A DNA stretch of 64,000 nucleotides. Source: Streptomyces sp. NBC_00523. Lineage in GTDB: Bacteria; Actinomycetota; Actinomycetes; Streptomycetales; Streptomycetaceae. This document shows, one piece after another, positions 1-64,000 of the stretch (positions are counted from its first letter, which is position 1; every line of letters starts with the position of its first letter). The notes below the pieces were generated by a model that did no database searches, had not been told where the DNA came from, and saw nothing but the letters and a program-made list of their open reading frames with translations. The stretch covers positions 6,696,001 through 6,760,000 of the forward strand of contig NZ_CP107836.1 of the NCBI RefSeq assembly GCF_036346615.1, read 5' to 3'. A program made the translations under genes and the position numbers.

Positions 1-823
1 CGGTCTTGCCCTTGGCGAAGTCCGTCAGGGACTGGTTCTGGGCGTACTCCGCGTTGCCCGGAGCGATGATCTTGTCCTTGGCCATGAAGTCGATGTACTG
101 CTTCACGGCCGCGACCGCGCCGTCCGAGGTGAAGGTCGGCTTGCCGTCGGCGTCGAAGAAGTCGGCGCCGTGCTGCTGGCCCAGGACGAACGTCTGGTGG
201 ATGTTGTTGGAGAGGTTCGAGCCCTCGGCGCCCAGCCCCCACTTGCCGTCCTTGGAGAGCTTCTTGCCGTCCGCGACCAGCTCGTCCCAGGTGGCCGGGG
301 GCTTCTCGATGCCGGCGTCGGCGAAGCTCTTCTTGTTGTAGTAGAGGGCGTACGCGAGTGAGTACAGCGGGACCGCGGCGGGGTCCTGGCCCTCCGCACC
401 GGCCGAGGCGACCGCCGAGTCGACGAACCGGTCACGGCCGCCGATCGCGTCGAAGTTATCCTTGCTCCAGGGGAGCAGCGCGCCGGTGGCCTGGAGCGAG
501 GCCGACCAGGTGTTGCCGATGTTCAGCACGTCCGGGCCCTGACCGGACGTGGTGGCGGCGAGGATCCGGTTGAGCAGGTCGGCCCACGGCACGACCTCCA
601 GCTTGACCTTGATGCCGGTCTGCTTCTCGAACTTCTTCAGCTCGGGCGTCAGGATCTTCTTGTCGGCCTCGATGCTGGGTCCCTGGTTGGAGGCCCAGTA
701 CGTGAGGGTCTTCGGCGAATCGTTGCTGCCGCCGCCCGAGGACGTACCGCCTCCGCAGCCGGTGACACCGGCGGCTATGGAGATCGCGAGGGTGACGGCT
801 GCCGCGGCTCTGATGGTGCGCAT
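1..823 (-). CDS. Sugar ABC transporter solute-binding lipoprotein (partial, C-terminus outside window)
   Basis: This is an extracellular substrate-binding lipoprotein that would deliver a sugar or oligosaccharide to an ABC importer. The start is the ATG read from 823. The N-terminus has arginines, a hydrophobic stretch and a VTGC lipobox at about residues 20-23, followed by a Gly/Ser linker typical of Streptomyces lipoproteins. The mature part begins TLTYWASNQGP and contains PDVLNIGNTW, the pattern of family 1 sugar-binding proteins. About 274 codons are visible. The gene runs off the left edge, so the C-terminal lobe and probable permease genes lie outside. It is divergent from the ROK regulator at 969, the likely controller. 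The sugar cannot be named from sequence. Confidence 0.9.
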   Translation of the reverse strand, partial: MRTIRAAAAVTLAISIAAGVTGCGGGTSSGGGSNDSPKTLTYWASNQGPSIEADKKILTPELKKFEKQTGIKVKLEVVPWADLLNRILAATTSGQGPDVLNIGNTWSASLQATGALLPWSKDNFDAIGGRDRFVDSAVASAGAEGQDPAAVPLYSLAYALYYNKKSFADAGIEKPPATWDELVADGKKLSKDGKWGLGAEGSNLSNNIHQTFVLGQQHGADFFDADGKPTFTSDGAVAAVKQYIDFMAKDKIIAPGNAEYAQNQSLTDFAKGKT

Positions 824-882
824 ACGGGATGGCCCCTTTCCGGGGAGGAAGGCTGTGTTCGAGAACCGAATGACCTTCAGGA

Positions 883-905
883 CTTAATTTATGACGTGAT
901 TTAAG
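883..905. promoter_or_regulatory. Candidate operator in the divergent ROK / solute-binding protein region
   Basis: An AT-rich 23-bp segment with inverted ends CTTAA and TTAAG lies between the two divergent genes in otherwise GC-rich DNA. ROK repressors of the NagC/Mlc type bind AT-rich palindromes, so this is the best local candidate for the regulator at 969. The symmetry is imperfect in the centre. Confidence 0.4.
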
Positions 906-968
906 AGGTGAGAGAAGGTCGCGTCAAGTCCCGGGGTCGCGGTATGTTTCCGCCAGGGAAGGAGCCAC

Positions 969-2315
969 ATGGCTGAGCGCAACAGACGGACCGTGCGTGA
1001 CCTGCGACGCGGCAACCGGTCGCGGGTATTGCAACGGTTGTATTTCGACGGCCCGCTGAGCCGCCAGGAGCTCGGTCCGGCGACCGGGCTGAGTTCGGGT
1101 TCCATCAGCAACGTCGTCGCGGAGCTCTCCGCGGAGAACCTCCTGGAGGAGGCCGGGGTCGTGGACTCCGACGGCGGCCGCCCCCGCACCCTGCTGCGCG
1201 TCGCCCCCGGCGGCGGCCTCCTCATCGGCATCGACATCGGTGAGACTCGGATCAGGGTGGAGCTCTTCGACCTCTCCCTGACCGAACTCGCCCGCACCGA
1301 GCGGCTGCTCGCCCAGCACGGCTACGACGTGGACCGCATCGTCGGCCATGTCCGCAGCGGCGTCGCCGACGTGCTGCGGGACGCCGGCGCCGACCCGCAC
1401 CGGCTGCTCGGCATCGGGATCGGCGTCCCCGGCATCATCGAGCGCCACGCGCCGGACGGCTCCGTCGGCGACGTGGGCTCCGTCGTGCACGGCCAGACCA
1501 TCGACTGGAGCGCCGTCCCCTTCGAGCGGCTGCTCCGGGACGCCGTGCGGGTGCCGCCGGAGGTCCCGTTCTTCATCGACAACGGCGCCAAGACGCTCGG
1601 CCAGGCCGAGATGTGGTTCGGCGGCGGGCGCGACGCGGGAGCCTCGGCCATAGCGCTCATCGGTTCCGGCGTCGGCGCCTGCGTCAACCACGGCGGACTC
1701 CTGGACGAGGACCGCAGCAGCCAGGCCCTGGAGTGGGGCCACAGCACCGTGCAGCTGCGCGGCCGGAGGTGCCGCTGCGGCTCGATCGGCTGCCTGGAGG
1801 CGTACGCGGGTGCCGAGGCGATGCGCGAGCGCTGGCACGAGGCGGGCGGCCCGCTGCCCGCCGACGCCGACGACGAGACCGCGCTCGCCGCGCTCCTCGG
1901 CGCCGCCTACCCGCCCCCCGGGGTCGAGCCGGACCCGGTCGCGGTCGCGCTCCTGGACGAGACCGCCGAGTGCCTGGGCGCCGCGCTGGGCGACCTGATC
2001 AACCTCTTCCTGCCCGAGCGCATCCTGCTCGGCGGCTGGGCGGGCCTCCTCATCGGCCCGCACCTGCTGCCCGACATCCGGCGGTACGCCCAGGAGTACG
2101 CGCTGAAGCACGCCGCGGCCCGGACCACCATCGAGATGGGCCGCCTCGGCCCGGACGCGGTCACGGTCGGCGCGGCGACCCTGCCCCTGGCCGACTTCCT
2201 GGCGCGCGGCGGCAGCCGCCCCGCACCGGCGACCCGCCCGGGCCCCACCGCACCTGCGGCGCTCCGGACCCCGGCGGACGCCGTACGCAGCAGGGAACGG
2301 CCCCGGACGGGGTGA
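969..2315 (+). CDS. ROK-family transcriptional regulator
   Basis: A 448-residue sugar-responsive repressor with an N-terminal winged helix and a glucokinase-like effector domain. The helix-turn-helix is at about residues 15-65 (SRQELGPATGLSSGSISNVV). The sugar-kinase fold begins near residue 82 (IGIDIGETRIRVELFD). The zinc-binding ROK signature CRCGSIGCLEAY is at about residues 261-272, and IGSGVGACVNHGG matches the family sugar-binding region. It is divergent from the solute-binding lipoprotein and convergent with the LacI gene at 2343. The inference is that it represses the transporter operon and perhaps itself. The last 40 residues are Pro/Ala/Arg-rich and may be disordered. Confidence 0.92.
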   Translation: MAERNRRTVRDLRRGNRSRVLQRLYFDGPLSRQELGPATGLSSGSISNVVAELSAENLLEEAGVVDSDGGRPRTLLRVAPGGGLLIGIDIGETRIRVELFDLSLTELARTERLLAQHGYDVDRIVGHVRSGVADVLRDAGADPHRLLGIGIGVPGIIERHAPDGSVGDVGSVVHGQTIDWSAVPFERLLRDAVRVPPEVPFFIDNGAKTLGQAEMWFGGGRDAGASAIALIGSGVGACVNHGGLLDEDRSSQALEWGHSTVQLRGRRCRCGSIGCLEAYAGAEAMRERWHEAGGPLPADADDETALAALLGAAYPPPGVEPDPVAVALLDETAECLGAALGDLINLFLPERILLGGWAGLLIGPHLLPDIRRYAQEYALKHAAARTTIEMGRLGPDAVTVGAATLPLADFLARGGSRPAPATRPGPTAPAALRTPADAVRSRERPRTG

Positions 2316-2342
2316 GCGGGGTCTCCGGCGGTCTGCGGGCTC

Positions 2343-3440
2343 CTACGCCGAGTCCCGCACCACCAGCGACGGCTCGAAGATCACGGACGTCGCGGCGCCC
2401 TCCGGCTTGCCCAGCCGCTCGATCAGCAGCCGGGCCATCTCGGCGGCCATCGCCTCCACCGGCTGCCGGACCGTGGTCAGCGGCGGGCGGCAGGCCAGGG
2501 CCGCGCTGCTGTCGTCGAAGCCGATCACCGCGACGTCCTCCGGGACCCGCTTGCCGCGCTCCCGCAGGACGTGGCAGGCGCCCGTGGCCATCAGGTCGTT
2601 GGCCGCGAACACCCCGTCCAGGTCCGGATGCTCGACGAGCAGCCGCTCCATCGCGGTCTCGCCGCTCTCCTGGGTGAACCGCCCCTCGGCGATCGCGATG
2701 TAGGGGTGCCCGTTCTGCGTCATCGCGTCCCGGAACCCGGCCAGCCGCTCCTGCACCGCGGGCACGTCGAGCGGGCCGGTGATGGTCGCGATCCGGCGGC
2801 AGCCCCGGGCCAGCAGATGCTCGGCGGCCAGCCGCGCGCCGTCCTGATGGGCGACGTCGACATAGCTGATCCGGGCCGCCCGCGCCGGGCGCGCGTACAG
2901 CACGGCGGGCAGCCCCGCGTCCGTCAGCATGCCCGGCAGCGGGTCCTCCGCGTGTGTCGAGACGACCAGCGCGCCGTCCGCGCTGCCCTGGCGCAGGAAT
3001 GCCACCACGTCCTCCCGCGCCCGCGACGTCTCGGCGAACATCAGCACCGGATGCATCCCGCGAGGCCGCAGATAGTTGACGACTCCGGTGACCACCCGCC
3101 CGAAGAACGGGTCGGCGAAGACCTGCCCGGTGAACGAGGCCCCCTCACCCCCGTCCGCCTCGTCCGCCGGCGCGTCCTCCTCCGTCTGCGTCTCCGGCTC
3201 GACGCCCGCGCCGGACACCACCAGCGCGATGGCGTCGGTGCGCCGGGTCACGAGCGAGCGCGCCGCGCGGTTGGGCGCGTAGCCGGTGGAGGCGACCGCG
3301 CGGCGCACCGCCTCCTGGATTACCGGGTCGACATTCCGTACGCCGTTGATCACCCGGGAGACGGTGGCGCGGGAGACACCGGCCGCCCTCGCCACGTCCT
3401 CAAGGGTGGGTGTTCCGGCCGGTCGCAGATCATCCGTCAT
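2343..3440 (-). CDS. LacI-family transcriptional regulator
   Basis: A 365-residue repressor with the LacI helix-turn-helix at the N-terminus (LEDVARAAGVSRATVSRVIN) followed by a periplasmic-binding-protein-like effector domain. Near its end it has the usual DVAVIGFDDS and PLTTVRQP segments. An acidic Glu/Asp-rich insert at about residues 84-100 is not typical of the family. The gene starts 8 bp after the stop of the GH3 beta-glucosidase at 3449, so the two are probably cotranscribed. The palindromes at 3462 and 6001, immediately in front of each gene, are the obvious binding sites. A glucoside or oligosaccharide inducer is likely. Confidence 0.93.
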   Translation of the reverse strand: MTDDLRPAGTPTLEDVARAAGVSRATVSRVINGVRNVDPVIQEAVRRAVASTGYAPNRAARSLVTRRTDAIALVVSGAGVEPETQTEEDAPADEADGGEGASFTGQVFADPFFGRVVTGVVNYLRPRGMHPVLMFAETSRAREDVVAFLRQGSADGALVVSTHAEDPLPGMLTDAGLPAVLYARPARAARISYVDVAHQDGARLAAEHLLARGCRRIATITGPLDVPAVQERLAGFRDAMTQNGHPYIAIAEGRFTQESGETAMERLLVEHPDLDGVFAANDLMATGACHVLRERGKRVPEDVAVIGFDDSSAALACRPPLTTVRQPVEAMAAEMARLLIERLGKPEGAATSVIFEPSLVVRDSA

Positions 3441-3448
3441 GAGCGCAT

Positions 3449-5959
3449 TTATAGCATCAGCGGAGAGCGCTCTCCATCGTGCTCCGAACCGTTACCGGAT
3501 CCTTTCCCGGCCGAGTTCGCGCCGGGCCCCGCCACGATCCGCGCGGTGAGCGGCAGATCGCCCGCCGAACGGCCCCCGAGCAGCGTGAACGCACCCGCCT
3601 CCGTCTCCCAGCCGCGCCCACCGGGCGACCAGTGGGCCAGCGCCCGCCCGCCCACCCGGACCACCGCGACCGCGCTCTCCCCGGGCTCCGCCACGACCGC
3701 CGCGTAGCCGATGAGCTTGCGCACCGGCCGTTCCACGGCGGACCCGCTCCGCGCCAGGTACACCTGCACCACCTCCCGCCCGCGCCGCCGCCCGGTGTTC
3801 CGCACCCGCACCCGTACGTCGAAGGGCTCCCCGGCCCGCACCGCCGCCGGGGCCGTCAGCTCCTCGTACGCCCAGCCGGTGTACCCGAGCCCGTGGCCGA
3901 ACCAGTACGCCGGAGCGGCCCCCGACCGCAGCCAGGCCCGGTAGCCGATGTGCGGGCCCTCCGTGTAGTGCAGCCGCCCGTCGCCGTCGGGCGAGGTCCC
4001 GAGCACCGGTACGTCGTCCTGGGCGGCGGCCCAGGTGGTCGGCAGCCGTCCGCCGGGCTCGGCCTGCCCGAACAGCACGTCGGCCAGCCCGCCCCCGGCC
4101 TCCTGGCCCGGGAACCAGGCGAGCAGCAGCGCGGGCACCCGCTCGTGCCAGGGCAGGGCGACCGGGCCGCCCGCGTTGACCACGACGACGGTGCGAGGGT
4201 TGGCCCGCACCACCGCCCGCACCAGGGCGTCCTGGCCCTCCGGCAGGTCCAGGTTCTCCCGGTCGTGGCCCTCGGACTCGCTCTGCTCCGTCGTGCCCAC
4301 GACCACCACCGCCACGTCGGCGGCGCGTGCGGCGGCGACCGCCTCGGCGAGCGCGGTCTCCGCGTCACCGGCGGGCGGGGCGGCGGCGAGGATCGTCGCG
4401 ACCCCCGATCCCGGGGCGAGCGAGCGGAGCGCGACGACCTCCACCTCGCGGTCCGCCGTCAGTTCCACGCGGGCGGTGCGGAGCGGCGGGGCGACGTGTA
4501 CCCGGGTCGGGTCGTCGCTGTCCAGCGGGAAGGTGCCGGACAGCACCTCGTGCCCGTCGACGGAGAGCGAGATGTCGCCCCAGCCGCCCACCGCCCAGGT
4601 CCAGGTGCCGCTCTCGGCGGGCCGGTGGAGCGCCCGGATCTCGACGAACGCCGCGTCCCCCGCGGGCGTCGAAGGTTCCACGATCCGCCCGGACAGCCGG
4701 TGCTCCGCGTGGAGTTCGGCCCCGTCCGCGTCGAGCAGCCGCACGAGCACCCCGGGTTCGCCGTCGCGCGGATCGCGGGCCCGGTCGCGGCCGAGCGGTT
4801 CGGGCCGCCCGGACGGGGGAAGACCCGGCCGGTACGTCACCGCCGCCACTCCGTCGAGCTCCCGCTCGATCCCGGCCAGCGGGGTCACCACGTGCTCGGG
4901 GAAGACCTCCGCGCTGCCGCCGCCCTGGATGCGTACGGCGGTGGCGTGCGGCCCGATCACGGCCACGGACTTCAGCGCCGACGCGGCCAGCGGCAGCAGC
5001 CCGCCCTCGTTGCGCAGCAGCACCGCACCGGCGGACACGGCGCGGCGCAGCAGGGCGCGCCCGGCCTCGGGGGCTGTCGCGGGCCGGGGCGCCGGGCGGT
5101 CCGGGCCGAGCGCGTCCACCCGGCGGGCCAGCCGCAGCAGCCTGCGTACCTTGTCGTCCACGGCGTCGGCGGGGACCAGACCCGCTTCGAGCGCCGCGAG
5201 CAGACCGGCCGCCCAGGGGCTGTCCGGTCCCGGCATCGCCAGGTCCTGTCCGGAGCGCGCGGCGTCGAGGAGGGTCCGTACGCCGCCCCAGTCGGAGACC
5301 ACGAGACCGTCGAAGCCCCAGTCGTCCTTGAGCGGGTGCTCCAGGAGCGGTGAGGCGGACATGGTGACGCCGTCGACCTTGTTGTACGCGGACATGACCG
5401 CCCAGACCCCGGCCGCGACGGCTTCCTCGAACGGGGCGAGATACACCTCGCGCAGGGTGCGTTCATCGATCCGCACGTCGACGGTCAGCCGGTCCGTCTC
5501 GGCGTCGTTGCCGACGAAGTGCTTCGCGGTGGCGGCCACTCCGCCCGACTGGATGCCCCGGATCAGCGCCGTGCCGGTGCGGCCGGTGAGCAGCGGGTCC
5601 TCGGAGAAGCACTCGAAGTGCCGGCCGCCCAGCGGGGAACGGTGCAGGTTGAGGGTGGGGGCCAGGAGGACGTCGATGCCCTTGCGTCTCGCCTCGGAGG
5701 CGAGCAGCGCGCCGAGGTCCGTCAGCAGCCGCTCGTCCCAGGAGGCGGCGAGCGCGGTGGGGGAGGGGAGGACGAGAGAGGTCTCGCGCTCGTCCCAGGT
5801 CTCGCCCCGGACACCGGCCGGGCCGTCGGAGAGGGTGAGCGCGCGCAGCCCGGCGGCCGGTTCGGCGTACGTGCGCCAGTTGCTGGCGCCCGTGAGCAGA
5901 CGAACCTTCTGTGCCGCGTCCAGCTTGTCGAGCAGCGGTTCGGTCTCTTCGTCCGTCAT
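3449..5959 (-). CDS. Glycoside hydrolase family 3 beta-glucosidase (PA14-containing)
   Basis: A cytoplasmic beta-glucosidase (836 residues, no signal peptide) that would hydrolyse imported beta-linked oligosaccharides. The N-terminal GH3 barrel has the KH signature at K146-H147 and the nucleophile D223 in VVSDWGGV. A PA14-like beta domain interrupts the second GH3 domain at about residues 400-530, as in some yeast and bacterial beta-glucosidases. The C-terminal part has TEQSESEGHDRENL, where the acid/base Glu lies, and a fibronectin-type domain. The start at 5959 is preferred because GGAG lies 10 bases upstream; the in-frame ATG at 5968 is only one base from it. The last codons encode DGERSPLML and contain the operator placed before lacI. 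Confidence 0.93.
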   Translation of the reverse strand: MTDEETEPLLDKLDAAQKVRLLTGASNWRTYAEPAAGLRALTLSDGPAGVRGETWDERETSLVLPSPTALAASWDERLLTDLGALLASEARRKGIDVLLAPTLNLHRSPLGGRHFECFSEDPLLTGRTGTALIRGIQSGGVAATAKHFVGNDAETDRLTVDVRIDERTLREVYLAPFEEAVAAGVWAVMSAYNKVDGVTMSASPLLEHPLKDDWGFDGLVVSDWGGVRTLLDAARSGQDLAMPGPDSPWAAGLLAALEAGLVPADAVDDKVRRLLRLARRVDALGPDRPAPRPATAPEAGRALLRRAVSAGAVLLRNEGGLLPLAASALKSVAVIGPHATAVRIQGGGSAEVFPEHVVTPLAGIERELDGVAAVTYRPGLPPSGRPEPLGRDRARDPRDGEPGVLVRLLDADGAELHAEHRLSGRIVEPSTPAGDAAFVEIRALHRPAESGTWTWAVGGWGDISLSVDGHEVLSGTFPLDSDDPTRVHVAPPLRTARVELTADREVEVVALRSLAPGSGVATILAAAPPAGDAETALAEAVAAARAADVAVVVVGTTEQSESEGHDRENLDLPEGQDALVRAVVRANPRTVVVVNAGGPVALPWHERVPALLLAWFPGQEAGGGLADVLFGQAEPGGRLPTTWAAAQDDVPVLGTSPDGDGRLHYTEGPHIGYRAWLRSGAAPAYWFGHGLGYTGWAYEELTAPAAVRAGEPFDVRVRVRNTGRRRGREVVQVYLARSGSAVERPVRKLIGYAAVVAEPGESAVAVVRVGGRALAHWSPGGRGWETEAGAFTLLGGRSAGDLPLTARIVAGPGANSAGKGSGNGSEHDGERSPLML
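3462..3475. promoter_or_regulatory. LacI-type operator GGAGAGCGCTCTCC in front of the LacI gene
   Basis: A perfect 14-bp palindrome with the central CGCTCT/AGAGCG core of LacI-family sites. It lies inside the last codons of the GH3 gene (reading GERSP), 22 bp upstream of the lacI start. It is identical to the site at 6001, which suggests autoregulation by the LacI protein. Confidence 0.8.
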
Positions 5960-6000
5960 GGCGGCCATGCTCCTTCGTGCACCGCGCTCCCACGGATATC

Positions 6001-6014
6001 GGAGAGCGCTCTCC
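6001..6014. promoter_or_regulatory. LacI-type operator GGAGAGCGCTCTCC in front of the GH3 beta-glucosidase
   Basis: A second exact copy of the 14-bp palindrome, 41 bp upstream of the GH3 start. Two identical sites flanking the GH3-lacI pair indicate that the LacI protein at 2343 controls both genes. Confidence 0.82.
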
Positions 6015-6537
6015 CGGCAGTCGCGCCCAGGGTCCCCGCTCGCCGCCGACCGTGTCAATGGGGGCCCGGAGCGGGCCTGTTCGGGCTCCCGGTCCAGGGG
6101 CGGGGCTTACCATGCCCCCGGTCCTTGTTCTGGGGGAAACATGAGAGCCATACGCGTCACGGGCGTCCTCGCCCTCGTCGTACTCCTGGCCGCGTGCGGC
6201 GGCAGCGGTCCCGGCCCGGAGCCGAGCCCGTCCGCCTCGCCGCCCGTCGCCGTCCGGCTGGAGAACATCGGCGCGCCGGGGGACACCCGCCTCGGGCTGG
6301 CGATGCACCTGGACAACGAGGGGCCCACCCGCCCCGGAGTCCGCGTGCGGGTGCACATCGGAGCCTCCCGGACCGGTGACCCCGTTCCGGAGCTGGAGGA
6401 GAGGTCCGACGCGGGCTGGAAGGTCATCGCGCTCGCCGCCGACCGGGACAAGCGCGGCTGGACCGGCACGTTCCGGACGAGCATGCCGAAGGGCGGCCTG
6501 CTCGGCTTCCTGGATGTCACCCCGCACGCCGGACCCC

Positions 6538-6714
6538 GGGGCCTGTCGTCAGACTGGCGTCTGCCGGGCGACGCCATGCACGCACTCTCGCCGCACCGGC
6601 CCCAGACCCCAGTACATCCAGTACAGGGGTCTGGGGCCGGCACGCCGAGAGCACGCACCTGACGCCGCCCGGCCCGCCCTCCGGGCGGACGACGCCAGTC
6701 TGACGACAGACCCC
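6538..6714. mobile_element. 177-bp MITE-like element with 24-bp terminal inverted repeats
   Basis: The ends 6538-6561 and 6691-6714 are inverted repeats matching at 23 of 24 positions, beginning GGGGCCTGTC on one side and GGGGTCTGTC on the other. An 8-bp direct repeat GACCCCGG (6532-6539 and 6709-6716) overlaps the ends and may be the target duplication. The interior is itself an imperfect palindrome centred near 6618, so the whole element can fold into one long hairpin. It has no transposase gene, as expected for a non-autonomous element moved in trans. It splits the lipoprotein gene at 6141. Confidence 0.78.
6596..6640. repeat. Central hairpin of the 177-bp element
   Basis: CCGGCCCCAGACCCC (6596-6610) pairs perfectly with 6626-6640, and the stem continues through GTAC pairs around a 5-base loop with one mismatch. 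It could act as a terminator inside the broken gene. Confidence 0.7.
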
Positions 6715-7404
6715 GGTTCGAGGGCGACGAACTCCCGGTGGACGTCACCCTGTCCGACGGTTCCGGGACCCTCGCGCGCGGTCACGCGTCGGTGCGCCCG
6801 GCCACCCTGTCGCTCGACCACGCCACGGTGGACGAGCCCGCCGCGCTGGGCCACGGGCGCTGGACCGAGGTGACGTACACCGTCGTCAACCACTCCCACA
6901 GCGGCTACCCGCAGGCCCAGGTTCAGGCCGAATTCGGCGCCTGCGAGGCGGGACCGGACAACCCGCTCGAAGGGGTCGGCTGCTCCGGCTCGCGGCGCCA
7001 TGCCGTGACCACCCGCCTGCGCACCCAGTGGTACGACGACGGCCGCTGGCAGGACGTCTCCGCGCCGGACGACGGCACCCTGCTCGCCGAGACGTTCACC
7101 CTGCCGCTGGGGGAACTGCCCGCGGACTCCAGGCGGAAGGTCCGGCTCAGGTTCGCCGGGACCGGGGACCTCGACGGAGAGGACCGCCTGCTCACGATCA
7201 CGTCGCGGGTCAACGGCCAGGCCGTCGGCGCGTCGGAACGCTCCCTGGGCACCGGTTGGCCGCTGACCTTCGCCCTCCGCTGACCGCCCCGCACCCGCGC
7301 CGCGCGGCGATGGCCGAAACGTACCGTGGTCTTGTCATCACCCGCTGTCTGCCCATAAGTTGACCGCTTGCGACATGTCCTACAGCCAGTGGGGGAGCCA
7401 AGTC

Positions 7405-8694
7405 ATGGCCGCGAACGGACGGCACCGCAGATACCAGCCGAGCCGCATCAACCGGGCTTCGCTCACCGTCACGGCAGGAGGCGCAGGCCTCGCCCTCCCG
7501 CTCCTCACCGCCGCCTCGGCGGGCGCCGCTTCGGCGGACGTCTGGGAGAAGGTCGCCGCCTGCGAGTCCACCGGCAACTGGCACATCAACAGCGGCAACG
7601 GCTACTTCGGCGGCCTCCAGTTCACCCGCTCGACCTGGGCGGCGTACGGCGGCACGGTCTACGCGGCGCGCGCCGACCTCGCCACCAGGGACCAGCAGAT
7701 CGCCATCGCGGAGAAGGTCCTGGAGGGCCAGGGCCCCGGCGCCTGGCCGGTCTGCTCCGGAAAGGCGGGCCTGACCCGGGGCGGTGCCACGCCCGACGTC
7801 AGCCCGCAGAGTGAGCGCAGGGCGAGCGTCCCGACGCCCAAGAAGCAGGACAACGCGTCGTTGTCGTCCCGCCCCGTGCGGACCAAGCAGTCCACACCCC
7901 CGGCCACGCCGACCACGGTCCCGGGCAAGCGCGAGTCGTACACCGTGACGCCGGGCGACTCGCTCTCCGGAATCGCGGACGATCAGCACCTCCAGGGCGG
8001 CTGGCAGCGGCTCTACGCGGCGAACCGCGCGGTCGTCGGCGACGACCCGGACCTCATCTTCCCCGGCCAGCGCCTGACCCTGACCGGAACGCCCAGGACG
8101 GCCACGAAGGCCGAACCGAAGACGGCCTCCAAGGCGGTCCCGAAGGCAACGCCGAAGACGGCGCCGAAGCCCGTCCAGACGCCCAAGCCGCAGCAGAAGC
8201 AGCAGACGAAGCCGCAGCCGAAGAAGACCCAGCCGCAGCGGACCGAGACCCGCAAGACCCAGACGCACAAGACCGAGCACGCGCAGAAGCACAGCGGACT
8301 CACCGCCCCCGTCGTCGCCCGCACCGGCACCCCGTACCACCAGGCCGGTTCCTGGTCCAGCGGCTACCACACGGGTGTCGACTTCCCCGTCCCCACCGGC
8401 ACCTCCGTCAAGGCGATGGCGGCGGGCACCGTCGTATCGGCGGGCTGGGCGGGGCCGTACGGCTACCAGGTCGTCATCCGGCACGGGGACGGCAAGTACA
8501 GCCAGTACGCGCACCTGTCCTCGCTGCTCGTGCGCGGCGGGCAGCACGTCGGCGGCGGCCAGCGGATCGCCCGCTCCGGCGCCACCGGCAACGTCACGGG
8601 GCCGCACCTGCACTTCGAGGTCCGTACCGGCCCCGAGTACGGCTCCGACATCGACCCGCTGGCCTACCTCCGGGCGGGCGGCGTCAAGGTCTGA
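7405..8694 (+). CDS. Secreted Rpf-type transglycosylase with LysM and M23 peptidase domains
   Basis: A 429-residue secreted peptidoglycan-remodelling enzyme combining three modules. After a signal peptide ending near AASA comes a resuscitation-promoting-factor lysozyme-like domain (about residues 43-125: DVWEKVAACESTGNWHIN, with the catalytic Glu in ACES). A LysM wall-binding domain follows (about 172-222, YTVTPGDSLSGIA). A long Lys/Pro/Gln/Thr-rich linker then leads to an M23 metallopeptidase domain (about 300-425) with its HTGVDF and HLHFE zinc motifs. The architecture resembles the Streptomyces Rpf protein that carries a LytM/M23 domain. The start at 7405 has GGGGGAG upstream; longer starts at 7360 lack one. 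A role in spore germination or wall turnover is inferred. Confidence 0.93.
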   Translation: MAANGRHRRYQPSRINRASLTVTAGGAGLALPLLTAASAGAASADVWEKVAACESTGNWHINSGNGYFGGLQFTRSTWAAYGGTVYAARADLATRDQQIAIAEKVLEGQGPGAWPVCSGKAGLTRGGATPDVSPQSERRASVPTPKKQDNASLSSRPVRTKQSTPPATPTTVPGKRESYTVTPGDSLSGIADDQHLQGGWQRLYAANRAVVGDDPDLIFPGQRLTLTGTPRTATKAEPKTASKAVPKATPKTAPKPVQTPKPQQKQQTKPQPKKTQPQRTETRKTQTHKTEHAQKHSGLTAPVVARTGTPYHQAGSWSSGYHTGVDFPVPTGTSVKAMAAGTVVSAGWAGPYGYQVVIRHGDGKYSQYAHLSSLLVRGGQHVGGGQRIARSGATGNVTGPHLHFEVRTGPEYGSDIDPLAYLRAGGVKV

Positions 8695-9827
8695 ACGCCC
8701 CGGTCACCGGCCTCCCTGGCGGCGGCCCGGCGCGCGGCGCCCGGGCGATGGCCGAACTCCACGCGCCCGGCCAGGCCGTCCAGCGGCATCCGCCCGGGCA
8801 GCGCCGGGCGCGGCGTCCGAGGACCCGCCCCGGGACCGGCCGCGGCGGCCGGAACCGGCTCCACCGTGCGAGACAGGGTGCCCGTCGAGGCCGGCGGCCC
8901 GGCGGGCGCGGCGAAATCCGCGGGTTCCTCCGCGTCCTCCGCGTCCGCGGTCTCCGGCTCCACCGGCGCCGGGCGCTCGGCGGTCAGCCGTTCCGCGGTC
9001 ATCCGTTCCGTGGTCAGCATGATCAGCCCGCCGGCCGCGACCGCCCCGCACACCAGGGCCAGCACCGTGCCCGTGACCCCGTGCCGGAACTGCTCGCCGA
9101 ACAGCGTGATCCCCACCGCCGCGGCCACCACCGGATTCACCACGGTCACCGTCGCCAGCGGGGCCGTCAGACCCGCGCCCCGGTAGGCCGCCTGGGACAG
9201 CAGCAGACCGGCGCCCGCCAGCGCCGCGATGACCAGCAGCGGCAGCAGCCCGGACTTCACGGCACCGGCCGTCCACTCCATGGCCACGGTCTTCGTGTAC
9301 ACCGACGCGATGCCGAACGCGACACCCGCCGCCCCGGCCAGCACCACACTCCGCATCACCGGGCGGCGCATCGCCCGCGAGAGCAGGATCAGCGCGGCCA
9401 CCGCGCCGAAGGTCACCATCGCCAGCATCAGCTGCTGCGGCGCCCCCAGGCTGTGCGCGTCGGAGCTGCCGGTCAGCGCGAGCAGCCCGGCCAGACCCAC
9501 CGTCGCCATGACCGCGCCGCGCCAGGCCGTGGCCCCGGCCCTGCGGCGTACGAACAGCGCGGCCATCGGCAGCGCGAAGACGATCGTGAGCGCCCCCAGC
9601 GGCTGGACGAGGCTCAGCGGGCCGTACGCCAGCGCCACGACGTGCAGGACGGCGCCCAGCCCGTTGAGCGTCACGGCCGCCCACCAGACCCGGTTGCGCA
9701 GCGGTGCGAGCGAGCGGCCGTCGGAGGCCGTGGCCACGCGCTCCTGGACGATCGCCCCGGCCGCGTAGGCGACCGCGGAGACCAGTGACAGGAGCACGGA
9801 CAGCGCAAGGGAACTCATGTACACCAC
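8664..9827 (-). CDS. EamA/DMT-superfamily membrane transporter
   Basis: A 387-residue integral membrane protein of the drug/metabolite transporter superfamily. Its first 280 residues hold about ten hydrophobic segments in two similar halves (SVLLSLVSAVAYAAGAIVQERV and the later VVNPVVAAAVGITLFGEQ, a typical EamA C-terminal motif). The last 100 residues are a Pro/Ala/Glu-rich cytoplasmic tail unlike the core family. The start is uncertain: GTG at 9827 or 9824, or ATG at 9818; AAGGGGA just upstream favours 9824-9827. It is convergent with the M23 gene and overlaps its 3' end by 31 bp. The substrate is unknown. Confidence 0.85.
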   Translation of the reverse strand: MVYMSSLALSVLLSLVSAVAYAAGAIVQERVATASDGRSLAPLRNRVWWAAVTLNGLGAVLHVVALAYGPLSLVQPLGALTIVFALPMAALFVRRRAGATAWRGAVMATVGLAGLLALTGSSDAHSLGAPQQLMLAMVTFGAVAALILLSRAMRRPVMRSVVLAGAAGVAFGIASVYTKTVAMEWTAGAVKSGLLPLLVIAALAGAGLLLSQAAYRGAGLTAPLATVTVVNPVVAAAVGITLFGEQFRHGVTGTVLALVCGAVAAGGLIMLTTERMTAERLTAERPAPVEPETADAEDAEEPADFAAPAGPPASTGTLSRTVEPVPAAAAGPGAGPRTPRPALPGRMPLDGLAGRVEFGHRPGAARRAAAREAGDRGVQTLTPPARR

Positions 9828-9876
9828 GATCCCCTTTTCCAGCCGCCGCGTCGTCGTCCCTGAGGCGGCGATCCGG

Positions 9877-9896
9877 CGTACTGCTTTGGTAGTACG
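9877..9896. promoter_or_regulatory. Candidate operator CGTACT-N8-AGTACG upstream of the EamA transporter
   Basis: A perfect 6-bp inverted repeat around an 8-base AT-richer centre, 50 bp upstream of the transporter start in a 250-bp intergenic region. GntR-type regulators bind GTAC-containing palindromes, but no regulator gene is adjacent, so the assignment is open. Confidence 0.4.
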
Positions 9897-10010
9897 GCAG
9901 TGGTCCGGGTGTCCTCCTCTTGACGGTAGTCCTCCGCGCGCCGGACGTCAGAAGGATCTTGGTGAGGGCGGCCTTCACGGGACCGACACGGATGGTGTCC
10001 GTCCGACCCC

Positions 10011-10039
10011 TTGACGCGGTCACGGCGGAATCCAAGAAT
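10011..10039 (+). promoter_or_regulatory. Candidate promoter of the GH92 mannosidase
   Basis: TTGACG (10011-10016) and AAGAAT (10034-10039) are separated by 17 bp, close to the housekeeping sigma consensus. The predicted start of transcription falls a few bases before the palindrome at 10051. Confidence 0.55.
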
Positions 10040-10050
10040 GATCGCGCTCT

Positions 10051-10062
10051 GACAACGTTGTC
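10051..10062. promoter_or_regulatory. LacI-type operator GACAACGTTGTC upstream of GH92
   Basis: A perfect 12-bp palindrome with the CG centre typical of LacI-family operators in actinobacteria. It lies between the predicted transcription start and the Shine-Dalgarno sequence AAGGAG, a position suited to blocking initiation or early elongation. It differs from the GGAGAGCGCTCTCC site, so a different LacI protein is expected. Confidence 0.7.
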
Positions 10063-10077
10063 CTAAGGAGTCTCACC

Positions 10078-12438
10078 ATGCATCGGACCCCACGGCCGGG
10101 GCTGCGCGGCCCGGCGGCCGTACTCGCTGCCGCCGCGCTCCTGGGCGGTGTCCTCCTCCCCGGGGCCACGGCCGAGGCCGCCCCGCGGAGCGACGGCCGG
10201 CTGACCGATCTGGTCAACCCGTTCATCGGCACCCAGAACGAGGGCAACACCTACCCCGGCGCCTCCGTGCCCTTCGGCATGGTGCAGCTCTCGCCGGACA
10301 CCGGGCACAACACCGGTTACGACTACGGCGAGAACCACATCCGCGGCTTCTCCTCCGTCCACCTCTCCGGCGTCGGCTGCGGCCTCGGCGGCGACCTGCC
10401 GACGCTGCCCACCACCGGCGACGTCACCGAGACCGACTACGCGAAGTACGCGGCGGAGTTCAGCCACGACGACGAGAAGGCGAGCCCCGGCTACTACCGG
10501 GTCGGGCTCAAGACCGGCATCGAGGCCGAGCTGACCGCCACGCAGCGCACCGGCGTGCAGCGCTACACCTTCCCGGCCACCGACAAGGCCAACGTCCTGC
10601 TCAACGCGGGCCAGTCGCTGCACCGGACGCTCTCGTCCGACGTGGAGATCCTGGACAACCGCACCGTGCGCACCGCCATCACCGGCAGCGGCTTCTGCCA
10701 GGACACCAAGCCGTACACGGTCTACACGATCACCCGCTTCGACCGCCCCTTCACCACCTCCGGCACCTGGAACGGCGACACCGTCACCGGTGCGAAGCAG
10801 TCCACGGCCACCGACGCCCGCAACGGTGCCTGGCTGCGGTTCGACACCACCAAGGACCGCACCGTCGAGGCCACCACGGCGCTCAGCTACGTCGACGCCA
10901 AGGGCGCCGCGCTCAACCTCCGTGCCGAGGGCGGCCACAGCTTCGACCACGTCCTGCGCTCCGCCGAACGCACCTGGGAGGACCGCCTCGAAGGGGTGAA
11001 GGCCCAGGGCGGCAGCGACGAACTGCGCCGGACCTTCTACTCCTCCCTCTACCGGTCCTTCCTCGCGCCCAACGTGGGCAGCGACGTGGACGGCCGCTAC
11101 ACGGGCTGGGACCAGAAGAAGCACCGCGCTGTCGACTCGCATGGGACTTTCACCTACTACCAGAACTGGTCGCTCTGGGACACCTACCGCAGCCAGGCCC
11201 AGCTGCTTTCCCTGCTCGCCCCGCGCGAATCCCGCGACATGGCGATATCCGTCCTGCGTATCGACGCGGAGAGCGGCTGGCTGCCCAAGTGGGGCTACGG
11301 CACGGTCGAGACCAACATCATGACCGGCGACCCGGTCACGCCCTTCCTCACCAACGCCTACCAGCAGGGCCTGCTGAAGGGGTACGAGGAGGAGGCGTAC
11401 CGCGCGCTGAAGAAGAACGCGGACGGGGTCCCGCCCACCGACTCCGCGCCCGTCGGCCGCGAGGCCAACGTCCAGTACCTGAAGGACGGCTTCGCCCCGT
11501 ACATCAAGGACCGGCCGCACGCGAAGCCCGGTGACTCCGACTTCGACCACGGCGCCTCCGCGACCCTGGAGTACGCCCTCTCGGACGGCATGCTCGCCGA
11601 GATGGCCCGCGACCTCGGCCACAAGGCCGATGCGGCGCGCTACGGGGCCCGCGCGCAGAACTACCGGAAGATCTTCGACCCCTCGACCGGCTTCTTCCGC
11701 GCCCGCGACGCCGCCGGCGCCTTCACCGGTCCCGCCGACCCGGCCGAGAGCGAGGGCTTCCACGAGGGCACGTCCTGGCAGTACCAGTGGCTGGTCCCGC
11801 AGGACATCCCCGGCATGGTCGACCTCATCGGCGGGAAGGACGCCGCCAACCAGCGGCTCGACTCGTTCTTCGCGTACGACAAGCTCCTCGCCGACCCGGC
11901 GAAGACCGCTCGCGAGGTGTGGGTGAACGGCCCGTACGCGTACTACAACGCCGACAAGTACAACCCGCAGAACGAGCCCGACCTCATCGCCCCGTACACC
12001 TACCTCTCCACCGGCCAGCCGTGGAAGACGACCGACGTGGTCCACGCGGCCCTGACGCTCTTCACCAACGGCCCGACCGGCATGACCGGCAACGACGACC
12101 TCGGCACGATGTCCGCCTGGATGGTGCTCTCGTCCATCGGCGTCTTCCCGGTCCAGCCGGGCACCGACACCTGGGGCCTGTCCACGCCCGCGTTCGAACG
12201 CGTCGACATCAAACTCGACCGCCGCTACTACCCGCGCGGCGCGCTGACCGTCAGGGCCCCCGGCACCTCGGACGCCGACCGCTACATCCAGTCCGCCCGG
12301 CTCGACGGCGCGACGCAGTCGCGTACCTACCTGACGACGGACGACATCCGCTCGGCCCGCTCGCTCTCCTTCACGGTGGGCGGCGAGCCGTCGGCGTGGG
12401 GCACCTCGCCCGAGGACGCTCCGCCCGCCCTGGACTGA
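10078..12438 (+). CDS. Secreted GH92 alpha-1,2-mannosidase
   Basis: A 786-residue exported exo-mannosidase of glycoside hydrolase family 92, calcium-dependent enzymes that remove terminal mannose from glycans. The signal peptide ends near residue 38 (ATAEAAP). The mature enzyme begins with LVNPFIGTQNEGNTYPGAS and PFGMVQLSPDT, hallmark N-terminal segments of the family. Conserved catalytic-domain segments follow: YYQNWSLWDTYRSQ, FHEGTSWQYQW, and near the C-terminus GNDDLGTMSAWM. Length and order are normal. It has its own promoter, operator and a strong terminator, so it is a single-gene unit. A role in scavenging fungal or plant mannan is inferred. Confidence 0.95.
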   Translation: MHRTPRPGLRGPAAVLAAAALLGGVLLPGATAEAAPRSDGRLTDLVNPFIGTQNEGNTYPGASVPFGMVQLSPDTGHNTGYDYGENHIRGFSSVHLSGVGCGLGGDLPTLPTTGDVTETDYAKYAAEFSHDDEKASPGYYRVGLKTGIEAELTATQRTGVQRYTFPATDKANVLLNAGQSLHRTLSSDVEILDNRTVRTAITGSGFCQDTKPYTVYTITRFDRPFTTSGTWNGDTVTGAKQSTATDARNGAWLRFDTTKDRTVEATTALSYVDAKGAALNLRAEGGHSFDHVLRSAERTWEDRLEGVKAQGGSDELRRTFYSSLYRSFLAPNVGSDVDGRYTGWDQKKHRAVDSHGTFTYYQNWSLWDTYRSQAQLLSLLAPRESRDMAISVLRIDAESGWLPKWGYGTVETNIMTGDPVTPFLTNAYQQGLLKGYEEEAYRALKKNADGVPPTDSAPVGREANVQYLKDGFAPYIKDRPHAKPGDSDFDHGASATLEYALSDGMLAEMARDLGHKADAARYGARAQNYRKIFDPSTGFFRARDAAGAFTGPADPAESEGFHEGTSWQYQWLVPQDIPGMVDLIGGKDAANQRLDSFFAYDKLLADPAKTAREVWVNGPYAYYNADKYNPQNEPDLIAPYTYLSTGQPWKTTDVVHAALTLFTNGPTGMTGNDDLGTMSAWMVLSSIGVFPVQPGTDTWGLSTPAFERVDIKLDRRYYPRGALTVRAPGTSDADRYIQSARLDGATQSRTYLTTDDIRSARSLSFTVGGEPSAWGTSPEDAPPALD

Positions 12439-12454
12439 CCGGGCGGCCGCACGG

Positions 12455-12496
12455 CCGAGCGCCCTTCTCCCCGTCGGCGGGGAGAAGGGCGCTCGG
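12455..12496 (+). terminator. Strong terminator after GH92
   Basis: A perfect 18-bp GC-rich stem (12455-12472 with 12479-12496) and a 6-base loop follow the GH92 stop by 17 bp. It also faces the convergent STAS gene, so it probably works in both directions. Confidence 0.85.
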
Positions 12497-12510
12497 TGTT
12501 TGCCTCTTCG

Positions 12511-12873
12511 CTACACGGGAAGCGGCGGGTCGATCGCCTCGGCGACGCTCGGGAAGACCGGGACGGCGCTGTCCAGGCCGAGAACGGAGATCAGCCGTTC
12601 CATGAAGACCGAGGGTGCGGCGAGCCGCAGCCGGGGACCGAGGGCCGCCTGTCCCTGGAGCAGCACATTCACCGTCGTGGAGTCGGCGAAACTCACGTCC
12701 GAGAGGTCCACGACGACCGGCCCGGCACCCTCAAGCGACGCGTTCTCCAGCGCGGTGCCGAGGGGCGCCACGTTGTCGATGTCGAGGTCACCGGTTACAG
12801 CGAGCACCAACGCCCCACGTTCCTGCCGTGGGACGATCTGCATGGCTCTGCCGGCGCTGGGCGGTGGAAGCAC
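12511..12873 (-). CDS. STAS-domain anti-sigma factor antagonist
   Basis: A small cytoplasmic partner-switching protein of the SpoIIAA/RsbV/BldG type: unphosphorylated it would bind an anti-sigma kinase and free a sigma factor. The STAS fold is clear (LVLAVTGDLDIDNVAPLGTAL, then VVVDLSDVSFADSTTVNVLL); the Ser in ADSTT is the expected phosphorylation site. A GTG at 12873 with GAGG five bases upstream gives 120 residues. An ATG at 12843 gives 110 and a TTG at 12969 gives 152; neither has a good ribosome binding site. HATPase and SpoIIE-type genes that could act on it follow at 13.7-18.8 kb. Confidence 0.88.
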   Translation of the reverse strand: MLPPPSAGRAMQIVPRQERGALVLAVTGDLDIDNVAPLGTALENASLEGAGPVVVDLSDVSFADSTTVNVLLQGQAALGPRLRLAAPSVFMERLISVLGLDSAVPVFPSVAEAIDPPLPV

Positions 12874-13093
12874 GTTCACCTCGTGTTGCACTGGGCGGGG
12901 GGGGGTAACGCCGCGATCGGACGGGCAGTCCGATTCTGCTCCGTCCCTGCTCGCGGCGGGAATGCTCAACGATAAAAGTAACAGTTGCCATTTGACAACA
13001 TTCTTCGTGGGGCAACAATCTGTACCGAACGATCAACGTGAGCGCCCGTCCGAGCGGCGCCTTCGGAACGCGGAAGCAGGGGCGTGCATGAAG

Positions 13094-13606
13094 CTAGGCG
13101 CTGTCCGCGACATCGTCGCGAAGCCGGGCGGCGGTACTCCGCTCACCGGTGAGCCGCTGCGATGCCGCCGAGCGGAAGGCGGTCAGCCCCACGGCGAGAG
13201 CGGCCACCTCGGAGGGCTGCATCCGCTCCAGCACGGCGGTCAGCTCCCGCGTGCGGATCGCCCGGTACTCCTCCAGCAGCTCCCGGCCCTGGAGGGTCAG
13301 CCGGAGCTCGACCTCCCGGCGGCTCGTCGGGCTCGGGTCCCGCTGGACCAGGCCCATGGCCTCCATCCGGTCGCACAGCCGGCTCACGGACGGGGCCCGC
13401 GAGCCGAGCGCCTTCCCGAGCGAGCGCAGATTGCTCCCCTCGTGCTGCTCGATGACGAGGAGCGCGCGAAGCTGGGAGGGGGAGACAACTCCCCGGGCGG
13501 CGGCCTCCTGGCCACGCCCCCACAACACCTCCAGAAGCTCGGACGCGGCACAGACGTCCTCGGACACCTGTTCAGGGCGGTGAGGGAGTCCGGTGCGGTG
13601 GGGCAT
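13094..13606 (-). CDS. MarR-family transcriptional regulator
   Basis: A 170-residue winged-helix regulator of the MarR family. The DNA-binding part is recognisable at about residues 42-105 (SPSQLRALLVIEQHEGSNLRSLGKALGS, APSVSRLCDRMEAMGLVQRDPS, then the wing REVELRLTLQGRELL). The flanking helices would form the dimer interface. It is divergent from the phosphatase at 13687 with about 80 bp between the starts, so it may control that gene. The effector is unknown. Confidence 0.9.
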   Translation of the reverse strand: MPHRTGLPHRPEQVSEDVCAASELLEVLWGRGQEAAARGVVSPSQLRALLVIEQHEGSNLRSLGKALGSRAPSVSRLCDRMEAMGLVQRDPSPTSRREVELRLTLQGRELLEEYRAIRTRELTAVLERMQPSEVAALAVGLTAFRSAASQRLTGERSTAARLRDDVADSA

Positions 13607-13686
13607 TCTTCCACTCTGTCACCCGTAGCGTGCTCCTGTCAGCCTGGCTCCGCTCCCGTCGGCCACCGAAGAATGGGCGAAACAGC

Positions 13687-14862
13687 GTGAATGCCCCCAC
13701 GGATATCGAACGAGCGCTCCGCGCGGCGCCGCCGTATGCCCTGGTGAAGACGGTGCGCGAGATCCTCGCGAAATCGTACGGGGCCCTCTCGGTGCAGCTT
13801 CTGCTGGCGGATTACGGAATGACCGTGCTCAACCCGGTCGACGCCGGCGACGGACCCGGGCAGCCGCTCTCCCTGAACAACAGCCCGCAGGGCCGCGCCT
13901 TCGGCAGCCAGCGCCCGCACCAGGGCCGCACCGGCCCGGACGACGCGGCCGACCACCACTTCCCGGTCACCGTCCGGGGCGAACGCCTCGGCATTCTCAC
14001 CGTCCGGCTGCCCTCCGCGCGGGCCACCCCGCAGATCACGGACGACCTCACCCATGTCGCGGACCTCCTCGCCCACGAGATCGTCGTCGCCGAGCGGGAC
14101 ACCGACCACTACCAGCGGGCCCGCCGCACCACGCGCCTCACCCTCGCCGCGGAGATGCAGTGGCAGCTGCTCCCGGCCAGGTCCTTCGTCGCCGCCGAGT
14201 ACGCCATAGGAGCCCAGCTCGAACCCGCCTACGCCATCCACGGCGACAACTTCGACTGGGCGGCCGAGGGCGACCAGCTGAGCGTCGCCGTGACCAACGG
14301 CCTGGGGGAGGGCATCCGCGCCTCCCTCCTCACCAACCTGGCCGTCAACGCGCTGCGCAACGCCAGAAGGGCCGGGATCGGCATCGCGGACCAGGCGGCC
14401 CTGGCCGACCAGGCCATCTACGAACAGCACCGCGGCGCCGCCCACGTCTCGACGCTGCTGCTCCGCTTCGACCTGCCCACGGGATCGGTCGAGGCGGTGG
14501 ACGCGGGCTCCCCGCAGCTGTGGCGGCTGCGCGGCCGCACGGTCACCCGGGTCGCGCTGGACGCCCAGCTCCCGCTGGGGATGTTCGAGGAGTCGCAGTA
14601 CGCCGTCCAGCACCTCCAGGCCCGCCCCGGTGACCGGCTGCTGCTCGTCAGCGACGGGGTCTACGACGCGATCTCGCCGGCCGGTGAGACGTTCGCGGAA
14701 CGCGGCCTGTCCAGGGCCGTCCTCGCCACCCGGTTGCTGCCGGCGGCCGCCGTGCCCGGCGCGGTCCTGCGTGAACTCGCGGAACACCGGGCGTCCGACA
14801 CCCTGGACGACGCCCTGGTCATGTGCATCGACTGGTTCGGCAGGCCGGACGCCAGGGGCTGA
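13687..14862 (+). CDS. SpoIIE-like PP2C-family phosphatase with a degenerate metal motif
   Basis: A 391-residue protein with an N-terminal GAF-like sensor part (about residues 10-140) and a C-terminal SpoIIE/RsbU-type PP2C domain (about 160-385). In active members the metal sites are GGDWYD and DVxGHG. Here the equivalents read HGDNFDWA and VTNGLGEG, so the second acidic residue is replaced by Asn. The later LLVSDGVYDA and DDALVMCIDW motifs are kept. It may be a weak or regulatory phosphatase. The GTG at 13687 (VNAPTDIERAL) is preferred over the TTG-type start at 13630, which would add an unlikely basic leader. It is divergent from marR and convergent with the HATPase gene. Confidence 0.85.
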   Translation: MNAPTDIERALRAAPPYALVKTVREILAKSYGALSVQLLLADYGMTVLNPVDAGDGPGQPLSLNNSPQGRAFGSQRPHQGRTGPDDAADHHFPVTVRGERLGILTVRLPSARATPQITDDLTHVADLLAHEIVVAERDTDHYQRARRTTRLTLAAEMQWQLLPARSFVAAEYAIGAQLEPAYAIHGDNFDWAAEGDQLSVAVTNGLGEGIRASLLTNLAVNALRNARRAGIGIADQAALADQAIYEQHRGAAHVSTLLLRFDLPTGSVEAVDAGSPQLWRLRGRTVTRVALDAQLPLGMFEESQYAVQHLQARPGDRLLLVSDGVYDAISPAGETFAERGLSRAVLATRLLPAAAVPGAVLRELAEHRASDTLDDALVMCIDWFGRPDARG

Positions 14863-14901
14863 ACCCGGGCCGGGGTGCGGCCCGGTCCGGTACTCCCCGG
14901 C

Positions 14902-15357
14902 TCAGCTGCTGAGCGTGAACTCCGCCCGGATGCGCTTGCCGACCGGCACCCGCTCGGCCGTGACGCGGTCGCAGAGGGCCACCACGATCTCCATGCCGTG
15001 GCCGCCCAGGCGGCTCGGGTCGGGGGCGTAGAACACGGGCAGCGCGCTGCTGCTGTCGTACACCGTGATGCTGATCCGCTCCGCCGTGCCCTCCAGCTCC
15101 AGCAGATACGGGCCGTGGCTGTAGCGCTCCGCGTTGGTGACGAGCTCGCTCACGGCCAGCATGAGGTCGTTACGGGTGTGCGTGCCGAGCACGGCCATCC
15201 ACTCGGACACCAGCCTGCCGAGAAAGCGGTCCGCCAGTGCCCGCGCCTGGGAAATGCAGCCCGGCTCGCCGTCGAACACTTCGGCGCTGTGCAATGCCTC
15301 CGTGGGCGGACAGCTCCGGGGGGAGTCGTCCGGCCGGGAGATCGCCTGTTCGTTCAT
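14902..15357 (-). CDS. HATPase-domain anti-sigma-factor-like serine kinase
   Basis: A 151-residue GHKL ATPase of the RsbW/SpoIIAB type abundant in Streptomyces. The N box is MLAVSELVTNAERYS and the G1 box is RLGGHGMEIVVALCD; the C-terminus is a short strand. Such proteins phosphorylate STAS antagonists and bind sigma factors. The STAS protein at 12511 and the sigma factor at 18920 are nearby candidates, but pairing cannot be read from sequence. It is convergent with the phosphatase at 13687. Confidence 0.88.
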   Translation of the reverse strand: MNEQAISRPDDSPRSCPPTEALHSAEVFDGEPGCISQARALADRFLGRLVSEWMAVLGTHTRNDLMLAVSELVTNAERYSHGPYLLELEGTAERISITVYDSSSALPVFYAPDPSRLGGHGMEIVVALCDRVTAERVPVGKRIRAEFTLSS

Positions 15358-15456
15358 GTGCTCCAGCCAGGGCGCAGCGGGGGAGGTCGCAGACCTCTTT
15401 CGTGTGATCGTGTACCCGCGTCGGGAGATCCCACTCCCCTGCGTCGTCAGCGAATA

Positions 15457-15900
15457 TTACGCGCGGCCGGGAAGCCGCACCACGGTGACGAAGAAGTCGT
15501 CGATCTGCCGGACGGCCGCGATGAACTGGTCCAGGTCGACCGGCTTGGTCACGTAGGCGTTGGCGTGCAGCTTGTAGCTGCGCAGGATGTCCTCCTCGGC
15601 GGAGGAGGTGGTGAGCACGACGACCGGGATCAGCGCGAGCTCCGGGTCCTGCTTGATCTGCTCCAGCACCTGGCGGCCGTCGTACTTCGGCAGATTCAGG
15701 TCGAGCAGGATCAGATCGGGCCGGGGCGCGTCGGCGTGGGCACCCCGGCGGTACAGGAAGTCGAGCGCCTCCTCGCCGTCGCGGACCACATGGAGCGTGT
15801 TGCGGATCTTGTTGTCCTCGAACGCTTCACGGGTCATCAGCTCGTCGCCCGGGTCGTCCTCGACCAGGAGGACCTCGATGGGCTCTACAGGGGTGTTCAC
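15457..15900 (-). CDS. Single-domain response regulator (Rcp1-like)
   Basis: A 147-residue receiver domain without output domain, similar to cyanobacterial Rcp1-type regulators. The acidic pocket is LLVEDDPGD, the phospho-acceptor Asp is in [10 protein letters not shown], and the switch residues are VLTTSS and VTKPVD. Its GTG start overlaps the last 4 bp of the histidine kinase gene (stop at 15897), so translation is coupled and the kinase is its probable partner. It is the last gene of a three-gene operon with the kinase and the receiver-phosphatase at 17512. With no output domain it probably acts by protein contact. Confidence 0.92.
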
Positions 15901-17522
15901 GTGGTCGCTCCGGTGATCTCCGCAGGGGCTGCGGCGTCGTTGGTTTCCGCGGGTTCGGGCTCGGGGTCGGCGGGGAGCGAGAAGTGGACCCGCGCCCCCT
16001 GACGGGAATCGGGATCGAGCCAGATCCTGCCCCCGTGGAACTCGATGATCTTGCGGCACAGGGCGAGGCCGATCCCCGTGCCGTCGTACTCGTCACGGGC
16101 GTGCAGGCGCTGGAAGATGACGAAGACCTTCTCCGCGAACTCCGGCGCGATGCCGATCCCGTTGTCGGCCACCGTGAAGTGCCAGTCGTCGCCCTCCCGC
16201 TCGCAGCCGACCGTGATCACGCACGGCTCGTCGGCGCGGCGGAACTTCACGGCGTTCCCGATCAGGTTCTGCCAGATCATCGCGAGCGTCGTGGGGTCGC
16301 CGGTGACCGAGGGGAGCGGGTCCTCGCGGACCACCGTGGTCCCCGATTCCTCGATCACCATCCCCAGGTTGGCCAGCGCCCGGTCCAGGGACCGGTCCAG
16401 CTCCACGGGCGTCCAGCTGTCGTGGACCCGGCCGACCCGGGAGAACGTCAGCAGGTCGTTGATGAGCACCTGCATGCGCTTGGCGCCGTCGACCGCGAAG
16501 TCGATGTACTGCTTGCCGCGGCCGTCGAGCTCGTTCCCGTACCGCTTGTCCAGCAGCTGGCAGAACGAGGCGACCTTCCGCAGCGGCTCCTGGAGGTCGT
16601 GCGAGGCGACGTACGCGAACTGCTCCAGCTCCGAGTTGGACCTGCGCAGCTCCACGGTCTGCTGCGCCAGCACGTCCTCCCGCTCCTGCACGGCGTCCAG
16701 CTCGGCCACCAGCCTGCCCCGCATGTCCTCGACCGCGGCGGCCACGGCCCGTACGTCGGCGGGCCCGCGCACCTCGATCCGCTGCCGGCGGAAGCTGCTG
16801 GAGCGGACCCGCCGGGACGCCTCGGCGAGCGCGTTCAGCGGCCGCCCCACGGTGCGTTGGAGCAGCATGCTGAGGGCGATCACGCAGAGCGCGAACACGA
16901 TCAGCAGGGCGGTGAGTACCCGGTCGCGGGTGTGGCGGGCGTCGTCCAGCTCCCCGCGCACCCGGTCCCGGGCGTCGTCGAGATGCGCCTGCTGGGCGCC
17001 GTACAGCTGCCGCAGCTTGTCGAACGCGGCCTTGCTCTCGGCCGTCCTGGCGGACGAGCGCGCCCCGGGGCCGTCGCGCCGGACACCGGCGATCAGCGGG
17101 TCGGCGTGCACCCGGCGCCACTCCGCGGCGGCGGCGGCGATCCGGTCCAGGTCGCGGCTGTACGGCTGCTGGTCGCCCATCGCGGAGCGCACCCGGGCCA
17201 GCCGGTCCGCCTCCTCCTTCTTGCCGGCGGCGAACGGCTCCAGGAACGAGTCGTCACCGGTCAGCGCGTAGCCCCGTACCCCCGTCTCCTGGTTCAGCAG
17301 CGCGTTCTGGAGCTGGAAGGAGGCGGAGCGGGCGGGCTGGATGCGGTCCACCAGCTCGGTGGTCCGGTCCGAGATCCCGGCCAGGACCAGGCCGCCCGCG
17401 ACCACGCAGGCGCAGACGACGAGGACGAAGGCGCCCAGGATCAGGTGGACCCAGTTCTGTACGGACAGCCGCGCCCACCGGCCGGCCGGCTGGACGACGG
17501 GGTCCGGTATCTCATTGCTCAT
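15897..17522 (-). CDS. CHASE3-HAMP sensor histidine kinase
   Basis: A 541-residue membrane sensor kinase. An N-terminal transmembrane helix (about residues 24-50) is followed by an extracellular CHASE3 domain ([20 protein letters not shown]) and a second membrane helix near residue 215. Then come HAMP, a coiled coil ([15 protein letters not shown]), a HisKA domain with the phospho-His in [15 protein letters not shown], and an ATPase domain ([23 protein letters not shown]). This resembles phytochrome-class kinases that work with Rcp1-like regulators. The start (MSNEIPDP) overlaps the end of the receiver-phosphatase gene by 11 bp and its stop overlaps the response regulator, so the three genes form one operon. 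Confidence 0.94.
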
Positions 17523-18780
17523 GCGGGGTGCTTCTCCAGCCGAGGTGCAGGACGGCGACGTCGTCGGCGAGACCCCCGTGGGGGGCCGCGGCCTCCGTGG
17601 CGCCGGCGACCAGTGCGTCGATGAACGGGCGGGCGCCGAGTGGCGCCAGCTCCCGGGCCATGTCGAGCAGCCCCTCCTCGCCCAGCCGGCTGTGCGGTCC
17701 GGTGCGCCCTTCGAAGAGGCCGTCGGTGAACAGGACGAGGGCGGCGCCGGGGGCGAGTTCCACATCGGTGACCGACCACTGGCCGTGCCCGGGCAGCAGC
17801 CCGAGCGCCATCCCGCCCTCGGGCTCCACCCAGTCGACCTCCGCGCCGTGCCGGAGCAGCAGCCCGGGGTGGCCGGCCCGCATGACGCGGACCCGGTCGC
17901 GGCTGGGCGGAAAGGCCAGCGAGGTGACGGTCGCGAAGAGATGGGGGTCGGAGCGCTCGGCGACGAGGATCGACTCCAGGAGCCCGAGCTGTTCCAACGG
18001 GTCGGTGCCGCACAGGACGGCGGTGCGCCAGGCGACCCGCAGGCACACCCCGAGCGCGGCCTCCGCCGCGCCGTGCCCCGACACATCGCCGATGACCGCC
18101 CACACCGTGCCGTCCGGCGTCTGCACCACGTCGTAGAAGTCACCGCTGAGCAGCCCGTGGGCCCGGCCGGGCTCGTAGCGGGCGACGGCCTGGAAGGTGT
18201 CGTCGTTCAGCAGGGGGACGGGCAGCAGCCCGCGTTCCAGGCGCGCGTTCTCCTGCGCCATCAGCTGGTTGGCGCGCAGCGCCGAGGCGGCCCGCTCAAC
18301 CTGCTTGCGCTGGAGGGCGTACCGGATGGCGCGCGCGAGGGCCTGCGGATCGAGCAGCCCCTTCATCAGGTAGTCCTGTGCGCCGGTCGCCACGGCGGCG
18401 AGCCCCGCGTCGGACTCGGCCAGGCCGGTGAGCACCACGATCGCGGCGTCGGGGGACGTCTCCACGATCTGGGTGACGGCACTCAGACCGTGCACGTCGG
18501 GCAGGTGCAGGTCGAGCAGTACGCAGACGGGAGCGTGGTGCGACCGCAGGAAGGCCAGCGCCTCGGACAGGGTCTTGCACCAGGTCAGCGTCGGGTCCAG
18601 CTCGCCGTCGGCGAGCATCTCCTCGACGAGGAGGGCGTCACCCGCGTCGTCCTCGACCAGCAGAATGGTGCCGCCGACGTCCCACACGGAGTCGCGGTCG
18701 TCCGCCTCGGATGCCGCCTGGACCGGGAAGGCCACTGGGACGGGAGGTCGGGCCGGGGCGCCCAGGCGCATCTCAGCCAC
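17512..18780 (-). CDS. Response regulator with SpoIIE-type PP2C phosphatase output
   Basis: A 422-residue RsbU-like regulator. An N-terminal receiver domain (about residues 30-150; ILLVEDDAGD, phospho-Asp in VCVLLDLHLPD, Lys in DYLMKG) is joined by a helix to a PP2C domain (about 195-415) with intact metal motifs GDFYDV and GDVSGHG and the later LFTDGLFEG. Phosphorylation by the downstream CHASE3 kinase probably switches dephosphorylation of a STAS antagonist. The GTG at 18780 (VAEMRLG) is chosen because GGAGAG lies about seven bases upstream; longer starts run into the terminator hairpin at 18836. Confidence 0.92.
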   Translation of the reverse strand: MAEMRLGAPARPPVPVAFPVQAASEADDRDSVWDVGGTILLVEDDAGDALLVEEMLADGELDPTLTWCKTLSEALAFLRSHHAPVCVLLDLHLPDVHGLSAVTQIVETSPDAAIVVLTGLAESDAGLAAVATGAQDYLMKGLLDPQALARAIRYALQRKQVERAASALRANQLMAQENARLERGLLPVPLLNDDTFQAVARYEPGRAHGLLSGDFYDVVQTPDGTVWAVIGDVSGHGAAEAALGVCLRVAWRTAVLCGTDPLEQLGLLESILVAERSDPHLFATVTSLAFPPSRDRVRVMRAGHPGLLLRHGAEVDWVEPEGGMALGLLPGHGQWSVTDVELAPGAALVLFTDGLFEGRTGPHSRLGEEGLLDMARELAPLGARPFIDALVAGATEAAAPHGGLADDVAVLHLGWRSTPHEQ

Positions 18781-18835
18781 TTTCACTCTCTCCTTGTACC
18801 GAGCGGGCCGCCCGCCGGTGTTGCGCAGCATATGT

Positions 18836-18871
18836 GAACGACGCCCGGCGATCTGCCGCCGGGCGTCGTTC
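18836..18871 (-). terminator. Terminator between the sigma factor gene and the receiver-phosphatase operon
   Basis: A perfect 15-bp stem (18836-18850 with 18857-18871) and a 6-base loop, about 50 bp after the sigma factor stop on the minus strand and upstream of the next gene. It separates the two transcription units. Confidence 0.8.
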
Positions 18872-18919
18872 GCATCGTCTTCGGCCACACTACGTCGGTG
18901 TGCGACCGATTCGAGAGGG

Positions 18920-19822
18920 TCAGGCCTCCACGGACATTCCCGCCCGCAGCCGCTTGACGATGCGGGCGAGCAGCCGGGACACGTGCATCTGCGAGACCCC
19001 GAGCTCGGCGCCGATCTGGGCCTGCGTCATCTCCTCGCCGAACCGCATCTGGACGATCCGGCGCTCGCGCTCGTCCAGCTGCTCCAGCAGGGGCGCCAGC
19101 GTGTGCAGGTTCTCGACGGTCTCCATGCCGGGGTCGGCCTCACCGATCACATCGGCCAGCGACCGCTGCTCGTTGCCGGAGTCCGTGTCGGCGGTGGGGG
19201 TGTCGATCGAACCCGCCGAGTACCCGTTGGCCGCGACCAGGCCCTCGATGATCTCCTCCTCGGAGAGATCGAGGTGGGCGGCCAGCTCGGCGACCGTCGG
19301 ATCGCGGTCCAGCCGCGCAGACAGCGCCTCCTTCGCCTTCGCGAGATCGACCCGCAGCTCCTGGAGCCGGCGCGGCACGTGCACCGCCCAGGTGGTGTCG
19401 CGGAAGAAGCGCTTGATCTCGCCGACGATGTAGGGGACGGCGAATGTGGCGAACTCCACCTCGCGCGAGAGGTCGAAGCGGTCGATGGCCTTGATCAGGC
19501 CGATGGTGCCGACCTGGATGATGTCCTCGGTGTCGTCACCGCCGCGGTTGCGGAACCGCGAGGCGGCGTACCGCACCAGCGAGAGATTCATCTCGATGAG
19601 GGTGTTGCGCGCGTACTGGTACTCGCGCGTGCCCTCCTCCAGCGTCTGCAGCTGGTCCAGGAACATCTTCGAGAGGGCCCGGGCGTCCTTGGGGGCGACC
19701 TTCCCGGTGTCCTCGATCCACGGCAGCTCCGCAGTCCCCGCACCGAGGGGTGCGCCGTCCTGTCCGGAGAGCGTGCGCGCGTCGCCGAGGACTCCGTGGG
19801 TCTGCTCCGTCGTGGTCGCCAT
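18920..19822 (-). CDS. SigB/SigF-family RNA polymerase sigma factor
   Basis: A 300-residue group 3 sigma factor of the stress/sporulation class. Region 2 includes IEMNLSLVRYAASRF and EDIIQVGTIGLIKAIDRFDL; region 2.4 is EFATFAVPYIVGEIKRFFRD. Region 3 contains VHVPRRLQELR, and region 4 ends with the helix-turn-helix MTQAQIGAELGVSQMHVSRLLARI. The start at 19822 has GGAGGGG nine bases upstream; the longer ORF start at 19891 adds an unrelated leader. Streptomyces encode many such paralogues controlled by anti-sigma kinases and STAS antagonists, several of which lie within 7 kb here. The exact paralogue cannot be named safely. Confidence 0.93.
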   Translation of the reverse strand: MATTTEQTHGVLGDARTLSGQDGAPLGAGTAELPWIEDTGKVAPKDARALSKMFLDQLQTLEEGTREYQYARNTLIEMNLSLVRYAASRFRNRGGDDTEDIIQVGTIGLIKAIDRFDLSREVEFATFAVPYIVGEIKRFFRDTTWAVHVPRRLQELRVDLAKAKEALSARLDRDPTVAELAAHLDLSEEEIIEGLVAANGYSAGSIDTPTADTDSGNEQRSLADVIGEADPGMETVENLHTLAPLLEQLDERERRIVQMRFGEEMTQAQIGAELGVSQMHVSRLLARIVKRLRAGMSVEA

Positions 19823-20028
19823 GATGTGTGGCCCCTCCTGCTCGCCAAGTGCTTCGCACACCGCCTGCCCCGGATCCGCGAGGCCATGCACAACTGATGC
19901 GAAACTTTTTTGCGCTCCTTCCGCCCGGCCCCGTACTCACCCGATCGGAGCAGCGCGTGGATCATGGCAAACTTGACCGAGCCCCACGCCCCCGGTGAGG
20001 CCGGCGGCACGAGCACAGAGGAACGGCG

Positions 20029-21513
20029 ATGACGGTGACAGAGGACGGCCCCGAGATCGTGGCCGGGACCGAGACCTTCGGCCCGGGTATCGACCCCGAG
20101 CGGCTGGCCGTCTGCCTGAGCGTGCTGGACGAGCTCGACACCATCGAGGTCGACCACCCGGACGCCATCGCGGTGCGCCGGGCCACCGCCGGGATCTACC
20201 GGACCGTGAAGCAGCGCCGGCGCCAGGAGCGCCGGGCCGCCAAGACCGCGCACGACAAGGCGGTGACCGAGGCCACCGCCACCGGCTCGGCCGAGCGCAT
20301 CGACGACGAGACCCAGGGGGTCCTGCCGTCCTCGTCCGCCCGGAGCGAGATCGCCGGCATCCTCCAGCGGCCCCGGTCCTGCTACGTGTGCAAGAAGCGG
20401 TACGTCGAGGTCGACGCGTTCTACCACCAGCTCTGCCAGGACTGCGCCCGGGAGAACCGCGCCCGCCGCGACGCGCGCACCGACCTGACGGGCCGCCGGG
20501 CGCTGCTCACCGGCGGCCGCGCCAAGATCGGCATGTACATCGCGCTGCGGCTGCTCCGTGACGGGGCGCACACCACGATCACCACGCGCTTCCCCAACGA
20601 CGCGATCCGCCGCTTCAAGGCGATGGAGGACAGCGACGAGTGGATCCACCGCCTGAAGATCGTCGGCATCGACCTGCGAGACCCGGCCCAGGTCGTCGCG
20701 CTCGCCGACTCCGTGGCGGCCGAGGGCCCGCTCGACATCCTGATCAACAACGCGGCGCAGACGGTCCGCCGCTCCCCGCAGGCGTACAGCGAGCTGCTGT
20801 CCGCCGAGTCGGCCCCGCTGCCCGCCGGTGAGCTGCCCGCCGCCGAGGTCATCGGCACCTTCGGCAGCGGCAGCGTCGACCGGGTCGCCGCGCTGCCCGC
20901 CGCGCGCAAGGAGACGCTGAGCGCCCAGGAGGTCACGGACCTGGCCCTGGTCAGCGGTTCGGCGACGCCGGCCCGGATCGCCGCCGGCACCGCGATCGAC
21001 GCGGGCGGTCTCGTCCCGGACCTGCACGACACCAACAGCTGGATCCAGACAGTCGACGAGGTCGAGCCGATCGAGCTGCTGGAAGTCCAGCTCTGCAACT
21101 CCACCGCGCCGTTCATCCTGATCAGCCGGCTCCGCCCGGCCATGGCGGCCACCGCCGCCCAGCACGCGTACGTGGTCAACGTCTCCGCGATGGAGGGCGT
21201 GTTCGGCCGGGGCTACAAGGGCGCGGGCCACCCGCACACCAACATGGCCAAGGCCGCGCTGAACATGCTGACCCGCACCAGCGCCCAGGAGATGTTCGAG
21301 AAGGACGGCATCCTGATGACCGCCGTCGACACCGGCTGGATCACCGACGAGCGCCCGCACCCGGACAAGATGCGGCTGGCCGAGGAGGGCTTCCACGCCC
21401 CGCTCGACCTGGTCGACGGCGCCGCCCGGGTCTACGACCCCATCGTGCGCGGCGAGGCCGGCGAGGCGCTGTACGGCTGCTTCCTGAAGGACTACGCCCC
21501 CGCCAACTGGTAG
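20029..21513 (+). CDS. SDR-fold protein with an N-terminal four-cysteine zinc ribbon
   Basis: A 494-residue protein of two parts. Residues 1-150 are helical and basic and contain a CxxC-x14-CxxC motif (C118, C121, C136, C139), a likely zinc ribbon. Residues 155-490 are a short-chain dehydrogenase/reductase fold with the nucleotide motif TGGRAKIG and the LINNAAQT segment. The active-site Tyr of the usual YxxxK motif is missing: the segment reads TNMAKAALNML, with Thr four residues before the Lys. A catalytic role is therefore doubtful and a sensor, NAD(P)-binding or scaffold role is possible. An insert of about 110 residues follows NNAAQT. It is divergent from the sigma factor gene and has its own terminator. 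Function unknown. Confidence 0.8.
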   Translation: MTVTEDGPEIVAGTETFGPGIDPERLAVCLSVLDELDTIEVDHPDAIAVRRATAGIYRTVKQRRRQERRAAKTAHDKAVTEATATGSAERIDDETQGVLPSSSARSEIAGILQRPRSCYVCKKRYVEVDAFYHQLCQDCARENRARRDARTDLTGRRALLTGGRAKIGMYIALRLLRDGAHTTITTRFPNDAIRRFKAMEDSDEWIHRLKIVGIDLRDPAQVVALADSVAAEGPLDILINNAAQTVRRSPQAYSELLSAESAPLPAGELPAAEVIGTFGSGSVDRVAALPAARKETLSAQEVTDLALVSGSATPARIAAGTAIDAGGLVPDLHDTNSWIQTVDEVEPIELLEVQLCNSTAPFILISRLRPAMAATAAQHAYVVNVSAMEGVFGRGYKGAGHPHTNMAKAALNMLTRTSAQEMFEKDGILMTAVDTGWITDERPHPDKMRLAEEGFHAPLDLVDGAARVYDPIVRGEAGEALYGCFLKDYAPANW

Positions 21514-21543
21514 GGGAGCGAGGGCGGTCGCCCCGGAATGCGG

Positions 21544-21579
21544 AGACCCGGCAGGGATGATTTCCTGGCCGGGTCTTTT
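21544..21579 (+). terminator. Terminator after the SDR-like gene
   Basis: A 12-bp stem (21544-21555 with 21564-21576, one bulged base) followed by TTTT, 30 bp after the stop codon. It is the most classical intrinsic terminator in the window. Confidence 0.82.
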
Positions 21580-21858
21580 CCGTACGCGGTGGCTGAAAGT
21601 GACCCATGGCACACGTTCCATCGAGCGCGGACGCGCTCATTTGGTTACTCTGATGTGAACGGACGTCATCGAGGAGTCCACGAACCTTCCTCGACCGTCC
21701 TGGGACAGGCTTGTCAACCAAGTCGCCGTCCCGCCCCGTACCCGGCGCCACCGCGACCGAACTGTTCCTGCCCCTGCCCCGCATGGGCGGCTGATTCCCG
21801 GCAATGAGAACCGGAGCGTCGGCGACGCCCGGGGCCACGCGACACGAAGGAGTGCGCG
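21580..21858 (+). promoter_or_regulatory. Leader/promoter region of the 58-residue gene
   Basis: This non-coding stretch contains a relatively AT-rich segment at about 21638-21660 (TTTGGTTACTCTGATGTGAA), the likely promoter. That would give an mRNA leader of roughly 190 bases. Short ORFs across it have no ribosome binding sites and no coding character. No known riboswitch was recognised. Confidence 0.4.
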
Positions 21859-22035
21859 GTGACGACACCGGAATTGGCGAAGCAAGAGAAGCGTCCGGCC
21901 GAACGGCACGCAAAGCCGGGGCGCGGCAGCGACAAGCTCCAGAACATCGAGGTCTGGGCCAGATCCGCGCCGATCCGCCTGGCCGGTTACGAGGAGGACC
22001 TCGCCGAGCCGCACATCCTGCCCGGCATCGACTGA
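21859..22035 (+). CDS. 58-residue small protein of unknown function
   Basis: A short GTG-start gene with GGAG six bases upstream, its own 5' region and a strong terminator. The product is basic in its first half (KQEKRPAERHAKPGRG) and hydrophobic then acidic in its second (IEVWARSAPIRLAGYEED, then LAEPHILPGID). It has no signal peptide, cysteine or membrane helix. The leader-plus-core look, with one Trp, one Tyr and an acidic Pro-rich tail, would fit a ribosomally made modified-peptide precursor or a small regulatory protein. No recognisable modification enzyme lies beside it except possibly the SDR-like gene upstream. The family is not recognised. Confidence 0.65.
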   Translation: MTTPELAKQEKRPAERHAKPGRGSDKLQNIEVWARSAPIRLAGYEEDLAEPHILPGID

Positions 22036-22050
22036 CCCCTCGGACACACG

Positions 22051-22083
22051 CTGTGGCCCGTCCCCCACCGGGGCGGGCCACAG
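22051..22083. terminator. Bidirectional terminator between the small gene and crcB
   Basis: A 15-bp stem with one mismatch (CTGTGGCCCG side at 22051-22065, pairing with 22070-22083) and a 4-base loop. It lies between convergent genes. Confidence 0.8.
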
Positions 22084-22099
22084 TGCGTTCCGCCGCCCC

Positions 22100-22474
22100 T
22101 CAGAACACCGCGCGCGCCACGGCGGCCCCGGCGAAGGAGAGGCCCAGCCCGGTGCCGACGGTGAGCAGCAGATAGGCCGCCGCCAGGCCCAGCCGGCGGG
22201 CCGAGTTGAGGGTGAGCAGTTCGTACGAGAACGTCGACCAGGTCGACAGGGCCCCGCAGAAGCCGGTGGCCAGCAGCAGATTCAGCCGGGTGCCCAGATC
22301 ACCGTCGGTGGCCGCCTCCGCGACGAAGCCGAGGAACATCGCCGCACCCGTGTTGGCCGCGAAGGTGCCCCAGGGGAAGGCGCTGTGCAGGCGGAACTTC
22401 GCGTCCACGCCGAGCAGATAGCGCACCGGCGCGCCCACCAGGCCGCCGGCCAGCACGAGCAGCCAGTCGGTCAT
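22100..22474 (-). CDS. crcB: CrcB/Fluc fluoride channel subunit
   Basis: A 124-residue small membrane protein with four transmembrane helices, of the Fluc family that exports fluoride as a dual-topology dimer. Family signatures are present: GGLVGAPVRYLLG near the N-terminus, FPWGTFAANTGAAMFLGF, and GFCGALSTWSTFSYE, which carries the conserved Thr/Ser/Phe track of the pore. Its ATG overlaps the stop of the upstream crcB paralogue by 4 bp, so the two subunits are cotranslated and probably form a heterodimer. Confidence 0.94.
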   Translation of the reverse strand: MTDWLLVLAGGLVGAPVRYLLGVDAKFRLHSAFPWGTFAANTGAAMFLGFVAEAATDGDLGTRLNLLLATGFCGALSTWSTFSYELLTLNSARRLGLAAAYLLLTVGTGLGLSFAGAAVARAVF

Positions 22475-22941
22475 GACGCCTCGCCCCGCTCATCGTAGGA
22501 CCGGCCGAAGGCGAAGTGCGCCGTGAACGCCCCGGCCGTCACTGCGGCCAGCGCCGCCACCACGGTCAGCACCAGGCAGCCGGTCGCGTAACCGGGCTGA
22601 TGGTTCTCGAAGAGCTGCCGCACATTGTCCGTGTAGTGCGAGAACGAGGTGAAGCCGCCGAGCACCCCGGTGCCCAGCAGCGGACTGATCAGCCGGGGAG
22701 CCCCGGGGAAGCGCAGCTTCAGGGTGACCATCAGGGCCCCCATCAGGAGGCAGCCCACCGTGTTGATCAGCAGGACCGTCCAAGGGAAGGCGAAGGTCCC
22801 GGTCGGCCACAGGCGTTCGGCCGCGTACCGGGCGCAGGCCCCCGCGGCCCCGCCGACCGCGACGGCCACCACGACCGGGAACTGCACGCCGGGATGGTGG
22901 TCGGGGTGGCTGTGCTGGTGCAACCGCATCTTACGGGCCAT
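22471..22941 (-). CDS. crcB: CrcB/Fluc fluoride channel subunit (upstream paralogue)
   Basis: A 156-residue member of the same family, first in the pair. After a His-rich N-terminus (LHQHSHPDHHPG) come GGAAGACARYAAERLW, FPWTVLLINTVGCLLMG and TGVLGGFTSFSHY, matching the Fluc signatures. The start is placed at 22941 (MARKMRLHQ); the next ATG at 22929 is possible and the ORF is open further upstream without a ribosome site. No fluoride riboswitch motif was recognised in the roughly 200 bp upstream, which are shared with the divergent urea channel gene. Confidence 0.92.
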   Translation of the reverse strand: MARKMRLHQHSHPDHHPGVQFPVVVAVAVGGAAGACARYAAERLWPTGTFAFPWTVLLINTVGCLLMGALMVTLKLRFPGAPRLISPLLGTGVLGGFTSFSHYTDNVRQLFENHQPGYATGCLVLTVVAALAAVTAGAFTAHFAFGRSYDERGEAS

Positions 22942-23139
22942 CCCGCGGATGCTACGGATGACGGCCGGGCCCTGGGGGCCGGGACGGCCGCGCGCCTCCC
23001 GCGGTGTACCCGAGTGGACTACCCGGATCGCTCCCGGCGCGAAGAAGCCAACTTTGTATGACTTCATGGCATATGACGGACGTCCTCGTGCATCCGTCGC
23101 GCCCCGACCCCATGTGACGACGAGCCGCTGGAGCCTGCC

Positions 23140-24099
23140 TTGTCCCTCGCCGAGCCGCATCTCGTCCGGAGACTGGAGAGCCGCCAGCCGTCCGCGTACC
23201 TCCTGGCGTCACTGCGAGGCGTCGGGCAGGTCGACTTCCAGGCCAGCCTGTACACCGGCGCCGCGATCCTCGCCGGCCTCTGGGTGGCGGGCTGGCGGAC
23301 GGGCCTGTTCGCGACGATCGGGACGCTGGTCGCCACGGCCACCGCCTACGCGCTGGCCGTCGACCGGGGGAGCATCGCGCTCGGCATGCAGGGGTTCGCG
23401 GGCTGCCTGACCGGCATCGCGCTCGTCTCCTCATTGGGCCACCACCCGGCCACCTATGTGCTGACCGTCGTGGGCGCCGTCCTCTGCGTCATCCTCATGG
23501 CGACCCTGGCCACGTTCCTCACGCCGTACAACCTCACGCCCATGACCGCGCCCTTCTGCCTGGTCTCCGGCGTGATGGTGGTCGGCGCCCCGTCCTTCGA
23601 CCGGGTCTGGCACGGCGCCCCGGCGGCCGTCTCCAGCACGACGAGCGGGGACACCGGGATCACCTGGAACGACCTCTGGCACGCCTTCTTCAACAACGTC
23701 TCGCAGATCTTCCTGGTCGAGAGCTGGTACGTCGGACTGATCATGCTCGTCGGACTGGCCTTCGCCGGCCTGCGCGTCGTGCTCTACGCGGCCGTCGGCA
23801 GCATCGCCGGAATCGTTGCCGCCTGGCTGCTCGGCGCGCCCACCGACCTGATCGCCAACGGCATCTACGGCTACAACGCGGTGCTCGTCGCCATCGGCCT
23901 CGGCGCCGTCTTCATGGCCAACACCACCTGGACCGCGGCCTACGCGGTCTTCGGCGCGATGGTCAGCACCGGCCTCACCGCCACCCTGACCTCCTTCTTC
24001 AAACCGTTCGGCGGCCACACCTTCACCTGGCCGTTCATCCTCACCACCTGGACGCTGCTGGCGGCCGTCCCGCTGCTGCCGCGCCTGCGCCGCAGCTGA
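23140..24099 (+). CDS. Urea transporter (UT family channel)
   Basis: A 319-residue membrane protein of the urea transporter family, first gene of the urea-use cluster. It has about ten hydrophobic segments and two homologous halves; each carries the family motif, seen as LTPYNLTPMTAPFCL and FFKPFGGHTFTWPFILTTW. The start is a TTG at 23140 with GGAG six bases upstream. Fifty-four bases separate it from ureA, so it is probably in the same operon. It would admit external urea for the cytoplasmic urease. Confidence 0.93.
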   Translation: MSLAEPHLVRRLESRQPSAYLLASLRGVGQVDFQASLYTGAAILAGLWVAGWRTGLFATIGTLVATATAYALAVDRGSIALGMQGFAGCLTGIALVSSLGHHPATYVLTVVGAVLCVILMATLATFLTPYNLTPMTAPFCLVSGVMVVGAPSFDRVWHGAPAAVSSTTSGDTGITWNDLWHAFFNNVSQIFLVESWYVGLIMLVGLAFAGLRVVLYAAVGSIAGIVAAWLLGAPTDLIANGIYGYNAVLVAIGLGAVFMANTTWTAAYAVFGAMVSTGLTATLTSFFKPFGGHTFTWPFILTTWTLLAAVPLLPRLRRS

Positions 24100-24153
24100 C
24101 CGGACCCGAGCCCAGCAGCCCCGCCACCGCACATCCCGAGGAAGGCACCCACG

Positions 24154-24459
24154 ATGAACCTCGCCCCCCGCGAGATCGACAAACTGCTCGTGTACGTCGT
24201 GGCCGACCTGGCCCGCAAGCGCCAGGACCGCGGCCTCAAGCTCAACTACAGCGAGTCGGTCGCGCTGATCACCGAGGCGATCCTCGAAGCGGCCCGCGAC
24301 GGAAAGAGCGTCGCGGACTGCATGGAGCTGGGCCGCCACATCGTGGGCGAGGACGCCACCATGCCCGGCGTACGGGAGATGCTCGGCCTCCTCCAGGTCG
24401 AGGCGTCCTTCGTGGACGGCACCAAGCTGGTCTCCGTCCACGACCCCATCGGCGGCTGA
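24154..24459 (+). CDS. ureA: Urease gamma subunit
   Basis: A 101-residue structural subunit of the nickel urease (UreA-UreB-UreC). It begins MNLAPREIDKLLVYVVADLARKR and has the typical LNYSESVALI, ILEAARDG, MELGRHI and VPGV-like (MPGVREML) segments. Length is normal. It is followed two bases later by the His-rich CbiX-like gene, which separates it from ureB. Confidence 0.97.
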   Translation: MNLAPREIDKLLVYVVADLARKRQDRGLKLNYSESVALITEAILEAARDGKSVADCMELGRHIVGEDATMPGVREMLGLLQVEASFVDGTKLVSVHDPIGG

Positions 24460-24461
24460 CC

Positions 24462-25340
24462 ATGGCCGGGAACGCGGCCGTCATCGCCGTCTGCGGCCAC
24501 GAAGCCGCGTACGGCCGGGCGCTGGAAGGACGGCTCGGGCCGGACGTGGACATCGTCCCCAACGGGCGCGCCCTCTTCCGGGCCGCCGCCGCCCGTCTGC
24601 GCCGGGGCGAGCGCGTCGTCGTCGTCCCGATGACCCTCGGCCGTGAACCCGGGCTCGTCGCGGACACCGCCCGCACCCTGCGTGCCGTCCCCGACGCCGG
24701 CCGGGGCGCCGTGCTGCTCGCCGAGCCGTTCGGCACCGCCCAGCACCTCGTCGCCTGGCTGCGTGCCGCCGCCGGACGGGTGCCCGCCGACTCCGCGATC
24801 CTCCTCGCCGCCCCCTCCGGCGACCCCTTCGAGGACGCCGAACTCCACCGCGTCGCCGCGCTCGTACGCCGCTACGGGCGCCACGAGCTGGTCGAGGTCG
24901 CCTTCGACGGCAGCGACCCCGGCCCGGCCGGAGGCGTCCGGCGCTGCGCGCTGCTCGGCGCGGAACGCGTGGCGCTGCTGCCCGCCTCGTTCGCGGCCGT
25001 GGGCCCGGGCGGCGCGGGGCCCGTGCCGGTGGCGGACGCGGGCCCCCTCGTGCCGGACCCGGCGCTGCGCCGGGTGCTGGACGAGCGCGTGGCCGACGCG
25101 CACCGGCGCTGGGACGAGCACGGCGACGACGGGATCACGACCGGCCTGGCGGCGGCCGACCACCACGGCCACGCGCACACCCACCCGCCGGGCGAGGGCC
25201 ACGGACACAGCCACGGCCACGACCACGACCACGGCTCCGCGCACGGACACCCGCACGAGCACGGCCCCGGGACCGGGCACCGGCATCACCACCACCCGTC
25301 CGCCGCTGGGGCGGACCTTGGCATCAGGAGCATCGCATGA
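24462..25340 (+). CDS. CbiX-like protein with a histidine-rich C-terminus, inside the urease operon
   Basis: A 292-residue protein between ureA and ureB. The first 210 residues resemble the class II chelatase fold of CbiX/SirB (sirohydrochlorin cobalt- or nickelochelatase): [17 protein letters not shown] near the N-terminus, then [24 protein letters not shown] and a second half with similar topology. The C-terminus (about residues 233-278) carries about 20 His in 46 positions as GH, DH and HHHH runs. His-rich tails bind nickel in UreE, HypB and similar proteins, and this operon has no ureE. The inference is a nickel chaperone or store for urease. It overlaps ureB by 4 bp. Cobalamin metabolism is an alternative, but context speaks against it. 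Confidence 0.85.
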
Positions 25341-25813
25341 CGTTCCGTCAGCAGTACCTGTACGGGGACGACCCCATCGAACTCAACGCGGGCCGCCGCA
25401 CGGTCAAGGTCACCGTGAGCAACACCGGCGACCGGGCCGTGCAGGTCGGCTCGCACTACCACTTCTTCGAGGTGAACTCGGCGCTCTCCTTCGACCGCGA
25501 GGCGACCCTGGGCACGCACCTCAACATCGCCGCCGGCACCTCCGTACGGTTCGAGCCCGGCGGGACGCGCGAGGTCGAGCTCTGCGCGTACGCCGGAACC
25601 GGCCGGCTCACCGGCTTCAGCGGGCTGCTCAACGGCAGCCTCGCCTCCCACCCCGCCCGCGTCGAAGCCGTTCGCAAGGCCATCGAACGCGGCTTCCAGG
25701 GTGCGCGGAACGCGCCCGCCGGGACCGGCTCCAAGACGGGGTCCAAGGGTTCCGGCAAGGACGGGGCCAAGAGTTCCAAGGCCGCCAAGGACAAGAAGAA
25801 GGGTTCGCGCTGA
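25337..25813 (+). CDS. ureB: Urease beta subunit with a Lys/Ser/Gly-rich tail
   Basis: A 158-residue beta subunit. Residues 1-105 match the family ([48 protein letters not shown]), while the last 45 residues (about 114-158: [19 protein letters not shown]) are a low-complexity basic extension that most UreB proteins of about 105 residues lack. It starts within the last codons of the CbiX-like gene and its TGA overlaps the ATG of ureC by one base. Function of the tail is unknown. Confidence 0.96.
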
Positions 25814-27537
25814 TGCCCATCCTGCCCCGCAAGCAGTACACCGACATGTTCGGTCCGACGGTCGGTGACCGCTTCCACCTCGGCGACACCAACCTCGTCG
25901 TCGAGGTCGAGAAGGACTACAGCGAGGGCCTGTACGGCGACGAGGTCGTCTACGGCGGCGGCAAGACCATGCGCGACGGCATGGCCTCCGACCCGCAGGC
26001 CACCGCCGCCCAGGGCGCGCTCGACACCGTCATCACCAACGTGGTCGTCATCGACCCGATGGTGGGCGTCGTCAAGTGCGACATCGGCATCAAGGACGGC
26101 TTCATCGTCGGCATCGGCAAGTCCGGCAACCCGCAGACCCAGAACAACGTCGATCCGGACCTGGTCATCGGCCCCGGCACCGAGGCCATCGCGGGCGAGC
26201 ACCTGATCGCCACCGCGGGCGCCATCGACAGCCACGTCCACCTGATCGCCCCGCAGCAGGCCGAACAGGCGCTGACCAACGGCATCACCACCCTCATCGG
26301 CGGCGGCACCGGCCCCACGGACGGTTCCAACGGCACCACCTGCACCCCGGGCCCGTACAACATCGGCCTGCTCCTCCAGGCGGCCGAGACGCTGCCGGTC
26401 AACCTCGGGATCATGGGCAAGGGCAACGGCAGCCTGCCGGGCGCCCTGGAGGAGCAGGTCACCGCCGGTGCCTGCGCGCTGAAGGTGCACGAGGACTGGG
26501 GCTCCACCCCGGCCGTGATCGACAACGCGCTGAACGTCGCGGACGAGCACGACGTCCAGGTGGCCATCCACACCGACAGCCTGAACGAGGGCGGGTTCTT
26601 CGAGGACACCCGCTCCGCCATCGACGGCCGCGCCATCCACACCTTCCACAGCGAGGGCGCGGGCGGCGGGCACGCCCCGGACATCCTGCGCGTCACCGGC
26701 GAGCCCAACGTCCTGCCGTCCTCCACCAACCCGACGCTGCCGTACACCAAGAACTCGGTGGACGAACTCCTCGACATGGTGATGGTCTGCCACCACCTCA
26801 GCCGCGAGATCCCCGAGGACGTCTCCTTCGCGGACAGCCGGGTCCGGGCCGAGACGATCGCCGCCGAGACGGTGCTGCACGATCTCGGTGTGATCAGCAT
26901 GTTCTCCTCCGACTCCCAGGCGATGGGCCGTATCGGCGAATCCGTCACCCGGGCCTTCCAGACCGCGCACCACTGCAAGGACAAGCTCGGGGTGCTGGAG
27001 GGCGACTCGGAGCGCAACGACAACCAGCGGGTGCTGCGCTACCTCGCGAAGATCACCATCAACCCGGCCATCGCCACGGGCATCTCCGACTACGTGGGCT
27101 CGATCGAGAAGGGCAAGCTCGCCGACATCGTGCTCTGGCCCATCCACTCCTTCGCCGCCAAGCCGAAGATGGTCATCAAGGGCGGCCTCGTCTCCTGGGC
27201 CCAGATGGGCGACCCCAACGCCTCGCTGCCCACCCCGCAACCGGTCACCTACCGGCCGATGTTCGGGCAGTACGGCAAGGCGCTCCAGGCCACCCACGCC
27301 ACGTTCATGTCGCAGGCGGGCATCGCCGCAGGCGTACCGGAGCGGCTCGGCCTGGACCGCAAGGTCCTGCCCGTGCGCCGCACCCGCACCATCGGCAAGC
27401 ACAACATGGTCCGCAACGACGTCCTGCCGGACGTGCAGGTCGACCCGGAGACGTTCAAGGTCACGCTCAACGGCAAGGTCGCCACCATCGACCCGGCCGA
27501 GACGCTGCCCCTGAACCACCTCTACTTCCTGGTCTAG
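25813..27537 (+). CDS. ureC: Urease alpha subunit
   Basis: The 574-residue catalytic subunit hydrolysing urea to ammonia and carbamate. Active-site residues are in place: H141 and H143 (SHVHL), the carbamylated K224 in [10 protein letters not shown]253 in [12 protein letters not shown], His in [15 protein letters not shown], the flap C326-H327-H328 in MVCHHLSRE, and D367 in SSDSQAMGR. Length is normal. The mature enzyme needs two nickel ions inserted with UreF, UreG and UreD, all encoded just downstream. Confidence 0.98.
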
Positions 27538-27542
27538 GGCCG

Positions 27543-28289
27543 ATGTACCGCAAGGAGGGCGACATCGCGGGCGACCAGGGCCCGGCGGGGACCACGGCGG
27601 CCACCGGCCTCGGACCGCTGCTGGTCAGCCTCCAGCTGACCGACTCGGCGTTCCCGAGCGGCTTCTACACCCTCTCGCACAGCCTGGAGGGCTTCGCCCA
27701 GGCGGGCGCCGTGGACGCGGACAGCCTGCCGGCGCTGCTGGCGGACCTGCTGCTGCACGGCGTCGGCCCCGCCGACGCCACCGCGCTCGCCCTCGCCCAC
27801 CGGGCCACCGCGGCGGGCGACCCGGAGGCCGTCGTCCGGATCGACGAGCACCTGTTCGCCACCAAGCTGGGCCGCGAGATGCGCCTGGCCGCGACCCGGA
27901 CGGGGCGCCAGCTCCTGGATCTGGGCCACGAGGTGTTCGGCCGCCCGGAGATCGGCGACTACTACGACCGGGTCGTGCGCCGCGAGGCCCCCGGCACCCA
28001 GGCGGTGGCGGCCGGGGTCGTCTACGCGGCGACCGGCGTCCCGGTCCGCCAGGCGGTCGCCGCCGACCTGTTCGCGTTCTGCGTCAGCTTCGCGGGCGCC
28101 GCCCTGCGGCTGAGGCTGACCGATCACCGTACGGCGCAGACCCTGCTCCGCGGCGCCGCGCCCGTCATCGAGACCACCGTCGACGCGGCGCTGCGCAGGG
28201 AGCTGGACGACGTCGGCGCCACCGTCTTCGCCTCGGATGTCATGTCGGGCCGTCATGAACGCGCCGAGGCCCGCCTCTTCGCCAGCTGA
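27543..28289 (+). CDS. ureF: Urease accessory protein UreF
   Basis: A 248-residue accessory protein that gates GTP-dependent nickel delivery to urease together with UreG and UreD. The family start is seen after a 25-residue extension: LLVSLQLTDSAFPSGFYTLSHSLEGF. It begins five bases after the ureC stop, and further conserved segments are REMRLAATRTGRQLL and AFCVSFAGAALRL. No UreE gene is found on either side. Confidence 0.95.
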   Translation: MYRKEGDIAGDQGPAGTTAATGLGPLLVSLQLTDSAFPSGFYTLSHSLEGFAQAGAVDADSLPALLADLLLHGVGPADATALALAHRATAAGDPEAVVRIDEHLFATKLGREMRLAATRTGRQLLDLGHEVFGRPEIGDYYDRVVRREAPGTQAVAAGVVYAATGVPVRQAVAADLFAFCVSFAGAALRLRLTDHRTAQTLLRGAAPVIETTVDAALRRELDDVGATVFASDVMSGRHERAEARLFAS

Positions 28290-28318
28290 GCACCCACCAC
28301 GACACCCCTAGGAGCACC

Positions 28319-28939
28319 ATGGACGACAACGTACTGCGGGTCGGCATCGGCGGACCCGTCGGCTCCGGCAAGACCGCGCTCATCGAGGCGCTGGTCCCGG
28401 TCCTGATCGCACGCGGTCACCGCCCCGCCGTCATCACCAACGACATCTACACCCAGGAGGACGCCCAGCACGTCCGCCGCACCCTGGCCGGTGTCCTCGA
28501 ACCCGAGCGCGTCGTCGGCGTCGAGACGGGCGCCTGCCCGCACACCGCCGTACGCGACGACCCGACGATGAACCTCGCGGCCGGTGCCGAGATGCTGGAA
28601 CGCTTCCCGGACACCGACACGCTCCTGTACGAGTCGGGAGGCGACAACCTCACCCTGACGTTCAGCCCCGCCCTGGTCGACCTCTTCCTCTTCGTGCTCG
28701 ACACGGCGGAGGGCGAGAAGATGCCCCGCAAGCGCGGACCCGGCATCACCGACTCCGACCTCCTCGTCATCAACAAGATCGACATCGCCCAGTACGTGCG
28801 GACGGACATCAACGTCATGGAGTCCGACGCCCACCGGGTCCGGGGCGACCGCCCCGTCGTCCTCACCGACTGCCTGACCGGGGTGGGCGTGGACGAGATC
28901 GCCGGCTACCTCGAATCGCGCCGCAAGGTGCTGATCTGA
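28319..28939 (+). CDS. ureG: Urease accessory GTPase UreG
   Basis: A 206-residue SIMIBI-class GTPase supplying energy and nickel for urease activation. The P-loop is GGPVGSGKTAL (residues 11-21), with VVGVETGACPHTA, which contains the nickel-binding CPH motif, ESGGDNL and the specificity motif NKID. The N-terminus lacks the His-rich stretch of some UreG proteins; here the His-rich part is on the CbiX-like protein. It is preceded by AGGAG. Confidence 0.98.
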   Translation: MDDNVLRVGIGGPVGSGKTALIEALVPVLIARGHRPAVITNDIYTQEDAQHVRRTLAGVLEPERVVGVETGACPHTAVRDDPTMNLAAGAEMLERFPDTDTLLYESGGDNLTLTFSPALVDLFLFVLDTAEGEKMPRKRGPGITDSDLLVINKIDIAQYVRTDINVMESDAHRVRGDRPVVLTDCLTGVGVDEIAGYLESRRKVLI

Positions 28940-28940
28940 C

Positions 28941-29888
28941 ATGCCGCTCGCCCCGCAACGGCCGAAGGACCGGCTCACCGAGGAGTACTACACGCCCGTC
29001 CGCCTTCCCCCGGACGTGGCGGCTCTGGCCTCCGTCCCGGACACCCTGGCGCCCGGCTCCCCGGCCAAGGTCGGCATCCTCGACCTCGCCTTCGCCGTGC
29101 GGGGCGGGCGCACCGAACTCGTCGGGCGCTACCAGAAGACCCCGCTCCAGATCATGCGCCCGCTGTGGATCGACCCCACGCAGCCCGGCATGAGTTACGT
29201 GTATCTGATGGCGACCGGCGGCGGCATCGCCCAGGCCGACCGCTACCGGATGGACTTCCACTGCGGCCCCGGTACGCAGGTCCACCTGACGACCCAGGCC
29301 GCGACCAAGGTCTTCCGGATGGAGCACGACTACGCGAGCCAGCGCGTCCACCTCACCGCCGAGGCCGGCAGCTACGTCGAATACCTCCCCGACCCGCTCA
29401 TCCCGTTCCGCGACGCGCGGTTCTACCAGCGCACCGAGGTCACCGTCGCGCCCGGCGCCACCGTGCTCGTCGGTGACACCCTCACCGCCGGCCGGCTCGC
29501 CCGGGGCGAGCGCCACGCGTACCGGATGCTCGCCACCGACCTCCGCGTCAGCCGGCCCGACGGCACCCTCCTCGCCATCGACACCCTGCGCCTGGCGCCG
29601 GGGGCCGGAGTCCTCGGGCCCGGGGTGTTCGCCGGGCACGACCACGTCGCCTCGCTCTTCGTGGTGACCGACAGCGTTCCCGCCGCCGGGCTCGCCGACA
29701 CCCTGCACGAGGCGCTGGCCGGGCTCGGCGTCCTGTACGGGGTGAGCGTGCTGCCCCGGGACTGCGGGGCGTGGGTGCGGCTGCTCGACGACAGCCCGGT
29801 CCGGGTCGCCGAGGCGCAACGGGCCGTCTGGCACGCCGTACGCCGTCTGCTGACCGGCCACCCGCCGCCCGACCTGCGCAAGCCGTAG
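28941..29888 (+). CDS. ureD: Urease accessory protein UreD
   Basis: A 315-residue scaffold protein (UreD/UreH) that binds apo-urease and receives nickel from UreG through UreF. It has ATGGGIAQADRYRMDFHCGPGTQVHLTTQAATKVFRM in pieces typical of the family, followed by YLPDPLIPFRDARFYQRT. It starts two bases after the ureG stop and is followed 40 bases later by the ammonium transporter gene. Confidence 0.94.
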   Translation: MPLAPQRPKDRLTEEYYTPVRLPPDVAALASVPDTLAPGSPAKVGILDLAFAVRGGRTELVGRYQKTPLQIMRPLWIDPTQPGMSYVYLMATGGGIAQADRYRMDFHCGPGTQVHLTTQAATKVFRMEHDYASQRVHLTAEAGSYVEYLPDPLIPFRDARFYQRTEVTVAPGATVLVGDTLTAGRLARGERHAYRMLATDLRVSRPDGTLLAIDTLRLAPGAGVLGPGVFAGHDHVASLFVVTDSVPAAGLADTLHEALAGLGVLYGVSVLPRDCGAWVRLLDDSPVRVAEAQRAVWHAVRRLLTGHPPPDLRKP

Positions 29889-29928
29889 CGCTTCCCGCCC
29901 CGCCCGCTCCCTACCCGAGGTACCGCCG

Positions 29929-31278
29929 ATGATTACCGCTCCCGCGCCCATGCCGGCCGCGTACGACTCCGGGGACACCGCCTGGCTGCTCGCCGCCACC
30001 GCCATGGTCCTGCTGATGACGCCCGGCCTCGCGTTCTTCTACGGCGGCATGGTGCGCACCCGGCACGTGCTGATGATGATCAAGATGAGCTTCGCCGCGC
30101 TGGCCTTCGGCACGCTCGTCTGGTGGGTCATCGGCTACACCCTGGCGTTCGGGCCGGACGTCGGCGGCGCCGGGGTCATCGGGAACCTCGACCACGTGTT
30201 CATGAAGGGCATCGAGCTCAACACGCTGACCGGGGCCATCCCCACGTACATCTACAGCACCTTCCAGATGGGCTTCGCCGTCATCACCGTGGCGCTGATC
30301 AGCGGCTCCATCGCCGACCGCGCCACGATGCGGGGCTGGCTCGTCTTCGTCGTGCTCTGGTTGCTGATCGTCTACATCCCGATCGCGCACTGGGTGTTCG
30401 ACAAGGACGGCTGGATCGTGAAGCACCTCGGCGCCCTCGACTTCGCGGGCGGGCTGCCGGTGGAGCTCAACTCCGGGGTCGCCGGGCTCGCCGTCGCGCT
30501 CGTGCTGCGCGCGCCCCGCGACTTCGCCCGCCGGGAGGAGCGCCCGAACAACATCCCGCTCGTGGTCGTCGGCGTCGGGCTGCTGTGGTTCGGCTGGTTC
30601 GGCTTCAACTCCGGCTCCGCGCTCACCGACCAGGGCACGGCCGCGGCCGCCTTCATCAACACGCAGCTCGGTGCGGCGGGCGCCATGGTGACCTGGCCGC
30701 TGGTCGAGAAGTGGCGCACGGGCCGGGTGACCACCATGGGCGTCGTCTCCTCCGCCGTCGCGGGCATGGTCGCCATCACCCCGGCGTGCGGTGAGATCAA
30801 CACCCTGGGTGCGGTGATCACCGGCCTGGTCGTCGGGGCGGTGAGCGCGTACGCGGTCACCCTCAAGTTCCGCTTCAACGTGGACGACACGCTCGACGTG
30901 GTCGGGGTGCACGGCGTCGGCGGCTTCATCGGCCTGGTCATGGTCGGCCTCTTTGCCACGGCCCGCATCAGCGGCAAGGAGGGCCTGTTCTACGGGGGCG
31001 GCTGGGGCCTGCTCGGCAAGCAGCTGGTGGCGATCGTGTCCGTGATCGCGTTCTCGTTCATCCTCACCTGGCTCATCGCCAAGGCCGTCGACCTGACCGT
31101 CGGCTTCCGGGCGAAGGAGGAGTACGCCAACGTCCCGGGTGAGGAGGCGGAGCGGGCGTACGACTTCCAGACCGCCGAGCGGCTCGGCGCGCTGGTCTCC
31201 GGGCGGCGGGTGGCGAGCGACGACGAACTGGTCCAGCAGATCAGCCGGTTGCTGCGGGCCCGCGAGAGCGAGAAGTAG
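29929..31278 (+). CDS. Ammonium transporter (Amt family) with Glu in place of the first pore His
   Basis: A 449-residue, eleven-helix transporter of the Amt/MEP family, ending the urea cluster. Signature segments are FFYGGMVRTRHVL near the N-terminus, FQMGFAVITVALISGSIADR, and VVGVHGVGGFIG with the second pore His, H328. The first of the two pore histidines, expected in the DFAGGxxVHxNxG motif, is Glu here (E179 in DFAGGLPVELNSG). This is the arrangement of yeast Mep1/Mep3 rather than E. coli AmtB. The cytoplasmic tail is about 60 residues. It would recover ammonium or move urease-derived ammonium. No glnK gene follows. Confidence 0.95.
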   Translation: MITAPAPMPAAYDSGDTAWLLAATAMVLLMTPGLAFFYGGMVRTRHVLMMIKMSFAALAFGTLVWWVIGYTLAFGPDVGGAGVIGNLDHVFMKGIELNTLTGAIPTYIYSTFQMGFAVITVALISGSIADRATMRGWLVFVVLWLLIVYIPIAHWVFDKDGWIVKHLGALDFAGGLPVELNSGVAGLAVALVLRAPRDFARREERPNNIPLVVVGVGLLWFGWFGFNSGSALTDQGTAAAAFINTQLGAAGAMVTWPLVEKWRTGRVTTMGVVSSAVAGMVAITPACGEINTLGAVITGLVVGAVSAYAVTLKFRFNVDDTLDVVGVHGVGGFIGLVMVGLFATARISGKEGLFYGGGWGLLGKQLVAIVSVIAFSFILTWLIAKAVDLTVGFRAKEEYANVPGEEAERAYDFQTAERLGALVSGRRVASDDELVQQISRLLRARESEK

Positions 31279-31282
31279 CCGC

Positions 31283-32686
31283 TCAGGCCCTGGTCGGGCG
31301 CAGGAAGTCGCGTACGAAGGTGCGGTGCCACCAGCAGCCGGTGGCCCGCAGCTCGCGCCAGGTCGTGAACCGGTAGCGGAAGACCCGGGCCCGCACCTGG
31401 GCGGGCGGGGCGTCCGGGAACGGGTTGTGCCGCAGCAGCCGCAGGGTGTCCCGGTCGTTCTCCAGCAGCCGCTCCACGAACGGCCCGAACCAGGATCTGG
31501 CGTACGCGGGGGAGAGCGCGGCGAACCACATCATCCAGTCGAGCCGCAGATGGTACGGGGCGAACTGGCGCGGCAGCCGGCGCGGATCACCCGGCTTGCC
31601 CTTGAAGCCGTACTCCTTCCACACCGTGCCCGGATGCACCACCGCGTCGTCCGTCCCCTCCACCACCACCTCCAGGCGGACCCGGCTGATGCTGCCGAAG
31701 GCGCCGTACGTGTTGACCAGGTGCAGCGGGTCGAAGGACCGGTTCATCACCTGGCGGCGGGAGACCAGATTGCGGGCCGGACGGTAGCTGAGGACCAGGA
31801 CCAGCGCGGTGACCGCGATGACCAGCACGGCGTACCAGCCGGGCGCGCCCCGCTGGGCGGGCGGTTCGGTCAGCGGCGACCAGTCGATGACCGGCAGGGC
31901 GAGCGTGATGGTCAGCCAGTTGAGCCAGGCGAAGTTGCCCGAGAGCACCAGCCACAACTGGGTGACGATCATCAGGCCCGCCGCGAAACTCGCCACCGGC
32001 TGCGGGGTGAACAGCAGCACCGGAACGAGCAGCTGGGTCACATGGTTGGCCGCCACCTCGACCCGGTGCACGGGCCGGGGGAGACGGTGGAAGAACCAGC
32101 TCAGCGGGCCCGGCATCGGCTGCGTCTCGTGGTGGAAGTCCAGACACGTCAGCTTCCGCCAGCAGGCGTCACCGCGCCACTTGATGAGCCCGGCGCCGAA
32201 CTCCACCCGGAACAGCAGCCACCGCAGCAGCCAGAGCACCAGCACCGGTGGCGCCGTGCCCGCGTTCCCCAGGAAGACGGCGAGGAAACCCGTCTCCAGG
32301 AGCAGCGATTCCCAGCCGAACCCGTACCAGACCCCGCCCACCTGCACGATCGACAGATACAACAGCCACGGCACCGCCCACAGCGCCATCGCCGCGCCCA
32401 GCGGCACCTGGTTGTCCGCCCCGGCGAGCAGCGCGACGGAGACGGCGCACCCGGCCCAGGCGACCACGGCGAAGAAGCGGTCCGAGCAATGCAGCCGGAA
32501 GAGCCCCGGGGCGGTGCGCCAGGACGTACGCCGGAGCTCCCGGGTCGCGGGCAGCATGCCGCGCTCCCCGATCAGTGCCCGGAACTGAAGCGCCGCGGTG
32601 AGGAAGGCGGTCAGGTAGACGACGGCGAGGGCCTTCTGGAAGACCAGCCGGCCGAGCCAGTACCCGTCAGCGGTGAACCACTCCAT
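31283..32686 (-). CDS. Lipase maturation factor family membrane protein
   Basis: A 467-residue multi-spanning membrane protein of the LMF family, whose vertebrate members help fold lipases in the endoplasmic reticulum. Motifs include LVFQKALAVVYLTAFLTA at the N-terminus, WESLLLETGFLAVFL, LLRWLLFRVEFGAGLIKWRGD and CLDFHHETQPMPGPLSW. The C-terminal soluble domain has WKEYGFKGKPGD and PRQFAPYHLRLDWMMWF. It is convergent with the ammonium transporter gene, with only 4 bp between the stops. The bacterial role is not established. Confidence 0.92.
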   Translation of the reverse strand: MEWFTADGYWLGRLVFQKALAVVYLTAFLTAALQFRALIGERGMLPATRELRRTSWRTAPGLFRLHCSDRFFAVVAWAGCAVSVALLAGADNQVPLGAAMALWAVPWLLYLSIVQVGGVWYGFGWESLLLETGFLAVFLGNAGTAPPVLVLWLLRWLLFRVEFGAGLIKWRGDACWRKLTCLDFHHETQPMPGPLSWFFHRLPRPVHRVEVAANHVTQLLVPVLLFTPQPVASFAAGLMIVTQLWLVLSGNFAWLNWLTITLALPVIDWSPLTEPPAQRGAPGWYAVLVIAVTALVLVLSYRPARNLVSRRQVMNRSFDPLHLVNTYGAFGSISRVRLEVVVEGTDDAVVHPGTVWKEYGFKGKPGDPRRLPRQFAPYHLRLDWMMWFAALSPAYARSWFGPFVERLLENDRDTLRLLRHNPFPDAPPAQVRARVFRYRFTTWRELRATGCWWHRTFVRDFLRPTRA

Positions 32687-32719
32687 CGCTACCAGTATGG
32701 CCCGGCCCCGCCCCCGGGC

Positions 32720-33256
32720 TCATCGGCCGGGCGCCTCGCGCCGCTCGCGCTCCTCCGCCACGATCCGGCGCAGCGTACGGCCGAGGCGGCGCGCGTACCA
32801 CCGCTGGAGCGGCGGCACCAGCGGACCGCCGAGCCGCGCGTACCAGCGGGCGGGCCGGCTGAACGCCATCACCCTGAACCAGACCGTGCCGTCCTCGGCG
32901 AGTTCGGCCGTGAAGCACTCCTCGCCGCGCTCGGGGTGGCCGGTCTCCGTCCCGTATCCGAACCCGATCCGCTCCGGACCGTACTCGGCCCAGATCACCC
33001 GGCAGGGGGCGGCGAGTCGCAGCGGCCCGGCCTGCACCGCCACCCGAACGGCCGTCCCCGCCTCGGCGCGTGGCGTGGACGCCTCCACACGCGCCCCCGA
33101 TCCGCGGTGCATCCGGAACTCGGTGATCGCCGCCCCGGCCGCCTCGAAGTCGGCGCGGCCGCGCCCGACCCGGGTGCGGTGGTGCAGGTGGTGGTAGCCG
33201 TCGGGGAGCGGGCCGAGGCGGGTGACCCCCGCCTCCGGGTAGTTGAGGCTGCTCAT
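32720..33256 (-). CDS. DUF1990 family protein
   Basis: A 178-residue cytoplasmic protein with the DUF1990 pattern: N-terminal MSSLNYPEAGVTR, central CRVIWAEYGPERIGFGYGTETGHPERGEECF, and a C-terminal RPARWYARLGGPLVPPLQRWYARR. The ATG at 33256 overlaps the stop of the YndJ-like gene by 4 bp, so the two are cotranslated. This gene pair occurs in other actinobacteria and bacilli. Function unknown. Confidence 0.88.
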   Translation of the reverse strand: MSSLNYPEAGVTRLGPLPDGYHHLHHRTRVGRGRADFEAAGAAITEFRMHRGSGARVEASTPRAEAGTAVRVAVQAGPLRLAAPCRVIWAEYGPERIGFGYGTETGHPERGEECFTAELAEDGTVWFRVMAFSRPARWYARLGGPLVPPLQRWYARRLGRTLRRIVAEERERREAPGR

Positions 33257-34107
33257 CGGATGCTTCCTTCGCCGTCGTGGAGGAGGTGCAGGCGCCGCCA
33301 GGCGAGCACCGAGCAGAGCCCGAACCCCAGTGCGTTGCCCACGCCGTGGGTGGTGGCCATCCAGAGAAGGCCGGGGTGCGGCAGACCCGTCGCCTCGCCC
33401 AGCGCCCAGATCAGGGCGAGGACCATGGTCACCGCGAGCACGGCGGCCGAGACGGCGAGCAGCAGCCGGGTGGCGCGGTCGCGGTGGGCGGGCCGGACCG
33501 TGCGCCAGGTCAGCAGCGCCACGGTCCACATCCCGGCCGTCAGGGCCACCGCCCCGACGAGTTCGGCCCAGTCGCCGATGAAGTAGCCGGCCAGCACGGA
33601 CAGGGTGCCCAGGGGCACGCTGAGCGCCGCGAACCGGCCCGCGGGACCGTCGGCCACCCGGCTCACCAGACCCGCGACCAGGGCGGCGGCGAACCCGGCG
33701 AAGTGGAAGTGCGGCACGGTCAGCGCCAGGATGCCGGGACCGAAGCCGAACAGCGGGTGTCCGGCGCGTTCGGCGACCAGCGCGGTGGCGGCGACGGCCG
33801 GGGTCACCAGTGCGGTGAGCAGGGCGATCTCGGCCGGCGCCGTGGCCGGGGAACGCAGGGGACCGTCGCGGCCGGCGGCGCGGGGCACGGCGTGCAGCGC
33901 GAGAAGCGCGGCCCCGATTCCGTAGCAGAGGGCCAGGACCGTGGCGGCCCTACCGCGCGGCAGCCAGAGCGACACCGCGCCGGGGGCGGCGAAGACCGGC
34001 CAGAACCGTCCGATCCGGTCCAGTTCCGGTGCGTCGGCGAGCCGCAGCCCGGCCGGCACGATCACCAGCATCCCCAGCATCACGATCAGCCCGACAAGGA
34101 CCGACAT
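33253..34107 (-). CDS. YndJ-like membrane protein
   Basis: A 284-residue protein of eight or nine hydrophobic segments, resembling the YndJ family. Distinctive features are a membrane-embedded TVPHFHFAGFAAAL and a C-terminal ATTHGVGNALGFGL, both with His residues. Stop and start overlap with the DUF1990 gene downstream. Twin TTGAACGCGTTCAA palindromes lie 19 and 62 bp upstream, so the pair is under a dedicated repressor. Function unknown. Confidence 0.85.
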   Translation of the reverse strand: MSVLVGLIVMLGMLVIVPAGLRLADAPELDRIGRFWPVFAAPGAVSLWLPRGRAATVLALCYGIGAALLALHAVPRAAGRDGPLRSPATAPAEIALLTALVTPAVAATALVAERAGHPLFGFGPGILALTVPHFHFAGFAAALVAGLVSRVADGPAGRFAALSVPLGTLSVLAGYFIGDWAELVGAVALTAGMWTVALLTWRTVRPAHRDRATRLLLAVSAAVLAVTMVLALIWALGEATGLPHPGLLWMATTHGVGNALGFGLCSVLAWRRLHLLHDGEGSIR

Positions 34108-34125
34108 GACTCACCCACCCCCGAG

Positions 34126-34139
34126 TTGAACGCGTTCAA
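34126..34139. promoter_or_regulatory. Palindromic operator TTGAACGCGTTCAA (proximal)
   Basis: A perfect 14-bp palindrome 19 bp upstream of the yndJ-like start. It is identical to the site at 34169 and typical of TetR-family operators in size and symmetry. Confidence 0.78.
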
Positions 34140-34168
34140 ATCGTTGTCGACGCAGACTCTACGCTGCT

Positions 34169-34182
34169 TTGAACGCGTTCAA
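34169..34182. promoter_or_regulatory. Palindromic operator TTGAACGCGTTCAA (distal)
   Basis: A second exact copy, centre to centre 43 bp from the first (about four helical turns). The interval contains the probable promoter of the yndJ-like gene, so a repressor bound at both sites would enclose it. Confidence 0.78.
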
Positions 34183-34294
34183 GGCGGCAGGGGGCGTACA
34201 CCTCCCGGGAAGCGGTTGGCTTGCGGCGGCGGGGGAAGTGCGGCAGACATGGAGGAGCGACCGGGAGACCGGTGACCAGGCAGGAGAACCGCCC

Positions 34295-35449
34295 GTGCCC
34301 TCACGCATACGCATGCGCCGCACAGCCCCCGCCCTGCTCTGCGCCGGCCTCCTCCTCACCGCGGGCTGCGCCCGGGACACCTCCGGCGGTGCTCCGGCCA
34401 CGCGAACGGGTGACGCGACCGGCCCCGTCCTCCAACCCGCGTCCGACCCCGGGACCGCCCCCTTCACCGCCTCCACCGCGGGCGGTCCGGCACTTCCCCC
34501 TCACGCCGCACGGACCGGGGCGCCCCGCTCCCCGTCGGCGCCCGGACAGGCGCTCAAGCGCACCGGATCGACTCCCGGCCTGTACGCCGGAACCCGCGCC
34601 GTTCCCTCCTGCGACGTCGAGGCGCAGATCCGCATGCTTGCCGTGGACCCGGCGCGGGAAGAGGCGTTCGCGCACACCGTGTCCGTCGCGCGCGACCAGG
34701 TCGCCGGCTTCCTGCGCGGCCTGACGCCCGTCCTGCTGCGCGCCGACACCCTGGTCACCGGGCACGGCTTCAGGGACGGCTCCGTCACCACCTACCAGTC
34801 CGTGTTGCAGGCGGGGACCGCGGTCATGGTCGACGCACGGGGGCTGCCCCGGGTCCGCTGCGTCTGCGGCAATCCGCTGGACCCGCCCACCGGCCGGGGT
34901 GACGCGGCGGCCGGGACGGGGAAGCGGTGGGAGGGGTTCGACCCGGCGCGGACCGTCGTGATCGAGCCCGCCGCGCGGCCCGTGGCGGAGCTGGTGATCG
35001 CCGACCTGGACCACCACAGCTGGATCGCCCGGCCGGCCGGCGACGAGGGGACCGGCGACCGCGTTCCCGAGAAGCCGCCGCCCTACACGCCCGACACCGA
35101 TATCACCGGCCCGCTCCCCGACGTCACGCCGCCCGGTACGGAGCGGCCGGAGTCCCCGACGGAGTCCGCGCGGCCGGAGGAGCCCACGCCGTCCCGGACT
35201 CCGGAGGAGTGCCCGACGCCCGACGTACCCGCGCCGGAGACGCCCACACCGCCCGGTCAGCCGGCGGCGGCCCGCGGCGTACCCGCCCGGGCGCCGGGGG
35301 AGACGCACTGCCCGACGCCGACCGCTGAGCCGACGGACGGGCCGTCCGCGGAGCCGTCGATGCCGGAGCGGACACCCGCGTCCGACGAGCCGCCGACGTC
35401 CATCCGGCTGCCCAGGGGCGCCGACGACGGTCCGGCCGTGCGGTGGTGA
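34295..35449 (+). CDS. Lipoprotein of unknown function (DUF6777-like)
   Basis: A 384-residue exported lipoprotein. The GTG at 34295 has AGGAG nearby; the signal sequence (MRRTAPALLCAGLLLTAGCAR) contains the lipobox TAGC. The folded part (about residues 70-270) starts around YAGTRAVPSCDVEAQIRML and contains a second CVCGNPLDPP cysteine pair. Its end (ELVIADLDHHSWIARP) resembles the DUF6777 region found in Streptomyces lipoproteins. The last 110 residues are Pro/Thr/Glu-rich and probably disordered. It is divergent from the yndJ-like gene. Function unknown. Confidence 0.78.
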   Translation: MPSRIRMRRTAPALLCAGLLLTAGCARDTSGGAPATRTGDATGPVLQPASDPGTAPFTASTAGGPALPPHAARTGAPRSPSAPGQALKRTGSTPGLYAGTRAVPSCDVEAQIRMLAVDPAREEAFAHTVSVARDQVAGFLRGLTPVLLRADTLVTGHGFRDGSVTTYQSVLQAGTAVMVDARGLPRVRCVCGNPLDPPTGRGDAAAGTGKRWEGFDPARTVVIEPAARPVAELVIADLDHHSWIARPAGDEGTGDRVPEKPPPYTPDTDITGPLPDVTPPGTERPESPTESARPEEPTPSRTPEECPTPDVPAPETPTPPGQPAAARGVPARAPGETHCPTPTAEPTDGPSAEPSMPERTPASDEPPTSIRLPRGADDGPAVRW

Positions 35450-35479
35450 ACGGCGGCGGTCCCCGCTCCCCGGCGGGCC

Positions 35480-36913
35480 TCACTCCTCGGTGGGCAGCCA
35501 GTTGCCGTGGAGGCCCAGGGGGACGCGGACCGGGATGCGGACCCGGGCGACCGGGCCCGATGCCGGGTCCTCGGACGGGATGACGAGCAGCCAGCTGGTC
35601 CCGTCGGTGCGGTCGGTGGCGTACGTCATCCAGTAGCCGCCCTCGCCCGGCCCGGTGCCGGGGACGGGGGCGAAGACCGGCTCGCCCACCGACAGGTCCC
35701 CGGCCCGCCACGCCACATGCGGACCGGAGGGGTCGTTGCCGTCGTACCAGCGCAGGGTGTCGTACTCGCCCGGCAGCAGATCCAGGCCGCCGGAGTCCGA
35801 GGCCACGGCCAGCTGGTGGTGGCGCCTGCCGATCAGCCGGTCGTCGGTGCGGGGGAGTTCCATCCGGACGTCGTCCAGCACGGTCCGGCGCATCGTGCCC
35901 GCGACGGGATCGATGACCGCGCGCACCAGGCCCGCGTGGTTGGGCCCCGCCCCCTCGGCGGGCGCGCCGAGCGACAGGCGTGTCCACTGCACGTAGTCCA
36001 GCACCACATCGCCGCCGCCGGGCTCGGTGTCGAACGCGTTGACCGTGTGCCACAGCCAGAAGGCGTCGTCGGACGCCCAGCGCACCGGGCTGCCGTCGCG
36101 CGGGATCAGGGCCAGCCGGGTGCCGCGTTCGGGGCGCCAGTCGAGCATGGAGCCGCCGTTCATGGCCGCCGCGATGTCGAAGAACACCGGTGCCAGCACG
36201 ATCACCAGGAAGCGCGGGGTGATCGCCATGTCGTGGATCATCATCGGCTCGTCGGCCCCGTCCACGGGGGTGGGGCCCCGGAGCACGTCGCCCTGCGGGC
36301 CGATCGCGGACCAGGTGAGGTAGGGCGGCTCCAGGCCGTAGCAGAACACCAGCATCTCGCCCGTGACCGGGTCGGTCTTCGGATGCGCCGTGATGCCCGC
36401 CGGCAGCGCCCCGCCGAAGGTCTCCTTGCCGACGGTCGCCAGGTCGGGCGTCATGAGGAAGGGGCAGTCGGACTCCGCGAGCGCCAGCAGCCGCCCCGCG
36501 TGGCGCACCACGTTGATGTCGGGCATGTCGCGGAAGGTGCCGGCCAGATCGGGACCGACGTCCGGCTCCTGCGGCAGGATCATCGACTCGATGCCGCCCC
36601 ACAGCGCCCGCCCGGCCCGCTCCTCGGCGACCACGGCGGGTGTCCGGACGAACCGGTTGCGGTAGCGGGCCCGGCCGCCGGAGATCCACACGCCGTGCAG
36701 CATGCCGTCGCCGTCGATCGGGTAGAGGTACGAACCGATCGGCGTGAAGCGGGGGTTGGGCCCGTTGCGCAGGAACACCCCGTCCAGCTCGCCGGGCAGT
36801 GCGCCCGTCACTTCAAGGTCCGCCTCGTCGACCTCTTCGGTCACGGGGGCGAAGCGCCCCGAGAGGTGGACGACCCGGCTCGGGTCGAAGGCGTGTGCGG
36901 CATGTGCGGCCAT
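35480..36913 (-). CDS. Carotenoid cleavage oxygenase family protein
   Basis: A 477-residue Fe(II)-dependent dioxygenase of the carotenoid/lignostilbene cleavage family. The N-terminus shows LPGELDGVFLRNGPNPRF and PIDGDGMLHGVWISGGRARYRNRFV, standard blade-1 segments. Metal-ligand histidines are expected in TAHPKTDPVTGEM, IHDMAITPRFLVI, FWLWHTVNAFD and the C-terminal GLHGNWLPTEE, and all four are visible. Substrate (a carotenoid, apocarotenoid or stilbene) cannot be assigned; no carotenoid synthesis genes lie in the window. Confidence 0.93.
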   Translation of the reverse strand: MAAHAAHAFDPSRVVHLSGRFAPVTEEVDEADLEVTGALPGELDGVFLRNGPNPRFTPIGSYLYPIDGDGMLHGVWISGGRARYRNRFVRTPAVVAEERAGRALWGGIESMILPQEPDVGPDLAGTFRDMPDINVVRHAGRLLALAESDCPFLMTPDLATVGKETFGGALPAGITAHPKTDPVTGEMLVFCYGLEPPYLTWSAIGPQGDVLRGPTPVDGADEPMMIHDMAITPRFLVIVLAPVFFDIAAAMNGGSMLDWRPERGTRLALIPRDGSPVRWASDDAFWLWHTVNAFDTEPGGGDVVLDYVQWTRLSLGAPAEGAGPNHAGLVRAVIDPVAGTMRRTVLDDVRMELPRTDDRLIGRRHHQLAVASDSGGLDLLPGEYDTLRWYDGNDPSGPHVAWRAGDLSVGEPVFAPVPGTGPGEGGYWMTYATDRTDGTSWLLVIPSEDPASGPVARVRIPVRVPLGLHGNWLPTEE

Positions 36914-37092
36914 GGCGGCCTCCCTTGCCGGGACGTGGGGGCGCGCCCGGATGCGGGCCGGGCTGACTTCTCATTCAATCCCCGGGCCAGGACCGCCGCA
37001 ACGCGGGTCGCGGCGTGCGAAGGGCCGTCCCCGGGCCCACCATGGAAGACGCGGCAGATCGCCGTGCCGGGCCACACCTTCGGAGGTGTCCG

Positions 37093-37695
37093 GTGTCCGA
37101 AGCCGAAACCCGCTCCGGGCGGCGGACGGGGAACCTGTTCTTCGCGTTCGCGCCCTGGATCATCTTCATCGTCGTCGCCTCTCCCAGCACCTGGGAGTAC
37201 GCCGCCCTCGCCGGTCTGGTGGCCGCCGTGGTGCTCAATCTGCCGGACATGCGCCGGGGTTCGTTCAAGATCCTGGAGGTCACCGGCATCGTCTTCTTCG
37301 CGTTGCTGAGCGTCCTGGCCCTCTTCCTGGACCGTCAGGACCTGGACTGGGTCGAGAGGTACGCCCAGGTGCTGTCCAGCGGCGTGATCGCGGTGGTGGC
37401 GCTCGGTTCGCTGGCGTTCGTCCCGTTCACCGAGCAGTACGCGCGTGAGTCGACGCCCCGGGAGGTGTGGGGGACGCCGGTCTTCCGCCACGTCAACCGG
37501 GTGCTGACGCTGCTGTGGGGCGCGGTCTTCGCGGCCACCGCCCTGCTGGGTCTCCTCGCCCTGCACACCTCGTCGGGGCGCGACTGGTTCAACTGGATCA
37601 TCCCGATCGTGCTGCTGGTGTTCGCCGTCCGCTTCACCGAGCGCTATCCGGACCGGGTGCGTGAGCGGTCGCGTCAGGCGCACGCCTCTCCATGA
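37093..37695 (+). CDS. Small integral membrane protein of unknown family
   Basis: A 200-residue protein with about six hydrophobic helices (LFFAFAPWIIFIVVA, YAALAGLVAAVVLNL, VTGIVFFALLSVLALFL, GVIAVVALGSLAFVPF, VLTLLWGAVFAATALLGLLAL, WIIPIVLLVFAVRF). The conserved-looking loop FTEQYARESTPREVW is polar. The GTG at 37093 follows GGAGG by six bases. No domain is recognised; it stands alone between the carotenoid oxygenase and the chitinase. Confidence 0.78.
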   Translation: MSEAETRSGRRTGNLFFAFAPWIIFIVVASPSTWEYAALAGLVAAVVLNLPDMRRGSFKILEVTGIVFFALLSVLALFLDRQDLDWVERYAQVLSSGVIAVVALGSLAFVPFTEQYARESTPREVWGTPVFRHVNRVLTLLWGAVFAATALLGLLALHTSSGRDWFNWIIPIVLLVFAVRFTERYPDRVRERSRQAHASP

Positions 37696-37713
37696 AGCAC
37701 ACCGGCCCCACTT

Positions 37714-37755
37714 TGGTCCAGACCTATTGACGGAAGGTCTGGACCACTTTACGTT
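37714..37755 (+). promoter_or_regulatory. Chitinase promoter with two DasR-type boxes in inverted orientation
   Basis: TGGTCCAGACCT (37714-37725) and its exact reverse complement (37735-37746) flank TTGACG (37727-37732). TACGTT (37750-37755) lies 17 bp downstream, giving a good -35/-10 pair. Streptomyces chitinase promoters are known for 12-bp TGGTCCAGACCT repeats, bound by the N-acetylglucosamine-responsive repressor DasR. Both boxes overlap the promoter. Confidence 0.88.
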
Positions 37756-37819
37756 GGGCGGCGTTCATGATTCCGCTGCGTGTTGTCAGGGGCATGCCAC
37801 TTCAGGAAGAGGTCCCGTC

Positions 37820-38872
37820 ATGTTCGGTCGCACATCACGTCTGCTGGGGGTTGGCCTGGCGGCGGCGTGCATCGTGCAGATGCTCGTCGGCGCGACGCCG
37901 AGCTCCGCGCAGGAGGACACCTGTGCGGTCAAGTCGAAGCCCGCGGGCAAGGTGCTCCAGGGCTACTGGGAGAACTGGGACGGCGCGTCCAACGGTGTGC
38001 ACCCGCCGCTGGGCTGGATCCCCGTCACCGACAGCCGCATTCCGCAGCACGGCTACAACGTGATCAACGCGGCCTTCCCGGTCATCCTCTCGGACGGCAC
38101 CGTCCTGTGGGAGGACGGGATGGACTCGACCGTCAAGGTGCCGACCCCCGCCGAGATGTGCCAGGCGAAGGCCTCCGGGCTCACCACCCTGATGTCGATC
38201 GGCGGCGCCACCGCCGGCATCGACCTCAGCTCCACCGCCGTCGCGGACCGCTTCGTGGACACGGTCGTGCCCATCCTGAAGAAGTACAACTTCGACGGCA
38301 TCGACATCGACATCGAGACCGGCCTGACCGGCACCGGCAACATCAGCCAGCTGTCCGCCTCGCAGTCCAACCTGATCCGCATCATCGACGGCGTCCTCGC
38401 GAAGATGCCGTCGAACTTCGGCCTGACGATGGCCCCCGAGACGGCCTACGTCACCGGCGGCAGCGTCGTGTACGGCTCGATCTGGGGCGCGTACCTCCCC
38501 ATCATCAAGAAGTACGCGGACAACGGCCGGCTCTGGTGGCTGAACATGCAGTACTACAACGGCAGCATGTACGGCTGCTCCGGCGACTCGTACTCCGCCG
38601 GCACCGTGGAGGGCTCCACCGCGCAGACCGACTGCCTCGACAAGGGCCTCACCATCCAGGGCACCACGATCCGGGTGCCCTACGACAAGCAGGTCCCCGG
38701 TCTGCCCGCCCAGCCCGGCGCGGGCGGCGGATACATGTCGACCGGCCTCGTCTCCCAGGCGTGGAACCACTACGGCAACAGCCTCAAGGGCCTCATGACC
38801 TGGTCGCTGAACTGGGACGGCTCGAAGAACTGGACCTTCGGCGACAACGTGAAGGCGCTCCAGGGCCGCTGA
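37820..38872 (+). CDS. Secreted GH18 chitinase
   Basis: A 350-residue exported endo-acting chitinase with a signal peptide of about 30 residues (ends PSSAQ) and a single catalytic barrel. The catalytic motif DGIDIDIE is at residues 159-166, with E166 the acid. SIGGA, MAPETAYV and a final MTWSLNWDG are the other GH18 barrel signatures. There is no chitin-binding or fibronectin domain, so it belongs to the minimal Streptomyces chitinases. It is preceded by a DasR-type promoter and followed by a terminator, hence a single-gene, N-acetylglucosamine-regulated unit. Confidence 0.95.
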   Translation: MFGRTSRLLGVGLAAACIVQMLVGATPSSAQEDTCAVKSKPAGKVLQGYWENWDGASNGVHPPLGWIPVTDSRIPQHGYNVINAAFPVILSDGTVLWEDGMDSTVKVPTPAEMCQAKASGLTTLMSIGGATAGIDLSSTAVADRFVDTVVPILKKYNFDGIDIDIETGLTGTGNISQLSASQSNLIRIIDGVLAKMPSNFGLTMAPETAYVTGGSVVYGSIWGAYLPIIKKYADNGRLWWLNMQYYNGSMYGCSGDSYSAGTVEGSTAQTDCLDKGLTIQGTTIRVPYDKQVPGLPAQPGAGGGYMSTGLVSQAWNHYGNSLKGLMTWSLNWDGSKNWTFGDNVKALQGR

Positions 38873-38891
38873 CCCCGCAGACCCCCCTCAG

Positions 38892-38937
38892 GGCGACAGC
38901 CCCGCACCCCCCTTCCGGGAGGTGCGGGGCCGTCGCC
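38892..38937. terminator. Terminator between the chitinase and the convergent FprA-like gene
   Basis: A 17-bp stem with one mismatch (38892-38908 with 38921-38937) and a 12-base loop, 20 bp after the chitinase stop. Confidence 0.82.
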
Positions 38938-38943
38938 GTGGTG

Positions 38944-40311
38944 TCAGTGGCCGGTCTCCGAGGCGTCCAGCATCGCCTCGCGCTCCACGACCTTGACGCG
39001 CTCGCGGTCCTGCTCGGCCCCGAGCGCGCGCTCGTGCGCGTCGAGGCGGTACCAGCCCTCGCGGGTGGTGTAGCGGACGCCGCGCTCCTCCAGGAAGGCG
39101 GTGACGGCCTCCGGCTCGGGCCGCGCCGGGGCGGGCAGCCGCCCGGCGGCGTGGTCCTCCAGCAGGCAGGCGACGGTCTCGTTGGCGTCGCCCTTGGTGT
39201 GGCCGATCAGGCCGACCGGGCCCCGCTTGATCCAGCCGGTGACGTACACCGACTCCATCGGCTCGTCGCCTTCGAGGACCCGGCCCGCGGCGTGCGGGAC
39301 CGTGCCGGACGCGACGTCGAACGGCAGCTTCGGGAGCTCGCGCGAGTAGTAGCCCACCGCGCGGTAGACGCCCTGGACGTCCCAGTCGTGGAAGGTGCCG
39401 GTGCCGCGCACGTTGCCGGTGCCGTCCAGCTCCGTGCGCTCGGTGCGCAGACCGGTGACCCGGCCGTCCTCGCCGGTGATCTCGACGGGGGACTCGAAGA
39501 AGTGCAGGAAGAGCTTGTGCGGCCGGTCGCCGATGTCACGGATCGCCCAGTTCTCCAGCGTGGAGGCGACCATGTTGGCCTGCTTGTTCCCGCGCCGGGT
39601 CTCGATCGAGCCCTCGTCGTAGTCGATGTCCTCGGGGTTGACGATGACCTCGATGTTGGGCGAGTGGTCCAGCTCGCGCAGCTCCATCGGGCTGAACTTC
39701 GCCTGGGCCGGGCCGCGCCGCCCGAAGACGTGCACCTCCAGCGCCTTGTTCGCCTTCAGGCCCTCGTAGACGTTGGCGGGGATCTCCGTCGGCAGCAGCT
39801 CGTCGGCGGTCTTCGCGAGGATGCGGGCCACGTCGAGAGCCACGTTCCCGACGCCCAGCACGGCGACCTTCTCGGCCTCCAGCGGCCAGGTGCGCGGGAC
39901 GTCCGGGTGGCCGTCGTACCAGGAGACGAAGTCGGCGGCCCCGTAGGAGCCGTCCAGGTCGTGGCCGGGGATGTCGAGCGCGCGGTCCGCGTCGGCGCCG
40001 GTCGAGAAGATCACCGCGTCGTAGAACGTGCGCAGCTCGTCGAGGTCCAGGTCGTTCGGGTAGTCGACGTTGCCGAACAGGCGCAGCTGCGGCTTGTCCA
40101 GCACCTGGTGCAGCGCCTGCACGATGCCCTTGATGCGCGGGTGGTCGGGCGCCACGCCGTAGCGGATCAGGCCGAAGGGGGCCGGCATCCGCTCGAAGAG
40201 GTCGATGGAGACACCCGGATCGGCGGCCGCGTCGGATTTGAGCAGCGCGTCCGCCGCGTAAATGCCGGCGGGACCGGCTCCGACGATGGCGACGCGAACG
40301 GGGCGTGTCAT
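38944..40311 (-). CDS. FprA-type NADPH-ferredoxin (adrenodoxin-like) reductase
   Basis: A 455-residue FAD/NADPH flavoprotein related to mitochondrial adrenodoxin reductase and mycobacterial FprA; it passes electrons from NADPH to ferredoxins that feed P450s or iron-sulfur enzymes. The FAD motif VAIVGAGPAGIYAADALL opens the protein. The NADPH motif VLGVGNVALDVARIL and VYVTGWIKRGPVGLIGHTKGDA are typical. The ATG at 40311 with GAAGGAA nine bases upstream is preferred to the longer ORF start at 40365. A possible iron box lies 47 bp upstream. Confidence 0.94.
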   Translation of the reverse strand: MTRPVRVAIVGAGPAGIYAADALLKSDAAADPGVSIDLFERMPAPFGLIRYGVAPDHPRIKGIVQALHQVLDKPQLRLFGNVDYPNDLDLDELRTFYDAVIFSTGADADRALDIPGHDLDGSYGAADFVSWYDGHPDVPRTWPLEAEKVAVLGVGNVALDVARILAKTADELLPTEIPANVYEGLKANKALEVHVFGRRGPAQAKFSPMELRELDHSPNIEVIVNPEDIDYDEGSIETRRGNKQANMVASTLENWAIRDIGDRPHKLFLHFFESPVEITGEDGRVTGLRTERTELDGTGNVRGTGTFHDWDVQGVYRAVGYYSRELPKLPFDVASGTVPHAAGRVLEGDEPMESVYVTGWIKRGPVGLIGHTKGDANETVACLLEDHAAGRLPAPARPEPEAVTAFLEERGVRYTTREGWYRLDAHERALGAEQDRERVKVVEREAMLDASETGH

Positions 40312-40584
40312 GGCGAGCTGTTCCTTCGAACGGGCGAGCAGAAGCGGGGCCGGTTGGTAAGGCAAGGCTTAGTCGACCCCGTCGCACACGTTAGCCGCTG
40401 CTCGGACCCGCTTTCGGGGCGGGGCGGCGTTACCGGGCGGTATTCGGGCCTCCCGCGCGCACCGGGGTGCCGGGAATCCTTGTGACGCGGGCCTCCGGCA
40501 CGCTCCGTGAATGTGTCCTATCGCACGTTCATCAAATGGACGGTTCGGTCGAAGAATCGGACAGATAGTGGCAGAGTGACGCAT

Positions 40585-42651
40585 ATGGACGATCGGGTAG
40601 CGGGTGCCCTGTCACTCCCGGACGACTGGCCCGCCCACCCGGATCTCAGCCTCGCCCTGAACCGAATGGGCAGCTTCGACTGGGATCTCGACAGCGGCCT
40701 CATGCACTTGGACCGGCCCGCCCTCGAGGTGTTCGACCTGAGGGCCGACGAATACGACAACCGGCCCGAGACGCTCGGGCTGCGCGTGCCGCCCGACGAG
40801 GGCGTCCGGCTGGACGCCATGGTCTCGGAGGCGCTGAAGAGCGGCCGCAGCAACTACGGGGCGTACTTCCGCCTCCAGTCGCGCGACGGCACCCTGCGCT
40901 GGGCGCACACCCAGGGCTTCGTGCGCCGAGACGACGACGGCCGCCCCCGCCGGATCATCGGCATCGTCAGGGAGGCCGGCCCCGAGCTCGCCGAGTCCGC
41001 CGCCCGCCGCGAGCTGGACGAGGAGCTGCGCCGCCGCACCAGCCTGGTCGACTCCACCACGGCGGCCCTGGCCCACGCCCGTACCGTCAAGGACGTCATC
41101 GAGGTCCTGAAGAACTCCGAGGGCCTGGCTCTGCTCGGCGCGACCAGCCTGGTCATGGGGCTCATCGAGGCCGGGCGCATCCACCTGGTGGCCGACGGGC
41201 CCGAGGGGTCGTTCGTGCCCGGCACCCGGTACACCCGGACGGACGAGCAGTACCCGATGAGCGAGGTCGTCCGCACGCTCGGCCCCCGCTTCATCGAGTC
41301 GGCCGAGGACTTCGCCGCGTCCTACCCCGTCCTGTGGCCGCACATCAGCCACCTCGGCATCACCTCCGCCGCCTACCTCCCGCTGATCGCCCAGGCCCGC
41401 CCCATCGGCGCGCTCGGCCTCCTCTACAGCGGCAAGGACGGCTTCACCGCCGACGAGCGGAACCTGCTCCTCGCCCTCGGCAGCTCCATCGCCCAGAGCC
41501 TCCAGCGCGCCATGCTCTACGAACAGGAGCACGACCTCGCCGAAGGGCTCCAGCAGGCCATGCTGCCGCGCCGGATCCCCGACGTGCCCGGCGCCCAGAT
41601 CGCCGTGCGCTACCGCTCGGCCCGGCTCGGCCGGGACATCGGCGGCGACTGGTACGACGTCATCCCACTGCCCGGTGGCCGGGTCGGCGCCGTCATCGGG
41701 GACGTCCAGGGCCACGACACCCACGCGGCCGCCGTGATGGGCCAGCTCCGCATCGTGCTGCGCGCGTACGCCGCCGAGGGGCACAGTCCCGCCACGGTCA
41801 TGGCGCGGGCCTCCGTCTTCCTGCACGAACTCGACACCGACCGCTTCGCGACCTGCACCTACGCCGAGGCCGACCTGACCACCGGCGTGGTCCAGCTGGT
41901 CCGGGCCGGGCACGTCGACCCGCTCGTCCGCGACGCCGACGGCGGCTGCCGCAGGGTGCCGTCCGAGGGCGGGCTGCCGCTCGGGCTCTCCGCCGAGTTC
42001 GGCCGGCTCGAATACCCGGTCGGCACGGTCGAGCTGGACCCCGGCCAGACCATGGTGCTGTTCACCGACGGGCTGGTGGAACTCCCGGGCGCCGATCTGG
42101 ACGAGGGCACCCAGCGGCTCACCGCCCTCATCACCAACGGCCCGCAGGACCTCGGCCAGCTCGCCGACCGCCTCTGCGCCTCCGTGGACGAGCGCGGCGG
42201 CGAGGACGACGTGGCCCTGCTGCTCCTGCGCCGCAAGGCCGCCCAGGCCCCGCAGCCGGGCGGCCGGCTCCAGCAGCACGTGGGCCAGAACGACCCCGAG
42301 GCGCTCAGCTCGGCCCGCCACATGATCCGCGCGGCGGTCCGGGCCTGGGGCGCCAAGGACCGGGCCGACGAGGTCGAGCTGGCCGCCGACGAGCTGGTCA
42401 CCAACGCCCTGATGCACACCGACGGCGGCGCGATCGTCACGATCCGGGTCCTCACCGGCCCTGAGCGGCGGCTCCGGGTCGACGTCGAGGACCGGTCGAG
42501 CGCACTGCCGCGCCGCCGGGAAGCCGGCGAGGCCGGGGTCTCCGGACGCGGCCTGCTGCTGGTCGACCAGCTCGCGGACGCCTGGGGCGTCGAATCCCGG
42601 GGCACCGGCAAATGCGTCTGGAGCGAATTCGTCGTTCCGCCACGGGAATGA
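40585..42651 (+). CDS. PAS-GAF-SpoIIE phosphatase-HATPase multidomain regulator
   Basis: A 688-residue cytoplasmic regulator uniting four modules: PAS (about residues 20-130, MGSFDWDLDSGLM), GAF (about 160-325), PP2C of the SpoIIE/RsbU type (about 340-555) and a GHKL ATPase (about 570-685). The phosphatase motifs GGDWYDV, GDVQGHD and LFTDGLVE are intact apart from Asp for Gly in the GHG position. The ATPase has ELAADELVTNALMHTDG and GVSGRGLLLVDQLAD. Phosphatase and anti-sigma kinase in one chain could both dephosphorylate and phosphorylate STAS partners. The ATG at 40585 is chosen; upstream codons look non-coding. Confidence 0.92.
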   Translation: MDDRVAGALSLPDDWPAHPDLSLALNRMGSFDWDLDSGLMHLDRPALEVFDLRADEYDNRPETLGLRVPPDEGVRLDAMVSEALKSGRSNYGAYFRLQSRDGTLRWAHTQGFVRRDDDGRPRRIIGIVREAGPELAESAARRELDEELRRRTSLVDSTTAALAHARTVKDVIEVLKNSEGLALLGATSLVMGLIEAGRIHLVADGPEGSFVPGTRYTRTDEQYPMSEVVRTLGPRFIESAEDFAASYPVLWPHISHLGITSAAYLPLIAQARPIGALGLLYSGKDGFTADERNLLLALGSSIAQSLQRAMLYEQEHDLAEGLQQAMLPRRIPDVPGAQIAVRYRSARLGRDIGGDWYDVIPLPGGRVGAVIGDVQGHDTHAAAVMGQLRIVLRAYAAEGHSPATVMARASVFLHELDTDRFATCTYAEADLTTGVVQLVRAGHVDPLVRDADGGCRRVPSEGGLPLGLSAEFGRLEYPVGTVELDPGQTMVLFTDGLVELPGADLDEGTQRLTALITNGPQDLGQLADRLCASVDERGGEDDVALLLLRRKAAQAPQPGGRLQQHVGQNDPEALSSARHMIRAAVRAWGAKDRADEVELAADELVTNALMHTDGGAIVTIRVLTGPERRLRVDVEDRSSALPRRREAGEAGVSGRGLLLVDQLADAWGVESRGTGKCVWSEFVVPPRE

Positions 42652-42737
42652 CCCGCCGACCGGTTCTCGCCCATCCGGCCGGGAAGTTGCACGCAATGGG
42701 AATGTAACTGAACGTAACGTGTCTGTACTTGACCGTG

Positions 42738-44180
42738 ATGGACCACCGGAGATTGACTGCGACCTGGTCGGTCTCCCGTCTTCTACGACATGAGGACCCG
42801 TTGGGCACTGAGCTACTGGCACCCCTCGATCTCGCCTTCTGGCACCTCGAGTCCGCTGCCCACCCCATGCACCTCGGCGCGCTCGCCGTCTTCGCGCCGC
42901 CCCCCGGCGCCGCCCCCGGCCCCGACGCGCTCCTCGGTCTCCTCGGCGCGCGCGCCGCCGCGATTCCCCGGCTGCGCATGCGGGTACGCGACGTGCTGCT
43001 GCCTGTCGGCGGCGCCGCCTGGTCCACCGACCCGGAGTTCGACGTCCACCGTCACGTCCGGCGCGTCCGGCTGCCCGCCGAGGCGACGGAGCCCGGCGGC
43101 GCGGGCTTCATGCCGGCCGCGACCCGGCTCGCCGGGGAGCTGATGGAGCGGCCGCTCCGCCGGGGCCTCCCCCCCTGGGAGATGTACCTCATCGACGGAC
43201 CGGACGGCGGCCCGTTCGCCGTGCTCGTCAAGCTCCACCACGCGCTCGCCGACGGGATGCGCGCGGTCACCATCGGGGCCGGGATCTTCGACGAGATCGC
43301 CTCCGCGACGACCCGCCCCCGCCCCTCCGCCCGGCCGCGTCCGGTGCCGCCCCGGTCCTGGATGCCGGGCCCGCGCCAGGTCGCCGGGTTCGCCCTCGGC
43401 CGGATCGAGGACCTGGGCCGCGCCTTCGGGGTCGGCGCCTCGCTGGTCCGGGCCGGCCGCCTCGATCCGCGCGGCGCACCGATGCTCCGGGCCGGCTCCA
43501 GCGGGACCCGGCGGCTCGCCACGGCCGACCTCGACCTCGACGCCGTGCGGCGCGTCCGCCGCGTGACCGGGGGCACCGGCAACGATGTGCTGCTCGCCGT
43601 CGTGGCGGGTGCGCTGCGGCGCTGGATGCTGGAGCGCGGCGAGACCCCGCCGCGCGACGACCCGCGCGCCCTGGTCCCGGTCTCCCGCCGCCGTCCGGGC
43701 GGCGCGACGGTTGCCACCGGCAACCGGCTCTCCGCCTACCTCCTGGACCTCCCCGTCTCGGAGCCGGACCCCCGGGAGCGGCTGCGCGCGGTACGCGAGG
43801 CGATGGACCGGAACAGGTCGGCGGGCCCGCTGCGGGGCGCCGGGGCGGTCGCGGTGCTGGCCGATCAGCTGCCGTCGCTGGCCCACCGTTTCGGCGCCCC
43901 GCTCGCCGGGAACGCGGCCCGGATGCTCTTCGACGTCCTGGTCACCAGCGTGCCCCTGCCGCGCTCGCGCCTCTCGCTGGCCGGCTGCCCGCTGAGCGCG
44001 CTGTACCCGATGGCACCGCTGGCCCGGGGCCAGTCGATGGCGGTCGCGCTGACGACGTACGGCTCGCGCGTCCACATCGGGATCGTGGGCGACGGCAAGG
44101 CGCTGCCCGGACTGGACGGTCTCGCGCGGTGCGCCGACGAGGAGCTTGAGGCGCTTCTCGCAGAGGTGATCACGGCATAG
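42738..44180 (+). CDS. WS/DGAT-type acyltransferase
   Basis: A 480-residue bifunctional wax ester synthase/diacylglycerol acyltransferase family protein, which makes storage triacylglycerol from acyl-CoA and diacylglycerol. The catalytic HHxxxDG motif is KLHHALADG near residue 165. Other family segments are PLDLAFWHLESAAHPMHLGAL, GNDVLLAVVAGALRRWM and NPLxxLYPxxPL-like LSALYPMAPLARGQ. The start is uncertain: ATG 42738, GTG 42735, or a TTG near 42801 that has GAGG five bases upstream and begins just before the first conserved motif. Confidence 0.9.
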   Translation: MDHRRLTATWSVSRLLRHEDPLGTELLAPLDLAFWHLESAAHPMHLGALAVFAPPPGAAPGPDALLGLLGARAAAIPRLRMRVRDVLLPVGGAAWSTDPEFDVHRHVRRVRLPAEATEPGGAGFMPAATRLAGELMERPLRRGLPPWEMYLIDGPDGGPFAVLVKLHHALADGMRAVTIGAGIFDEIASATTRPRPSARPRPVPPRSWMPGPRQVAGFALGRIEDLGRAFGVGASLVRAGRLDPRGAPMLRAGSSGTRRLATADLDLDAVRRVRRVTGGTGNDVLLAVVAGALRRWMLERGETPPRDDPRALVPVSRRRPGGATVATGNRLSAYLLDLPVSEPDPRERLRAVREAMDRNRSAGPLRGAGAVAVLADQLPSLAHRFGAPLAGNAARMLFDVLVTSVPLPRSRLSLAGCPLSALYPMAPLARGQSMAVALTTYGSRVHIGIVGDGKALPGLDGLARCADEELEALLAEVITA

Positions 44181-44228
44181 ATCGGACAGGTCGCTTCCTG
44201 ATCGCCGCAATTGGCGGTTGCAAGCGGG

Positions 44229-44258
44229 TTGACGCGCCCAAGTGATCCGATGAATATT
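44229..44258 (+). promoter_or_regulatory. Candidate promoter of the fucose-type operon
   Basis: TTGACG (44229-44234) and AATATT (44253-44258) are 18 bp apart. The preceding bases contain an imperfect inverted repeat around GCAATTGGCGGTTGC that could be an operator. Confidence 0.5.
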
Positions 44259-44297
44259 CGCTGTGTGGCAGCGATCATCGGGGAGGGCGACGACAGG

Positions 44298-45281
44298 ATG
44301 CGGCGCGGCAGGCTGGGTGGCAGCGCGGTCGAGATCACCGAACTCTCCTTCGGCGCGGCCGCCATCGGCAACCTCTTCAGCGAAGTGGAACCGGAACGGG
44401 CGGCGGCCGCCGTCGACGCTGCCTGGGACGCGGGCATCCGCTACTTCGACACCGCTCCGCACTACGGACTCGGCCTCTCCGAACGCCGCCTCGGGGAGGC
44501 CCTGCGCCACCGCCCCCGCGAGGCGTACACGCTCTCCACCAAGGTCGGCCGCGTCCTCGATCCGCTGCCCCCCGAGGAGACCGCCGCGTCCGACGGGCTC
44601 TCCGAGGGCTTCGCCGTACGCGCCACGCACCGCCGCCGCTGGGACTTCAGCGCGGCCGGCGTCCGCCGCAGCATCGAGGAAAGCCTCGACCGCCTGGGCC
44701 TCGACCGCATCGACGTCGTCTACCTCCACGACCCCGACGACCACGCGGAACCCGCCTTCCGCGAGGCGTATCCGGAACTCGAGAAGCTGCGCGCCGAAGG
44801 GGTCGTCGGGGCGATCGGCGCCGGGATGAACCAGACCGCGATGCTCACCCGCTTCGTCCGCGACACCGATGTGGACGTGGTCCTGTGCGCCGGCCGGTTC
44901 ACCCTCCTCGACCAGTCGGCCCTCACCGACCTGCTGCCGACCGCCGCCGCGCGCGGCCGGAGCGTCGTCGTCGGCGGGGTCTTCAACTCCGGCCTCCTCG
45001 CCGACCCGCGCCCCGGCGCCACCTACGACTACGCCACCGCCCCGGCCGGTCTGCTGGACCGCGCCCTCCGGCTGAAGGGCGTCACCGAGGCCCACGGCGT
45101 ACCGCTGCGCGCCGCCGCCCTGCACTATCCGCTCACCCACCCCGCCGTCGCCGGGGTCCTCGTCGGCACCCGCTCCCCGGACGAGGTGCGCGACGCCGCC
45201 GCACAGCTCGGCCGGGAGATCCCCGGCGCCCTCTGGGACGACCTGCGCGACCAGGGCCTGCTGCCCGGGAACGGACACTGA
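44298..45281 (+). CDS. Aldo/keto reductase, probable L-fucose (aldose) 1-dehydrogenase
   Basis: A 327-residue NAD(P)-dependent aldo/keto reductase. The catalytic tetrad positions are visible as FDTAPHYGLGLSERRLG (Asp, Tyr), TKVGR (Lys) and VVYLHDPDDH (His). The chain most resembles D-threo-aldose/L-fucose 1-dehydrogenases, oxidising the sugar to its lactone. Context supports this: a RhaM-type mutarotase and a fuconolactonase-like amidohydrolase follow with spacings of 1 bp each. The ATG at 44298 is used; the longer ORF start has no ribosome binding site. Confidence 0.88.
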   Translation: MRRGRLGGSAVEITELSFGAAAIGNLFSEVEPERAAAAVDAAWDAGIRYFDTAPHYGLGLSERRLGEALRHRPREAYTLSTKVGRVLDPLPPEETAASDGLSEGFAVRATHRRRWDFSAAGVRRSIEESLDRLGLDRIDVVYLHDPDDHAEPAFREAYPELEKLRAEGVVGAIGAGMNQTAMLTRFVRDTDVDVVLCAGRFTLLDQSALTDLLPTAAARGRSVVVGGVFNSGLLADPRPGATYDYATAPAGLLDRALRLKGVTEAHGVPLRAAALHYPLTHPAVAGVLVGTRSPDEVRDAAAQLGREIPGALWDDLRDQGLLPGNGH

Positions 45282-45282
45282 C

Positions 45283-45594
45283 ATGCGCATCGCCCTGCAC
45301 ACCAAGGTCCGCGCCGACCGCGTCGCCGAGTACGAGGCCGCGCACCGCGAGGTCCCGCCGGAGCTGACCCGGGCGATCCGGGCCGCTGGCGCGGGCTCCT
45401 GGACGATCTGGCGCAGCGGCACCGACCTCTTCCACCTCATCGAGTGCGACGACTACGCGCGCCTCCTCGCCGAGTTGGAGCAGCTGCCCGTCAACGTCAC
45501 CTGGCAGGCCCGGATGGACGGCCTCCTCGACGTCGTCCACGACTACTCCGCCGAGGGCGCCGAGGCCGGGCTCCCCGTCGTCTGGGAGCTGTGA
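45283..45594 (+). CDS. L-fucose/L-rhamnose mutarotase family protein
   Basis: A 103-residue RhaM/FucU-like ferredoxin-fold protein that interconverts sugar anomers. Family features are RIALHTKVRADRVAEYEAAHREVPPEL in the first half, SWTIWRSGTDLFHLIECDD in the middle and an invariant-looking VVWEL end. The partner enzymes point to L-fucose. It starts one base after the dehydrogenase stop. Confidence 0.92.
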   Translation: MRIALHTKVRADRVAEYEAAHREVPPELTRAIRAAGAGSWTIWRSGTDLFHLIECDDYARLLAELEQLPVNVTWQARMDGLLDVVHDYSAEGAEAGLPVVWEL

Positions 45595-45595
45595 G

Positions 45596-46453
45596 ATGGC
45601 GGCCGGGCCCCGTGTCGTGGACGCCCACCACCATGTGTGGGACCTCGCGGTCCGCGACCAGGACTGGATCACCGGCGAGGCGCTGGCCCCCCTCCGCCGC
45701 GACTTCACCCTCGAAGACCTGGAGCCCGAGGCGCGCGCGGCCGGGGTGAGCGCCACCGTCCTCGTCCAGACGGTCACCGTGGCCGGGGAGACGCCCGAGT
45801 TCCTGGCGCTGGCCGACCGCAGCAAGCTGGTCGCCGGGGTCGTCGGCTGGACCGACCTCACCGCCCCGGACATCGCCGACACCCTGGCCGCCCTGCGCGA
45901 ACTCCCCGGGGGCGACCGGCTCGTCGGGCTGCGCCACCAGGTCCAGAGCGAACCGGACCCCGAGTGGCTGCTCCGGCCCGACGTGCTGCGCGGTCTGGCC
46001 GCCGTGGCCGACGCCGGGCTCGTCCACGACCTGGTTATCCTCCCGCACCAGCTGCCCGCCGCGACCCGGGCCGCCGCCGCGCTCCCGGGGCTCGTCCTCG
46101 TACTCGACCACGCGGGGAAGCCGCCCGTGGCCACCGGGCGCATCCGGCCCTGGGCCGACGACCTGCGGGCCTTCGCCGCCCTCCCCAACACCGTCTGCAA
46201 GCTCTCCGGACTCGTCACCGAAGCGGACTGGGACACCTGGACGCCGGACGGCCTGCGCCCGTACGCGGAGACCGTGATCGAGGCCTTCGGCCCCGGGCGG
46301 CTCATGTTCGGCTCCGACTGGCCGGTGTGCCGCCTCGCCGCCACGTACACCGAGGTCCTGGACACCGCCCGCGCCCTGATCCAGGACCTGAGCGAGGACG
46401 AGCGGGCCGCCGTGCTCGCCACCACCGCCGAACGCGTGTACGGCCTTCGGTAG
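45596..46453 (+). CDS. Amidohydrolase, probable L-fuconolactonase
   Basis: A 285-residue amidohydrolase-2 barrel enzyme. The metal motif is VDAHHHVWD at the N-terminus; further ligands are in GLRHQVQSE, LVLDHAGKPP and the C-terminal FGSDWPVCRLA. This is the pattern of L-fucono-1,5-lactonase and related sugar lactonases. In the order dehydrogenase, mutarotase, lactonase it would open the lactone made by the first enzyme. Later pathway enzymes (dehydratase, aldolase) are not in this operon. Confidence 0.9.
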   Translation: MAAGPRVVDAHHHVWDLAVRDQDWITGEALAPLRRDFTLEDLEPEARAAGVSATVLVQTVTVAGETPEFLALADRSKLVAGVVGWTDLTAPDIADTLAALRELPGGDRLVGLRHQVQSEPDPEWLLRPDVLRGLAAVADAGLVHDLVILPHQLPAATRAAAALPGLVLVLDHAGKPPVATGRIRPWADDLRAFAALPNTVCKLSGLVTEADWDTWTPDGLRPYAETVIEAFGPGRLMFGSDWPVCRLAATYTEVLDTARALIQDLSEDERAAVLATTAERVYGLR

Positions 46454-46474
46454 GCGTCCCGGGCGCGGCTGCGG

Positions 46475-46480
46475 CAGGCT
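46475..46480 (+). promoter_or_regulatory. Candidate -10 box giving a leaderless transcript for the Fpg-like gene
   Basis: CAGGCT followed by GGGACC and the ATG at 46487. This -10-like hexamer six bases before the start codon matches the pattern of leaderless actinobacterial promoters, and no Shine-Dalgarno is present. Confidence 0.5.
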
Positions 46481-46486
46481 GGGACC

Positions 46487-47347
46487 ATGCCCGAACTGCC
46501 GGAAGTCGAAGCCCTGCGGCTCTTCCTGGACGACCATCTCGTCGGCAAGGAGATCGACCGCGTCCTGCCGCTCGCGATCAGCGTCCTCAAGACGTACGAC
46601 CCGCCGCTCACCGCCCTGCACGGGGGCACGGTCACCGAGGTGCGTCGGCACGGCAAGTTCCTCGACATCGGCGTCGGCCCGCTCCACCTCGTCACCCACC
46701 TCGCCCGGGCCGGCTGGCTCCGCTGGAACGACGCCTTCCCGGCGGCCCCGCCGCGCCCCGGCAAGGGCCCGCTGGCGCTGCGTACCGTCCTCACCGGCGG
46801 CGACGGCTTCGACCTCACCGAGGCCGGCACCACCAAACGCCTCGCTGTCCACCTCGTGCACGACCCGGCCGAGGTCCCCGGGATCGCCCGCCTCGGGCCC
46901 GATCCGCTCGGCCCGGAATTCGACCGGGACGCGTTCGCCGCACTGCTCGACGGGGAACGCCGCCAGATCAAGGGCGCCCTGCGCGACCAGTCGCTCATCG
47001 CCGGTATCGGCAACGCGTACAGCGACGAGATCCTGCACGTCGCGAAGATGTCGCCGTTCAAGCTCACCGCGCACCTCACCGACGACGAGATCACCCGGCT
47101 CCACGAGGCGATGCGCACCACCCTGGAGGACGCCGTCGCCCGGTCCGGCGGCGTCGAGGCCGGACGCCTCAAGGCCGAGAAGAAGAGCGCGATGCGCGTC
47201 CACGGACGCACCGGCCAGGCGTGCCCGGTCTGCGGGGACACCATCCGCGAGGTCTCCTTCAGCGACTCCTCGCTCCAGTACTGCCCGACCTGCCAGACGG
47301 GCGGCAAACCGCTCGCGGACCGCCGCCTGTCCCGGCTGCTCAAGTAG
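46487..47347 (+). CDS. Fpg/Nei-family DNA glycosylase/AP lyase
   Basis: A 286-residue base-excision repair enzyme. The N-terminus PELPEVEALR supplies the catalytic Pro and Glu after Met removal. The helix-two-turn-helix is GALRDQSLIAGIGNAYSDEILH, and the C-terminal zinc finger is CPVCGDTIREVSF...YCPTCQ. The conserved GKFLDIGVG carries the lysine of the family. It follows the fucose genes but probably has its own promoter, so it is unlikely to be part of that pathway. Confidence 0.94.
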   Translation: MPELPEVEALRLFLDDHLVGKEIDRVLPLAISVLKTYDPPLTALHGGTVTEVRRHGKFLDIGVGPLHLVTHLARAGWLRWNDAFPAAPPRPGKGPLALRTVLTGGDGFDLTEAGTTKRLAVHLVHDPAEVPGIARLGPDPLGPEFDRDAFAALLDGERRQIKGALRDQSLIAGIGNAYSDEILHVAKMSPFKLTAHLTDDEITRLHEAMRTTLEDAVARSGGVEAGRLKAEKKSAMRVHGRTGQACPVCGDTIREVSFSDSSLQYCPTCQTGGKPLADRRLSRLLK

Positions 47348-47370
47348 GGGCGCGATGCGCGGGCACGCCC

Positions 47371-47384
47371 TACACTCCGGCCTC
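47371..47384 (+). promoter_or_regulatory. Leaderless promoter of the LytTR regulator gene
   Basis: TACACT (47371-47376) lies 8 bases before the ATG at 47385, and there is no ribosome binding site. The 14-mer CCTACACTCCGGCC (47369-47382) recurs exactly at 48189-48202 in front of the next gene. Confidence 0.65.
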
Positions 47385-48140
47385 ATGCTCCGCGTACTCG
47401 CCGTCGACGACGAAGAACCCGCCCTGGAGGAACTGCTCTACCTCCTGCGCGCCGACCCCCGCATCCGCAGCGCGGAGGGGGCCACCGGGGCCACCGAGGC
47501 GCTGCGCCGCATCGGGAGCGCCGTCGACGCGGGGCCCGACGACCCGACCGCCATCGACGTGGTCTTCCTCGACATCCACATGGCCGGTCTCACCGGGCTC
47601 GACGTCGCCCAGCTCCTCGCCGGTTTCGCCGCGCCGCCGCTCATCGTCTTCGTCACCGCCCACGAGGGCTTCGCCGTGCACGCCTTCGACCTCAAGGCCG
47701 TCGACTACGTCCTCAAACCGGTCCGCCGCGAGCGCCTCGCCGAGGCCGTACGACGCGTCGCCGAGCAGGTCCAGGACCGTTCGGCCCCCGCCGTCCACGA
47801 CACCGCGCAGGACCAGATAGCCGTCGAACTGGGCGGCGTCATCCGCTTCGTCCCGATCGATGACATCACCTACGCCGAGGCCCAGGGCGACTACGCCCGG
47901 CTGCACACCGCCCACGGCAGCCACCTGGTCCGCGTCCCCCTCACCACCCTGGAGGAGCGCTGGCGCACCCGCGGCTTCGTCCGCATCCACCGCCGCCACC
48001 TCGTGGCCCTCGGCCGGATCGACGAACTGCGCCTGGACGCCGGCAGCATGAGCGTCCGCATCGGCACCGCGGAACTGGCCGTCAGCCGCCGCCACACCCG
48101 CGCCCTGCGCGACCTGCTGATGAGGCGGACCGGCCGCTGA
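47385..48140 (+). CDS. LytTR-family response regulator
   Basis: A 251-residue DNA-binding response regulator with a receiver domain (about residues 1-120; LAVDDEEPALEELL, phospho-Asp in VVFLDIHMAG, VTAHEG, VLKPV) and a C-terminal LytTR domain (about 145-250; DDITYAEAQGDYARLHT, GFVRIHRRHLVAL). The LytTR fold binds direct repeats. Its probable partner kinase is at 50042, with the symporter between them. The E. coli BtsSR and YpdAB pyruvate systems have the same two protein types controlling a transporter. Confidence 0.93.
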   Translation: MLRVLAVDDEEPALEELLYLLRADPRIRSAEGATGATEALRRIGSAVDAGPDDPTAIDVVFLDIHMAGLTGLDVAQLLAGFAAPPLIVFVTAHEGFAVHAFDLKAVDYVLKPVRRERLAEAVRRVAEQVQDRSAPAVHDTAQDQIAVELGGVIRFVPIDDITYAEAQGDYARLHTAHGSHLVRVPLTTLEERWRTRGFVRIHRRHLVALGRIDELRLDAGSMSVRIGTAELAVSRRHTRALRDLLMRRTGR

Positions 48141-48190
48141 CCAGCGGCTACCGGCCTCCGAACCCCTTCCCAGCGGGGCCGGGTGCCGCC

Positions 48191-48204
48191 TACACTCCGG
48201 CCCC
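48191..48204 (+). promoter_or_regulatory. Leaderless promoter of the small symporter partner gene
   Basis: TACACT (48191-48196) lies 8 bases before the ATG at 48205, in the same 14-mer as at 47369. The transporter genes therefore seem to have their own start point, matched in sequence to that of the regulator. Confidence 0.65.
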
Positions 48205-48567
48205 ATGTCCGCAGAGCCCACACCCCGGCGCGAAGTGGTGACGGGGGAGCCCCGGCGGGTGCGCCCGCTGCCCCGCTACCGCACCCAGTCGGAGATCGAA
48301 GAGCAGACCGCGCTCGGCGGCGCCTACGTCCGCTCGCTGATGCGGGGACAGTTGCGGGCCGGACTCACCGCCTTCGCCGTCCTCGCCGCCGTCGTGGGCA
48401 CCCTGCCCCTCGTCTTCGAGGCCCTGCACAGCTCCGCCGTCGTCTGGGCGGTCCTGGGCTTCGCCGCCTACCCGCCGCTCACCCTGCTCGCCTGGTGGTA
48501 CGTGCGCCGTGCCGAGCGCAACGAGAGCGACTTCGCCCGGCTCGTGGAAGGCCGCTCCGCCCCGTGA
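48205..48567 (+). CDS. Small membrane protein paired with the symporter
   Basis: A 120-residue protein with a basic N-terminal half (YRTQSEIEEQTALGGAYVRSLMRGQLR) and two transmembrane helices (LTAFAVLAAVVGTLPLVF, VVWAVLGFAAYPPLTLLAWWYV). This size, topology and position match the small DUF485-type partners encoded before acetate/monocarboxylate symporters. The stop overlaps the GTG of the symporter gene by 4 bp, which supports a joint complex. Confidence 0.82.
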   Translation: MSAEPTPRREVVTGEPRRVRPLPRYRTQSEIEEQTALGGAYVRSLMRGQLRAGLTAFAVLAAVVGTLPLVFEALHSSAVVWAVLGFAAYPPLTLLAWWYVRRAERNESDFARLVEGRSAP

Positions 48568-50045
48568 GCCGTACGTACGCGGTGGCGGCCGTCGCCGTCG
48601 TCGTCCTGGCCACCGTCCTCGTCGGCGGCTTCGGGCTGCGGATCTCCCGCACCACCTCCGACTTCTACGTGGCCTCGCGCACCGTGCGCCCCCGGCTCAA
48701 CGCGGCCGCCATCAGCGGTGAATACCTCTCCGCCGCCTCCTTCCTCGGCATCGCGGGCCTGGTCCTCGTCCACGGTCCCGACATGCTCTGGTACCCGGTC
48801 GGCTACACCGCCGGCTATCTCGTCCTGCTGGTCTTCGTCGCCGCCCCGCTGCGCCGCTCGGGGGCGTACACCCTGCCCGACTTCGCCGAAGGGAGACTGG
48901 AATCCCGGCAGGTACGCAGACTCGTCAGCGTCCTCGTCGTCGGCGCCGGCTGGCTCTACCTGGTGCCCCAGCTCCAGGGCGCCGGACTCACCCTCAAGAT
49001 CCTCACCGGGGCGCCCGGCTGGCTCGGCGACGTGCTCGTCGCCTCCGTCGTCGTGCTCGCCGTCGCCGCCGGGGGCATGCGCTCGATCACCTTCGTCCAG
49101 GTCTTCCAGTACTGGCTGAAGCTGACCGCGCTCCTCGTCCCCGCGATCTTCCTGGTGCTGGCCTGGCAGGGCGACGGACAGCCCCGCATCACCTTCGACG
49201 CACACCTCTCCGCGTTCCGCGCCGACCACCCGCTGTACGCGACCTACGGCCTCATCGTCGCCACCTTCCTCGGCACCATGGGCCTCCCGCACGTCGTCGT
49301 CCGCTTCTACACCAGCCCCAACGGTCGCGACGCCCGCCGCACCACCGTCGCCGTCCTCGCCCTCATCGGCGTCTTCTACCTCCTGCCGCCCGTCTACGGC
49401 GCGCTGGGCCGCCTGTACGCCCCCGAGCTGATCCACGGCGGTGACGCGGACGCCGCCGTGCTCCTGCTGCCCGGCCGCGTCATCGGCGGACTCGGCGGCG
49501 ATCTGCTCGGGGCGCTCGTCGCGGGCGGCGCGTTCGCCGCGTTCCTCTCCACCGCGTCCGGGCTCACCATGGCCGTCGCCGGGGTCATCACCCAGGACGT
49601 GCTGCCCTCGCGCGGGGTGCGGCACTTCCGGCTGGCCACCGTCCTCGCCATCTCCGTGCCGCTGGCCGGCTCGCTGATGGTCAGCCGGGTCCCCGTCGCC
49701 GACTCCGTGGGCATGGCCTTCGCCGTCTCCGCGTCCTCCTTCTGCCCGCTGCTCGTCCTCGGCATCTGGTGGCGCCGGCTCACCCCGCCCGGGGCGGTGG
49801 CCGGGCTCCTGCTCGGCGGCGGATCCGCGCTGCTCTCCGTCGCCATCACGGTCAGCGGCGCGGTCCGCCCGCCCGGCTGGCCGCACGCCCTGCTCGCCTG
49901 GCCCGCCGTCTGGTCCGTGCCCGTCGGCTTCCTCGCCATGATCCTGGTCTCGCTCGCCACGCCGAGCCGGATACCGCCCGGCACCAACGCCGCCATGACC
50001 CGCTTCCACCTGCCCGAAGCGCTCACCACCGGGAGGCACCGGTGA
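48564..50045 (+). CDS. Sodium:solute symporter, monocarboxylate-type
   Basis: A 493-residue transporter of the SSS family with about 13 hydrophobic helices. The motif ISGEYLSAASFLGIAGLVL after helix 1 is typical of ActP/MctP-type acetate or pyruvate carriers, as are GLPHVVVRFYT and AFLSTASGLTMAVAGVITQD. It starts with a GTG overlapping the small partner gene and its stop overlaps the kinase gene by 4 bp. The substrate is inferred to be a short carboxylate. Confidence 0.92.
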   Translation: MSRTYAVAAVAVVVLATVLVGGFGLRISRTTSDFYVASRTVRPRLNAAAISGEYLSAASFLGIAGLVLVHGPDMLWYPVGYTAGYLVLLVFVAAPLRRSGAYTLPDFAEGRLESRQVRRLVSVLVVGAGWLYLVPQLQGAGLTLKILTGAPGWLGDVLVASVVVLAVAAGGMRSITFVQVFQYWLKLTALLVPAIFLVLAWQGDGQPRITFDAHLSAFRADHPLYATYGLIVATFLGTMGLPHVVVRFYTSPNGRDARRTTVAVLALIGVFYLLPPVYGALGRLYAPELIHGGDADAAVLLLPGRVIGGLGGDLLGALVAGGAFAAFLSTASGLTMAVAGVITQDVLPSRGVRHFRLATVLAISVPLAGSLMVSRVPVADSVGMAFAVSASSFCPLLVLGIWWRRLTPPGAVAGLLLGGGSALLSVAITVSGAVRPPGWPHALLAWPAVWSVPVGFLAMILVSLATPSRIPPGTNAAMTRFHLPEALTTGRHR

Positions 50046-51232
50046 CCGGGGCCGGATACGCCGTCATCGTCGTGCTCGCCCTCCTGCTGTTCGGCGGGGG
50101 CCTCCTGCTCGGCCGCCGCACCGCCCGGCCGCTGCGCACCAGCGACGTCGGCACGCCCGTCGAGCACGCCACCTTCGAGACCCTGCACACCGCGTCCCTG
50201 GCCGCGCCCCCGCTCCGCGCCGGGCTCACCGAGGACAGCGCCCGCCGGTCGGCGCGCCGGCTGCGCTCGCTGCTCGGCACCGAAGCGCTGTGCCTCACCG
50301 ACCGCGACGGGGTCCTCGTCTGGGACGGCGAGGGCGACCACCACGGCCGGGACGTCATGGAGCAGGTCGCGGGCGTCCTGGAGACCGGCCGCGACACCGC
50401 CTTCCGCAGCGACTGCGACGACCTGGACTGCCCGCTGAAGTGGGCCGTCGCCGTGCCGCTGACCGTCGACCACCGCGTCCTCGGCACCCTCGTCGCCTAC
50501 GCCCCGCGCGAGTCGGCCGTCCTGGCCCGGGCGGCGGGCGAGGTCGCCCGCTGGGTCTGCGTCCAGCTGGAACTGGCCGAGCTCGACCGCTCCCGCACCC
50601 AGCTCATCGAGGCCGAGATCAGGGCCCTGCGCGCCCAGATCTCCCCGCACTTCATCTTCAACTCCCTGGCCGCCATCGCGTCCTTCGTCCGCACCGACCC
50701 GGAGCAGGCCCGCGAACTACTCCTCGAATTCGCGGACTTCACGCGCTACTCGTTCCGCAGCCACGGCGACTTCACGACCCTCGCGGACGAGCTGCACTCC
50801 ATCGACCAGTACCTCGCCCTGGTCCGGGCCCGCTTCGGCGAACGGCTCTCCGTCACCCTCCAGGTCGCCCCCGAGGTCCTGCCCGTCGCCCTGCCCTTCC
50901 TCTGCCTCCAGCCGCTCGTGGAGAACGCCGTCAAACACGGCCTCGAAGGCGCCGTCACGTCCAGCCGCATCACCATCAGCGCCCTGGACGCCGGCTCCGA
51001 GGCCGAGGTCGTCATCGAGGACGACGGCACCGGCATGGACCCCCAGCGGCTGCGCCACATCCTGCGCGGCGAGGGCGGAAGATCCACCGGCATCGGCCTG
51101 CTCAACGTGGACGAACGGCTCCGCCAGGTGTACGGGGACGAGTACGGGCTCGTCATCGAGACGGGCATCGGGGCCGGGATGCGGATCACCGTACGGCTGC
51201 CGAAGTACCGGGCCGGGGTCCACGGGTCCTGA
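50042..51232 (+). CDS. LytS-like sensor histidine kinase
   Basis: A 396-residue kinase with one N-terminal membrane helix (GYAVIVVLALLLFGGGLLLG), a GAF-like sensor region (about residues 55-175) containing a CDDLDCPLKW cysteine motif, a His_kinase domain with phospho-His in QISPHFIFNSLAAI, and an ATPase domain (LVENAVKHG, DDGTGM, STGIGLLNV). Only one membrane helix is present, fewer than the 5TM sensors of BtsS or LytS. Translational coupling to the symporter suggests it reads substrate or transport status and signals to the LytTR regulator at 47385. Confidence 0.92.
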   Translation: MTGAGYAVIVVLALLLFGGGLLLGRRTARPLRTSDVGTPVEHATFETLHTASLAAPPLRAGLTEDSARRSARRLRSLLGTEALCLTDRDGVLVWDGEGDHHGRDVMEQVAGVLETGRDTAFRSDCDDLDCPLKWAVAVPLTVDHRVLGTLVAYAPRESAVLARAAGEVARWVCVQLELAELDRSRTQLIEAEIRALRAQISPHFIFNSLAAIASFVRTDPEQARELLLEFADFTRYSFRSHGDFTTLADELHSIDQYLALVRARFGERLSVTLQVAPEVLPVALPFLCLQPLVENAVKHGLEGAVTSSRITISALDAGSEAEVVIEDDGTGMDPQRLRHILRGEGGRSTGIGLLNVDERLRQVYGDEYGLVIETGIGAGMRITVRLPKYRAGVHGS

Positions 51233-51260
51233 GTGGCGCGCCGTGGTGCGGTCGCCCCGC

Positions 51261-51266
51261 CCTAGT
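51261..51266. repeat. Target-site duplication CCTAGT (left copy)
   Basis: The 6-bp sequence CCTAGT here and at 52336-52341 flanks the IS element exactly. IS481-family elements prefer NCTAGN targets, so this is the expected duplication. The transposase stop codon (TAG on the minus strand, 51262-51264) lies inside it. Confidence 0.88.
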
Positions 51267-52242
51267 TGTATTGCCCTGTGAGGTTGGGGACGCGGCTGGC
51301 GGGTGGCTTGCCTGCGAGCGCGGTGTGTCCGCGGTGGTGATTGTAGGTGTGCAGCCAGCCGGGGAACGCGTCGCGTCGTTCCTGCTCTGATTGGTAGGGG
51401 CGGGCGTAGGCCCACTCGTCGAGCAGGGTGCGGTTGAGGCGTTCGACCTTGCCGTTGGTCTGCGGCCGGTAGGGGCGGGTTCGCTTGTGGGTGATCCCGG
51501 CCGCTGCCAGGGTGTCGCGCCAGGTGTGGGACTTGTAGCAGGAGCCGTTGTCGGTCAGGACGCGTTCGACGGTGATGCCTGCGCTGGTGAAGTAGGCGTG
51601 GGCCCGCTGCCAGAAGGCGGTGGCGGTCTCCTTCTTCTCGTTGGTGTGGATCTCGCTGTAGGCGAGGCGGGAGTGGTCGTCGACGGCGGTGTGGATGTAG
51701 CTGTAGCCGGCGCTCTTGCGGGTCTTGCGGCCGGCCTGGCGGCCCAGCACCTTGTGGCCGCCGCCGTCGGGGATGTTGCCGAGCTTCTTGATGTCCACGT
51801 GCACCAGTTCGCCGGGCTTCTCGCGTTCGTAGCGGCGTATGTTCCGGCCGGTCGCACGGTCCAGATGGGTTAGACGGGCGAGCCCGAACCGGGTGAGGAC
51901 CCGGTGCACGGTCGAGGGCACCAGTCGCAGGTGGTGGGCGATGCGGGCCGGGCCCCAGCGCCGTAGGACACGAACTTTGATGATGCGCCGCTCGGTGCGG
52001 GTCGGGGTCCGCCCGGGACTGTGACGAGGACGCGAGGAGCGGTCGGTCATGCCCGCTTCACCGAGGTGCCGGTAGCGGCCGGCCCAGCGCTGGGCTGTGG
52101 TTGGTGAGACCTGGAAGCGTTCGGCGGCTCGGCGCAGCGGCCAGCCCTCCTCGACCACACAGCGGGCCAGGCGCAGGCGTCCAGTCTCGGTCAGGGGTGC
52201 ATTACGGTGGGGCACGAGGGCCTTTCGGTCAGGTGTTGACAT
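51262..52242 (-). CDS. IS481-family DDE transposase
   Basis: A 326-residue transposase with an N-terminal helix-turn-helix (PLRRAAERFQVSPTTAQRWAGRYR) and a second one (WGPARIAHHLRLVPSTVHRVL). The RNase H-type DDE domain has the first Asp in VHVDIKKLG, the second in RVLTDNGSCYKS and the Glu in NGKVERLNRTL. The frame is intact. The start is the ATG at 52242 (MSTPDRKAL). The final codon AAC is followed by a TAG that belongs to the duplicated target, not to the element itself. Confidence 0.95.
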   Translation of the reverse strand: MSTPDRKALVPHRNAPLTETGRLRLARCVVEEGWPLRRAAERFQVSPTTAQRWAGRYRHLGEAGMTDRSSRPRHSPGRTPTRTERRIIKVRVLRRWGPARIAHHLRLVPSTVHRVLTRFGLARLTHLDRATGRNIRRYEREKPGELVHVDIKKLGNIPDGGGHKVLGRQAGRKTRKSAGYSYIHTAVDDHSRLAYSEIHTNEKKETATAFWQRAHAYFTSAGITVERVLTDNGSCYKSHTWRDTLAAAGITHKRTRPYRPQTNGKVERLNRTLLDEWAYARPYQSEQERRDAFPGWLHTYNHHRGHTALAGKPPASRVPNLTGQYN

Positions 52243-52335
52243 CGCAATCCACACCGAACCGGAAGGCCCTCACCTGCTTCAAGATCCCTCAGCCGAGACC
52301 TGGCTCACCCGTCCACAACCTCCCAGGACAGAACA
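51267..52335 (-). mobile_element. Complete IS481-family insertion sequence (1069 bp)
   Basis: The element begins TGTATTGCCC and ends CAGAACA, with imperfect terminal inverted repeats of about 27 bp sharing CCTG and GAGGTTG blocks. It is bounded by identical CCTAGT hexamers. It carries one DDE transposase and no passenger gene. The ends, target choice and size agree with the IS481 family. Confidence 0.9.
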
Positions 52336-52341
52336 CCTAGT
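52336..52341. repeat. Target-site duplication CCTAGT (right copy)
   Basis: The second copy of the hexamer; its CTA on the plus strand is the TAG stop of the hypothetical gene at 52337, so the insertion did not alter that protein. Confidence 0.88.
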
Positions 52342-52858
52342 ACAGGTGCACCGCGAGGTGCCCCAGCGGCAGGCCCAGCTGCCAGGCCGGGGTCCACACC
52401 TGCGCCTCCTCCTCCGGGGCCTGTGCCGCGCCCTCCACCGGCTCCCAGGGCGGCAGCGGGCCGATGGCCTCCAGATCGGCGGCCAGCAGCTCGGTCTCCT
52501 CCAGCCACCGCCAGGCCGACCGGGCCAGCGCCAGATCCGCTTCGGTGCCGCCCGCCACCGGGGCGGCCAGCCGGGTGCGCACCCAGTGGCGCCACGGAGT
52601 CCCGGACGCGGTGAGCAGCCGCAGCTCGTCCACCCGCGCGGCCGGCAGCGCCCCGGCCACCGCACCGTCCAGCAGGAAGATGGTCAGCGCCAGCGCGTCC
52701 CGCCCCGCCCGGAACTCCAGCGTCGCCGGCTCCATCAGGTCGCCGGTGCGCAGCAGTTCGTCGGCCAGGTACTCCGCGTACATCCAGGCCATCGGGACCG
52801 GCAGCTCGCCCGCGCCGGACCCCTCATGACGTTCCGGAGGCATCCCGTATCGCCCCAT
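52337..52858 (-). CDS. Hypothetical protein downstream of the ECF sigma factor
   Basis: A 173-residue acidic, Leu/Ala-rich, mostly helical protein (WMYAEYLADELLRTGDLMEP, RLAAPVAGGTEADLALARSAWRWLEETELLAADLE). It has no signal peptide, cysteine motif or membrane helix, so it is not a classical ZAS-type anti-sigma factor. It follows the ECF sigma gene by about 120 bp on the same strand. The IS481 copy begins exactly at its stop codon. The ATG at 52858 has a GAGGG too close for normal spacing; ATG 52843 is an alternative. Family not recognised. Confidence 0.7.
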   Translation of the reverse strand: MGRYGMPPERHEGSGAGELPVPMAWMYAEYLADELLRTGDLMEPATLEFRAGRDALALTIFLLDGAVAGALPAARVDELRLLTASGTPWRHWVRTRLAAPVAGGTEADLALARSAWRWLEETELLAADLEAIGPLPPWEPVEGAAQAPEEEAQVWTPAWQLGLPLGHLAVHLY

Positions 52859-52976
52859 TCCCTCGGTTTCGGGCCCGTACGGCCGGCGGGCCGCCCGGCC
52901 GGTCGCCCACGCAGCATTGAACCGGGGGAGCGCGCCCCGCGTGGCCGGAAATGCAGGATCCGCCGTACCGGATGCG

Positions 52977-53534
52977 TCACAGGCACGAGCTGCCGACGAC
53001 CGTCCGTCCCTGCGAAGGGCGGCGCGTGTAGCCGGGGAGGTTACGGGAGAGCAGCCGCAGCGCGTAATGCGAACGCGACTTGACCGTGCCCGCCGGTATC
53101 CCGAGCACCTCGGCCGTCTCGCCCACGCTCAGCCCGCGGAAGTAGATCTGCACCAGCACCGACCGGTGCTCCGGGCTCAGGGCGCGGACCGCCTCGCGCA
53201 CATCGAGCGCCGCGACCGCGGACTCCGCCGTGTCGGCCCCCGCCGGCGCGCACTCCAGACCGGCGTCACTGACCTCGGCCGGCCGGGCCAGCCGGGAGCG
53301 CCGGGCGTCGATCGCCAGTCGGCGGGCCACCGTGAAGAGCCAGGGCCGCATCGACTCGTACGGTCCGTCGAACGCCTCCGGGTGCTGCCAGGCCCGCACC
53401 AGCGTCTCCTGGAGCAGGTCCTCGGCCCGCTGCCGGTCACCGAAGGTCAGCCCGAGCAGGAAGTGGAACAGGGCGGGGCCGTGGTCACGCTGGAGTTCCG
53501 CGAGCGCCCGCTCATCGGTCTTCGTCGTGGTCAT
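52977..53534 (-). CDS. ECF-type RNA polymerase sigma factor
   Basis: A 185-residue sigma-70-like factor with only regions 2 and 4. Region 2 is FHFLLGLTFGDRQRAEDLLQETLVRAWQHPEAF and RPWLFTVARRLAIDARRSR; region 4 is ALSPEHRSVLVQIYFRGLSVGETAEVLGIPAGTVKSRSHYALRLL, given here in parts of a continuous domain. The resemblance is to the SigK/SigL-like ECF group. The ATG at 53534 has GAAGGG eight bases upstream. No typical zinc anti-sigma gene is adjacent; the hypothetical gene at 52337 is the only same-strand neighbour. Confidence 0.92.
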   Translation of the reverse strand: MTTTKTDERALAELQRDHGPALFHFLLGLTFGDRQRAEDLLQETLVRAWQHPEAFDGPYESMRPWLFTVARRLAIDARRSRLARPAEVSDAGLECAPAGADTAESAVAALDVREAVRALSPEHRSVLVQIYFRGLSVGETAEVLGIPAGTVKSRSHYALRLLSRNLPGYTRRPSQGRTVVGSSCL

Positions 53535-53718
53535 GGTGAACGCCCTTCCCGCCAAGGTCCGCCTCGTTGCCGACCTGGCGTATACGAGCGCATTCAGGCC
53601 ACGGGGAACAGGACAAACGCCGCCCCGTGCGACGAGCGGTCGCTCAGAGCGGCGAATGGTGCGGTGAACGGTCGGGCGGCACCCCGGGCGGGGCTCACGG
53701 CACCACGGACGGGCGTGA

Positions 53719-54180
53719 CTACGGCACCACGGTGACCGGCCAGCGGCCCGCCTTGACCAGGCGTACGGCCACCGAACCGATGAAGCGGTGCCCCGCCGAC
53801 TCCGAGGCCCCCACCACCACGGCGTCCGCCTTGAGTTCGTCGGCGGCGGTCACCAGACCGTTGTACGGGTCGCCCCGGAAGGTGTGGAACTCCCAGCGGA
53901 CATCCCATATGTCCTTCATCCGGGCCGTCGACTGCCGGATCTCCTCCACCAGCCCCTCGGCCACCTCGGCGGTCGCGTCGCCGACCGGAGCCCCGAGCGC
54001 CGCGCCCGCCGCCAGCACCGGCTGGACGTACACCAGCGCCAGCATGGCCCGCTGCCGGCGCGCGAGCCCGGCCGCGTAGGCCGCCGCGCGCATGGACGAC
54101 TCGGAACCGTCGAGGCCCGCGACGATCACCTTCGGTCCGTCTGTGCCACGTTCGAACTGGTGGGAGTGCTGATCTGTCAC
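53719..54180 (-). CDS. Universal stress protein (UspA family)
   Basis: A 153-residue Usp-domain protein. The N-terminal strand VIVAGLDGSESSMRAAAYAAGLARRQ and the C-terminal nucleotide motif DAVVVGASESAGHRFIGSVAVRLVK (G-x2-G-x9-G-type) suggest ATP binding. It starts with a GTG at 54180 and is divergent from the deacetylase gene. Function in stress survival is inferred from family. Confidence 0.9.
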   Translation of the reverse strand: MTDQHSHQFERGTDGPKVIVAGLDGSESSMRAAAYAAGLARRQRAMLALVYVQPVLAAGAALGAPVGDATAEVAEGLVEEIRQSTARMKDIWDVRWEFHTFRGDPYNGLVTAADELKADAVVVGASESAGHRFIGSVAVRLVKAGRWPVTVVP

Positions 54181-54343
54181 GGCAGTGAGGCTATCGGCTC
54201 GCCCCGGGGCTTCGGGCCCGGGCTCCCGGCGACCGCGCCCCGCTCACCTCGGCCGTCGGGGCTTTCCCGCCATCCGGGTGCAAAAACCCCGGCGGCCGGT
54301 GTCGCTGAGACGGGCCGCGGGACGGGCGTGCGAGCAGTGGGGG

Positions 54344-55186
54344 ATGAAGAGTGAGCACAGGCTGCCCTCGCGGAGAACGGTCCTGCGACTGGCCGCAGGG
54401 CTGGGAACCGCCACCGCCGTGGCGCTCGTCGCCACGGACCCCGTCACCTCCCCGCCCCGGTCGGCGGCCCCCGTCACGGGGGCGGCGGGAGCCCCGGCCG
54501 CCGTCTTCCGCGGTGGGCCGCTCGCCTACCGGCTGCGGCCCATGACCGGACAGGCACCGCCCCGCTACCGCCCCGCCGCACCACCGGTCCGCACCCGGCC
54601 GTTCGAGCAGCTGCCCGACATCGGGAACGCCATGGTGCTGTCCTTCGACGACGGCCCCGACCCGCTGTACACCCCGCACATCCTGGACACGCTGCGCGCG
54701 CACGACGTACGGGCGATGTTCTTCCTGTGCGGGGAGATGGCGAACGACAACCGCGACCTGGTCCGCCGGATCTCCGACGAGGGGCACACCGTGGGCAACC
54801 ACTCGTGGACGCACCCCCTGGTCACCAAGCTCTCCCGGGCCGGGGTCACCGACGAGCTGGGGCGTACCAGCGAGGTCATCGAGAAGATCACCGGCGAGGC
54901 GCCGCTCTGGTACCGGGCGCCCTACGGTGCCTGGAACCGCAACTCCTTCGAGATCGGCGCCGCCCTGGGCATGGAACCGATGGCCTGGACCGTGGACACC
55001 CTCGACTGGACCGTGCCCGGCACCGGCACCATCGTCCGCCGGGTCAGACAGGGCGCCGGTGCCGGGGTCGTGGTGCTCTCGCACGACGCGGGCGGAAACC
55101 GCTCGCAGAGCGTGGCGGCGCTCCGCCGGTATCTGCCGGAGCTGCTGGACGACGGATACCGGCTCACGGTGCCGCAACGCCGCTGA
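54344..55186 (+). CDS. Exported polysaccharide deacetylase (NodB domain)
   Basis: A 280-residue secreted carbohydrate esterase family 4 enzyme. The N-terminus (SRRTVLRLAAGLGTATAVALVA) resembles a Tat signal peptide. The NodB domain (about residues 95-280) contains LSFDDGPDPLYTP with the catalytic and metal Asp, the HSWTHP zinc motif, RAPYGAWN and a final LSHDAGG. It would deacetylate peptidoglycan, chitin or xylan fragments. It is convergent with the sortase gene. Confidence 0.92.
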   Translation: MKSEHRLPSRRTVLRLAAGLGTATAVALVATDPVTSPPRSAAPVTGAAGAPAAVFRGGPLAYRLRPMTGQAPPRYRPAAPPVRTRPFEQLPDIGNAMVLSFDDGPDPLYTPHILDTLRAHDVRAMFFLCGEMANDNRDLVRRISDEGHTVGNHSWTHPLVTKLSRAGVTDELGRTSEVIEKITGEAPLWYRAPYGAWNRNSFEIGAALGMEPMAWTVDTLDWTVPGTGTIVRRVRQGAGAGVVVLSHDAGGNRSQSVAALRRYLPELLDDGYRLTVPQRR

Positions 55187-55196
55187 CGGGCGACGG

Positions 55197-55856
55197 TCAG
55201 CGGGTCTCCACCAGGCGGGCGAAGACCACCACGTTGCCGTCGTAGCCGTTGGCCTTGGTGTAGCCGCCGCCGCAGGTGATGACCCGCAGCTCCGGCTGCC
55301 CGGTGTCGCCGTACACCCGGGCGCCGGGGAAGTCGTTCTTGGCGAAGACCTCGACGCCGTACACCTCGAAGACCGCCACCCGGTCGTCGCTGCGGTCGAT
55401 CTCGATGTGGTCCCCCTTCTTCAGCGAGCCGAGCCCGTAGAAGACGGCGGGCCCCGCCTTGTTGTCGACGTGGCCGACGATGACGGAGGTGCCGGCCTGA
55501 CCGGGGGAGACGCCGTTCTGGTACCAGCCCGCCAGGTTGGGGTCCTCCGGCGGCGGCGTCTCGATCCAGCCGTCCGGGTCGAGACTCACGTCGATGACCG
55601 GTGCGTCGACCTGGATGTCGGGGATCGCCACGCGGGTGACCGGGGCGTACGGGAGCGGCTTGACGACCGGGCCCGCGGCGGGTGCGGCGGGGGCGTTGTT
55701 CTGGTGGCCCACGGAGGCGGCTGCGACCGGCTGCGGGGGGCCGGGGGAGAGGTCGGCCCCGTTGCGCATGAGTGCCAGACCGGAGAGCATCGCCAGGGCG
55801 AGCGCGCCCCACGGCGAGTGTCGGATCCGTTCCGGTCGCCAGTTGTCCCGGCCCAT
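55197..55856 (-). CDS. Class F sortase
   Basis: A 219-residue membrane-anchored transpeptidase. A short N-terminal helix (WGALALAMLSGLALM) is followed by a Pro/Ala linker and the sortase barrel, beginning PVTRVAIPDIQVDAPVIDV. The catalytic His is in VIVGHVDNKAGPAVFYGL and the Cys in LRVITCGGGYTKANGYDGNVVVFARL; no Arg is obvious at its usual place near the end, where FARL supplies one. Class F enzymes are common in actinobacteria and their substrates are poorly known. Two surface proteins without LPXTG are encoded 0.3 kb away. Confidence 0.93.
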   Translation of the reverse strand: MGRDNWRPERIRHSPWGALALAMLSGLALMRNGADLSPGPPQPVAAASVGHQNNAPAAPAAGPVVKPLPYAPVTRVAIPDIQVDAPVIDVSLDPDGWIETPPPEDPNLAGWYQNGVSPGQAGTSVIVGHVDNKAGPAVFYGLGSLKKGDHIEIDRSDDRVAVFEVYGVEVFAKNDFPGARVYGDTGQPELRVITCGGGYTKANGYDGNVVVFARLVETR

Positions 55857-56169
55857 GGTTCTCCCTTCGTCGCGACGAGCAGAACGCTAGGCGCGGTGCC
55901 ACCGGGCGGCGATCAGAGAAGGGCGAACGGGTGGCGGCCCGCCACCCGGATGCTTATCGGAGTAGCGCGCGGATAAAACTTCTGACGGCCCGTGACCTGG
56001 GCATCCGTCAGCTTCCGGAGTGTTCGCACGGCGTGTCGGATCACCGGTCCGGAGCAGCGCCGAAATGCGGCCGATCAAGGTTCTGGTGAGGGTTCGTCAT
56101 GGGAGGCGTTCTCGTCGATCCATCCCGGTGCACAGAGCCCCGGGGCGCTTCCCGGTGGAGGTTGGAACG
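55857..56169. promoter_or_regulatory. Intergenic region between the divergent sortase and surface-protein genes
   Basis: No gene is seen in this 313-bp stretch. It contains a perfect inverted repeat CGGGTGGCG-GCC-CGCCACCCG (55928-55948), which could be an operator or leader hairpin of the sortase gene. An AT-richer segment near 55972 (GGATAAAACTTC) is the most promoter-like part. Confidence 0.4.
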
Positions 56170-56850
56170 ATGCGTGCTACACGCGCTCTGGTGGTCGCGG
56201 CGGCCGCCGTCGCCGCCCTCGGGGCCGGCGCCCCGATGGCGACCGCCGGCGGAGATGTCGGGAACAACCAGAACAACAACCAGAACAACAATCAGAACAA
56301 CGGCAACAACCAGAACGACTGGAACGACCCGGGCGGCTGGAACAACGGCAACAACAACGGGAACGGCAACAACAACGGCAACGGCAACAACAACGGGAAC
56401 GGCAACAACAACGGCAACGGGAACAACAACGGCAACGGCAACGGGCGCAACAACGGCCCGAACAACGTGACCGTCGACCCCGAGCGCGTGCACCAGGGCG
56501 CGGCCATGCAGGTCAGCGCCGAGGGCTGCGGCCGGGGCGGCAGCGTCTCGTCCAACGCCTTCCGCACCACCCGGCTCTCGGCCGGCCGGGTCGGCCACGC
56601 CCGGGTCCGCATCTTCGACGACGCGACCCCCGGCACGTACAACCTGACGGTCCGGTGCGACGGCACCGACCGGACGGCGGGTCACCGCTTCACCGTGCTC
56701 GACAGCCGGGGCGCCCAGGGCGGGCTCGGCGGCTCGATGGCGGCGACCCCGGCGGAGATGGGCGTCGGCGCCGGTCTCGTCGCCTCGGCGGCCCTCGGCG
56801 GAGGCGTGTACATCATGCGCCGCCGGAGGACGGGTCATGGGACGGCCTGA
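56170..56850 (+). CDS. Surface protein with Asn/Gly repeats, C-terminal membrane anchor and Arg tail
   Basis: A 226-residue exported protein. The signal peptide ends near TAGG; residues 35-95 are an Asn/Gly-rich tract with an NGNNNG-type repeat. An Ig-like or beta-sandwich domain follows (VTVDPERVHQGAAMQVSAEGCGRGG to TYNLTVRCDG, with two Cys). The C-terminus has the motif GAQGGLGGSM, one membrane helix (GAGLVASAALGGGVYIM) and RRRRTGH. There is no LPXTG. The layout matches the protein at 56945, and the class F sortase lies just upstream. GGAGG precedes the ATG at 56170 by eight bases. Confidence 0.85.
   Translation: MRATRALVVAAAAVAALGAGAPMATAGGDVGNNQNNNQNNNQNNGNNQNDWNDPGGWNNGNNNGNGNNNGNGNNNGNGNNNGNGNNNGNGNGRNNGPNNVTVDPERVHQGAAMQVSAEGCGRGGSVSSNAFRTTRLSAGRVGHARVRIFDDATPGTYNLTVRCDGTDRTAGHRFTVLDSRGAQGGLGGSMAATPAEMGVGAGLVASAALGGGVYIMRRRRTGHGTA
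56341..56459 (+). repeat. Short tandem repeats encoding the Asn/Gly tract
   Basis: Imperfect units of about 18 bp (AACGGCAACAACAACGGG type) repeat six or more times inside the coding frame. The tract is likely prone to length variation. It is not a CRISPR: the units are coding and have no spacers. Confidence 0.85.
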
Positions 56851-56883
56851 CCGTCAGGACGCCCCCGCCGGACCGATAACGAA

Positions 56884-56918
56884 GTCGCCCCGAGTCCTCA
56901 GTCAGGACCCGGGGCGAC
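56884..56918. terminator. Bidirectional terminator between the two surface-protein genes
   Basis: A 15-bp stem with one mismatch (56884-56898 with 56904-56918) and a 5-base loop, between convergent stops. Confidence 0.82.
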
Positions 56919-56944
56919 TCTCGTTTCCCATCCGCTCGTACCGG

Positions 56945-57499
56945 TCAGTGCGAGCGGCTCTCCCTGCGGCGGCGTACGAAGAACACGACACCGGCCCCGG
57001 CGGCCACGGCGAGCGCGGTGCCCGCCACGATCTCACCGGAGTTCACGCTGTCGATGCTGCCGCCCAGACCGCCCTGCACACCGGCCGGCGAGGCCGTGGC
57101 CGCCGCCGTGCTGGTCGAACTCGTGGTGGGCGTGCCCGTGGCCGCGCTGACGGTGAGGTTCACCTTGGCCGTGGAGCTGGGCGAGGTGTTGCAGATGAAC
57201 GTCACCTCGTAGGCGGCGCCCGGCTTGGCATCCCAGTCCACGGTGGCCTGGGCGCTGCCGTTCACCGGGATGGTGACGGTGTCGAACACCCCCGAGGACG
57301 CCGTGGCCGTCGTGGAGCAACCCCGGGCCGCCAGGGTGACCTTGCCCCCGGGCGCGACCACCGACGGCGTCACGGTGTACCCGTTCCCGCCGCCCGACGG
57401 ACCGCCCGCGGTCGCCGCGTACGCGGACACGGCCGGGCCGGTCAGGGCGAGTGCGGCGGCGCCGAGCAGAGCGACGGGGGCGACACGTATTGCGCGCAT
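56945..57499 (-). CDS. Surface protein with GGLGGS motif and C-terminal membrane anchor
   Basis: A 184-residue exported protein of the same design as the gene at 56170: signal peptide (ends YAATAG), a beta-rich domain YTVTPSVVAPGGKVTLAARGC to YEVTFICNTSP with two Cys, and a Thr/Ser/Ala-rich stalk. Then come GVQGGLGGSI, a membrane helix (IVAGTALAVAAGAGVVFFV) and RRRRESRSH. The shared GxQGGLGGS sequence before the helix in both proteins could be a recognition motif. The ATG at 57499 has GGAGG seven bases upstream. It is transcribed toward its relative. Confidence 0.85.
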   Translation of the reverse strand: MRAIRVAPVALLGAAALALTGPAVSAYAATAGGPSGGGNGYTVTPSVVAPGGKVTLAARGCSTTATASSGVFDTVTIPVNGSAQATVDWDAKPGAAYEVTFICNTSPSSTAKVNLTVSAATGTPTTSSTSTAAATASPAGVQGGLGGSIDSVNSGEIVAGTALAVAAGAGVVFFVRRRRESRSH

Positions 57500-57662
57500 G
57501 GTGAATCCTCCGGGTCCCCGAGGAGCAGCTGCGGAACGGATTTCCACAAAGTGTCAGAAATGCACCTCGAATGCCGCCCACGCTAGAAGTGGTGCATTTC
57601 GCCCGCGATCGGGGTCCGGCGAATGGGGCACCGCTGTCCCCCGGGCGGCGCACCGGCCCCGG

Positions 57663-58430
57663 CTACCCGTCCGCCGCCCCCGGGAAGAGGTCGAGGAAGG
57701 GGGCGGCGGTGGCCGAGAAGCCCCGTCCGAACGGTGCGTCGAAGTCCCAGATCAGGAAGAGGAGGAAGGCGATCAGCACACTGAAGAGCCCCGCGAGCAG
57801 GAGTTCCCGGAAGGTCCGGCGGATCTGCAGGGTGAAGATCAGTCCCACGGTCACCAGGGCGCCGATGACCAGCCCGAACCACACCACCCCCGGCATGGTC
57901 GCGCCGGCACTCTGCCCCCGTGCGCTCCGGGCGTCGTCGGCGGCGGCCACCTGGTCGACCAGCGGCTGGTACGCCTGCCCCTCGTGGTCCGTCTTCGGCC
58001 GGTAGTCCGTGACGTCGTCGCGCACCCGGTCCAGCAGTTCGGCACCGCGGTCGCCGAGCGTCCCGTGCTTCGTCATGGTCTGCCACTCGTCGTGCACCAC
58101 GTAGCTCACGTACGCGTCCACATCGGCCCGGATGCGGGTGCGCACCTCCTGCGGATAGACGGCGGAGCGTTCGCTCACCTCGTGCAGGGCCTGGGCCTCC
58201 TGGCGTACGTACTCCTGCGCGGCGCCCCGGCCCTCCCAGACGCCTGCGATGGCGAGGCCCAGCACGATCGCGTAGATCACTCCGATCATCATCGTCATGT
58301 ACTCGATGACGTCGGGGGTTTCGGACGGGTCGTCGTCCTCCGGGAGTCTGCGGTTGCTGAGGACGGCGATGGTCAGGACGACGGCGGTGGCCGCGACCAT
58401 GGCGAGCGTGAGGACGAGCCATTCCGACAT
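57663..58430 (-). CDS. DUF4239-like (bestrophin-like) membrane protein
   Basis: A 255-residue membrane protein with four predicted helices: two at the N-terminus (LVLTLAMVAATAVVLTIAVL, MTMMIGVIYAIVLGLAIAGVW) and two at the C-terminus (VVWFGLVIGALVTVGLIF, LLLAGLFSVLIAFLLFLIW). A long soluble helical segment (ALHEVSERSAVYPQEVRTRIRADVDAYV) lies between. This is the pattern of the DUF4239 family. It starts 15 bp after the Pro-rich gene stop upstream on the same strand, suggesting one operon. Function unknown. Confidence 0.85.
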   Translation of the reverse strand: MSEWLVLTLAMVAATAVVLTIAVLSNRRLPEDDDPSETPDVIEYMTMMIGVIYAIVLGLAIAGVWEGRGAAQEYVRQEAQALHEVSERSAVYPQEVRTRIRADVDAYVSYVVHDEWQTMTKHGTLGDRGAELLDRVRDDVTDYRPKTDHEGQAYQPLVDQVAAADDARSARGQSAGATMPGVVWFGLVIGALVTVGLIFTLQIRRTFRELLLAGLFSVLIAFLLFLIWDFDAPFGRGFSATAAPFLDLFPGAADG

Positions 58431-58445
58431 GGGCGTCTCCGGGAT

Positions 58446-58994
58446 TCATCGGGAACGGGGGCGCAGCACGGCGACGGCGAACACCGCGGGGGCCGTGACC
58501 ATCAAGCTGAGCGTGACCAGGGAGGTGTGACGCTGCGGCGGCTTCCGCACCGGTTTGCGGTAGGCGGGGAGGGCGACGTGGACGGAAGGCGAGGGCCGTA
58601 CGGACGGCGAAGGGCTCGGCTTGGGCTTGGGCTTCGGCTCGGGCTTCGGGGCCGGCGGCGGGGGAGGGGGCGGAGGTGGTGGCGGCGGTGCCGGTACGGG
58701 CTCGGGCGCCGGGGGCGGCGGAGGAGGTGGTGGCGGTGGTGGTGGTGCCGGTTTCGGGGGTGGCGGGGGCGGCGGCTTCGGTTTCGGCGGGGGCGGCGGT
58801 GTGGGCTCCGGCACCGGGCCGGCGAAACAGCTGCCGTCGCCGCTGACGGCCACGGCCGTGCCGCCGTCGCCGTCCCCGATGGACGCGTACGCGCAGCTGT
58901 CCGCGGCCGCTGGGGTGGGGGCGGTCAGCAGCCAGGTGAGCGCGAGCGCCGCGGCCAGCCGCCAGAAGAGTGATCCGTACACGACCGGGAGCAT
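58446..58994 (-). CDS. Proline-rich exported membrane protein
   Basis: A 182-residue protein with an N-terminal signal (FWRLAAALALTWLLTAPTPAAA), a small segment with two Cys (DSCAYASIGDGDGG, DGSCFAGP), then about 70 residues almost wholly Pro with Ala, Lys and Glu (58630-58815), and a C-terminal helix (LVTLSLMVTAPAVFAVAVL). The Pro-rich tract would span the cell wall. The frame is open throughout and the start at 58994 gives a sensible signal peptide. Function unknown. Confidence 0.72.
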   Translation of the reverse strand: MLPVVYGSLFWRLAAALALTWLLTAPTPAAADSCAYASIGDGDGGTAVAVSGDGSCFAGPVPEPTPPPPPKPKPPPPPPPKPAPPPPPPPPPPPPAPEPVPAPPPPPPPPPPPPAPKPEPKPKPKPSPSPSVRPSPSVHVALPAYRKPVRKPPQRHTSLVTLSLMVTAPAVFAVAVLRPRSR

Positions 58995-59552
58995 GTTCCG
59001 GGCCGTGCGGCGGCACGCCGGACCCCCTGCGGATTCGCCTGATGGAGGGGACCTGGGGCGCGCGGGGTTTGGCGCCGGTGAAATGGAACAGGGGCCTGCC
59101 GGACCCCGGTCTCCGGAAATGGCCGATTGTCGACCCTCTCCGCGGGAATGCCGCCAAAGGCCGTGTCACCGGCCCGGCGCATTCCCGGGCTTGGGGTCGC
59201 GACGGGGAGGCGCGCGCCGGTCCGCCGGTCCCCGGGCGCCCCCCTCGCGCCCCGAGCGCTTCCGGCCCCCGAACGCCAACGTCCAAGGCGCTCAAGGGAC
59301 ATGGTGCCCGGCCTTCGCCGACTCCGACTTCACTGACGTGCCAAAGTAGTCCGGGAGTGAACTATTTGATACCTCTCGTTCGGCGAATGTGACGGGCAGC
59401 GACGAGTCGGTTGCACATGCCATGAGAGTGTGACCAATAACGGACGGCTAATTTCCGTTTCCGCTCGCTCTCTTGGCGGTCGATCAGTAGCCTCTGGTCC
59501 ACACTGACCATGGACATGGCCGGATCGCCGTGGCGACTTGTTGGAGACATCG
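58995..59552. other. Intergenic region without a recognisable gene
   Basis: This 558-bp stretch has no ORF with coding character. Base composition drops in GC between about 59340 and 59500, including segments GTGAACTATTTGATACC and GGCTAATTTCCGTTTCC. These look like promoter DNA for the methyltransferase-GGDEF/EAL operon. No known riboswitch or RNA was recognised. Confidence 0.5.
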
Positions 59553-60371
59553 ATGGAGCGTCCCGCCTGGGCACCGCAAGGCATAGACATTTCGGTGCCG
59601 AGCGTGTCCCGAATGTATGACTTCTATCTGGGCGGCTCGCACAATTTCGAGGTGGACCGGGAAGCGGCCCGGAAGGCCATGGAGTTCATGCCGGGACTTC
59701 CCAAGGCGATGCAGGCGAACCGGGCGTTTATGCGGCGGGCGGTGCGCTACGCGCTGAGCGAGGGCGTCACCCAGTTCCTCGACATCGGTTCCGGGATACC
59801 CACCTTCGGCAATGTCCACGAGGTCGCCCAGGCGATCGATCCGGCCGCCAGGGTCGCCTACGTCGACCACGACCCGGTCGCCGTCGCGCACAGCCAGGCC
59901 GTCCTCGATGGCAATACCGGCGCCACGATCTCCTCGGCCGACCTGCGCCGCCCCCAGGAGATCCGGGACAGCCCCGAGGTCGCCAAGCTCCTGGACTTCG
60001 ACCGCCCCGTGGCGCTGCTGCTCGTGGCCGTCCTCCACTTCATCGAGGACGCCGACGACCCGCGGGCCGCCGTCGCCGCACTCCGCGACATGCTGGCGCC
60101 CGGCAGCCTCCTGGTCGTCACCCACGCCGCGTACGAGGGCATTCCGCTGCCCCGCGAGGAGGCGGGCGGCACGGTCGGCGTGTACCGGAACATCCGCAAC
60201 CCGCTGGTCATGCGCACCCGCGAGGAGGTCGCCCACTTCTTCGACGGCTTCGAGCTGGTCGAGCCCGGCCTCGTCGCGATGCCGGAATGGCGCCCCGAGA
60301 ACGCCGCGGCCCCCGAGAACGAGGACCCATACGCCTTCTCGGGCATCGCGGGAGTGGGACGCAAGGCGTGA
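59553..60371 (+). CDS. SAM-dependent methyltransferase (DUF574 family)
   Basis: A 272-residue protein of the large Streptomyces family of SAM-dependent methyltransferase-like proteins. Conserved segments are VPSVSRMYDFYLGGSHNFEVDRE, FLDIGSGIPTFGNVHEVAQ with the SAM-binding GxGxP loop, VAYVDHDPVAVAHSQ and VLHFIEDADDP. The start at 59553 has GGAG six bases upstream. Its TGA overlaps the GTG of the GGDEF-EAL gene, so the two are translationally coupled. The substrate is unknown. Confidence 0.9.
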   Translation: MERPAWAPQGIDISVPSVSRMYDFYLGGSHNFEVDREAARKAMEFMPGLPKAMQANRAFMRRAVRYALSEGVTQFLDIGSGIPTFGNVHEVAQAIDPAARVAYVDHDPVAVAHSQAVLDGNTGATISSADLRRPQEIRDSPEVAKLLDFDRPVALLLVAVLHFIEDADDPRAAVAALRDMLAPGSLLVVTHAAYEGIPLPREEAGGTVGVYRNIRNPLVMRTREEVAHFFDGFELVEPGLVAMPEWRPENAAAPENEDPYAFSGIAGVGRKA

Positions 60372-62542
60372 GCATTCCCGCCCAGCCGTCCGGATCCCCG
60401 GAGGCGGCACCCGACGGCCCCGAGGACCGGCTCCGGAGGTTCGCCACCATCTGGAGCCGCGCCATCTTCCCGTCGACGGCCACCTCCCTGACCCGGCCCG
60501 AGTTCGAGCAGCACCTGCTGCCGCTGGCCCGTGCGCTCAGCGAGACCCTGCACGCCCGCCCGTTCGACCCGGCCGCGGCCACCGAGGTGGGCGGCGCACT
60601 CGTCGCCGCCCACTGCACCGACCCCGACGCGCTCAGCTCCACGCTCGGCGTCGTGGACTCGTACCTGGTGCTCTACTGCGGCAGCAACGGACCGGTGGAC
60701 CTCACCACCGAGGACAGCCGGTCCCGCTGCGCCCGCATCCAGCACGCGGTGGCCGCCGGCTTCACCCAGGCCCTGCGCGAACGGACGCTGGCCGAGCAGG
60801 AGGCCATCGCCCGCTCGGCGCTCGCCGCCCGCTCCCACGCCGAACAGGCCCTGCACGCCACCGAGGCACGCTTCCGCGCCGTCTTCAAGGACGCGGCCAT
60901 CGGCATCGGGATCGCCGACCTCGACGGCAACGTGCTGGAGGTCAACGACACCCTCACCCGGATGTTCGGCGGCCTGGAGAACCACGTCCTGAGCCACCGG
61001 GTCAACGAGTGGGTCCACCCCGAGGACTCCCCGCAGGTCTGGAAGTACTACAACGAGCTGGTACGCGGCGAACGCGAGCACTACCGGGTCGAGAAGCCGT
61101 ACTACCGCAACGACGGCACCGTGCTGTGGACCAACCTGACGGTGTCGCTGCTCCGCGACTCCGAGGGCCGGCCCGAATACCAGCTGGCGCTGCTGGAGGA
61201 CACCACCGAGCGCCGCCTGCTCAACCTCCGCCTCCGCTACGAGGCGACGCACGACGCGCTCACCGGCCTGCCCAACCGCACGCTCTTCTTCGAGCGCTTG
61301 GAGAAAGCGCTCTCAGCGGGCGACGGCAGCCGTTTCGGCCTCTGCTACCTGGACCTGGACGGCTTCAAGGCGATCAACGACAGCCTGGGCCACGCCGCGG
61401 GGGACCGGCTGCTCGTGGAGGTCGCGGACCGCCTCCAGAGCTGCGCGACCGCCTCAGGCGAGATGGTCGCCAGGCTCGGCGGCGACGAGTTCGTGGCGCT
61501 CACGACGAGCTTCGACAGCCCGGCCGAGGTGGACGAACTCGCCTGCCGCATCCTCAGCGTCCTCTCCACGCCCATCCGGCTGGACGGACGCGAGCTGACG
61601 GTGCGCGGCTCGATCGGGGTCGTGGAGGGCCCCGCCGGGGAACGCAGCGCCGCCGAGGTGCTGCGCAGCGCCGACATCACCATGTACCGGGCCAAGTCCG
61701 CGGGCGGCAACCGCTTCGAGCTGGCCGACGCGGAGGCGGACGCCCGGGCCATCACCCGGCACGGCCTGACCACCGCCCTGCCGGCCGCCCTGGAACGCGG
61801 CGAGTTCTTCATCGAGTACCAGCCGCTGGTGCACCTCGGCGACGGTACGGTGCACGGAGCCGAGGCCCTGGTGCGCTGGTGCCATCCGCAGCACGGGGTG
61901 CTGGGGCCCGACCGGTTCATCGCGCTGGCCGAGCACACCGGGCTCATCGTGCCGCTCGGCCGCTGGGTCCTGGAGGAATCGGTCCGGCAGGCCAACTTCT
62001 GGCAGGAGCGGCACACCGACGGCGGTCCGCTGCGGATCAACGTCAACCTCTCACCGGCCCAGCTGCACCACCCGCAGCTGGTCGCGGAGACCGTCGAGGT
62101 CCTGGAGCGCTCCGGGCTCGAAGCGGGCGCGCTCTGCCTGGAGGTCACCGAGTCGGCGCTCATCGGGGCCGACGAGGACGTGCTGAAGCCGCTGCGCCAG
62201 CTCGCCGAGATGGGCGTCGACATCGCGCTGGACGACTTCGGCACCGGCTACTCCAACCTCGCGAACCTGCGCAGGCTCCCGGTGAGCGTGCTGAAGCTCG
62301 ACCGGTCCTTCACTCAGGGGATGCAGCACCATCCGGCGGACCCGGTCGACCTGAAGATCGTGGAGGGGATCGTGTCGCTCGCGCACAGCCTCGACCTGGC
62401 GGTCACCGTGGAGGGCGTGGAGACGGGCGCCCAGGCCGAGCAGCTGAGGCAGCTGGGCTGCGACACGGCCCAGGGCTGGTACTACGCCCGCCCTGGCGCC
62501 CCGGACCGCATTCACTCGCTGCTGCTGGCCGACGCGGTGTGA
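60368..62542 (+). CDS. PAS-GGDEF-EAL protein (cyclic di-GMP turnover)
   Basis: A 724-residue cytoplasmic protein with an N-terminal helical region (about 20-150), a PAS domain (about 165-285), GGDEF (about 290-450) and EAL (about 465-715). GGDEF is intact at 371-375, so diguanylate cyclase activity is possible. The EAL motif is intact at 499-501, and NVNLSP, TESALIG, DDFGTGYS, KLDRSF and EGVET keep the phosphodiesterase residues. Both activities can therefore be expected, with PAS as the switch. In Streptomyces c-di-GMP holds BldD active and delays sporulation. No membrane helix is present. Confidence 0.94.
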   Translation: MSIPAQPSGSPEAAPDGPEDRLRRFATIWSRAIFPSTATSLTRPEFEQHLLPLARALSETLHARPFDPAAATEVGGALVAAHCTDPDALSSTLGVVDSYLVLYCGSNGPVDLTTEDSRSRCARIQHAVAAGFTQALRERTLAEQEAIARSALAARSHAEQALHATEARFRAVFKDAAIGIGIADLDGNVLEVNDTLTRMFGGLENHVLSHRVNEWVHPEDSPQVWKYYNELVRGEREHYRVEKPYYRNDGTVLWTNLTVSLLRDSEGRPEYQLALLEDTTERRLLNLRLRYEATHDALTGLPNRTLFFERLEKALSAGDGSRFGLCYLDLDGFKAINDSLGHAAGDRLLVEVADRLQSCATASGEMVARLGGDEFVALTTSFDSPAEVDELACRILSVLSTPIRLDGRELTVRGSIGVVEGPAGERSAAEVLRSADITMYRAKSAGGNRFELADAEADARAITRHGLTTALPAALERGEFFIEYQPLVHLGDGTVHGAEALVRWCHPQHGVLGPDRFIALAEHTGLIVPLGRWVLEESVRQANFWQERHTDGGPLRINVNLSPAQLHHPQLVAETVEVLERSGLEAGALCLEVTESALIGADEDVLKPLRQLAEMGVDIALDDFGTGYSNLANLRRLPVSVLKLDRSFTQGMQHHPADPVDLKIVEGIVSLAHSLDLAVTVEGVETGAQAEQLRQLGCDTAQGWYYARPGAPDRIHSLLLADAV

Positions 62543-62673
62543 GCCGGGCGGGCTCGGGGGCCCCTCCGGGCGTACGACGGGACTTCCCGGATACGCCTCA
62601 GGGGCTCGCCGCGCCCGCCCGACCCCTGGGCCTGTCTGACCGTTCCCGTCTGCCGGGCGGACGACGGGAACGG
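62543..62673. other. Intergenic region with a long hairpin
   Basis: This 131-bp region between the convergent GGDEF-EAL and LysR genes contains only the left arm and loop of the hairpin at 62628-62685. Confidence 0.6.
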
Positions 62674-62685
62674 TCAGACAGGCCC
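62628..62685. repeat. 23-bp inverted repeat, possible terminator or mini-element
   Basis: A perfect 23-bp stem (62628-62650 with 62663-62685) around a 12-base loop. Its right arm includes the LysR stop codon and the last codons (LLGPV). It starts GGGCCTGTC and holds TGCCGGGCG and GGGCGGACGACG next to the loop, sequences also found in the ends of the 177-bp element at 6538. It would end transcription from both sides. Confidence 0.75.
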
Positions 62686-63558
62686 CAGCAGGACCCGCTG
62701 GAGCTCGCGGGCCGCGCGCGGCGGGGCCACGTCGCTGCGGTGCGCCAGCGCGATGGTGCGGCGCAGCCCGGGCCGGGCCAGCGGGGTCGCCCGCAGGTCG
62801 GCCCCGGAGCGGGCGGCGACCATGTGCGGGACGACCGCGATGCCCAGGCCCGCCCGGACGAAGCCGAGCACCGCGTCCATCTCGCCGCCCTCCACCGTGA
62901 ACGACGGCTCGAAGCCCTCCGCCCGGCAGGCGGCCACCGTCAGCTCCCGCAGGTCGTAGCCGTGCCGGAACATCACCAGCGGCTCGCCCTCCAGATCCGC
63001 GATCCGGACCCGCCCGCCCCGGCCCGGCCGGGGACGCTGCGCCGACGAGACGACCACCAGGTCCTCCTGAAGCAGCTCGACCGTGGTCAGCGCCGGTGAG
63101 GCGGCCGGCAGCGGCAGCACCACCAGGGCGAGATCCAGCGCCCCGCGCGCCAGCTCCCGTACGAGGTCGTGCGAACCGCCCTCCTCCAGCAGCAGCTGGA
63201 TGCCCGGATGCAGGTCGTGGAAGGCGCGCAGCACCTCCGGCAGCAGGCCCGTGCACACGCTGGGCGTCGCCCCCAGCCTCACCCGGCCCCGGCGCAGCTG
63301 CGCCAGCTCCTGCACCTCGTGGCGCGCCGTGTCGGCGTCGGCCAGGATGCGCCGGGCCAGCGGGAGCAGTGCCTCGCCCGCGTCCGTCAACGTGATGTTG
63401 CCGCGTGCCCGGCTGAACAGCTCGGCGCCCAGCTCGTTCTCCAGGGCCCGGATCTGCTGGGAGAGCGAGGGCTGCGAGACGTGCACCTCCTCGGCGGCCC
63501 GGGTGAAGTGCCGGGCCTCGGCGACGGCCACGAAATAGGTGAGCTGTTGGAACTGCAT
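62674..63558 (-). CDS. LysR-family transcriptional regulator
   Basis: A 294-residue LysR regulator. The winged helix is at the N-terminus (LTYFVAVAEARHFTRAAEEVHVSQPSLSQQIRALENELGAELF), followed by the two-lobed effector domain (LRLGATPSVC, TVEGGEMDAVLGFVRAGLGIAVVPHM). It is divergent from the succinate dehydrogenase gene at 63653 with 94 bp between the starts, which contain a good LysR-type box. It probably regulates that operon and itself. The start is ATG 63558; a GTG just before it at 63561 is equally possible. Confidence 0.93.
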   Translation of the reverse strand: MQFQQLTYFVAVAEARHFTRAAEEVHVSQPSLSQQIRALENELGAELFSRARGNITLTDAGEALLPLARRILADADTARHEVQELAQLRRGRVRLGATPSVCTGLLPEVLRAFHDLHPGIQLLLEEGGSHDLVRELARGALDLALVVLPLPAASPALTTVELLQEDLVVVSSAQRPRPGRGGRVRIADLEGEPLVMFRHGYDLRELTVAACRAEGFEPSFTVEGGEMDAVLGFVRAGLGIAVVPHMVAARSGADLRATPLARPGLRRTIALAHRSDVAPPRAARELQRVLLGPV

Positions 63559-63578
63559 CACCCCACGCTACCCGGCTT

Positions 63579-63595
63579 CATAGGAAGGGGCTATG
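63579..63595. promoter_or_regulatory. LysR-type box CATAG-N7-CTATG
   Basis: A perfect inverted repeat with T-N11-A spacing, 21 bp upstream of lysR and 21 bp before the -35 of the sdh promoter. The position suits autoregulation and activation of the divergent gene. Confidence 0.7.
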
Positions 63596-63615
63596 GAGAT
63601 CAGCTGCTCGATGAC

Positions 63616-63645
63616 TTGGACTGATCGCAGATCCGGCCCTAGCGT
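63616..63645 (+). promoter_or_regulatory. Promoter of the succinate dehydrogenase operon, probably leaderless
   Basis: TTGGAC (63616-63621) and TAGCGT (63640-63645) are 18 bp apart. The ATG follows the -10 by 7 bases, so the transcript probably starts at the initiation codon. Confidence 0.65.
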
Positions 63646-63652
63646 CGTGTCC

Positions 63653-64000
63653 ATGGCACTGGCAACCCGGACGGACCGACGGCCGTCCATGACGCGTACG
63701 CTCTGGGGCTCGACCGTCGGCAAGAAGGCGATCATGGCCGCCAGCGGACTGGTCATGCTCCTCTACTTGGTCGTCCACATGATCGGAAACCTGAAGATCT
63801 TCTTCGGGTCCGGTGAGTTCAACGGCTACGCGCACTGGCTGCGCGTGATGGGCGAGCCGTTCCTGCACTACGAGTGGGCGCTGTGGATCGTACGCGTGGT
63901 GCTGGTCGCCGCCGTGGTGCTGCACGCGGTCTCCGCGTACCAGCTCAGCCGCCGCGACCTGCGGGCGAGGCCCAGCAAGTACGTGCACAAGCGCGCGCGT
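63653..64000 (+). CDS. sdhC: Succinate dehydrogenase cytochrome b subunit (partial)
   Basis: The first 116 codons of a b558-type membrane anchor subunit of succinate dehydrogenase; the gene runs off the right edge. It begins MALATRTDRRPSMTRTLWGS, then TVGKKAIMAASGLVMLLYLVVHMIGNLKIFFG, where the His in VHMIGN is a likely haem ligand, and a second helix WALWIVRVVLVAAVVLHAVSAYQLSRR with another His. This matches the Bacillus/actinobacterial SdhC type. The flavoprotein and iron-sulfur subunits are expected just outside the window. Confidence 0.93.
   Translation, partial: MALATRTDRRPSMTRTLWGSTVGKKAIMAASGLVMLLYLVVHMIGNLKIFFGSGEFNGYAHWLRVMGEPFLHYEWALWIVRVVLVAAVVLHAVSAYQLSRRDLRARPSKYVHKRAR

Follow-up and report, generated by a model that had tools for sequence, protein, structure and literature searches.

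A CbiX-like protein with a histidine-rich tail encoded between ureA and ureB in a Streptomycetaceae urease lineage: a candidate nickel-supply accessory

Introduction

In organisms lacking UreE, a histidine stretch on UreG is nearly always present, Streptomyces coelicolor and Streptomyces avermitilis included, as stated in an earlier survey (PMC2770081), where Bradyrhizobium japonicum and Frankia CcI3 appear as exceptions and HypB is proposed for both. A histidine-rich region is also part of the Bacillus megaterium chelatase CbiX-L. According to PMC7689651, the N-terminal lobe of this enzyme bears His14 and His79, a pair said to mediate chelation; cobalt insertion does not require the His region, for which a function in metal storage and delivery has been proposed.

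Here, we describe a gene from Streptomyces sp. NBC_00523 encoding a CbiX-like protein with a His tail, in the following termed CbiXH, within a urease operon. The gene was analyzed in a window, i.e., the whole stretch of DNA under study with a length of 64,000 nucleotides, and compared with homologues and urease operons from the family Streptomycetaceae and the phylum. In our search of the open-licence literature, no mention was found of urease operons containing a CbiX-like gene.

Results

Gene order and coding frame

In the window, the genes follow the order UT, ureA, CbiXH, ureB, ureC, ureF, ureG, ureD and Amt, and the following features can be assigned.

23140–24099, plus strand: UT-family urea transporter (PF03253, E 2.8e-82), adjoining the operon in most relatives
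24154–24459, plus strand: ureA, urease gamma (PF00547, E 6.5e-41)
24462–25340, plus strand: CbiXH, CbiX-like protein with His tail, 292 aa
24462–25133, plus strand: two-lobed CbiX-like core of CbiXH, residues 1–224
25161–25298, plus strand: His-rich tail of CbiXH, residues 234–279, 20 His in 46 residues
25337–25340, plus strand: ATGA overlap of CbiXH stop and ureB start, 4 bases shared
25337–25813, plus strand: ureB, urease beta (PF00699, E 8.6e-40), with a Lys-rich C-terminal extension
25813–27537, plus strand: ureC, urease alpha, the sole PF00449 match in the genome
27543–28289, plus strand: ureF (PF01730, E 5e-35), start codon picked by eye
28319–28939, plus strand: ureG (TIGR00101), five residues ahead of the LRVGIGGPVGSGK motif, without a His stretch
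28941–29888, plus strand: ureD (PF01774, E 1.9e-54)
29929–31278, plus strand: ammonium transporter, Amt (PF00909, E 1e-107), closing the cluster

These Pfam and TIGR matches bear out an operon of ureA, ureB, ureC, ureF, ureG and ureD without ureE, as had been stated in an earlier note on this DNA. The CbiXH frame opens with ATG at 24462, separated by a gap of two bases from the ureA stop at 24459, and closes with the stop codon at 25338–25340; in 20 of 55 other CbiXH loci, the gene likewise overlaps ureB, by 4 or 7 bases. GC content by codon position corresponds to a coding frame, with a GC3 of 0.93, and comparison with five close orthologues resulted in dN/dS values of 0.35–0.50 for the core and 0.15–0.42 for the tail. 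The codon-position GC and the dN/dS values, which stay below 1 for core and tail alike, thus indicate a real and constrained gene. Nur-like sites, GlnR-like sites and promoters were searched for near the urease operon, and none was found above chance.

Past its conserved domain, UreB shows a Lys/Ser/Gly-rich C-terminal extension (25709–25813) that varies among relatives and brings the protein to 158 aa versus about 103 in the NCBIfam model. Upstream of the operon, two adjoining small membrane-protein ORFs are located on the minus strand (22100–23157), the second matching the fluoride channel CrcB (PF02537) and the first being alike by eye.

Fold family and catalytic residues

As a single sequence, CbiXH matches PF01903 at residues 120–175 only (E 8.4e-4), with a score of 20.1 bits below the curated cut-off of 22. 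When a profile of 16 CbiXH homologues was compared by hhalign with one of 30 ordinary CbiX-type proteins, however, a probability of 99.1% was obtained (E 3.6e-18 for this single comparison) over 215 columns, i.e., the whole core. The comparison supports membership of the CbiXH core in the CbiX fold family, with a homology spanning both lobes, and the designation as CbiX-like in the earlier note was borne out in this way, although Pfam alone is weak. The AlphaFold model, built from eight close sequences, is poor (pLDDT 55.9), and a spatial meeting of conserved residues is not readable from it; a fold search with this model placed chelatases near the top at E 0.01–0.03, among them CbiK (2xvz, E 0.011), with none below 0.001. 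Searching the sequences of solved structures with CbiXH gave no significant match. Two more CbiX-type proteins are encoded in the genome, neither of which has a His tail.

Of the two catalytic His of CbiX/SirB, the first corresponds to H13 in the alignment; this residue is conserved in 53 of the 56 homologues aligned, the exceptions being L085, L216 and L221. The second catalytic His (aligned position 64) is absent in all 56 homologues; Gly is found at this position in CbiXH of the window, and R, G, E, K or others occur elsewhere. All 30 ordinary CbiX possess both residues, the first one by construction, being part of the pattern used for selection, in which the second His and the tail of the ordinary copies played no part. 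The MxCxxC 4Fe-4S motif of CbiX-L is absent as well (0/57). E14, H141 and C162 are invariant, each being present in 56 of 56 homologues, and H95 is found in 54 of 56. CbiXH probably does not work as a normal chelatase, and with the Fe-S motif and one catalytic His lost, the usual metal insertion into a tetrapyrrole is unlikely. The previous argument that the chelatase activity of CbiX/SirB-type enzymes makes a nickel-delivering member plausible therefore fails at this second His.

Distribution among urease lineages

The ureases of the family can be divided into type II, with UreC sequences more than 70% identical to that of the window, and type I, at about 55%; in a tree of 73 UreC sequences, type II forms one fully supported clade. 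In addition, a more distant urease alpha, with about 44–49% identity to the one in the window, occurs commonly in the family genomes, several of which show three or more urease alpha matches. The position of CbiXH between ureA and ureB, already pointed out in the earlier note, is conserved in 55 type II operons that carry CbiXH and are readable at this site, where the ureA–ureB interval amounts to 762–1148 bases versus at most 124 bases in 41 type I operons. In Streptomyces sp. NBC_01237, a linear replicon of 1.6 Mb carries another intact CbiXH operon. In L137 (genome G074, at about 6000–8000), the CbiXH frame continues into ureB without a stop, giving a 671-aa open frame, possibly a fusion or else an assembly error.

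When operons were located via ureG instead of CbiXH in two genera, 41 of 45 assessed type II loci carried the gene, corresponding to 35 of 38 in one genus (g14) and 6 of 7 in the other (g3), after leaving out two of 47 loci (G545 at a contig end and G554, which was not fetched). The overall count of 56 operons with versus four without CbiXH is biased, since most of the 56 were fetched for having the gene, and omits the cut contigs of L010 and L012 as well as L153 and L225 at contig ends. The four operons lacking CbiXH (L148, L149, L150 and L151) occupy three places on the UreC tree, with L148 and L151 as sisters. If CbiXH was gained only once, we infer a gain at the base of type II followed by about three losses. 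At the protein level, matches at E 1e-3 were obtained in 39 of 150 family genomes, 32 of them above 100 bits and the other seven below 28 bits. Among 396 phylum genomes, scores above 300 bits were reached in only two, both from the genus of the window; the remaining matches stayed below 50 bits and resemble ordinary CbiX. Judged from these samples, CbiXH appears to be confined to the Streptomycetaceae.

Histidine-rich tail

The tail contains exactly 20 His, where about 20 in 46 residues had been noted before; of the 509 open segments that span 60 aa or more in the six frames of the window, it has the most, followed by one with 13. A 10-in-40 His window is located close to the CbiXH gene in 51 of the 56 urease-linked loci, and the remaining five (L085, L144, L226, L232 and L233) have shorter tails, still with 5–9 His. 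Overall, the tails vary widely in length and sequence, with 5 to 32 His. Because 22 of 41 type I loci also contain such a window somewhere, judged by eye mostly outside the coding frames, raw window counts were dropped and in-frame tails, dN/dS values and the comparison of homologues were used. The His run of L087 (genome G081) is out of frame with the core, due to either a frameshift or a sequencing error.

At least 8 C-terminal His are present in 21 of 28 ordinary CbiX of the phylum, and MxCxxC likewise in 21 of 28; having been found with the CbiXH core profile, these 28 proteins are nearest relatives and no random sample. A His tail unique to CbiXH is ruled out by ordinary actinobacterial CbiX often carrying one, so that the tail by itself is no sign of an adaptation to nickel. 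Zinc, cobalt and copper are also bound by His-rich tails. Probably, the CbiXH tail was inherited from CbiX-L and then varied, and it is the comparative evidence that suggests its relevance in the urease setting.

Copies of CbiXH away from urease were also encountered. In L139 and L142, representing one lineage with DNA 94–95% identical, the CbiXH core is encoded and no urease genes are present in the fetched 16 kb; the tails have at most 1 His and H95 is replaced by Q in both. In L273, an Embleya replicon, CbiXH is positioned between a urea-transporter remnant and ureB, with no ureA or ureC match, and retains both the tail and H95. These copies, from two lineages only, look like stages of decay after loss of urease.

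UreE, UreG and HypA

The genome harboring the window encodes a single urease, and no UreE_N match was detected in it, so that a ureE gene elsewhere in the genome, which the earlier note had considered as counter-evidence, was not found. This absence had been taken as telling; it is the rule, however, as none of the 150 family genomes shows a UreE_N match, though 144 of them have urease. In the phylum, 66 of 386 genomes have a urease alpha (UreC) match, 7 of 386 a UreE_N match (6 above the cut-off) and 5 both; as the number of candidates scored in each genome was limited, the UreE search may have missed single cases. Surveying whether CbiXH and ureE exclude each other was consequently nearly uninformative in a family in which no sampled genome has UreE, and the telling contrast is provided by the start of UreG.

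Ahead of the GTPase motif, 36 of 41 type I UreG proteins have a longer N-terminal start with at least three His, although the start codons are inferred ones and, in type I, the start seems too short in one or two cases (e.g., L100). UreG encoded beside CbiXH, on the other hand, has a start of 5–7 residues with at most 1 His in all 54 cases scored, i.e., without L085 (different motif, start short by eye) and L090 (start out of frame). In L148 and L151, type II operons lacking CbiXH, the UreG start contains 5 His. Of the six type II operons without visible CbiXH, two thus show a His-rich UreG and four do not, L153 and L225 among the latter being cut by contig ends. L149 and L150 have neither CbiXH nor a UreG His stretch, demonstrating that neither is indispensable; their genomes encode further ureases and HypA. 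The contrast in UreG amounts to few evolutionary events, as it mostly reflects one split between two old urease lineages. Within type II, L148 and L151 would count as one independent event for a trade between CbiXH and the UreG stretch, and L149 and L150 as two without visible compensation in the operon.

HypA is likewise without a match in the window genome. As it is found in 18 of 32 CbiXH genomes, compared to 100 of 150 in the sample, its absence is particular to this genome, and lack of HypA as a general CbiXH pattern is ruled out.

Discussion

Considering its fold family, conserved position and residue losses, in a genome with no UreE or HypA match and beside a UreG devoid of a His stretch, a role in nickel supply appears to be the best fit for CbiXH. 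We propose, at a probability of roughly 0.6, that CbiXH is a paralogue of CbiX-L and has been recruited as a urease accessory that binds nickel. This paralogue would have entered one Streptomycetaceae urease lineage as a dedicated nickel-binding protein, the core keeping the two-lobed class II chelatase fold together with one catalytic His. The tail might bind several nickel ions and hold them beside the nascent urease subunits, and the core might dock on UreG or apo-urease. By inferred nickel binding, docking and transfer, CbiXH would supply in trans to UreG the His stretch found elsewhere on UreG or UreE and, being made between the structural subunits, could do for type II what His-UreG does for type I. 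Against the accessory reading, four type II operons are without CbiXH and only two of them have a His-rich UreG. Besides, the tail is probably CbiX-L heritage, and the trade with UreG seems to rest on one lineage (L148 and L151). More tentatively, a conversion from chelatase to metallochaperone can be envisaged, in which nickel would pass from the tail to a new site in the old cleft, formed by H13 with H95 or others, and then to the His-less UreG.

From the earlier proposal of a CbiX-like nickel-delivery protein replacing UreE, the fold family, the conserved placement and the single urease without UreE have stood, whereas the arguments from ureE exclusivity, chelatase activity and the His tail have not.

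It is conceivable, though unlikely, that CbiXH acts as a nickel buffer or detoxifier, its tail soaking up imported nickel with no specific hand-over to UreG. The variation in tail length and sequence, with His numbers between 5 and 32, would suit a nickel store, and the His-rich nickel store Hpn has been linked to urease maturation in Helicobacter pylori (PMC4671568). However, a pure buffer needs neither placement between ureA and ureB nor overlap with ureB nor a core of 220 residues with invariant ones.

More doubtful still is a function as assembly factor for UreA, UreB and UreC, with the core as the working part and the tail as a CbiX-L relic. Translation between two structural subunits, the ureB overlap in 20 of 55 other loci and a tail inherited in kind would agree with it; but the sister-type ureases assemble without CbiXH, and a tail under constraint is retained in urease-linked copies but not in the two unlinked ones.

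It is quite improbable that CbiXH is still an active chelatase, with an altered metal site, which produces a nickel or cobalt tetrapyrrole and shares the operon because of a common nickel supply. In its favour, CbiX/SirB-type enzymes are able to use Ni and Co (PMC11301274 and PMC7689651), H13 is retained in 53 of 56 homologues, and of the new residues, H141 and C162 are invariant and H95 nearly so. Nevertheless, chelation is attributed to the His pair in PMC7689651, the second His of this pair is missing in 56 of 56 CbiXH homologues, and CbiXH tracks one urease lineage, not tetrapyrrole genes.

Finally, a hitch-hiking gene with no urease role, retained for some other reason, could account for the four type II operons lacking CbiXH and the two unlinked copies, but is hardly credible given a position conserved over a deep urease tree, purifying selection, and the decay that tail and H95 show after urease has disappeared.

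If the more tentative metallochaperone reading is true, CbiXH would represent a third solution for delivering nickel to urease, besides UreE and His-UreG, and, within the class II chelatase superfamily, the first protein to serve an enzyme that has no tetrapyrrole. A route from a metal-inserting enzyme, its His region being dispensable, to a metal carrier would thereby be illustrated as well. The type II lineage forms a further class of exceptions to the rule of His-bearing UreG, with the candidate donor encoded within the structural operon, and its hosts are cultivable, harmless soil bacteria.

Compared to known systems, CbiXH resembles CbiX-L of the Bacillus megaterium type, including the actinobacterial copies, in its two lobes, the first catalytic His and C-terminal His residues; in contrast to CbiXH, CbiX-L possesses the second catalytic His and MxCxxC, and CbiXH alone is found inside a urease operon. 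SirB and CfbA, class II chelatases of the same superfamily, hold the metal on a His pair (PMC11301274), of which CbiXH retains one His. With UreE, CbiXH shares the encoding in urease operons and, in the case of several UreE, a His-rich C-terminal tail, but UreE belongs to another fold family, and no UreE_N (PF02814) match was obtained for CbiXH up to an E value of 10. The His-rich proteins Hpn and Hpn-2 of Helicobacter are similarly tied to the nickel supply of urease (PMC4671568), albeit being small and without a chelatase core. The UreG proteins with a His N-terminus from Mycobacterium, type I Streptomyces and plants likely do the same job as proposed for CbiXH, offsetting an absent UreE, as proposed in PMC2770081; in the CbiXH operons, however, a separate protein bears the stretch, and none is present on UreG. 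The parts of CbiXH are of known kinds, and their combination has no counterpart in the open-licence papers searched.
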